Shown here: positions 1-32,299 of the stretch, piece after piece
Layout of the letters: every line of letters starts with the position of its first letter
Position numbering within the stretch: the first letter of the stretch is position 1
The notes under the pieces: model-generated
What the model saw: only the letters and a program-made list of their open reading frames with translations
What the model was told of the DNA's origin: nothing
Database searches by the model: none
Assembly: GCF_001559775.1 (NCBI RefSeq)
Contig: NZ_LOHX01000141.1
Location: forward strand, 1-32,299
Direction of reading: 5' to 3'
DNA: 32,299 nt
Source: Streptobacillus felis
GTDB lineage: Bacteria; Fusobacteriota; Fusobacteriia; Fusobacteriales; Leptotrichiaceae
Program-made: the position numbers and the translations under genes

Positions 1-1
1 A

Positions 2-349
2 GGTTTAGATAGTAGAATTAAAGAAGACCATAAAGTATTATTAAAGTTGGATAACAAGATAGAAAATGGGAGATATTTACCATCATTTAATTTAGATTAT
101 GGATATAAGGATATTTTAAGTATTAGAAATATTATAGAGGATAAAGATATAAATACTAGTTTAGATATTAACTTAAAGTATAAAAATTTTTATTCAAGTA
201 TAGGATTTGATACAGACTATAAATCATTTAATCCTAGGGTAAACTTAGGTATAAACTTTGATATATCAAGATTAAATATAGATTCGTCTTTGGAATACAA
301 TAAAAGATTTAGAGCACTTTTTGCTTTGAAGTTTGATGTGGTAAAATAA
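2..349 (+). CDS. Outer-membrane beta-strand protein, C-terminal fragment
   Basis: The frame is open from the first bases of the window to a TAA at 347-349, so this is the 3' end of a gene that begins outside. About 115 residues are visible. They alternate polar and hydrophobic residues in short strands (LDINLKYKNF, YSSIGFDTDY, VNLGINFDIS, ALFALKFDVV), as in an outer-membrane beta barrel or a secreted beta-rich protein. The last residues are FDVVK rather than a terminal aromatic, so the usual BAM C-terminal signature is imperfect. A TTG at 47 is only an internal codon. I do not recognise the family. A hairpin terminator follows directly. Confidence 0.55.
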   Translation, partial: GLDSRIKEDHKVLLKLDNKIENGRYLPSFNLDYGYKDILSIRNIIEDKDINTSLDINLKYKNFYSSIGFDTDYKSFNPRVNLGINFDISRLNIDSSLEYNKRFRALFALKFDVVK

Positions 350-356
350 AAAATTG

Positions 357-397
357 AAAAAATCTAGCAAAAAATGTAAAAAAAGCTAGATTTTTTT
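357..397 (+). terminator. Rho-independent terminator after the first gene
   Basis: An 8-bp stem AATCTAGC (361-368) / GCTAGATT (385-392) runs into seven Ts (391-397). It ends the upstream outer-membrane gene and isolates it from the ribosomal operon. The weak -35 region of the rplB promoter would lie inside the right arm of this stem. Confidence 0.8.
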
Positions 398-401
398 ATT
401 T

Positions 402-415
402 AAATGTGATATACT
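402..415 (+). promoter_or_regulatory. Extended -10 promoter of the rplB operon
   Basis: TGATATACT at 407-415 is an extended -10 (TG, one base, TATACT). The -35 region near 387-392 (TAGATT) is poor, so the TG extension probably compensates. The predicted start near 422 places the first leader hairpin at the very 5' end of the transcript. The AAATGTGATATA context is shared with the gyrB promoter. Confidence 0.6.
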
Positions 416-421
416 AACTAA

Positions 422-537
422 GTTAGCAAGGTAAATTGCTAGAAATTATAGGTCGAAGTACGCCTTATTTCTATGCACTAAGAAGGTGCACACGAGGTAG
501 AGGTGTACATAAAAAATTTAGAAATTGGAGGGAAGAT
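422..537 (+). ncRNA. Structured 5' leader of the rplB operon (candidate cis-regulatory RNA)
   Basis: This stretch of about 115 nt between the promoter and rplB is not a known gene and folds well by eye. Hairpin 1 is TAGCAA (424-429) / TTGCTA (436-441). A 9-bp stem pairs 458-466 (GTACGCCTT) with 500-508 (GAGGTGTAC), with two G-U pairs. It encloses internal loops and an apical hairpin, TGCAC (474-478) / GTGCA (486-490), with a 7-nt loop. The ribosome binding site GGAGGG (528-533) lies just downstream. A stem, internal loop and apical stem before a ribosomal-protein operon is typical of autogenous r-protein leaders. The ligand (L2 or another product of the operon) is inference. Confidence 0.5.
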
Positions 538-1365
538 ATGCCTATTAAAAAATTAAAACCGATTACTAGTGGGACTCGGCATATGTCTATATTAGTAAAC
601 ACAGAATTAGACAAAGTTAGACCTGAAAAAACATTAGTTGAACCATTAAACTCAGCTTATGGTATTGACAACTATGGACACAGAACAGGAAGAAACAGAC
701 ACAAAGGACACAAGAGATTATACAGAGTAATCGATTGGAAAAGAAACAAATTAGGAATACCTGCAAAAGTTGCAAGCGTAGAATACGATCCTAATAGAAC
801 AGCGAATATTGCTTTATTACATTATGTTGATGGAGAAAAAAGATACATTTTAGCTCCTAATGGGTTAAAAAAAGGTGACACTGTACTTGCAGGAGAAAAT
901 GCAGACATCAAACCAGGTAATGCTTTAAAATTAAAAGATTTACCAGTTGGTACATTAATCCACAATGTTGAATTAATACCAGGTAAAGGTGGACAACTAG
1001 CGAGATCAGCAGGAACTGCAGCAAGACTTGTTGCAAAAGAAGGAACATACTGCCACGTTGAATTACCATCAGGAGAATTAAGATTAATTCACAAAGAATG
1101 TTTCGCAACAGTTGGAGTTGTTGGGAATTCAGAACACTCATTAGTTTCTTTAGGAAAAGCTGGAAGAAATAGACACTTAGGTAGAAAACCACACGTAAGA
1201 GGATCAGTAATGAACCCAGTAGATCACCCACACGGAGGGGGAGAAGGAAGATCACCTATAGGAAGAAAAGCACCAGTTACTCCTTGGGGTAAACCTGCTT
1301 TAGGTAAGAAAACTAGAGGTAAGAAAAATTCTGACAAATTTATAGTAAGAAAGAGAAAAAAATAG
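538..1365 (+). CDS. rplB: Large ribosomal subunit protein L2 (uL2)
   Basis: This 275-residue protein binds 23S rRNA near the peptidyl transferase centre. The N terminus [17 protein letters not shown] and the C-terminal [17 protein letters not shown] motif, which includes the conserved histidine region, are diagnostic. The length is normal for L2. The start is the ATG at 538, because GGAGGG lies 5-10 bases upstream. The frame stays open back to a TTG at 436, but that stretch is the structured leader and has no L2 homology. It is the first gene of the operon here. In most bacteria rplW precedes it, but no rplW, rplD, rplC or rpsJ is present upstream. Confidence 0.98.
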
Positions 1366-1392
1366 ATTAGTGTTATAAAGTAAGGAGGAAAA

Positions 1393-1656
1393 ATGGCTCG
1401 TTCATTAAAAAAAGGACCTTTTGCTGATCAATATTTATTCAAAAAAATTGAAGCACAAGGATCAAATAAATCAGTTATTAAAACATGGTCAAGAAGATCA
1501 ACTATATTTCCACAATTCATAGGATATACATTTGCTGTTTATAATGGTAAAAAACATATACCTGTATATGTAACAGAGGAAATGGTTGGACACAAACTTG
1601 GAGAATTTGCTCCAACAAGAACTTACCATGGTCACGGTAAAGATAAGAAAAAATAA
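1393..1656 (+). CDS. rpsS: Small ribosomal subunit protein S19 (uS19)
   Basis: This 87-residue S19 binds the 3' domain of 16S rRNA in the head of the 30S subunit, near S13. The N terminus [15 protein letters not shown], the central [15 protein letters not shown] and the C-terminal [17 protein letters not shown] are the family signature. Length is usual. It lies 27 bases after rplB behind a strong AAGGAGG site and is part of the conserved S10-operon order rplB-rpsS-rplV. Confidence 0.98.
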
Positions 1657-1699
1657 ACCTAGATAAATATTAGTAACTTTATACGAAAGGAGAAAACGC

Positions 1700-2032
1700 A
1701 TGCCAGCAGTAGCTAAATTACGTTATCAAAGATTAAGTCCTCAAAAAGCTAGATTAGTAGCTGATGTAATTAGAGGAAAAGATGCATTACTTGCATTAAA
1801 CATTTTAAGATTTACAAATAAAAAAGCAGCTCCATTAATAGAGAAAACATTAAGATCTGCAATTGCAAACGCAGAACACAACTTAGGATTAAACCCTGAA
1901 AACTTAATAGTTTCAAAAGTATTAATAGATAAAGGGCCTGTATTAAAAAGAATGAACCCAAGAGCAATGGGAAGAGCAGATATTATAAGAAAACCACTTG
2001 CACACATAACAGTTGAAGTGGATGTAAAATAA
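1700..2032 (+). CDS. rplV: Large ribosomal subunit protein L22 (uL22)
   Basis: This 110-residue L22 has an extended beta hairpin that lines the nascent-peptide exit tunnel. The N-terminal RYQRLSPQKARLVADVIRGK and the C-terminal hairpin region with KRMNPRAMGRADIIRKPLAHITV match the family, and the length is usual. The hairpin is intact, with no deletion of the kind linked to macrolide resistance evident by eye. The start ATG follows AAAGGAG, 43 bases after rpsS. Confidence 0.97.
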   Translation: MPAVAKLRYQRLSPQKARLVADVIRGKDALLALNILRFTNKKAAPLIEKTLRSAIANAEHNLGLNPENLIVSKVLIDKGPVLKRMNPRAMGRADIIRKPLAHITVEVDVK

Positions 2033-2054
2033 GAGTACATAAGGAGGTAAGTCT

Positions 2055-2714
2055 GTGGGACAAAAAGTAGATCCTAGGGGCATAAGAATCGGTATTGTTA
2101 AAACATGGGATTCAAAATGGTTTGCCAAAAAAGGGAAAGAATATTTAAATAATTTTCACGAAGATTTAAAAATAAGAGAATATATCAAGAAAAACTACTA
2201 CCAAGCTGGAATTTCTTCAATAGCTATTGAAAGAGTTTCTGAAAACGAAGTAACAGTAATAGTTTCTACTGGAAAAGCAGCAGTATTAATTGGTAGAAAA
2301 GGTGCTGAAATTACAGCATTAAGAGCACAATTAGAAAAAATGACAGGGAAAAAAGTTTTTGTAAAAGCTTTAGAAATTAAAAACCCTAACAAAGACGCAC
2401 AATTAGTTGCAGAAAGTATTGCAACAGCTATTGAAAAACGTGTGGCATATAAGAGAGCAGTACAACAAGCTATTCAAAGAGCTGAAAAAGCAGGAGTACT
2501 AGGAATTAAAGTAATGACTTCAGGAAGATTAAATGGAGCAGAAATAGCAAGAAGTGAATGGACATTATCAGGAAGAGTACCATTACATACTTTAAGAGCA
2601 GATGTTGATTATGCAACAGCTACAGCTCATACAACATATGGAGCATTAGGGATTAAAGTATGGATCTTTAATGGAGAAGTTTTACCTACTAAGAAGGAAG
2701 GGGGAACAGAATAG
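2055..2714 (+). CDS. rpsC: Small ribosomal subunit protein S3 (uS3)
   Basis: This 219-residue S3 is at the mRNA entry site of the 30S subunit. The N terminus [19 protein letters not shown], a KH type II domain with the GRKGAEI loop near residue 80, and the C-terminal domain with [13 protein letters not shown] are all present. The start is GTG, supported by AAGGAGG eight bases upstream. The TAG stop shares its last G with the GTG start of rplP (ATAGTG), so the two genes are probably translationally coupled. Confidence 0.98.
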
Positions 2715-3136
2715 TGTTAATACCTAAGAGAACTAAATATAGAAAACAATTTAGAGGAAGCATGGGAGGAATTGCAACTAAAGGTAACTATGTAGCATTC
2801 GGTGATTTCGGATTAGCTGCAAAAGAATTTGGTTGGATTACTTCAAGACAAATAGAAGCATGCCGTATTACAATAAATAGAACATTTAAAAGAGAAGGAA
2901 AAATCTGGATAAGAATTTTCCCTGACAAACCTTATACAAAAAGACCTGAAGGAACAAGAATGGGTAAAGGTAAAGGTAACGCAGAAGGTTGGGTAGCAGT
3001 TGTTAAAACTGGTAAAGTAATGTTTGAAGTTGGAGGAGTATCTGAAGAGAAAGCCAAAGAAGCATTAAGAAAAGCTGGACACAAACTACCTATCAAAGTT
3101 AAATTCGTAAGAAAAGAAGTAGGTGGTGATAAGTAA
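2714..3136 (+). CDS. rplP: Large ribosomal subunit protein L16 (uL16)
   Basis: This 140-residue L16 sits at the tRNA A-site side of the 50S subunit. [14 protein letters not shown], the stretch [20 protein letters not shown] and the helical C terminus are diagnostic. The arginine after FPDKPYTK is in its conserved place. The GTG start overlaps the rpsC stop by one base, and the TAA stop overlaps the rpmC ATG (TAATG). It therefore sits in a tightly coupled rpsC-rplP-rpmC run. Confidence 0.98.
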
Positions 3137-3327
3137 TGACAGTTAAAGAAGTTAGAGATTTAGATTTAAATCAGTTAGAATCACAAGTAAAAGAATTAAA
3201 ACATGAATTGTTTAATTTAAAGCTACAAAAAACTCTTGGACAATTACAAAACACAGCACAAATAAGAAAAGTAAAAAGAGACATAGCTAGAATGAAAACA
3301 ATATTAACAGAAAAAACTGGAAAATAG
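3136..3327 (+). CDS. rpmC: Large ribosomal subunit protein L29 (uL29)
   Basis: This 63-residue, two-helix L29 sits at the exit-tunnel rim beside L23. The N-terminal helix, the central ELFNLKLQKTLGQLQNT motif and a basic second helix (IRKVKRDIARMKTIL) match the family. Its ATG overlaps the rplP stop by one base. Small size and position between rplP and rpsQ are as in other S10 operons. Confidence 0.96.
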   Translation: MTVKEVRDLDLNQLESQVKELKHELFNLKLQKTLGQLQNTAQIRKVKRDIARMKTILTEKTGK

Positions 3328-3339
3328 GAGGATTCTCAC

Positions 3340-3594
3340 GTGGAAAGAAACGAAAGAAAAGTCAGAGAAGGAATCGTAGTTTCTGATAAAATGGATAAAA
3401 CAGTTGTAGTTGTTGAAAATACAATGAAACTACATAAGTTATATAAAAAGAGAGTAAAAACTTCTAAAAGATATAAAGCTCATGATGAGTTAAACGAATG
3501 TCGTGTAGGAGATAAAGTAAGAATAATGGAAACTAGACCTTTAAGTAAAGATAAAAACTGGAGAGTAGTTACTATCTTAGAAAAGGCAAAATAA
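3340..3594 (+). CDS. rpsQ: Small ribosomal subunit protein S17 (uS17)
   Basis: This 84-residue OB-fold protein binds 16S rRNA helix 11 and is needed early in 30S assembly. [19 protein letters not shown] and the segment [18 protein letters not shown], followed by [19 protein letters not shown], are diagnostic. It starts with GTG behind GGAGG, 12 bases after rpmC. In the classical layout it is the last gene of the S10 operon. The next gap (41 bases) holds no terminator, so transcription probably continues into rplN. Confidence 0.97.
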
Positions 3595-3635
3595 TTTAAT
3601 AGATATTATTATTAAATGGGAGGAGGAACTATTAA

Positions 3636-4004
3636 ATGGTTCAACAACAAAGTATACTTAATGTTGCTGATAACACAGGTGCTAAAAAAATCATGGTTAT
3701 TAGAGTATTAGGTGGATCAAGAAGAAGATTCGGAAGAATAGGAGACGTTGTTGTAGCATCTGTTAAAGAAGCTATACCTAATGGAAGTGTTAAAAAGGGA
3801 GACGTTGTAAAAGCAGTTATAGTTAGAACTAAAAAAGAAGTTAAAAGAGTGGATGGTTCATATATAAAATTTGATGATAATGCAGGAGTTATCCTAAATG
3901 CATCAATGGAAATGAAAGGGACAAGAATTTTTGGACCTGTTGCAAGAGAATTAAGAGCGAAAAACTTTATGAAAATAGTATCACTTGCACCAGAAGTACT
4001 TTAG
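3636..4004 (+). CDS. rplN: Large ribosomal subunit protein L14 (uL14)
   Basis: This 122-residue L14 forms part of the intersubunit bridge and contacts L19. The N terminus [18 protein letters not shown], the [19 protein letters not shown] block and the C-terminal [13 protein letters not shown] are family hallmarks, and the length is exactly the usual one. It is the first gene of the spc segment. Its ATG follows GGGAGGAGG. There is no clear promoter in the short gap after rpsQ. Confidence 0.98.
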
Positions 4005-4020
4005 GAAGGAGGAATTTTTT

Positions 4021-4404
4021 GTGATTAAATCTAAAATAAAATCAGTTCCTAAGAAATTACATGTTAAAACTGGAGATACAGTTGTAGTAATTAGTGGAAG
4101 AAGTAATAATGACAAAAGAAGTAATAAATCTTCTCAAATGGGAGATAAAGGAAAAATAGGAAAAGTATTAAAAGTATTCCCTAAACTTGGAAAAGTAGTA
4201 GTTGAAGGTGTAAATGTTAAGAAAAAACACTTAAAACCTAATGCTATGAACACACAAGGTGAGATTGTAGAGAGAGAAGTACCAATTTTCTCATCTAAAG
4301 TAATGTTATGGGATGAAAGCGTAAAAAGCGCTACAAGAGTGAGATATGAAATAAAAGATGGAAAAAAAGTAAGAATTTCAGTTAAATCTGGAAAAGAAAT
4401 ATAA
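4021..4404 (+). CDS. rplX: Large ribosomal subunit protein L24 (uL24) with loop insertion
   Basis: L24 is an assembly initiator that binds 23S rRNA near the tunnel exit. The KOW core (KTGDTVVVISG ... KGKIGKVLKVFPKLGKVVVEG) and KKKHLKP are clear. The best start is the GTG at 4021, eight bases after GGAGG (4008-4012). An upstream ATG at 3985 would sit inside rplN and lacks homology. The 127-residue protein is longer than the usual 100-105 because about 15 polar residues (roughly 27-41, RSNNDKRSNKSSQMG) interrupt the KOW loop, and the C terminus is also a little extended. The reading frame is intact, so this looks like a lineage feature rather than an error. Confidence 0.96.
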   Translation: MIKSKIKSVPKKLHVKTGDTVVVISGRSNNDKRSNKSSQMGDKGKIGKVLKVFPKLGKVVVEGVNVKKKHLKPNAMNTQGEIVEREVPIFSSKVMLWDESVKSATRVRYEIKDGKKVRISVKSGKEI

Positions 4405-4422
4405 GGGAAGGAGGATACCTAA

Positions 4423-4977
4423 ATGTCTACAAAATATATGCCTAGATTACAAAAAGCATACAAAGAAACTATGGTATCAGCATTAATGAAAGAATTAGGA
4501 CTTTCTAACATTATGGAAGTACCTAAATTAGATAAAATAATAGTAAATATGGGACTTGGGGAGGCAGTAAATAACCCTAAATTAATAGATACAGCAGTTA
4601 AAGAATTAGCACAAATTACAGGACAAAAACCAGTTGCAAGAAAAGCTAGAAAATCTGAAGCTGGATTTAAATTAAGAGAAGGTCAATTAATAGGTGCTAA
4701 AGTTACTTTAAGAAAAGAAAGAATGTATGAATTCTTAGATAGATTAGTAAGTGTTACTTTACCAAGAGTAAGAGACTTTGAAGGAGTTTCATCTCGTGGA
4801 TTTGATGGAAGAGGAAACTACACTTTAGGATTAAAAGAACAAATTATCTTCCCTGAAATCGAAATAGATAAAGTTGATAAAGTATTAGGAATGGGAATTA
4901 CATTCGTAACAACTGCTAAGAATGATGAAGAAGGAAGAGCATTATTAAGAGCATTTGGAATGCCATTTGCAAAATAA
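4423..4977 (+). CDS. rplE: Large ribosomal subunit protein L5 (uL5)
   Basis: This 184-residue L5 binds 5S rRNA and contacts P-site tRNA in the central protuberance. The N-terminal [10 protein letters not shown], the [11 protein letters not shown] segment, [22 protein letters not shown] and the [19 protein letters not shown] block are diagnostic. The length is close to the usual 178-180. It lies 18 bases after rplX behind GGAGG. Confidence 0.98.
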
Positions 4978-4998
4978 TAAGGAGGTGCAAAAGAATTT

Positions 4999-5286
4999 AT
5001 GGCTAAAAAAGCAATGGTTCAAAAAAATCTAAAAATAGAAAAAACTATAGATAAATATGCAGCTAAAAGAGCTGAATTAAAAGCAAGAGCTAAACAAGGA
5101 GATAGAGAAGCACTTATAGAATTATCTAAATTACCTCGTAATGCATCACCTACAAGACATAGAAATAGATGTCAAGTAAATGGTAGACCAAGAGGGTTTA
5201 TGAGAGAATTTGGAATATCAAGAGTAATGTTTAGACAATTAGCTGGTGAAGGTATGATACCTGGAATCAAAAAATCAAGCTGGTAA
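4999..5286 (+). CDS. rpsN: Small ribosomal subunit protein S14 (uS14), zinc-independent long form
   Basis: This 95-residue S14 belongs to the 30S head. The C-terminal half, [23 protein letters not shown], is the family signature. The protein is the long form and keeps only one cysteine in the motif where zinc-binding S14 has two CxxC pairs. It is therefore the C-minus type, which does not need zinc. The spacing from AAGGAGG (4979-4985) to the ATG is rather long at about 13 bases, but no better start lies in frame. Confidence 0.97.
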
Positions 5287-5306
5287 TATTTGAGAGGAGG
5301 ACAAAC

Positions 5307-5702
5307 ATGCATTTAACAGATCCTATTGCAGATATGTTAACAAGAATTAGAAATGCTAATATTGCAAAACATGACAAGGTTGCAATACCATTTTCTAAAA
5401 TAAAAGAAAGTATCGCAAATATATTAAGAAATGAAGGATATATATCAGAATACGAAATAAGAGAAGAAGGAAGTATAAAAGATATAGTTGTAACTTTAAA
5501 AACTGTTGATGGTGAACAAGTTATAAAAGGATTAAAAAGAATTTCTAAACCAGGAAGAAGAGTTTACTCTTCAGTAGAAAGCCTACCTAAAGTATTAGGT
5601 GGTTTAGGAATAGCAATCGTTACTACACCCAAAGGTGTTTTAACTGATAAAGAATGCAGAAAGCAAAGTGTTGGTGGAGAGGTTCTTTGTTACGTTTGGT
5701 AA
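5307..5702 (+). CDS. rpsH: Small ribosomal subunit protein S8 (uS8)
   Basis: This 131-residue S8 binds the central domain of 16S rRNA and in E. coli represses the spc operon. [14 protein letters not shown] at the N terminus and the C-terminal [20 protein letters not shown] plus GGEVLCYVW are diagnostic. The length is usual. A 47-base gap follows before rplF, without an obvious hairpin. Confidence 0.98.
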
Positions 5703-5749
5703 TATAGCCTAAACACTTCTGGAAATTTACGCATATAAGGAGGAGAATA

Positions 5750-6283
5750 ATGTCAAGAGTAGGTAAAAAACCTATTACTATACCTAAAGGTGTAGAAATT
5801 ACAAATGAAGGTAATGTATTTACAGTAAAAGGACCAAAAGGTACTTTAACTAGAGAATTATCTTCAGAAATTAAAGTAAATATTGAAAACAATGAAATAA
5901 CTTTTGAAAGACCAAATGACTTACCTAATATTAGAGCGTTACATGGAACTACAAGAGCTAATGTTAATAACATGGTAGTTGGAGTTAGTGAAGGATTCAA
6001 AATTAAATTAGAGTTAGTTGGGGTTGGATACAGAGTAGCTGCTAATGGTAAAGGTGTTACTATGGCACTAGGATATTCACATCCAGTTGAAATAGCTCCA
6101 ATTGAAGGTATTACTTTTACAGTAGAAGGGAATACTAAATTAACTGTAGAAGGAATTGACAAACAATTAGTTGGTCAAGTAGCTTCAGATATAAGATCTA
6201 AGAGAGCACCAGAACCTTATAAAGGCAAAGGGGTTAAATATGCTGATGAGAAGATAAGAAGAAAAGAAGGTAAGAAAGGATAG
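5750..6283 (+). CDS. rplF: Large ribosomal subunit protein L6 (uL6)
   Basis: This 177-residue L6 has two homologous domains and lies near the sarcin-ricin loop. [42 protein letters not shown] and the C-terminal [26 protein letters not shown] are hallmarks. The ATG follows AAGGAGGAG. A long open frame on the opposite strand (5623-6162) is a shadow and has no protein character. Confidence 0.98.
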
Positions 6284-6295
6284 GAGGTAGTCTAA

Positions 6296-6658
6296 ATGAT
6301 TAAAAAAGTAGATAGAAACTTAGCAAGAGTTAGAAAACATAAAAGTATAAGAGCTAAAATCAGTGGAACACCTGAAAGACCTAGACTTACTGTTTATAGA
6401 AGTTTATCTAACATCTTCGCTCAATTAATTGACGATACAACAGGAAAAACATTAGTATCAGCTTCAACTATTGAAAAAGGTAATAAAGTAGAACACGGTT
6501 CTAATGTAGAAGCTGCAAAATTAATAGGAAAAAGAATAGCTGAAAAAGCTAAAGATGCTGGAATTACTAAAGTAGTATTCGATAGAAGTGGATACATTTA
6601 TACTGGAAGAGTAAAAGCATTAGCAGATGCTGCAAGAGAAGCAGGATTAGAATTCTAA
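6296..6658 (+). CDS. rplR: Large ribosomal subunit protein L18 (uL18)
   Basis: This 120-residue L18 binds 5S rRNA. The basic N terminus ([18 protein letters not shown]), [23 protein letters not shown], and the C-terminal [28 protein letters not shown] are the family pattern. It lies 12 bases after rplF behind AGGAGG. Confidence 0.98.
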
Positions 6659-6677
6659 TAGGATAGGAGGATTTATT

Positions 6678-7175
6678 TTGGCAAGAGAAGTTAAAACTAA
6701 CGAATACAAAGAAAAACTTTTAAGAATTAGTAGAGTTTCTAAAACTGTTAAAGGGGGAAGAAGAATTTCATTCTCAGTACTTGCAGCAGTTGGAGACGAA
6801 AACGGAAAAGTTGGAATAGGATTAGGAAAAGCAAATGGAGTACCTGAAGCTATAAGAAAAGCTATTGCAGGTGCTAAGAAAAATATGATAAATGTATCAT
6901 TAAAAGGTGGAACTTTACCACACGAACAAATTGGAAAATTTAACGCTACATCAGTTTTATTAAAACCAGCTTCAAAAGGGACTGGGGTTATCGCTGGGTC
7001 AGCAACTAGGGAAATTTTAGAATTAGTAGGTGTAACTGACGTACTAACTAAAATAAGAGGATCTAAAAATAAAGATAATGTTGCAAGAGCTACATTAGAT
7101 GGATTAAAAAAATTAAGATCAATAGAAAAAGTTGCTAAACTTAGAGGTAAAACTGTAGAAGAAATTTTAGGATAA
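6678..7175 (+). CDS. rpsE: Small ribosomal subunit protein S5 (uS5), TTG start
   Basis: This 165-residue S5 is involved in decoding accuracy and the mRNA entry helicase activity. The dsRBD-like N-terminal domain ([28 protein letters not shown]), the loop with [12 protein letters not shown] and the C-terminal [14 protein letters not shown] are clear. Initiation is at TTG (6678-6680), eight bases after AGGAGG. No ATG lies nearby in frame, and the residues after the TTG ([12 protein letters not shown]) fit the family's N terminus. Confidence 0.97.
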
Positions 7176-7193
7176 GGCTAGGAGGATAGATTA

Positions 7194-7373
7194 ATGACTA
7201 AAGTAAATATAACACTTGTAAAAGGAATTAATGGAAGAAAGCCTAACCATATCGCAACAATTAAATCTTTAGGTTTAAGAAAAATTGGTCAAACTGTAGA
7301 ACACAATTTGACTGCAGATATAGAAGGTAAAATTAAATTAGTTTCTTATTTAGTTAAAGTAGAGGAGGTTTAA
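7194..7373 (+). CDS. rpmD: Large ribosomal subunit protein L30 (uL30)
   Basis: This short 59-residue frame (ATG 7194, TAA 7371-7373) encodes L30. It reads [20 protein letters not shown], then the family motif [16 protein letters not shown] and a beta strand ([14 protein letters not shown]). Position between rpsE and rplO is the conserved one. The ATG follows AGGAGG. The ribosome binding site of rplO (GAGGAGG) is inside the last codons of this gene, so the two are likely coupled. Confidence 0.96.
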
Positions 7374-7377
7374 ATCA

Positions 7378-7914
7378 ATGAATCTTAATGAATTAAGACC
7401 TGCCGAAGGATCAAAAAGAGATAGAAAGAGAATCGGTAGAGGACATGGAACTGGTTGGGGTAAAACTGCTGGTAAAGGTCACAATGGACAAAAACAAAGA
7501 TCTGGTACATACGTATCTGCTGCGTTTGAAGGAGGGCAAATGCCTTTAATCAGAAGAGTTCCTAAAAGAGGATTCTCAAATTCTGTATTCCAAAAAGACA
7601 TGGTAGTAATTAACTTAAAAGACATAGTAGATAAATTTAATGATGGAGAAGAAGTAACTTTAGAATCTTTATTAGAAAGAAGAGTAGTTAAAAATGCTAA
7701 CTTCATTACTAAAGAAACTGGAGAAAGAGTATACACTTCATTATTAAAAGTAATTGGAAATTACGAATTAGAAAAAGCATTAAAAGTTAAAGCACATAGA
7801 GTATCTAAAGGTGCTAAAGAAGCAATTGAAAAATTCAATGGTTCAGTTGAATTATTAGAAATCAAATCATTTGCAAATGTAGCAGGGAACGCTAAAGTAG
7901 TTGAAGGAGAGTAA
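7378..7914 (+). CDS. rplO: Large ribosomal subunit protein L15 (uL15)
   Basis: L15 is a late-assembly 50S protein. The glycine- and basic-rich N-terminal tail (MNLNELRPAEGSKRDRKRIG, then GRGHGTGWGKTAGKGHNGQK) and the FEGGQMPLIRRVPKRGF motif are diagnostic. At 178 residues it is about 30 longer than the usual 144-150. The extra length is spread through the C-terminal half, including a segment around ITKETGERVYTS. The start is only four bases after rpmD. A short hairpin with a T-run overlaps the stop codon. Confidence 0.97.
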   Translation: MNLNELRPAEGSKRDRKRIGRGHGTGWGKTAGKGHNGQKQRSGTYVSAAFEGGQMPLIRRVPKRGFSNSVFQKDMVVINLKDIVDKFNDGEEVTLESLLERRVVKNANFITKETGERVYTSLLKVIGNYELEKALKVKAHRVSKGAKEAIEKFNGSVELLEIKSFANVAGNAKVVEGE

Positions 7915-7931
7915 GTATTACTTACTTTTTT
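7910..7931 (+). terminator. Weak hairpin with T-run between rplO and secY
   Basis: AGTAAG (7910-7915) / CTTACT (7921-7926) with a 5-nt loop, followed by TTTTTT, overlaps the rplO stop. The stem is short and AT-rich, so partial termination (attenuation of secY) is more plausible than a full stop. No good promoter is seen between here and secY. Confidence 0.4.
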
Positions 7932-7968
7932 CCTGTTTACATAATAATATAGAATAGAGGTGATTTCT

Positions 7969-9279
7969 TTGACATTTAAAGAAGCAATAGTAACAAGGTT
8001 TCAAGCCATGGTACAAACTCGTGAGCTTAGAAAAAGAGTGTTGTTTACTTTAGGATGTTTTTTAGTTGCTAGAATTGGTGTTCATATTCCAGTTCCTGGA
8101 ATTAATATGGAATTATTCAGAGATTTTACTGGAGGAAGTAGCTTAGCACAATTTTTAAACCTGTTTACAGGTGGAGCTGTGCAGAGAGCATCTATATTCT
8201 CTTTAGGAATCACTCCATATATTAACGCTTCTATAGTATTTCAAATTCTAGGTGTATTATGGCCAAGAATTGAAGAAATGCAAAAAGAAGGTGGAAAAGA
8301 AGCAGATAAAATTACACAATGGACTAGATATTTAACTATAGTTACTACTTTATTCCAATCAGCTGGTATAGCTTTATTATTACAATCTAATAATTTAGTT
8401 AGAGAGCCTGGGACTATATTTGTATTAACTACAGTAGTATTAATTACAGGAGGAACTGCATTCTTAATGTGGTTATCTGAAAGAATTTCTATAAAAGGTA
8501 TAGGTAATGGAACTTCAATGTTAATATTCCTAAATATAGTATCTAATTTACCTCAAGTAGTAAAGGGTACTGTAGATCAATTAAGAACTTCAGGAAGAGG
8601 TCCTGCTTTAGGATATATTTCATTAACTTTATTTGTAGTAATAATTATGATAATGGTTGTTATACAATTAGGTGAAAGAAGAATACCTATACAATATGTA
8701 GGTAAATCAAGTAGAGGTGTAATGGATCAACCATCTGTAGTAGGAAGAAAAACATATCTTCCTGTTAAAATAAATACTGCAGGGGTTATGCCAATAATAT
8801 TCGCATCTATGATAATGGCTGTACCATCAGCTGTTATACCTTTAATTAAAGATGAAGCAAAAAGAGCATATTTATTAAATTTATTTGGACCTAAAGGATG
8901 GGCATACTTATTATTAACTATAGTTTTAATAGTATTATTTTCATTTTTCTATACTGCAATAGTATTTGATCCAGATAAAATAGCAGATAGCTTAAAACAA
9001 AGTGGAGGAAGTATACCTCTTAAGAGAGCAGGTAAAGAAACTTCTGAATTTTTAGAATATGTGGCTACAAGAATTACATTTGGAACTGCAATATTCTTAG
9101 CAATATTAGGTATTTTACCAAACGTTTGGTTTGGATATGTATTAAATATACCAGTAATGCTAGGAGGAACAAGCTTACTAATCTTAGTAGGAGTAGCAGT
9201 AGAATTAATTCAAAATATTGATTCACATATGGCAACACAAAAATATAAAGGGTTTAATAATATTAGAAGAAGAAGATAA
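7969..9279 (+). CDS. secY: Protein translocase subunit SecY
   Basis: This 436-residue polytopic protein is the channel of the Sec translocon, working with SecE, SecG and SecA. The ten-TM pattern is visible: RVLFTLGCFLVARIGVHIPVPG (TM1) and the plug region, GITPYINASIVFQ, the FFYTAIVFDPDKIADSLKQSGG loop and the C-terminal GTSLLILVGVAVELIQNIDSH. TTG at 7969 is chosen because AGAGGTG (7956-7962) is then correctly spaced. The alternative GTG at 7960 lies inside that site. It is the last gene of the operon. The final four codons (Arg-Arg-Arg-Arg) form part of the terminator. Confidence 0.97.
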   Translation: MTFKEAIVTRFQAMVQTRELRKRVLFTLGCFLVARIGVHIPVPGINMELFRDFTGGSSLAQFLNLFTGGAVQRASIFSLGITPYINASIVFQILGVLWPRIEEMQKEGGKEADKITQWTRYLTIVTTLFQSAGIALLLQSNNLVREPGTIFVLTTVVLITGGTAFLMWLSERISIKGIGNGTSMLIFLNIVSNLPQVVKGTVDQLRTSGRGPALGYISLTLFVVIIMIMVVIQLGERRIPIQYVGKSSRGVMDQPSVVGRKTYLPVKINTAGVMPIIFASMIMAVPSAVIPLIKDEAKRAYLLNLFGPKGWAYLLLTIVLIVLFSFFYTAIVFDPDKIADSLKQSGGSIPLKRAGKETSEFLEYVATRITFGTAIFLAILGILPNVWFGYVLNIPVMLGGTSLLILVGVAVELIQNIDSHMATQKYKGFNNIRRRR

Positions 9280-9294
9280 TCTTCTTCTTTTTTT
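9265..9294 (+). terminator. Terminator built from the secY C-terminal arginine codons
   Basis: AGAAGAAGA (9268-9276) pairs with TCTTCTTCT (9280-9288), and the loop is exactly the TAA stop codon. A T-run (9288-9294) follows. The four AGA codons of SecY form the left arm. Confidence 0.8.
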
Positions 9295-9332
9295 ATAATT
9301 ATTTTTTTCTTTGATTTTCCTTATAATTTTTA

Positions 9333-9361
9333 TTGACAAATCTTTTAAAATTTGGTAATAT
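9333..9361 (+). promoter_or_regulatory. Strong sigma-70 promoter of the outer-membrane protein gene
   Basis: TTGACA (9333-9338), a 17-base spacer and TAATAT (9356-9361) give a near-consensus promoter about 50 bases upstream of the coding start. This suggests an abundant product. Confidence 0.75.
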
Positions 9362-9413
9362 ATCCTTAAAGGCATTGTATGTCAAAATTTTAAGGAGAAA
9401 TGAGGAAAATAAT

Positions 9414-10490
9414 ATGAACAAAAAAACATTATTAGCATTATTAGGGATTTCAAGCTTAGCATTAGCTGCATCACCATTTGATTTCTCTAAAGCAGAACCA
9501 TTTAAATTAGAAGCAGAAACTAAAGCTATAGTAGGAAACGTTATTGAAAAAGAATTCAATATTAAAACTACTACATTCGCTCACGAAAACAGATTAACTG
9601 TAGACTTATATGAATTTGCAAAAGTTACAGGAAAAGTTGCTTACGGAGCAGGAATGGGACAAGCTCAATTAATAGCAGATAAAACAGGAGCAGAAGTTGA
9701 ATTAAACTTTAAAGAATATGGTAAATTTGATACAGCTATGTATGCAAGTAAAGATTTCACTGCAGGATATGAATACTCAACAAAAGTTAACAAAGTTAAA
9801 GTAACTGCAGACGCAAGATATGACTTAAGTGGAGAATTTAAACAACATGAAGTAACATTAGGTGCAAAATCTGAGTATATGGTAAATGATAAATTAGATG
9901 CATCAGCAAAAGTTAAATTAGGTTATGCTAAAACAAAAGGAGTAAATACACATACTGTTAAAACTGGAGTTGAAGGTACTGTAGAATATAGACCAACAAC
10001 TAATTTAACATTAGGTGCAAAAGCTTCAGTAAACCCTACATTTACAATTAGCGAAAGTAAACTTTCATCAACAGTGATAACAAACAAATTATCAGGAGAT
10101 GTAAAATATATTCCAGTAAAGAATTTAACATTAAAATCAAATGCTGAAGTTGAAGTTCCAGTAACTATTTCAAAAGATAATAATAATTTAAGTGTAATTG
10201 CAACTGTAAATGGTAAAGTAGGATCAAGTGTTGCTTATGATATTACTAAAGAATTACATAGAGTGGACTCTTTAGTTATTACACCAGCTTTAGAAACTAA
10301 GTTTTCTTATTCAGCATCACCTGTGTTAACAATAACACCATCAGTTAACTTAAAATATTCAATACTTAAAAATTTAGATTTCACATCTAAAGCTGCAGCA
10401 GAAGTTAAATTTGCAAATGATTCAAATAATAAATTTGGGTACAATTCAGTTGTGCCAGGAATTTCTGCAGGATTAAAATATACTTGGTAA
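9414..10490 (+). CDS. Outer-membrane beta-barrel protein, abundant porin-like
   Basis: This 358-residue protein starts at ATG 9414 (GAGG eight bases before). The open frame extends further upstream, but the signal peptide begins here. MNKKTLLALLGISSLALAAS is a classical Sec signal peptide, probably cleaved near residue 20. The rest alternates charged and hydrophobic residues in about 14-18 strands separated by short turns, and it ends in YTW, the aromatic C terminus recognised by the BAM machinery. Lysine content is high. The strong promoter and solitary, well-terminated gene suggest a major porin-like protein. I see no named family, and specificity is unknown. Confidence 0.75.
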   Translation: MNKKTLLALLGISSLALAASPFDFSKAEPFKLEAETKAIVGNVIEKEFNIKTTTFAHENRLTVDLYEFAKVTGKVAYGAGMGQAQLIADKTGAEVELNFKEYGKFDTAMYASKDFTAGYEYSTKVNKVKVTADARYDLSGEFKQHEVTLGAKSEYMVNDKLDASAKVKLGYAKTKGVNTHTVKTGVEGTVEYRPTTNLTLGAKASVNPTFTISESKLSSTVITNKLSGDVKYIPVKNLTLKSNAEVEVPVTISKDNNNLSVIATVNGKVGSSVAYDITKELHRVDSLVITPALETKFSYSASPVLTITPSVNLKYSILKNLDFTSKAAAEVKFANDSNNKFGYNSVVPGISAGLKYTW

Positions 10491-10498
10491 TAATAAAT

Positions 10499-10523
10499 AA
10501 TGGGCATTTAAATGCCCATTTTT
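10499..10523 (+). terminator. Terminator between convergent barrel gene and ylmH
   Basis: AATGGGCATT (10499-10508) and AATGCCCATT (10511-10520) form a perfect inverted repeat followed by TTTTT on the plus strand. It sits between two convergent genes and could also act on ylmH readthrough. Confidence 0.8.
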
Positions 10524-10524
10524 A

Positions 10525-11265
10525 TTACTCATATTTTTTAATTATCCATCTTTTTTTCCCTTTTTTACTATCTTCTAATTCTTCTGATATTAAAAATTTA
10601 CCATATTTTCTTATAGTTAATATGTCATTTTTTTTTACTACCTTGTTTTTTTCCTTGCATACTTCATAATCTATTTGTACTAGTCCTGCTTCTATTAATT
10701 CTACTGCCTTATTTCTTGAGAGATTTGTAATATCTGAAACAAAATTATCTAATCTATTAGAACTAATATTAGATTTAATATCTTTATAATTATATGAAAA
10801 ATTTTCTTTATTACTTATTTCTATTTTACATTCATTTTTCCCTATATGTTTTAAATTTTTTGTAATTACTTCTAATATACTATTAGAAACAATTATATAT
10901 CCTACATTATTTTCAACAAAAATATCACCTATCATTTCTCTTTTGATATTAAGACCCATTAATGATCCAAGAAAATCTTTGTGAGTATACTCTCTAAATT
11001 TATTATTTATCCTTATTTCTAATATGCTATATTCAAATTCAGGTTCATATGGAGTAAAACATATCTGTTTTCTGTCATAACCTTTAGTATATGTGTATAT
11101 ATTGCCATAATTTTTACTCAGTTTTTTATAAATATTAGGGGTAACAAATATTTCAGTACATACACCTATTTCGTATTCTAAGGCCATATCTAAAGCGTTA
11201 TAGACTTTAATTGCCATTTCATTATTACCGATTTTTCTTAAAAATTCTTCTTTATTTATTTTCAC
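10525..11265 (-). CDS. ylmH: S4-domain RNA-binding protein, YlmH family
   Basis: This 246-residue protein matches the YlmH pattern: an N-terminal alpha/beta region, the central DFLGSLMGLNIKREMIGDI motif and GYIIVSNSI, then a C-terminal S4 RNA-binding domain (about residues 175-235; NRLDNFVSDITNLSRNKAVE and following). Family knowledge: YlmH is encoded beside ftsZ/divIVA in many Firmicutes, and it can act like RqcP on obstructed 50S subunits in ribosome-associated quality control. The start is GTG at 11265-11263 with GGTGAT upstream. The gene is alone here, with none of its usual division-cluster neighbours. A second S4 protein, RqcP, lies 4.5 kb away. Confidence 0.85.
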   Translation of the reverse strand: MKINKEEFLRKIGNNEMAIKVYNALDMALEYEIGVCTEIFVTPNIYKKLSKNYGNIYTYTKGYDRKQICFTPYEPEFEYSILEIRINNKFREYTHKDFLGSLMGLNIKREMIGDIFVENNVGYIIVSNSILEVITKNLKHIGKNECKIEISNKENFSYNYKDIKSNISSNRLDNFVSDITNLSRNKAVELIEAGLVQIDYEVCKEKNKVVKKNDILTIRKYGKFLISEELEDSKKGKKRWIIKKYE

Positions 11266-11280
11266 ATTATCACCAAAGAT

Positions 11281-11309
11281 ATTTTAGCATAAAAAATATA
11301 TATAGTAAA
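11281..11309 (-). promoter_or_regulatory. Promoter of ylmH
   Basis: On the minus strand, TGCTAAAAT (an extended -10, with TAAAAT at 11286-11281) lies 17 bases from TTTACT (11309-11304). The -35 is weak and the -10 good. Confidence 0.45.
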
Positions 11310-11318
11310 ATTAAAATG

Positions 11319-11363
11319 AAAACAATTGCATATTATTAAAAATTAGTATTAAAACGTTTGCAT
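11319..11363 (+). promoter_or_regulatory. Two cre-like direct repeats upstream of the adhesin promoter
   Basis: AAAACAATTGCAT (11319-11331) and AAAACGTTTGCAT (11351-11363) repeat with a 32-bp period, about three helical turns. The second ends four bases before the -35 box. Extended by their flanks, both resemble the LacI/CcpA-type cre consensus WTGAAARCGYTTWCW (about 12/15 and 13/15 by eye). Binding by such a regulator is inference. Confidence 0.45.
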
Positions 11364-11367
11364 TATA

Positions 11368-11395
11368 TTGACATAATCTTTTTTCAAGTTATAAT
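11368..11395 (+). promoter_or_regulatory. Consensus promoter of the trimeric autotransporter gene
   Basis: TTGACA (11368-11373), a 16-base spacer and TATAAT (11390-11395) match both consensus hexamers exactly. The start ATG is 30 bases downstream of the -10. Confidence 0.85.
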
Positions 11396-11424
11396 ATATT
11401 AGTAAATATTAGGAGAGTGAGATT

Positions 11425-13068
11425 ATGCAAAAGAAAAAAAATGCTATCATAGCATTTATGCTTTTAAGTTTTTTAGGTTATTCAAATTATACTAATGATG
11501 AAATTGATCAAAAAATCAATGAATTAAGAACAGAAATGCAAATGAACTATCTTAATAGAGCTAATGGAAGATATATTTTGCAAAGATATGATAATGGATT
11601 AGGTAATGATTTATCAAGAGCAAACAATTCTATAGCCTATGGTTTAGAAAATTCTATAAATGGTGATGAAAGCCTTGCACTAGGATATATTAACATACTT
11701 GGTGATAATAATATGAAATCGAATTATAGTTTAATTACTGGATATAGAAATAAGGTTTATGGTAGTAATAGTGCAGTAGTTGGAAGTAATATTAAAATAA
11801 ATGAAGCAAAAAATTCTGAACATGGTCATGATATATTTGTATTAGGTTCTAATATTTCTGTGGAAGGATTTAAAGATGGAATAATTTTAGGTAATATGTC
11901 AGTAGGTAAAGAAAATGCATTATCTATAGGTAGTGAGATTAAAAAGAGAAAAATAGTATTCTTAAAAGATGGAGAAGTAAGTGAAGATAGTAGTGAAGCT
12001 ATAACAGGGAAACAGTTATATACAGGAGAAAGTATTAATGTTGAAAAATGGAAGGAAAAATTAGGGATAGGAGAAAATTCTGTAGATAAACCTGAATTAG
12101 TAATACTTGACCAAAAAAAATCTAATCAAGCTGGTAATGATGTATGGAATGGTACTTCTAATGATTCTTTTGCATTAGGACATTATAATATTGTTGAAAA
12201 GAATATGGATAATAGTATTGCAAATAATACTTACATATTAGGTAGATCTAATACTACTTCTGGTTCTTTTAATCAAGTTATTGGATATAATAATAAGGTT
12301 AGTGGTAGTAATAGTACAGTTATAGGGAATAATAATATTGTTAATGAAGGTAAAAATTCAGAATATGGACATGATGTATATATTTTAGGTTCAAATATTA
12401 ATGTTGAAAGTAATGTAAAGGATGCTATAATTTTAGGAAATGATTCTAAAGCGATTTCTAACGCTTTATCTATAGGAAAAATTGACAAAACTAGAAAAAT
12501 AGTTTTTCTATCTAAAGGTGAAATTAGTGCTGAAAGTACAGAAGCTGTAAATGGTGCTCAGCTTTATGAGGAAAAAGAAGAAAGAAAAGAGCAAATAAAA
12601 GCATTAACTGATAATGATAAAAAAATAGAAAATAAAATTAAAAATTTAGAAACTAATAAGGCTGATAGAACTGAAGTTAAACAATTGATAGATGAAAAAG
12701 TAGATGGTCTTGTTTTTGAAAATTCAAATATGGAATTAAATAAAAAAGTACAGGAAATAAGGAAAGAAGTTACATCTGCTATAGCAATGGCAAATATTCC
12801 TAGTTTATTACCAGGTAGTAAATTTTCTATAGGTGCAGCTGTAGGGACTAATAAAGGAAATAGTGCATTTGCAATGGGTGTTAATGGGAAATTAGGTAAT
12901 TTTGGATATAAGGCAAGTTTAGGAATTGCAGGTCATAAAAATGTTAGCTTTGGAGCAGGACTATCATATAGCTTTGGTAAAGAAGAAAAGGTAAATAAAG
13001 ATTTAAATGAAAAGATAAATAAATTAGAACAAGAAATATTAGAATTAAAAAATATGTTGAAAAAATAA
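11425..13068 (+). CDS. Trimeric autotransporter adhesin (YadA-like)
   Basis: This 547-residue type Vc secreted adhesin is expected on the cell surface as a trimer. Order: signal peptide (1-20, IIAFMLLSFLGYS); short coiled coil; YadA-type head repeats (SxAxGxxN-like, 66-180); neck 1 (EDSSEAITGKQLY, to 199); a second head module (about 240-360); neck 2 (AESTEAVNGAQLY, to 381); coiled-coil stalk (382-448); and four-strand membrane anchor (about 449-518, with SAIAMANIPSLLPGSKFSIG). Residues 102-199 and 283-381 are diverged copies of each other. Unlike most family members, the protein does not end at the last beta strand. A further 29-residue coiled coil (519-547) follows. The ligand is unknown. 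It has a consensus promoter and cre-like sites upstream. Confidence 0.9.
   Translation: MQKKKNAIIAFMLLSFLGYSNYTNDEIDQKINELRTEMQMNYLNRANGRYILQRYDNGLGNDLSRANNSIAYGLENSINGDESLALGYINILGDNNMKSNYSLITGYRNKVYGSNSAVVGSNIKINEAKNSEHGHDIFVLGSNISVEGFKDGIILGNMSVGKENALSIGSEIKKRKIVFLKDGEVSEDSSEAITGKQLYTGESINVEKWKEKLGIGENSVDKPELVILDQKKSNQAGNDVWNGTSNDSFALGHYNIVEKNMDNSIANNTYILGRSNTTSGSFNQVIGYNNKVSGSNSTVIGNNNIVNEGKNSEYGHDVYILGSNINVESNVKDAIILGNDSKAISNALSIGKIDKTRKIVFLSKGEISAESTEAVNGAQLYEEKEERKEQIKALTDNDKKIENKIKNLETNKADRTEVKQLIDEKVDGLVFENSNMELNKKVQEIRKEVTSAIAMANIPSLLPGSKFSIGAAVGTNKGNSAFAMGVNGKLGNFGYKASLGIAGHKNVSFGAGLSYSFGKEEKVNKDLNEKINKLEQEILELKNMLKK
11728..12567 (+). repeat. Internal tandem duplication of the adhesin head-neck module
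   Basis: Codons 102-199 (11728-12021) and 283-381 (12271-12567) encode related modules. Shared landmarks in order are GYxNKVxGSNS, NExKNSExGHD, ILGSNIxVE, IILGN, NALSIG, RKIVFL and a neck ending in QLY. Each module is about 98 residues. The DNA copies have diverged. Confidence 0.75.
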
Positions 13069-13069
13069 T

Positions 13070-13091
13070 ATAGGCCTCATTGGAGGCCTAT
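13070..13091. terminator. Shared hairpin between adhesin and M13 peptidase genes
   Basis: ATAGGCCTC (13070-13078) / GAGGCCTAT (13083-13091) has a 4-nt loop. Only the minus-strand direction is followed by a T-rich run (ATTATTTTTTC), so it terminates the peptidase best. For the adhesin it lacks a T-run. Confidence 0.65.
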
Positions 13092-14971
13092 TACCATATA
13101 CTTAATCTTTTTTCTTTTTCTAGATACATTTTATCATCTTTATTAATACCAAATGCTGTGTAGAAATCATCAATATTTTTAGGTTGCATATTTGCACGTA
13201 ATTCAGCTGGTGCATGAACATCTGTAGAAAGTAATAGGTTAGTGTATTCTGGTGTTGATTTAATAGCCCAAGATTTAGCCCAAGAAATAAAGAAATCTTG
13301 AATAGAATAATCTTCTAACTCTTTTAATGCATCAAGCGCACAACTTAATCCACCAAGATCAGCAATGTTTTCAGAAACAGTAAGTTTTCCATTAACAAAA
13401 CCATCTTGATAAGGAATATTATCAAATTGTTCAACCATCTTTTCTGTTAATTTATTAAAGTTTTCAAAGTCTTCATCATCCCACCAATTATTTAGATTAC
13501 CATCTTTATCAAATTTAGCTCCATTATTATCAAAGGCATGTGAAATTTCATGTGCTATTACTGCTCCTATAGAACCATAATTAGATGATTTATTTCTATT
13601 AAAATTATAGAAAGGTTCTTGTAATATAGCTGCAGGGAAGCATATTAAATTTAGTGTTGGATGATAATATGCATTTACAGTAGCAGGACTCATGGCCCAT
13701 TTTTTTCTATCTACAACCTCGTTTATTTTCTTAAAATTATTTAGTAAAGAAACTCTTGTTATATTTAAATTATTATCAAAATATGAATGATCTTCTCTAA
13801 CTATATATTTCTTATACTTTTCATCATATTCTTCGGGATATCCTATAAGTACATCCATACTTTCAAGCTTATTTATAGCTTGATCTATAGTATTTTTTTT
13901 AAGCCAAGTATTTTCTTTTAATCTTTTTTTGTATGTTAATATTATTTTGTTAACCATTTCTAATACATCTTTTTTTGCTTCATTACCAAAATATTTTTTT
14001 GCATAAAAATCACCTATAACACCAGAAAATATACTAGAAATATAGTTATAGCAGTATTTTTTGTTATCTAATGATTTTTCTTTTCCTAAAATATAGTTAG
14101 AATATTTTTCACCTAATAATCTTAAGTTTTCTGTTAATAAAGATGTGTTACTTAAAATATATCTAACTATCATCCAAGATTTCAATAATTCAAAAGTATT
14201 TTGATTGATAAATTGGTCAATGTTTTTAAAATAAACTGGTTCTGTAACTATTACATTATCTATTTTTTTGAATATTTTATTTATTACTTCATATATATTA
14301 ATATTGTTACTATACTCTTTAAGTACATAAATATTCATAGGATTATATAGTTTTGAGTAATCAGTTCTTTCTGTAGAAGATTTAACATATTCAAAAAAAG
14401 ATAAGTCATATTTTATTGCGTTATCTACATGTAATATGCTAGTTTCTTCATCAAAGAAATATTTTAATACTTCTACTGCCATTTCCCTATATTTTTCAAG
14501 AAATACTTCTTTTTTTTCTGTATAATATTGCTCCTTATTTGGTAATATAGTAGGAGCAACACTAAGGTATAAAGAGTGTTTGTTAGAATCTTTCATATCT
14601 ATACTTACTATTGGGGAAAAAGGTAATGTATAACCATTACATATTAAGTGAAATAGTTTTGAATTAAGTGTATCAAAATTATCAATTTCTATTAAAAAAT
14701 TTATCATTTTTTTTATTGGTTCTACACCATATTTGTCTCTTTGCTCTATATTTAATCCTTGCTTATATAACTTAAGGAAATTATTCATTTCTTTGCTTAT
14801 TTCTTCATTTGAATTTGTTAAAAGTTTATCAATATCATTTAAAATAATATCCTCGGTTTTAAAATGTAATTCTGAGAAACTACTTATGCTAGTTCTACCT
14901 TCAGGTATAACGGCATTATCTAGCCACTTCTTATTAACTGCCATATATAGATTGTCTTTAAAATTTTCCAT
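13091..14971 (-). CDS. pepO: M13-family zinc endopeptidase (PepO/neprilysin type)
   Basis: This 626-residue metallopeptidase probably cleaves short peptides. The zinc motif HEISH (474-478) has catalytic Glu475. The third ligand lies in ENIAD (534-538). NAYYHPTLNLICFPAAILQ (about 433-451) is the substrate-binding strand, and His586 and Arg592 in HAPAELRAN correspond to transition-state and substrate-binding residues in neprilysin. There is no signal peptide or N-terminal TM, so it is expected in the cytoplasm like lactobacillal PepO. The start ATG follows AGGAGG. It has its own promoter, divergent from the lipoprotein-rqcP pair. The 3' end is shared with a hairpin. Confidence 0.92.
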   Translation of the reverse strand: MENFKDNLYMAVNKKWLDNAVIPEGRTSISSFSELHFKTEDIILNDIDKLLTNSNEEISKEMNNFLKLYKQGLNIEQRDKYGVEPIKKMINFLIEIDNFDTLNSKLFHLICNGYTLPFSPIVSIDMKDSNKHSLYLSVAPTILPNKEQYYTEKKEVFLEKYREMAVEVLKYFFDEETSILHVDNAIKYDLSFFEYVKSSTERTDYSKLYNPMNIYVLKEYSNNINIYEVINKIFKKIDNVIVTEPVYFKNIDQFINQNTFELLKSWMIVRYILSNTSLLTENLRLLGEKYSNYILGKEKSLDNKKYCYNYISSIFSGVIGDFYAKKYFGNEAKKDVLEMVNKIILTYKKRLKENTWLKKNTIDQAINKLESMDVLIGYPEEYDEKYKKYIVREDHSYFDNNLNITRVSLLNNFKKINEVVDRKKWAMSPATVNAYYHPTLNLICFPAAILQEPFYNFNRNKSSNYGSIGAVIAHEISHAFDNNGAKFDKDGNLNNWWDDEDFENFNKLTEKMVEQFDNIPYQDGFVNGKLTVSENIADLGGLSCALDALKELEDYSIQDFFISWAKSWAIKSTPEYTNLLLSTDVHAPAELRANMQPKNIDDFYTAFGINKDDKMYLEKEKRLSIW

Positions 14972-14992
14972 AATATCCTCCTAATTAATATG

Positions 14993-15021
14993 ATTATACC
15001 ATGAATATTAGACTTTGAAAA
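14993..15021 (-). promoter_or_regulatory. Extended -10 promoter of pepO
   Basis: On the minus strand, TGGTATAAT (an extended -10, TATAAT at 14998-14993) has a 17-base spacer to TTTTCA (15021-15016). This -35 overlaps the -35 of the divergent promoter. Confidence 0.6.
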
Positions 15022-15043
15022 GTATAGAAAAATGTGGTAAAAT
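15015..15043 (+). promoter_or_regulatory. Promoter of the lipoprotein-rqcP pair
   Basis: TTGAAA (15015-15020), 17 bases and TAAAAT (15038-15043) lie just upstream of the lipoprotein gene. The -35 is superimposed on that of pepO in the other direction. Confidence 0.6.
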
Positions 15044-15061
15044 ATATTTGAGGTGATTATT

Positions 15062-15730
15062 ATGAAAAAATATTTAGGTATAATGATATTAGCGTTTACA
15101 GCTATTTCGTGCACATCTTTAGACGAATATTTAAAAGATAGAAATTTAATTACACAAAATGATCATATTAAATATATTGAAATAAAAGAAAAAAAAGAAG
15201 AAAAGCCTGTCAAAAAAGAAGAAAAGAAAGTTGAAACAAAAAAACAAGAAATAGTTAAAGTAGAGAAGAAAACAGAGGTAGTAGAAAAGAAAGTAGACCC
15301 CCAAAAAAATGTAGTAAATCCTAAAAATGCAAAAACAAATGCAGAAGTTAAATCAACTATAATTAAGTCAGAAAACCCAGTTAAAGAAGTAAAAAAAGAA
15401 GAAAAGAAAGTGGTAGAGAATAAGGTAGTTGAAAAAAAAGAAGTTGTTGAAGTTAAAGTAAGTAATACTAAAATTGAAGAAACTGTAGTTAAGTTTGATG
15501 ATACAGATTTAAAAATAGTTAAATTTATAGCAGAACAAGTTGTGGAAAATGAAGAACAAATTAAACGTAAAACTGTTGAAAGTATACAAAGATTAGAAGA
15601 AAAAGGATATAAGTATTCTGCAAGAGAATTTTTAGCTAAAGCTTATGATAATATTAAAAAGACTAATGTTAATTCATATATTTTGGCTGCAGCGAGAGTT
15701 ATGAATAATATAGAAAGAGAAGGAAGATAA
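15062..15730 (+). CDS. KE-rich lipoprotein of unknown function
   Basis: This is a 222-residue protein from ATG 15062. The GTG at 15053 is part of the GAGGTGA ribosome binding site. The signal peptide MKKYLGIMILAFTAISC ends in a probable lipobox (AISC, Cys17), so lipid anchoring is likely. Residues about 40-145 are almost entirely Lys, Glu and Val in imperfect repeats (KKEEKKVE, VVEKKEVVEV), a charged, probably extended spacer. The C-terminal 75 residues form a predicted helical domain (IVKFIAEQVVENEEQI, YSAREFLAKAYDNIKK). A spacer that holds a helical domain away from the membrane, perhaps across the periplasm, is inference. I do not recognise a family. Its TAA overlaps the rqcP ATG (TAATG). 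Confidence 0.7.
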   Translation: MKKYLGIMILAFTAISCTSLDEYLKDRNLITQNDHIKYIEIKEKKEEKPVKKEEKKVETKKQEIVKVEKKTEVVEKKVDPQKNVVNPKNAKTNAEVKSTIIKSENPVKEVKKEEKKVVENKVVEKKEVVEVKVSNTKIEETVVKFDDTDLKIVKFIAEQVVENEEQIKRKTVESIQRLEEKGYKYSAREFLAKAYDNIKKTNVNSYILAAARVMNNIEREGR

Positions 15731-15987
15731 TGAGGCTTGATAAATTTTTAAAAGTTACTAGAGTTGTAAAGAGAAGAACCATAGCTAATGAATTATGTGA
15801 TTCTGGGAATGTTAAAGTTAATGGTGATGTAAAAAAAGCTCTTTATTCAGTAAAAGAAGGAGATAAAATAGATATTAAATTCTATAATAGAAACTTTGTA
15901 GTTAATGTATTAAAATTACCACCTGAATCATTAAGAAAAGAAGATATAGATAGTTATATAACTGTTGAAGAAATAAAAAATGCATAA
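15730..15987 (+). CDS. rqcP: RqcP (YabO-like) S4-domain ribosome quality-control factor
   Basis: This 85-residue single S4-domain protein begins MRLDKFLKVTRVVKRRTIAN, nearly the same as B. subtilis YabO/RqcP, and continues with GNVKVNGDVKKALYSVKEGD. RqcP works with RqcH to elongate poly-alanine tails on nascent chains stuck on 50S subunits. RqcH is not in this window. HslR is the related Gram-negative heat-shock form, but the sequence looks closer to RqcP. Translation is probably coupled to the upstream lipoprotein by the one-base overlap. A terminator overlaps the stop. Confidence 0.88.
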   Translation: MRLDKFLKVTRVVKRRTIANELCDSGNVKVNGDVKKALYSVKEGDKIDIKFYNRNFVVNVLKLPPESLRKEDIDSYITVEEIKNA

Positions 15988-16006
15988 TTTATGTTATGCA
16001 TTTTTT
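15975..16006 (+). terminator. Terminator after rqcP, bidirectional
   Basis: AAAAAATGCATAA (15975-15987) pairs with TTATGCATTTTTT (15994-16006) around a 6-nt loop. A-runs and T-runs flank both sides, so it can serve both rqcP and the convergent gene. The rqcP stop codon is in the stem. Confidence 0.8.
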
Positions 16007-16553
16007 ATTTTATAGTAAACCTTATACTATTGTTATTAAATATATTTAGTGTATATACCAGGTTGTTATCATATACTAAAGTAACTCTATCTTTGTTATT
16101 TTTAAGTTCTTTAAACATATTAAGTATAATAGACTTAGCTTCAACAGATTTAATATCGTTATCTGAAATTTCTATCAATAGATAAATTATTTCAGTAATA
16201 TCTTCAAAATTTTCCTTGCTAGCATTAGAAAAATTAAAAATTAATTGTGTGACCTCAAAGTCGTTATACTCTATTATGAAATATGACTCAGTATATCCGA
16301 ATATTTGAGAATAAAAATATATATTTGAATCCACTTCTTTGTTAGTGAATTTACTTATCTCGAATTTCGTTGATTTATATTTTTTATCAAAATCTTCTAT
16401 TACATCATCAAGTAGCTTGTTTTTAAATATATTCTTATTAACACTTTCTATAGGAATAGTGTATTTTTTTGTTGAAATTACATATCTATTTAAAACAAAT
16501 ATCATGCTTAGAAGAAGTAATAATACTATTAAAAATCTAAGTTTATTATTCAA
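16005..16553 (-). CDS. Unknown single-pass membrane protein
   Basis: The 182-residue protein probably starts at TTG 16553, because AGAGGTGAT lies seven to fifteen bases upstream. The open frame extends five codons further to a TTG inside that site. After a short basic start (NNKLR), one hydrophobic segment (FLIVLLLLLSMIFVL) anchors it. About 155 mostly soluble residues follow, rich in Asn, Asp, Ile and Phe, with mixed alpha/beta character (YFIIEYNDFEVTQLIFNFSN). The domain is expected on the periplasmic side. I recognise no family. It stands alone, with its own promoter and a terminator shared with rqcP. Confidence 0.65.
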   Translation of the reverse strand: MNNKLRFLIVLLLLLSMIFVLNRYVISTKKYTIPIESVNKNIFKNKLLDDVIEDFDKKYKSTKFEISKFTNKEVDSNIYFYSQIFGYTESYFIIEYNDFEVTQLIFNFSNASKENFEDITEIIYLLIEISDNDIKSVEAKSIILNMFKELKNNKDRVTLVYDNNLVYTLNIFNNNSIRFTIK

Positions 16554-16571
16554 AATATCACCTCTCAATTT

Positions 16572-16600
16572 ATTTTATCATTTTAGTATTTTTTTATCAA
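16572..16600 (-). promoter_or_regulatory. Promoter of the unknown membrane-protein gene
   Basis: On the minus strand, TTGATA (16600-16595), 17 bases and TGA-TAAAAT (TAAAAT at 16577-16572) form a good extended -10 promoter. Confidence 0.6.
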
Positions 16601-16662
16601 TAAAAATATACAAATAAATCACGCTTAAATTATTTAAAAAGCTAGTAAAAATCAATAAAATG

Positions 16663-16671
16663 TGATATAAT
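16663..16671 (+). promoter_or_regulatory. Extended -10 promoter of the gyrB operon
   Basis: TGATATAAT (16663-16671) is a perfect extended -10, about 35 bases before the gyrB ATG. No good -35 is visible. The surrounding AAATGTGATATA is the same as at the rplB promoter. Confidence 0.65.
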
Positions 16672-16704
16672 TAAGATAATAAAATAATTAAAATTGGAGG
16701 GAAT

Positions 16705-18687
16705 ATGTCAGAGAAAAATTATGGTGGAGAAAGCATCACAGTCTTAGAAGGTCTAGATGCTGTTAGAGTTAGACCAGGAATGTATATAGGGACTACTTCT
16801 TCAAGAGGATTACATCACTTAGTATGGGAAATAGTAGATAATAGTATAGATGAAGCTCTTGCAGGAGTTTGTGACACTATAACAGTTAGAATGCTTCCAG
16901 ATTCAGAAATAGAAATATCAGATAATGGTAGGGGTATACCTACCGAGATGCATAAATCAGGAAAATCAACTCTGGAAGTAGTAATGACAGTATTACATGC
17001 TGGAGGTAAATTTGATAATTCAAACTATCAATTTTCAGGAGGATTACATGGAGTTGGAGTATCTGTAGTTAATGCCTTATCTGAAAAACTTGAAGCTACT
17101 GTAACAAGAGATGGGAAAGTAGTAAGACAAATATTTTCAAAAGGTAATGCTATAACTGAAGCTTTAGAAATAGGAAAAGCACCTGCTAAAGCACATGGTA
17201 CTACTATAAAATTTAAGCCTGATGCAACGATTTTTGAAACTATATTGTTTGATTATGATGTATTACAAAGAAGGCTTAAGGAACTTGCCTACTTAAATCA
17301 AGGAATAAAAATAATATTAATTGATGAAAGAAAACCAGATAAAGTAAAAGAAGAAACTTTCCATTTTGAAGGTGGTATAGTTGATTTCGTTACAGAACTT
17401 GTTGGTAATGATAAAATAATAGATGAAGTAATATATATGAAAGAAAAAGTTATGCTTAGTGAGGGAGAAGTAGATGATGAAGGTAATCCTATCCCTGATA
17501 AATATTCTGAAGTAGAAATTGCTTTGATATATAAGAACTCACAATCTACAGTAGAGTATTCATTTGTTAATAATATTAATACTTCAGATGGTGGAACGCA
17601 CGTATCTGGATTAAGAAGTGCTTTAACTAGAACTATTAATGACTTAGCTAAGGAAGCTAATAGTAAAAATGAATTCAAGGGAGAAGATGTAAGAGAAGGT
17701 TTAGTATATGTTTTAAGCTTAAAATTCCCTGAACCTCAATTTGAATCACAAACTAAGGCTAAATTAGGTTCATCTGAAGCTACAAGTATAGTTTCAGGTG
17801 TAGTAGGTAATAAACTTAAAATGTATTTAGAAGATCATCCTAAAGACTGTAAAGTAATTATAGATAAAATAGCTATATCAAAACAAGCTAGGGAAGCTGC
17901 AAAAAGAGCTAGAGATTTAGTAACTAAGAAAAATGAATTCAGTTTAGGTGGTCTTCCAGGTAAACTTGCAGATTGTCAATCAAAAGACCCTGAAGTTTCA
18001 GAAATATTCATAGTCGAAGGAGATTCAGCTGGTGGTTCTGCAAAACAAGGAAGATTTAAAGAATTCCAAGCTATATTACCATTACGTGGTAAGATACTAA
18101 ATGTTGAAAAAGCAAATGAACATAAAATACTTGAAAATTCAGAAATAAAAGCTATGATTACTGCTTTTGGTGCTGGTTTTGGAGATAAGTTTGACATAGA
18201 AAAATTAAGATATCATAAGATAATAATAATGACAGATGCCGATGTTGATGGTGCTCATATTAGAACACTTATGCTTACTTTCTTCTATAGATATTTAAGA
18301 GAATTAATTAATAATGGACATATATATATTGCACAGCCACCTTTATATAAAGTTACAACTAAGAGTGGTAAGAAAGAACAAATTAAATATGCATATTCTG
18401 ATGAGCAATTAAAAAACATTACTAGAGTGCTTGATGAAAAATTAGGTGTAGATAATAATGGTAAAAATAGATACAATGTTCAAAGATATAAAGGGTTAGG
18501 AGAAATGAATCCAGACCAGTTAAAAGAAACAACTATGGACCCAGATATTAGAACTTTATTAAAAGTTACTTTAGAAGATGCACAATATGCAGATAAGATG
18601 TTCTCTATACTAATGGGAGATAAAGTAGAACCAAGAAGAGAATTTATTGAAGAACATGCAAATTATGTTAGAAATTTAGATATTTAA
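16705..18687 (+). CDS. gyrB: DNA gyrase subunit B
   Basis: This 660-residue ATPase subunit of gyrase contributes to ATP-driven negative supercoiling. The GHKL ATPase motifs are present: [10 protein letters not shown] (42-51), ISDNGRGIP (71-79) and the [14 protein letters not shown] lid (112-125). [11 protein letters not shown] (349-359) precedes the TOPRIM domain with [13 protein letters not shown] (438-450) and DADVDGAHI (511-519). The length is that of the short (Gram-positive-like) form, without the 165-residue insert of E. coli GyrB. GGAGGG precedes the ATG. It is the first gene of an eight-gene operon. Confidence 0.98.
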
Positions 18688-18697
18688 GGAGGCTATA

Positions 18698-21310
18698 ATG
18701 GCAGATATATTTGATAAAGAAGATGAAATATTAGAAGAAGATATAGATTCAACGCTAGACCAAGATAGCCAAAGTGCTATAGAAGCTGTTATGAAAAAAA
18801 CAGAGATGTCTAATGAAGAATTGATATATATAGAAGACGAAATAAAAGCATCATATTTAGATTATTCTATGAGTGTTATTGTTTCAAGGGCCTTACCAGA
18901 TGTAAGAGATGGATTAAAGCCAGTTCATAGAAGAATACTTTATGCTATGGATGAATTAAAAATGAATCATAATAGTCCATATAAGAAATCAGCAAGACTA
19001 GTAGGGGAAGTATTAGGTAAGTATCACCCACATGGAGATAGTGCAGTTTACAACTCTATGGTAAGAATGGCTCAAGATTTTAATACTAGATATATGTTAG
19101 TAGATGGACATGGAAACTTTGGATCTATAGATGGAGATAGTGCTGCGGCAATGAGATATACTGAGGCAAGAATGTCTAAGATTGCTGAAGAAATGCTTGT
19201 GGATATTAATAAGGACACTATAGACTGGAGAAAGAACTTTGATGAAAGTTTAGATGAACCAACTGTATTACCTGCTAAATTACCTAACCTATTATTAAAT
19301 GGTACTACAGGTATAGCAGTAGGTATGGCAACTAATATACCACCTCATAATTTAGGAGAGGTTGCAGATGGTATAGTTGCACTAATAGATAATAGAGATA
19401 TTAGTATAGATGAATTAATTACTCATATCAAAGGACCTGATTTTCCTACTGGAGGTATAATATATGGAAAATCTGGTATTTATTCAGCATATAAGACAGG
19501 TAGAGGAAAAGTAAGAGTAAGTGCAAGAACTGAAATTGTTACTGATAAAAAAGGAAAGCAAAGTATAGTAATTACAGAACTTCCTTATCAAGTTAATAAG
19601 TCTAACCTTATTAAAAGAATAGGTGAACTTGTTAAAGATAAGATAATTACAGGTATTTCTGATTTAGCTGACCTTTCTAACTTAGAAGGAATAAGAATAG
19701 TTATAGATATTAAAAGGGGAGAAGAAGCTGAGATAGTATTAAATAAATTACTTAAATTTACAGATCTTCAAACTACTTTTGGTATCATAATGCTTGCTTT
19801 AGTAAATAACGCTCCTAAAGTACTTAATTTAAAAGAAATATTAGAAAAATATCTAGAACATAGATATGATGTAATTACAAGAAAGACAATATTTGATTTA
19901 AATAAGGCTAAAGATAGAGCACATATATTAGAAGGATTAAGAAAAGCACTAGATCATATAGATGAAATAATAAAGACTATTAGAGGAAGTAAAACTAGAG
20001 CTTTAGCTAAAGAATCTTTAATAGAAAAATTTGCATTTACTGAAATACAAGCAGATGCAATACTTGATATGAGATTGCATAGATTAACAGGACTTGCAAG
20101 AGAAGAAATAGATGCAGAATATGAAAAATTAATGCTATTTATTAAAGATCTTGAAGATATACTTGCAAAAGATGAAAGAAAATATGTTATCATAAAAGAA
20201 GAAGTTTTAGAATTAAAACAAAAATATGGAGATGTTAGAAGAACTGATATAGAAAATGATAGATTTGAAATTAATATTGAAGACCTAATTAAAAATGAAG
20301 ATGTTATAGTAACAATTACTAAGAGAGGATATGCAAAACGTATGTCACTTGATAGCTATAAATCTCAAAAAAGAGGTGGAAAAGGAGTTTCAAATACAAC
20401 TACTATAGAAGATGATGTATTAAAAGATCTATTTACTGCTAAAACACTAGATACTTTAATGGTATTTAGTGATAAAGGTAAGGTATATTCTATAAAAGTT
20501 TATGAAATACCTGAAGTAAGTAAGCAAGCTAGAGGTAAGTTAATAGGTAATATTATTGAACTTGATGAAAATGAAAAGATTTCTGTAATTATTCCTGTTG
20601 ATGAAATAGAAAATGATAATAGAGATTTAATTTTCATTACTAGAAATGGTATAGCTAAGAAAACTAAGATAGCTGAGTTTAAAACTATAAACAGAAATGG
20701 TAAAATAGCAATTTCATTTAAGGATGATGAAGATGAAGTTAAATTTGTTGGAATTACATCTGGTAGTGAAAAAGATGAAATCTTTATTTCTACTAAAGGT
20801 GGAATGGCAGTAAGATTTAAAGAAGAAGACATACGTTCTATGGGAAGAACTGCAGCTGGAGTTAGAGCTATTAAGTTAAATGAAGGTGATGAAGTTGTTT
20901 CTGCTGATGTAATTTATACAGATAATAATGTTGAACAAATGAGTGTATTAAGTGTTACTTCACTTGGTATAGGTAAGAAGACATATTTATCTGAATATAA
21001 TACGATTAAAAGAGGTGGAAAAGGAGTTAAAAACTACAATCTAGAAAGAAGAAGTAAAGAAGAAAGTGAAAATCACTTTGTTGTTTACTCAACTATTATA
21101 GATCCTAGTGATGAAAATTCAGAAAATATGGAACTTGTTGCTATTTCAACTACAGGTACTGTAATACGTATCAAGATTAAAGATTTACCTGTTGTAGGAA
21201 GAAATAGTAAAGGTGTTAAAATACAGTCTCTGAAATATAAGGAATATTTAGTTTCTGCTGATAGAGTAGCAGCTGAAACTACAGACGAAGAAGAAATAGT
21301 AGAAGAATAG
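18698..21310 (+). CDS. gyrA: DNA gyrase subunit A
   Basis: This 870-residue subunit breaks and rejoins [23 protein letters not shown] starts the core at residue 52. About 40 acidic residues precede it ([19 protein letters not shown]), an N-terminal extension of about 32 residues relative to E. coli. The catalytic tyrosine is Tyr154 in AAMRYTE. The quinolone region reads [17 protein letters not shown]: Ser115 equals E. coli Ser83, and Asn119 sits at the Asp87 position. The C-terminal domain has beta-pinwheel blades with the GyrA box QKRGGKGV near residue 557 and a second RGGKG near 772. It lies ten bases after gyrB behind AAGGAGG. Confidence 0.98.
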
Positions 21311-21320
21311 GAGTGATGGT

Positions 21321-22091
21321 ATGAATATGAAAAGATTTTTGTTTTTATTAACAAATGAGGTAGAAATAAATGAGTTTTTAAAATTATCTAAATCTTTGGA
21401 TGAAAAATACCCACATATAGAAAAAGATGTAGTATACATTAAAGATATTATGAAATATGATATTTTTCCATTAACTATACAAGGTATGGGTGTTAGTGCT
21501 AATACTAATCTATTAATAGAGGACTATTTAAAATTAGAAGACGATGTATTTGAAAAATACAAAGAAAAATTATCTGAAGGTAACTTTAGAAAAATATATT
21601 CACTTGAGGGCGAAATAGTAGAAGTAGCAATGGAAGAATTAAAAGCTTATGATCTATTAGTTGTATGTAGAACTGAAAATGGAACTATTAGTGATAATTT
21701 ACATTCTTTATTAAAACAGCACTATAAACCTATGTTAATATTATCTATAACTGATAAAGAATATTCATTTGACAATGTTCTTATGTTAAATGATGGTGGA
21801 TTTATGGTAAATAGAACTGTATATGATTATTTTGACACATTTGGAGTTCGTGATATAGATGTATTAAGAGTTAATGTAGAAGATAGAAATAGATTAACTG
21901 AAAGATTTGGTTCAAATTGTAATATTATAGACAGAACTGGAGATGAAGTATCTATAATACTTTCTGAAGTTCCTAAATATGACTTAATATTAATGGGTGT
22001 ATTAAAATACTCTATAATCTTTGAAAGATTAACAGGGCAAGTAGGTCTTAAAGTATTTGAAAAAACTGAAACACCTATATATATGGGGTGA
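21321..22091 (+). CDS. Tandem universal-stress-like protein (putative)
   Basis: This 256-residue soluble protein begins ten bases after gyrA. GGAG overlaps the gyrA stop and supports ATG 21321. Two alpha/beta halves are visible. The first ends in a stretch with AYDLLVVCR and PMLIL. The second ends YDLILMGVLKYSIIFERLTG, then TETPIYMG. Both resemble the C-terminal strand, helix and strand of UspA domains (DLIVxG ... G ... PVLVV), though the nucleotide-binding glycines are poorly kept. The assignment is tentative. A role with gyrase cannot be inferred. It ends four bases before the phosphoesterase gene. Confidence 0.5.
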   Translation: MNMKRFLFLLTNEVEINEFLKLSKSLDEKYPHIEKDVVYIKDIMKYDIFPLTIQGMGVSANTNLLIEDYLKLEDDVFEKYKEKLSEGNFRKIYSLEGEIVEVAMEELKAYDLLVVCRTENGTISDNLHSLLKQHYKPMLILSITDKEYSFDNVLMLNDGGFMVNRTVYDYFDTFGVRDIDVLRVNVEDRNRLTERFGSNCNIIDRTGDEVSIILSEVPKYDLILMGVLKYSIIFERLTGQVGLKVFEKTETPIYMG

Positions 22092-22095
22092 TGAC

Positions 22096-22548
22096 ATGAA
22101 AGTTCTTTTATGTTCAGATTCTCATACAGATTTAAAATATTTTTATGAAGTAATAACTAAAGAAAAACCTGAATTAATAATATTTGCAGGTGATCATAGT
22201 ATAGATGCTATAGAAATGTCATATGCAGTCGATATACCATTTCATATAGTAAAGGGAAACTGTGATTATTTTGATGATGAAACTAAAGAAACACTAGAGT
22301 TAGAAATAGAGTCTATGGGTAAAGTAATACTTACCCATGGACATTTATTTGGAGTAAAATCTAATATGAATAAAATATATGAGTTTGGAAGTCAAAAAAA
22401 TGCTAATTATGTAATTTTTGGCCATACACACATACAACATAGAAGTGAATTTAATAATACTATATATATTAACCCAGGAGCTATAGTAAATCATGAATAT
22501 GCAATTATAGAAAATGGTACTTTAGAATTTAAGGGAGGAAAAAAATGA
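22096..22548 (+). CDS. YfcE/MJ0936-type metallophosphoesterase
   Basis: This is a 150-residue calcineurin-like phosphoesterase. Metal-binding motifs are in order: SDSHTD (7-12), GDHSID, GNCD, THGH and GHTH. YfcE-type enzymes are small Mn-dependent phosphodiesterases, and the cellular substrate is generally unknown. ATG 22096 is chosen because GGGGTGA lies just before it and the residues MKVLLCSDSH begin the family's first strand. Upstream in-frame codons overlap the previous gene. The stop overlaps the start of the next gene (ATGA), indicating coupling. Confidence 0.85.
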   Translation: MKVLLCSDSHTDLKYFYEVITKEKPELIIFAGDHSIDAIEMSYAVDIPFHIVKGNCDYFDDETKETLELEIESMGKVILTHGHLFGVKSNMNKIYEFGSQKNANYVIFGHTHIQHRSEFNNTIYINPGAIVNHEYAIIENGTLEFKGGKK

Positions 22549-23873
22549 GTAATGTAGTAAAACCACGTAAAATTTTTGAAACTGTAATGCTGTGGTTATT
22601 ATCATTTTGTCTATTAATAAACCTATTATTATTAGCAAAAGTTGGAGATATTTTCTACAAACTTAAAGGTAAAATAACAAGTCAAACAGATTTTGTTACT
22701 TTGGTTAAGAAATTGTCTGTTATGACAGAAGATTTAAAAGCCTTGGAAGTTTTTGCAACTATATATAGGACTTTCTTACTATTTCTATTAATTACATTTG
22801 CTTTTTTCATAATTTTTAGAATAGTAAAAAAACAATATGATAGATTGTTAAAAGGGTCAACAGTAATGATATGGGTTACAAGTATGGCATCAATTTATTA
22901 TGTATATAGTACTAAAGATATTTTTTATGCCTTAAAAAGTATCACTGAAAGAAAATATGAACAAGGAATTCCAGCAGCACTTTATCTTATGGGTAGAATA
23001 CAATACATTTTAGATGTTAAATATATTATACAAGTTTTAACAATAATACTTTTAGTATCTACTTCACTTGCAATAATACTTAATGTTAGAACTCTTGTAG
23101 GTAAAGAAGATAAGGCTATATGGAAAAAATTAAATATAAGTATATTTAGTTTATGTATGATATTGATTTCTAGTTTAGTAGCTTGGAATATATATATAAA
23201 ATATGATAATAAAGTATATAAACCATTTGAATATATGGTAAAAAATTATACACACAAAGGTGATAAAATTTATCTTTTTGGTAGTGTAAATATGAGAAAG
23301 GTAAATGAAAAAAATCTTGATCCTGTTTTCAGAAATCTATATTTAACAGGTACTAACTTTGAAATAGAAAGACCAGAGGAAGAATTAATTAAAGGTGAAA
23401 CAAGAAATGTTAAAGTTAGCTTTAATGTTGAAGATAAAGAGTTTCTGAATTTAAAAACTGGTAAAATAGAAGAAACAATAACTATTAATAATGTACCTGA
23501 AATAGTTAAATCTATAGATGAAATAAATAGTAAAACAGTATATGAATATTTAGCTAAATATGATGAAAGATATTCAAAATATAGTTTAAATGATGAATTA
23601 ACTGGTATTTATGAAGGGAATGCTATAGATAATAATAAGGAATATTATTTAATACAAAAGATAAAGTATGATGAATTAAGTTTTACAGATATTGCACAAT
23701 TTGAAGAAAATGATGAAATATATAAGCTTATATATCTAGGAGTAATTTATAGAAATAATAAGTCAGTAGTAGGACTAGAAGGATTAAACTTAAAACAAGG
23801 GACACAATTATTTAAAAATAAGGAAGAATTAATTAATTTACTAAAAGAATATAAAATAGAGAAAGTTAAGTAG
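22545..23873 (+). CDS. Unknown five-TM membrane protein with periplasmic domain
   Basis: This 442-residue protein has predicted membrane segments at about 12-33, 71-94, 105-121, 159-181 and 196-218. The positive-inside pattern (NVVKPRK; RIVKKQYDRLLK; GKEDKAIWKK) puts the N terminus in the cytoplasm and the last 220 residues outside. That domain (from about 219) contains DKIYLFGSVN, an acidic Asn-rich stretch and LIYLGVIYRNN; it looks beta-rich and globular. I recognise no family. Its start overlaps the phosphoesterase stop by four bases, and it ends 11 bases before pheS, so it is co-expressed with gyrase and Phe-tRNA synthetase. Confidence 0.7.
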   Translation: MSNVVKPRKIFETVMLWLLSFCLLINLLLLAKVGDIFYKLKGKITSQTDFVTLVKKLSVMTEDLKALEVFATIYRTFLLFLLITFAFFIIFRIVKKQYDRLLKGSTVMIWVTSMASIYYVYSTKDIFYALKSITERKYEQGIPAALYLMGRIQYILDVKYIIQVLTIILLVSTSLAIILNVRTLVGKEDKAIWKKLNISIFSLCMILISSLVAWNIYIKYDNKVYKPFEYMVKNYTHKGDKIYLFGSVNMRKVNEKNLDPVFRNLYLTGTNFEIERPEEELIKGETRNVKVSFNVEDKEFLNLKTGKIEETITINNVPEIVKSIDEINSKTVYEYLAKYDERYSKYSLNDELTGIYEGNAIDNNKEYYLIQKIKYDELSFTDIAQFEENDEIYKLIYLGVIYRNNKSVVGLEGLNLKQGTQLFKNKEELINLLKEYKIEKVK

Positions 23874-23884
23874 TTGGAGGAAAA

Positions 23885-24901
23885 ATGTTAGATAAATTAA
23901 AACTGATTAAAGAAAAAGCTTTATCAGATATTGAAAAATTAGATTCTGTACAAGACTTTAATGATTTAAAAGTTAAATACTTAGGTAAAAAAGGTGAATT
24001 TACAGCTATAATGAAAGAAATGGGTAATATAGTAGCTGAAAAAAGAAAAGAATTTGGAGCACTTGCAAATGAAGTAAAAAACGAACTACAAGAGAAATTT
24101 GATGATAAGTTTACAAAATTAAAGGAAGAGGCTAAAAAAATAAAATTAGAATTTGAAACTTTAGATATTTCATTGCCAGGTAAATCACTTGAAAAATCAA
24201 GTTTACATCCACTTACAAAAACTTTAATTGAAATAAAAGAAATAGTAAGTGAAATGGGATTTGATATAGTAGACGGGCCTGAAGTAGAAAGTACTTATTT
24301 AAATTTTGATGCATTAAATATTCCAAAGACTCACCCATCAAGAGAATTAACTGACACTTTCTATATTACAGATGATGTAATACTTAGAACACAAACATCA
24401 CCTGTACAAATTAGATATATGAGAGAACATAAACCTCCTTTTAAAATGATATCTATAGGTAAAGTATATAGACCAGATTATGATGTATCTCATACTCCTA
24501 TGTTCCATCAAGTTGAAGGACTTATGGTTGGTAAAGATGTAAGTTTTTCTAACTTTAAAGCTATGCTTGAAAGTATAGTACAAAGAATATTTGGAGCGGA
24601 TAGAAATGTAAGATTCAGACCTCACTTTTTCCCATTTACTGAGCCTAGTGCTGAAATGGATGTTGAATGTGGAGTTTGTAGAGGTAAAGGATGTAGATTA
24701 TGTAAAAATACTGGATGGCTAGAAATATTAGGTTCTGGTATGGTAAATATTAAAGTATTAGAATCTGCGGGAATAGATGGAGAAGTATATCAAGGTTTTG
24801 CATTTGGACTTGGAGTAGAAAGAATTACTATGCTTAAATATGGTATAGATGATTTAAGAGCATTCTTTGAAAATGATATTAGATTTTTAGAACAATTTTA
24901 A
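23885..24901 (+). CDS. pheS: Phenylalanyl-tRNA synthetase alpha subunit
   Basis: This 338-residue catalytic subunit charges tRNA-Phe as an alpha2-beta2 enzyme with PheT. The N-terminal coiled coil contains the LKVKYLGKKGEFTAIMKEMG motif. The class II core has motif 2 (ISIGKVYRPDYDVSHTPMFH), the four-cysteine CGVCRGKGCRLC segment near residue 260 and motif 3 (GFAFGLGVERITMLKYGIDD). The length is usual. In this family the cysteine segment is common. GGAGG precedes the ATG by a few bases. Confidence 0.98.
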   Translation: MLDKLKLIKEKALSDIEKLDSVQDFNDLKVKYLGKKGEFTAIMKEMGNIVAEKRKEFGALANEVKNELQEKFDDKFTKLKEEAKKIKLEFETLDISLPGKSLEKSSLHPLTKTLIEIKEIVSEMGFDIVDGPEVESTYLNFDALNIPKTHPSRELTDTFYITDDVILRTQTSPVQIRYMREHKPPFKMISIGKVYRPDYDVSHTPMFHQVEGLMVGKDVSFSNFKAMLESIVQRIFGADRNVRFRPHFFPFTEPSAEMDVECGVCRGKGCRLCKNTGWLEILGSGMVNIKVLESAGIDGEVYQGFAFGLGVERITMLKYGIDDLRAFFENDIRFLEQF

Positions 24902-24912
24902 GTGGAGGAAAT

Positions 24913-27333
24913 ATGTTAATTTCATTAAATTGGTTAAGAGAATATATAGATCTTGACAAAAATATAGATATAAAGGAATTAGAAAATGCCTTAACTATGA
25001 TAGGGCAAGAAGTAGAGAAAATAGAAAAGCAAGGAGAGCACTTAACTAAAGTATTAACTGCTAAGGTTTTAGAAAAAGTTCCTCATCCAAATTCTGATCA
25101 CATAAGTATATGCCAAGTTGACAATGGAACTGAGGTATTACAAGTATTATGTGGAGCACCTAATCATAAAGTTGGAGATATAGTTGCTATGGCTCAAATT
25201 GGTGCAGAACTTGAAGAAGGATTTGTAATTAAAAAAGCTAAAATCAGAGGAGAAGAATCAAATGGAATGCTTTGCTCTGAAACTGAAATGAAAATAGGAA
25301 AAGATCATGATGGAATAATGATATTACCACAAGATACTAAACTTGGTATTCCTATGAATGAATATTTAGGTTTAGATGACATAGTATTTGAATTAGAAAT
25401 AACACCTAATAGACCTGATTGTCTTTCTCATTTAGGTATAGCAAGAGAACTTGCTGCATATTACTCAAAAGTATTAAAAGTTCCTACAAATGAAGTAGTA
25501 GTAGAAGGAAAAGAAAATGTTGAAATATCTATAGAAGAAGGTTTATCTAATAGATATTTAGCTAGAGTAATTAAAGGTGTTAAAGTAGGAGAAAGTCCTA
25601 AATGGTTAAAAAATAGATTAGAAGCTGTAGGAATTAGAAGTATAAACAACATAGTGGATATTTCTAATTATGTAATGATGGAAACTAATCAACCTAACCA
25701 TATATTTGACTTTAACAAATTTAATTCAAATAAGGTTACTGTTTCAAGAGCTAAAAATGAAGAGGTTTTCGTAACTCTAGATGAAAAAGAAAGAATATTA
25801 GATAATGAAGATATAGTTATTACAAATGGTGAAAAAACTGTTGCACTTGCTGGTGTAATGGGTGGGACTGAAGTAGAAGTTGATGATAATACCACTGATA
25901 TTTTAATAGAAGTAGCCCATTTTGATAATATTATGGTTAGAAAAACTAATAGGAAATTTGCATTATCTACTGAATCTGCATATAGATTTGAAAGAGCAGT
26001 TAATACAGAAAATATGGAATATGTATTAGATAGAATTTCTAGTTTAGTTAAGGAATTAGCTGGAGGAACTATATGCAATATTAATGATAATTATCCTGTT
26101 AAACCTGAAACTAAAACTACTACACTTTCTATACCAAGACTATATAGATTTGTTGGTAAAGAGATAGAAAAAGATAAAATAATAGACATCTTTGAAAAAT
26201 TAGAAGTAAAAGTAGAAGATAAAGGAGAAGAACTATTATTAATTGCACCTTCTCATAGACAAGATTTAGTAAATCAATTTGACTATTTTGAAGAAGTAAT
26301 ACGTATGGTAGGATTTGATAGTATAGAAAATGTAATGCCAACTATTAAATTAAGTAAGGATAGATTGGAAGATACTACTAAATTTGTAACTGATATTAAG
26401 AAAATTACTTCTAATTTAGGATTAAGAGAAGTAATAAATTACAGCTTTATTCCTAAAAATGCATTAGAAAAAGTGTTGTTTGAAATATCTAGTGAAAATG
26501 TTATAGAAATAAAAAACCCTATAGTAGAAGAATTTAGTATTTTAAGACCAACACTTATGTACTCTCTAATAAAAAATGTTAGAGATAATGTAAATAGAGG
26601 AGCTGCTGACATAAGATTCTTTGAAGTAAGTAAAAGATTTACTAAAGAAAATGTACAAAAAGTTGATGAAAAGGCAGTAGAATTAGGTCAAATGCAAGTA
26701 TTTGAAAAAGAAACTCTAGCATTAGTACTTTCAGGAAGTAAAATTAAAAATATATGGAATGCAAAACCAGAAAATTATGACTTCTATGATATGAAAGGTG
26801 TTGTTGAAGCATTATTTGAAAAAATAGGATTTAATAAATACCAAATTAGAAGAAGCTCTAATAAGGCTTATCATCCAGGTAGAAGTGTAGATGTATTTGT
26901 TGGTAAGGAATTAGTTGCAACATATGGAGAGTTACATCCTGATGTATTAGAAAATATGGATGCAGAAAAATGTAACATACTTTATGCAGAAGTATATTTA
27001 GATCTAATTAAAAAATATATTTCAAATAATGTTAAGTATAAAGGACTAAGTAAATACCAATCAGTTCCAAGGGATATAGCTATAGTAGTTAATGAAAATG
27101 TATTAGTAGGAGAAATGCTTAAGACTATAGAAAAAGCAGATAAATTAATAGAAAAAGTTGAATTATTTGATATATATCAAGGACTTGGAATTGAAAAAGG
27201 ATATAAGTCTGTTGCTATAAGTATAGTAATGAGAGATGATAATAAAACTCTAGAAGAAAAAGATATAGTTGAAGTTATGAATAAAATAATAAATAAATTA
27301 ACTAAAGATTTTGGAGCTACATTAAGAGTATAA
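24913..27333 (+). CDS. pheT: Phenylalanyl-tRNA synthetase beta subunit
   Basis: This 806-residue subunit has the usual bacterial architecture: an N-terminal B1/EMAP-type tRNA-binding domain (about 40-150, HPNSDHISICQVDNG), the B3/B4 editing domain, the B5 domain, a catalytic-like core (NPIVEEFSILRPTLMYSLI) and a C-terminal ferredoxin-fold anticodon-binding domain (YQSVPRDIAIVVNE, about 713 to the end). The length is normal, with no visible deletion. It lies 11 bases after pheS. The stop overlaps the thiN start (TAATG). Confidence 0.98.
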   Translation: MLISLNWLREYIDLDKNIDIKELENALTMIGQEVEKIEKQGEHLTKVLTAKVLEKVPHPNSDHISICQVDNGTEVLQVLCGAPNHKVGDIVAMAQIGAELEEGFVIKKAKIRGEESNGMLCSETEMKIGKDHDGIMILPQDTKLGIPMNEYLGLDDIVFELEITPNRPDCLSHLGIARELAAYYSKVLKVPTNEVVVEGKENVEISIEEGLSNRYLARVIKGVKVGESPKWLKNRLEAVGIRSINNIVDISNYVMMETNQPNHIFDFNKFNSNKVTVSRAKNEEVFVTLDEKERILDNEDIVITNGEKTVALAGVMGGTEVEVDDNTTDILIEVAHFDNIMVRKTNRKFALSTESAYRFERAVNTENMEYVLDRISSLVKELAGGTICNINDNYPVKPETKTTTLSIPRLYRFVGKEIEKDKIIDIFEKLEVKVEDKGEELLLIAPSHRQDLVNQFDYFEEVIRMVGFDSIENVMPTIKLSKDRLEDTTKFVTDIKKITSNLGLREVINYSFIPKNALEKVLFEISSENVIEIKNPIVEEFSILRPTLMYSLIKNVRDNVNRGAADIRFFEVSKRFTKENVQKVDEKAVELGQMQVFEKETLALVLSGSKIKNIWNAKPENYDFYDMKGVVEALFEKIGFNKYQIRRSSNKAYHPGRSVDVFVGKELVATYGELHPDVLENMDAEKCNILYAEVYLDLIKKYISNNVKYKGLSKYQSVPRDIAIVVNENVLVGEMLKTIEKADKLIEKVELFDIYQGLGIEKGYKSVAISIVMRDDNKTLEEKDIVEVMNKIINKLTKDFGATLRV

Positions 27334-28001
27334 TGAAATATTGTGTATTTTTAAATGGAGAGTATCCAGAATTTACAAAGTATCATTTAGAGTTATTAAA
27401 AGATAGAATAATATATTGTGCAGATGGGGGAACTAACTTTGCTTATAAGCAGGGGATAGTTCCTCATACTATAGTAGGAGATTTAGATTCAATTAGTCCA
27501 GAAGTTCTTAGTTATTATAAAAATAAGGGTGTTAAAATACATGATTATTCAAGTGATAAAGATTATACTGATTTTGGTATAGCCTTATTACATATTTGTG
27601 GGTTTGATAAAGTTGGTATGAATGATAGATTTCAAAGAGAAGAAATAGATTTTTATCAAGAAAAAGATGTGTTAGTATTTGGCGCTACTGGCGGAAGAAT
27701 GGATATGTCTATAGGTAATGCTAAATTACTGGCTAAAAATAAAAATATGAAGTATATTAGTCATAAAAATGAATTAATGTATTATGTTGATAAGGAAGAT
27801 ATTATTAAAAATATGTCAGGTAAAAAATTTTCTTTGATACCTTTATCTGATTTAAAAGAATTAACTCTTGAAGGATTTGTATATAATCTTAAGGATAAAG
27901 ATATATCAAGAGATATGTCTCTTGTTAGTAATATTATTAAAGAAGATGTTGCAACAGTAAATGCAAAAAGTGGAGATATGTTAATAATTATAAAGATATA
28001 A
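27333..28001 (+). CDS. thiN: Thiamine pyrophosphokinase (ThiN/TPK)
   Basis: This 222-residue enzyme transfers pyrophosphate from ATP to thiamine. The N-terminal domain has CADGGTNFAY, GDLDSI and SSDKDYTDFG, the nucleotide-binding core. GATGGRMDMSIGN starts the second half, and a beta-sandwich thiamine-binding domain follows. The length fits bacterial TPK. It overlaps pheT by one base and is the last gene of the operon. An insertion of about 12 residues (MNDRFQREEIDFYQ) lies before the VLVFGATGG strand. Confidence 0.9.
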   Translation: MKYCVFLNGEYPEFTKYHLELLKDRIIYCADGGTNFAYKQGIVPHTIVGDLDSISPEVLSYYKNKGVKIHDYSSDKDYTDFGIALLHICGFDKVGMNDRFQREEIDFYQEKDVLVFGATGGRMDMSIGNAKLLAKNKNMKYISHKNELMYYVDKEDIIKNMSGKKFSLIPLSDLKELTLEGFVYNLKDKDISRDMSLVSNIIKEDVATVNAKSGDMLIIIKI

Positions 28002-28061
28002 GAAGAAACATTTGAAAATTTGGATTCTTTGTAATTAATGGGTGGATGAGAAAAAATAGAA

Positions 28062-28091
28062 TTGTGTAAAATAATTTTTTAGTGATATAAA
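28062..28091 (+). promoter_or_regulatory. Possible promoter in the thiN-lipoprotein gap
   Basis: TTGTGT (28062-28067), 18 bases and TATAAA (28086-28091) with a TG extension (GTGATATAAA) lie about 65 bases before a strong terminator. No open frame lies between them. Confidence 0.3.
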
Positions 28092-28123
28092 ATGCCCTTT
28101 CAAAAAATGTTTTAACAATAAAA

Positions 28124-28159
28124 GGAGAATCCTAATTTTTTAGTATTCTCCATTTTTTT
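28124..28159. terminator. Terminator closing the gyrB-thiN operon and the opposing envelope operon
   Basis: GGAGAAT (28124-28130) / ATTCTCC (28145-28151) is extended by an inner CTAA/TTAG stem and followed by seven Ts (28153-28159). TTTTATTG follows in the reverse direction. The 159-base gap 28002-28160 holds no other gene, only a possible small-RNA promoter. Confidence 0.85.
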
Positions 28160-28160
28160 G

Positions 28161-28652
28161 TTATCTAAAGTTAATAATTATACTATTTTCAACTAGGTAT
28201 GCACTTTTAACATCTTTAGGATATCTATAGCTGTATATTTCAGTATTGTCTAAAGTTGCATACACAACAGCATTAGTAATTTGTTTTATTACTTCATCTT
28301 GTATATTACCTTTTACTTCTTTAACTCTTACATTTTTAGTATAAATTTTACCATCTTGAACTCTAATATCACTTTCTAAATGAACTATTGCAGTTTGTGA
28401 TGTTTTACCAAATAAAGCACCAACTACAGAACTAGTTTCAGCTGAAAGAATAATGTTTAATCTATAGTCTTTTACATATACATCTCTGATAGTAATTTCA
28501 CCTTTTGCAAGGAATAAGTCTATTCTATTATCCACCTTCTGTGCTAAGTTTGCACGAATTTCACTGTTTGGAACACGGTAATCAGTAACATTTAACATAG
28601 TACATGAAAACATCGTGAAACCAAATAAAATTGCCATTAAAAATTTTTTCAT
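28161..28652 (-). CDS. Lipoprotein, perhaps DUF1439/YceB-like
   Basis: This 163-residue protein has a lipoprotein signal peptide (MKKFLMAILFGFTMFSC, Cys17). The mature part begins with a conserved-looking helix (VPNSEIRANLAQKVDNRI), then beta strands (AKGEITIRDVYVKDYRLNI) and a late helix (QDEVIKQITNAVVYATL). The layout recalls the lipid-cradle YceB/DUF1439 group, but this is weak. It is the last gene of a minus-strand operon, 20 bases after the barrel gene, behind AAAGGAG. Envelope location is secure; function is not. Confidence 0.65.
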   Translation of the reverse strand: MKKFLMAILFGFTMFSCTMLNVTDYRVPNSEIRANLAQKVDNRIDLFLAKGEITIRDVYVKDYRLNIILSAETSSVVGALFGKTSQTAIVHLESDIRVQDGKIYTKNVRVKEVKGNIQDEVIKQITNAVVYATLDNTEIYSYRYPKDVKSAYLVENSIIINFR

Positions 28653-28672
28653 ATTATATCACTCCTTTTTTA

Positions 28673-29278
28673 TTAAAAACTAAATTTTGATCCTATACCT
28701 AGAGTAAAATATTGAGGATAACCTGCACTTATTTCACTAGTGAATCTATTTTTGTAAGTAAATCCGAATTTTGCTTTTACAGAAAATTTATTTATAGATT
28801 TATCATTTACAATATAATGATAAGAACCTAAAGAAGCACCAGTATATAATTTGTAGTCATCTTTAATTTTTCCACTTACTTCAGTTAAAATAAATGGTGA
28901 AATGAAAGGATGTATATTTTTAACTGATTTAATATATGTATTTTTCTCTAGCTCTAATTTTTCTTTTTCTTCACCATTTGAAGATGATATTTTTTCTTCA
29001 TAATCTTTTACTTTATCTTCAAATTTTTTTTCTTCTTCATTACTTAATATTTTTTTACTTATACCACCTAGTAATCCAGTACCTAGATTTACATTTATAG
29101 GATATTTTTTTATTCTTATTACTTTAGATAATGAAAGTTCAATACCTCCATCTAAAGAAGTATTGTTCATTTCTGTACTTTGAAATCCACTTATACTTCC
29201 TTGGCCTAGTACTTTAACTTCTGTCTCTGATAGGCTAAAAATAGATGTAAAAATGAATAAAATTAAAAACTTTTTCAT
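28673..29278 (-). CDS. Small outer-membrane beta-barrel protein
   Basis: This 201-residue protein has the signal peptide MKKFLILFIFTSIFSLSETE, alternating beta strands (GGIELSLSKVIRIKK, VNLGTGLLGG, KFSVKAKFGFTYKNRF) and a C-terminal FSF ending typical of BAM substrates. An acidic and basic helical insert at about 80-113 (EEEKKFEDKVKDYEEK) forms a predicted coiled coil in one loop. Eight strands are plausible. It lies 14 bases after the upstream lipoprotein gene. The family is not recognised. Confidence 0.65.
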   Translation of the reverse strand: MKKFLILFIFTSIFSLSETEVKVLGQGSISGFQSTEMNNTSLDGGIELSLSKVIRIKKYPINVNLGTGLLGGISKKILSNEEEKKFEDKVKDYEEKISSSNGEEKEKLELEKNTYIKSVKNIHPFISPFILTEVSGKIKDDYKLYTGASLGSYHYIVNDKSINKFSVKAKFGFTYKNRFTSEISAGYPQYFTLGIGSKFSF

Positions 29279-29292
29279 AATATCAACAACCT

Positions 29293-29682
29293 TTATTTAA
29301 ATTCTAAACTATTAACTTTTTCACCATCAACATTTACAAGATCATACATAGCTCCAGTTGATTTATCAATTAAATGTCCTCCTGGAACAAAAATATTTCC
29401 AACTATATATGCTAATACATTTGTTTTAGGTAATATTGCTACAGTTTTATCTCCTGATGTTATAAAATATTTTGCACCTACACCTGATTGGTTATCTATT
29501 CTTTTTAAGTTTACAAATAAAGTTCCTTTACCCTTTTTTAATACATTACCTTTTTCATCTTTAACTATAATTTCTTTTCCTGAATTAGATCTAATATCTA
29601 ATGGTTGATGTAAACCATTAACTATACTTGAACAACTAGTTAAAGCAAAAATTGTAGAAATTAATATTAGTGATTTTTTCAT
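29293..29682 (-). CDS. Small PEGA-like lipoprotein
   Basis: This 129-residue protein has a clear lipobox (ALTSC, Cys17). The mature part reads SSIVNGLHQPLDIRSNSGKE, then IIVKDEKGNVLKKGKG, the short beta layout of PEGA-like proteins, and ends with GGHLIDKSTGAMYDL. The IDxxTGAMYxL segment recurs in small envelope lipoproteins of many Gram-negatives. The start overlaps the stop of the metal-binding protein (ATGA), so the two are translationally coupled. Confidence 0.65.
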   Translation of the reverse strand: MKKSLILISTIFALTSCSSIVNGLHQPLDIRSNSGKEIIVKDEKGNVLKKGKGTLFVNLKRIDNQSGVGAKYFITSGDKTVAILPKTNVLAYIVGNIFVPGGHLIDKSTGAMYDLVNVDGEKVNSLEFK

Positions 29683-30572
29683 TTTTTATTTACCTTTCTA
29701 AGTGCTGAAATAATTCTGTCAAAATTCTTTTCTAAGTCTTTTTCAAAAGTATCTTTTGCATACTTACCATTAGTCATGTGCAGCAATTGTTCAACTACTA
29801 CTCCAGTTTCTTTTTGAATTGCCTTTGTGTAAGGAGAACTTGCACCATCAGATTCAAAAAGTATATCAATTTTATATTTCTTTATTAAATCTATAGCTAT
29901 TTTTAAATCATTTGCACTAGGTTTATTATGATTTTTAGGTTCTATAACTACTCCAACCTTTATTCCTAATTCACCAAGTATATAGTCATAACCACCGTGA
30001 GTTGTTGCTACAGTAAGATTTTTACCTTTTCTTAATTCAGCTATTTCTTTTATTTTTTTTGATTTAATATTAGATAATTTTTTACTATAATCTCTTGCAT
30101 TTTTTAAAAAATAACTTCCATTTGCACTATCTAGTTTAGCTAATTCTTTTGCTATAGTATTTATTTGTTGAATTGAAGCTTGTGTAGATATAAATGTATG
30201 AGTATTAACTGATTTATTGCTTCCACGTTCACCTGAAACAGGAAGAAGTGAAACATTTTTATTTGAATTAATAATTACTATTTTCTTATTATTAGATGCC
30301 TTAACAAGATTATACATATAATCATCTATGCCTGTACCATTAATAATTATTACATCTAAATTAGCAATTTTTTTTACTTCATCTGGTGATGGTTGATATG
30401 CATGTACATCTACATCTGCAGGTAAAATTTGTATAACTTCTGCCCTTTCACCTACAATATTTGAAGTAAATGAATAATAAGGTAGCATACTTACTCCTAT
30501 TTTAAGCTTTGCTAAAGACACATTACTTATTAATAATAGTAACATAATTAATTTAAAAACTATTTTCTTCAT
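29679..30572 (-). CDS. znuA: Metal ABC transporter substrate-binding protein (ZnuA/TroA type)
   Basis: This 297-residue periplasmic protein of the cluster A-I family binds Zn or Mn. The signal peptide ends near Ala21 (NVSLA). Expected ligands are His57 (DVHAYQPSP), His125 (VNTHTFIS), His192 (THGGYDY) and an acid in FESDGASSP (Glu240/Asp242). The His-rich loop typical of ZnuA is absent, so the metal is uncertain. No permease or ATPase gene is adjacent. Instead it heads an operon of lipoprotein, barrel and lipoprotein genes. A strong extended -10 promoter precedes it. Confidence 0.88.
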   Translation of the reverse strand: MKKIVFKLIMLLLLISNVSLAKLKIGVSMLPYYSFTSNIVGERAEVIQILPADVDVHAYQPSPDEVKKIANLDVIIINGTGIDDYMYNLVKASNNKKIVIINSNKNVSLLPVSGERGSNKSVNTHTFISTQASIQQINTIAKELAKLDSANGSYFLKNARDYSKKLSNIKSKKIKEIAELRKGKNLTVATTHGGYDYILGELGIKVGVVIEPKNHNKPSANDLKIAIDLIKKYKIDILFESDGASSPYTKAIQKETGVVVEQLLHMTNGKYAKDTFEKDLEKNFDRIISALRKVNKK

Positions 30573-30593
30573 TATACCTCCGTTCTATGTTAA

Positions 30594-30622
30594 ATTATAT
30601 CATTATTCAATACATATTTCAA
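30594..30622 (-). promoter_or_regulatory. Promoter of the znuA envelope operon
   Basis: On the minus strand, TTGAAA (30622-30617), exactly 17 bases and TATAAT (30599-30594), with the TG extension (TGATATAAT), make a near-ideal promoter. No Zur- or MntR-like palindrome is obvious. Confidence 0.75.
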
Positions 30623-30699
30623 TAAGGTAATAATTTTAGACTATGTAAAATTTTTTTCAAACAAGTTAAAGAAATTGAAATTATTTTTTCATAATTACC

Positions 30700-30728
30700 T
30701 TGCTTTTTTTTTTGAATAGAGGTAAAAT
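30700..30728 (+). promoter_or_regulatory. Probable promoter of nagA
   Basis: TTGCTT (30700-30705), 17 bases and TAAAAT (30723-30728) lie 30 bases before the nagA ATG. The match is moderate. Confidence 0.45.
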
Positions 30729-30757
30729 AAATATAGAACAAAAATAGGAGGCACTAT

Positions 30758-31909
30758 ATGATAATCAAAAATGCAAAAATATTTGATGGGGATAAATTTA
30801 TTCCTGAAAATGTTGTAATATTAAATGGAGATAAAATTGAAAAAATTACAACTGTATCTGAACTTACTGAAGATTTAATGTCTAAACATGAAGTAGTGGA
30901 TATAGATGGTAAAGTACTATCACCTGGTTTCATCGATTTACAATTAAATGGTTGTGGTGGAGTATTATTTAATGATGAAATTACAGTTGAAACTTTAAAA
31001 ATAATGAACGAAACAAATAAAAAATATGGTTGTACTTCATTTTTACCTACATTAATTACATCACCTGATGAAAAGATTCTTAAAGCTTTAAAATTAATCG
31101 ATGAAATTAAAGATACAAAAGAAGAAATAGGTGTATTAGGATTACATATTGAAGGGCCATATATTAGTGTAGAAAAAAAAGGTGTACATAGACCAGACTA
31201 TATTAGAGTATTAAGTGATGAAATGATAGAAGAAATATCTAAAAGAGGTTATGAAGGTGTTAAAATAATTACTATAGCACCAGAAAATGCACTAGTTAAG
31301 CATTTAAAATCTTTAAAAGATAGTAAGATTAATATAGCTTTAGGACACACTAATGCAACATATGCACAAATAGAAGAAAAAGCTGAATATTTTACTCATG
31401 CTACACATTTTTTTAATGCAATGCGTCCTTTTGATTCAAGAGAGCCTGGGGTAATAGGTTATTTATTAGATAAGAAAAACATACAATGTGGAATAATTGT
31501 TGATGGATTACATGCAAGCTTTCCATCAGTAAGGGTGGTTAAGGAAGTAATGAAATCAAACATGTATGTTGTAACAGATGCTGTTGCTCCTATGGGAACT
31601 GATATGCCAGAATTTATTTTTGAAGGCCACTTAGTTCGTCATGAAAATGGTAAATGTTGGGATCCTAAGACAGGATCACTTGGTGGGGCAGCAATAGATA
31701 TGATGTCAAGTGTTAAAAACCTAATTAAAGAAGTAAAAATAAGTGAAGAAGAAGCATTACGTATGGCAACATCTTATCCGGCTAAAGCTGTTCAAGTTGA
31801 AGATAGATATGGATATATTAAAGAAGGATATATTGCAGATTTAACTTACTATAATGAAAACTATATAGTAGAAGGAACTATTGCAAAAGGTAAATTACAA
31901 AGATATTAA
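30758..31909 (+). CDS. nagA: N-acetylglucosamine-6-phosphate deacetylase
   Basis: This 383-residue amidohydrolase removes acetate from GlcNAc-6-P, feeding GlcN-6-P to glycolysis or cell-wall recycling. SPGFIDLQLNGCGGVLFND near the N terminus, the metal ligand Glu in GLHIEGPYIS, ALGHTNATY, THATHFFNAMRPFDSREPG and the catalytic Asp in VTDAVAPMG are all present. The length is usual. AGGAGG lies upstream of the ATG. No nagB, nagE or sialic-acid genes are in the window, so the pathway's other members lie elsewhere. It is a single gene with its own promoter and terminator. Confidence 0.95.
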   Translation: MIIKNAKIFDGDKFIPENVVILNGDKIEKITTVSELTEDLMSKHEVVDIDGKVLSPGFIDLQLNGCGGVLFNDEITVETLKIMNETNKKYGCTSFLPTLITSPDEKILKALKLIDEIKDTKEEIGVLGLHIEGPYISVEKKGVHRPDYIRVLSDEMIEEISKRGYEGVKIITIAPENALVKHLKSLKDSKINIALGHTNATYAQIEEKAEYFTHATHFFNAMRPFDSREPGVIGYLLDKKNIQCGIIVDGLHASFPSVRVVKEVMKSNMYVVTDAVAPMGTDMPEFIFEGHLVRHENGKCWDPKTGSLGGAAIDMMSSVKNLIKEVKISEEEALRMATSYPAKAVQVEDRYGYIKEGYIADLTYYNENYIVEGTIAKGKLQRY

Positions 31910-31937
31910 GGGGCTTAAGCTCCTTTTTATTTTTCTA
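31908..31937 (+). terminator. Terminator after nagA
   Basis: AAGGGGC (31908-31914) / GCTCCTT (31919-31925), with one G-U pair and a TTAA loop, is followed by a long T-rich run. The stem begins inside the nagA stop codon. Confidence 0.8.
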
Positions 31938-31955
31938 TAGGAAATTATAACTCTA

Positions 31956-32026
31956 ATAAAGTGTGTATATTTTTATTAATTCAAATAATTGAATAATTAT
32001 AATGATATAAAAAGAATGCACTTTAT
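31956..32026. repeat. Short inverted repeat between nagA and the transposase
   Basis: ATAAAGTG (31956-31963) and CACTTTAT (32019-32026) are inverted copies 55 bases apart, with a smaller palindrome (ATTCAA/TTGAAT) between. CAAG at 32032-32035 lies on the transposase side. It may be the terminus of the mobile element or chance in AT-rich DNA. Confidence 0.35.
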
Positions 32027-32049
32027 ATATTCAAGTAGCACAAAATTAC

Positions 32050-32299
32050 CTATTTGAATAATAGGCCATTAGGGTTATAGAATTTATGAATAGGTCGGCC
32101 AAAAGCACTACTTACAAGAAGTTCATAAGCTTCAAGATAAATATTACAATTAGGACACATAAAAGGATCAAATTCCCAAATAGCTTTAAAGTTCTTTCTA
32201 AAAAGTGAAGGAACTTTTTTAAGTTCAATTTTAAATAAAGCAAGAGCTGATTTTAACTTATCAGATTTTCTTCTAGCATAGAAACCAAATCTATTAATC
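32050..32299 (-). mobile_element. IS91-family (Y2) transposase, C-terminal fragment
   Basis: Reading the minus strand from the window end to a TAG at 32052-32050 gives 82 residues: INRFGFYARRKSDKLKSALA near the edge, then WEFDPFMCPNCNIYLEAYEL and FGRPIHKFYNP. The order FGFYARR, DPxxCPxC and a short tail is that of the C terminus of Y2/IS91 transposases, which move by rolling circle using a two-tyrosine nuclease. The cysteine pair CPNC resembles the metal-ribbon end of such proteins. The gene starts beyond the window, so whether it is intact is unknown. Confidence 0.6.

Follow-up and report, generated by a model that had tools for sequence, protein, structure and literature searches.

The window analysed here (the whole stretch of 32,299 nucleotides) is contig C141 of the Streptobacillus felis genome G000, a draft assembly of 1.6 Mb in 349 contigs. 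It carries four minus-strand genes, all with ATG starts and separated by -4, 14 and 20 bases. The first encodes a metal SBP of 297 aa (SBP1, 29679..30572) and overlaps, in an ATGA, the gene of a small lipoprotein of 129 aa with the lipobox LTSC (LP1, 29293..29682). These are followed by the gene of a small presumed outer-membrane β-barrel of 201 aa (28673..29278), a class suggested by its sequence, and by that of a YceB/DUF1439-like lipoprotein of 163 aa (LP2, 28161..28652). Gene calls, coding statistics and homology bear out the four-gene operon and the ATGA coupling put forward in the preliminary description. G+C by codon position is coding-like in all four genes, with third-position values of 0.04-0.14. 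When the region was dinucleotide-shuffled 300 times, the longest stop-free stretch was 135 codons (mean 75), so that three of the four genes exceed every shuffle; LP1 lies below this maximum and its call rests on homology. On the same strand, a promoter-like TTGAAA-17-TATAAT (30594..30622) precedes the SBP1 gene and is kept in four Streptobacillus genomes. A promoter scan returned 19 sites against 22 expected from shuffles, and it is therefore conservation alone that supports this element. A terminator-like minus-strand hairpin (GGAGAAT...ATTCTCC followed by TTTTATT, 28110..28160; -17 kcal/mol, z -4.2) lies after the LP2 stop codon and was not listed by a consensus terminator scan. On either side of the unit lie nagA, which is divergent, and a gene read from its sequence as thiamine-pyrophosphokinase-like, which is convergent; as had been stated at the outset, neither the operon nor the listed flanking genes include a permease or an ATPase. 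Elsewhere in the window, positions 11425-13068 encode a trimeric autotransporter with a YadA anchor, and an open frame with a CPNC motif (32050-32298) runs off the window end. This frame has no Pfam match at E 0.01 and presumably resembles the end of a transposase.

SBP1 carries a signal peptide and matches the cluster A-I metal SBP profile PF01297 over its full length (155 bits for a cut-off of 29, profile positions 3-262 of 263). Its initial designation as ZnuA/TroA-like is correct at the superfamily level; the closest solved relatives are instead 6ru4, 6r3z and 6r6k (229-210 bits, the first two quoted at 229; next group 86 bits), which score 330-302 bits in a profile search. We take the 6r3z/6ru4 entry, a "probable adhesion protein", to be PA2407, the FpvC of Pseudomonas, and the solved structure nearest to SBP1 would thus be that of an FpvC-type SBP. 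SBP1 derives from the FpvC type of metal-binding protein, whose gene lies in a two-SBP importer operon. We write "derives from" rather than "is" because only four of six histidines are kept in Streptobacillus (see below).

The usual order of this importer operon, in other Fusobacteriota as well as in Pseudomonas and Variovorax, is DUF6162-SBP1-ATPase-permease-SBP2-small periplasmic protein. SBP1 orthologues, 40-48% identical, are preceded by a DUF6162-like gene and followed by the ATPase in G018, G021, G022, G028 (where the importer contig ends within the permease) and G029. G001 has two SBP1 copies, one of them in the importer operon, and in-operon SBP1 is also found in Fusobacterium, Pseudomonas and Variovorax loci; DUF6162 was undetected in loci L134, L166 and L167. 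Gene order in Pseudomonas was read by tblastn because ORF calling there gave spurious long frames. Contig C297 of G000 encodes, by Pfam, DUF6162, an ATPase, a permease, SBP2 and the small protein, and this genome therefore holds the ATPase, permease and second SBP of an FpvCDEF-type system. SBP1 is absent from its usual slot: one base separates DUF6162 from the ATPase. The same junction, with 1-11 bases between the two genes, occurs in all four Streptobacillus genomes searched (G000 and the three further members of the genus sample, G030, G031 and G032). None of the four encodes SBP1 in an FpvCDEF-type operon; the gene is found once per genome, always at the locus of the window. A similar situation is seen in G020, with an importer operon lacking SBP1 and a displaced SBP1. 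In G019, the first cluster has no ATPase between SBP1 and the permease, and a second DUF6162-ATPase-permease-SBP2-small protein cluster is found without SBP1 (G019:C1:1018000-1032000, locus L111). For SBP2, the PDB search gave no relative at E 0.01.

At cut-offs of at least 40% identity for SBP1 and at least 55% for the permease (next best matches 26% and 35%), 12 of the 33 family genomes have SBP1, and exactly these have the C297-type permease; since these 12 genomes are related, the independent co-occurrence events number fewer than 12. The suggestion that the metal protein feeds a transporter encoded elsewhere is thereby well supported, and that transporter can be identified because the C297-type operon misses SBP1 in its usual slot. 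We consider it likely, with a probability of roughly 0.78, that SBP1, displaced from the C297-type importer operon in Streptobacillus, still serves the C297 permease. In this lineage SBP1 left the importer operon and now heads a separate unit, translationally coupled to LP1, with the small presumed outer-membrane barrel next. In the periplasm, the protein would bind a divalent metal, with iron, zinc and manganese as candidates, through His57, His125, His192 and His265, and the loaded form would dock on the C297 permease and hand the metal over. The extra histidine pair of the in-operon relatives, 82 and 214, was lost upon leaving the operon. In favour of this reading, the two other PF01297 genes of G000 both lie inside ABC loci of their own; the preliminary description had named a second ZnuA at the znuBC locus, together with a missing response to metal, as a point against its own proposal. 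Against the reading, SBP2 could serve the C297 transporter alone. No operator shared by the regions upstream of the SBP1 and C297 units was seen by eye in Streptobacillus. Purifying selection on SBP1 is strong (dN/dS 0.08-0.12), and likewise on the ATPase (0.09-0.15) and the permease (0.07-0.12); values for SBP2 are 0.19-0.30. However, the neighbouring nagA has the same dN/dS as SBP1 (0.08-0.09; its G031 row ended in a partial codon), so that these values fail to single out a partnership between SBP1 and the importer.

The order SBP1-LP1-barrel is present in all four Streptobacillus genomes. A fixed four-gene system was rejected because LP2 lies at this locus in G000 only; of the fixed order initially proposed, the first three genes stand, within one genus, and the fourth does not. 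Outside Streptobacillus the gene order is not conserved: displaced SBP1 genes of other genera have no adjoining LP1 or barrel (the G020 contig ends just past SBP1), and the displaced copies of G001 and G020 follow a thioredoxin-like gene. What ties LP1 and the barrel to SBP1 is their neighbouring position in four related genomes, and both may be envelope helpers rather than chance neighbours.

LP1 is predicted to be mostly β and is distantly PEGA-like. The earlier PEGA-like label is plausible in that the distant relatives L139-L141 pass the PF08308 cut-off, but the protein of the window does not. Relatives of LP1 were found in 16 of the 98 genomes. Each of the four Streptobacillus genomes carries a second copy of LP1, which has small barrels as neighbours in G000 and in G032 but not in G030, and with none on the short G031 stretch examined. 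LP1 dN/dS is 0.10-0.31, and the protein has no conserved His/Cys cluster beyond the lipobox Cys. The best match of its predicted fold (VIA Z 6.3, Foldseek E 0.02) is a common β-sandwich and is not interpretable. The barrel evolves fast (dN/dS 0.36-0.52) and has a variable loop at about residues 77-118; the coiled-coil insert attributed to it is not conserved in three relatives. Its membership of the GPRYRVE barrel family was considered and dropped, hhalign giving only 75% over 22 columns. GPRYRVE-type barrels (about 180 aa) account for 45, 44 and 23 matched stretches in G030, G031 and G032, respectively, and for 3 in G000. A paralogue of LP2 (26-28%) is found elsewhere in all four genomes, beside a trpS-like gene in G000 and G032. 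The predicted fold of LP2 resembles that of Escherichia coli YceB (PDB 3l6i; TM 0.61, E 3e-6), and 13 of 19 LP2 relatives match DUF1439 (PF07273), but the LP2 of the window does not.

PA2407-PA2410 reportedly encode an SBP, an ATPase, a permease and an SBP in the pyoverdine cluster (PMC3195088), and FpvDE is reported to work with two binding proteins, FpvC and FpvF (PMC6954188, PMC3813593). FpvCDEF of Pseudomonas aeruginosa and the Streptobacillus genes have in common an FpvC-like SBP1, an ATPase, a permease, a second SBP and small periplasmic/membrane helper genes. They differ in that the Streptobacillus SBP1 lies outside the operon and has lost His82 and His214, and in the siderophore-related components. 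PepSY_TM (PF03929), which we take to be the reductase kind of FpvG, is over cut-off in none of the 33 family genomes. The TonB plug domain PF07715 is found in none of the nine genomes with a displaced SBP1, the four Streptobacillus among them, whereas it is found in all three genomes with an in-operon SBP1 only (G018, G021 and G022). The PepSY_TM reductase and TonB-dependent receptor of an FpvCDEF-type system are thus both missing from Streptobacillus. DUF4198, which 7 of the 33 family genomes have, is absent from the four Streptobacillus genomes. By their gene content, C297 and SBP1 constitute an Fpv-type importer core without siderophore parts, and iron is only one candidate metal. A TonB-dependent receptor gene lies divergent from the importer operon in Fusobacterium gastrosuis (L115 2945-5176). 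Equating DUF6162 with ZrgB of the Vibrio Zrg system proved wrong, ZrgB being a permease unlike these proteins (PMC9820375).

The distribution of the TonB plug domain, together with the constant SBP1-LP1-barrel order and the ATGA coupling, would agree with an outer-membrane metal acquisition module replacing TonB-dependent receptors, an enlarged version of what the preliminary description proposed, in which the barrel admits the metal, LP1 relays it and SBP1 carries it to C297. We regard this as doubtful. The TonB pattern may reflect one event in one clade, LP1 copies are found elsewhere with no SBP nearby, LP1 has no conserved His/Cys cluster apart from the lipobox Cys, and the displaced SBP1 genes of other genera have other neighbours, such as the thioredoxin-like gene.

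The displacement of SBP1 is accompanied by changes at specific histidines. 6r6k aligns like 6r3z, but Gly replaces six His, at positions 57, 82, 125, 192, 214 and 265 in the numbering of the window protein; we infer that these form the metal site studied by the depositors. SBP1 of the window keeps His57, His125, His192 and His265, the four candidate ligand histidines, and has Ile82 and Asn214 at the other two positions. Each of the four Streptobacillus copies retains four of the six. A search of the phylum, 98 genomes, gave 26 SBP1 copies spread over 20 of them, 17 in-operon and 9 displaced according to gene context (four in Streptobacillus and one each in G001, G019, G020, G028 and G029). The final residue count included all 18 Pseudomonas/Variovorax loci. 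All 35 distinct in-operon copies (42 rows) have His214, and none of the nine displaced copies does; there it is replaced by Asn (4), Tyr (3), Ser (1) or Val (1). His82 is found in 35/35 in-operon copies against 4/9 displaced copies. His57, His125 and His265 occur in all 44 distinct copies, and His192 in 31/35 in-operon and 9/9 displaced copies.

In a 16-row unrooted tree, Streptobacillus groups with G018/G021/G022 (98/96). This placement was a matter of rooting and disappeared once outgroups were added: Streptobacillus then joins the G001/G019/G020/G028/G029 copies (99/97). In this tree with outgroups, of 34 rows and including 8 of the 18 Pseudomonas/Variovorax loci, its sister group is a clade to which other genera contribute in-operon (98/87) as well as displaced (96/90) copies, and the loss takes two changes. 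For trees and alignments alike, the displaced G001 copy was read from an internal Met, which gives 269 aa. A single origin of the displaced copies, a group defined by gene context and AU-tested after a first tree, was rejected moderately (p 0.016 with 16 rows, 0.026 with 34 rows). SBP1 outside the operon thus probably arose twice, as far as the trees indicate. With only two events, histidine loss on displacement is a pattern and not a statistical proof. A broader scheme, which we think unlikely, would have displaced SBP1, in host-associated Fusobacteria that lack TonB-dependent receptors, repeatedly dropping second-site His to become a single-site carrier of free metal and, in Streptobacillus, a TonB-independent entry with lipoprotein and barrel feeding a distant two-SBP transporter.

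The loss of two histidines, and the extra SBP1-less cluster of G019, could also suggest that SBP1 stores or senses metal in the periplasm and no longer feeds a transporter, C297 running on SBP2 alone. Such a role seems quite improbable, given the strong purifying selection on SBP1, the retention of the four-histidine site in four Streptobacillus genomes and the exact co-occurrence of the protein with one permease type.

A comparable arrangement is known in Streptococcus pneumoniae, where AdcAII, a metal SBP, shares an operon with the surface protein PhtD (PMC3842936) and AdcA and AdcAII are SBPs sharing permeases (PMC8416893). The two cases are alike in that a metal SBP gene lies beside a surface-protein gene, the pneumococcal SBP serving the ABC transporter AdcCB. 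AdcCB is encoded elsewhere than AdcAII-PhtD. The cases differ in that AdcCB is also served by another SBP, AdcA, while SBP1 is the sole copy of its type, and in that PhtD binds zinc with histidine triads, a motif that Streptobacillus LP1 does not show. Permease sharing of the AdcA/AdcAII kind would allow SBP1 to serve the other metal importer of the same cell, C321 (SBP-ATPase-two permeases), but C321 encodes an SBP itself, with 20% identity to SBP1, and SBP1 tracks the C297-type permease and not that of C321, which makes this very improbable.

A literature search found no paper on the SBP1-LP1-barrel arrangement, and the accessible part of a Leptotrichiaceae genomics paper (PMC5093955) does not mention iron, manganese, TonB, ABC transporter or lipoprotein. 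With C297 as its partner, an apparently orphan metal protein can be tested as one half of an importer that has been split. In-operon and displaced SBP1 form natural pairs with a difference of one or two histidines, and these pairs can show the role of the extra FpvC-type histidines, in bacteria without siderophore machinery. Two tandem SBP1 genes are found in the importer operon at loci L112, L161 and L162 (Fusobacterium sp., G049 and G050), the first copy having Met or Leu in place of His192.
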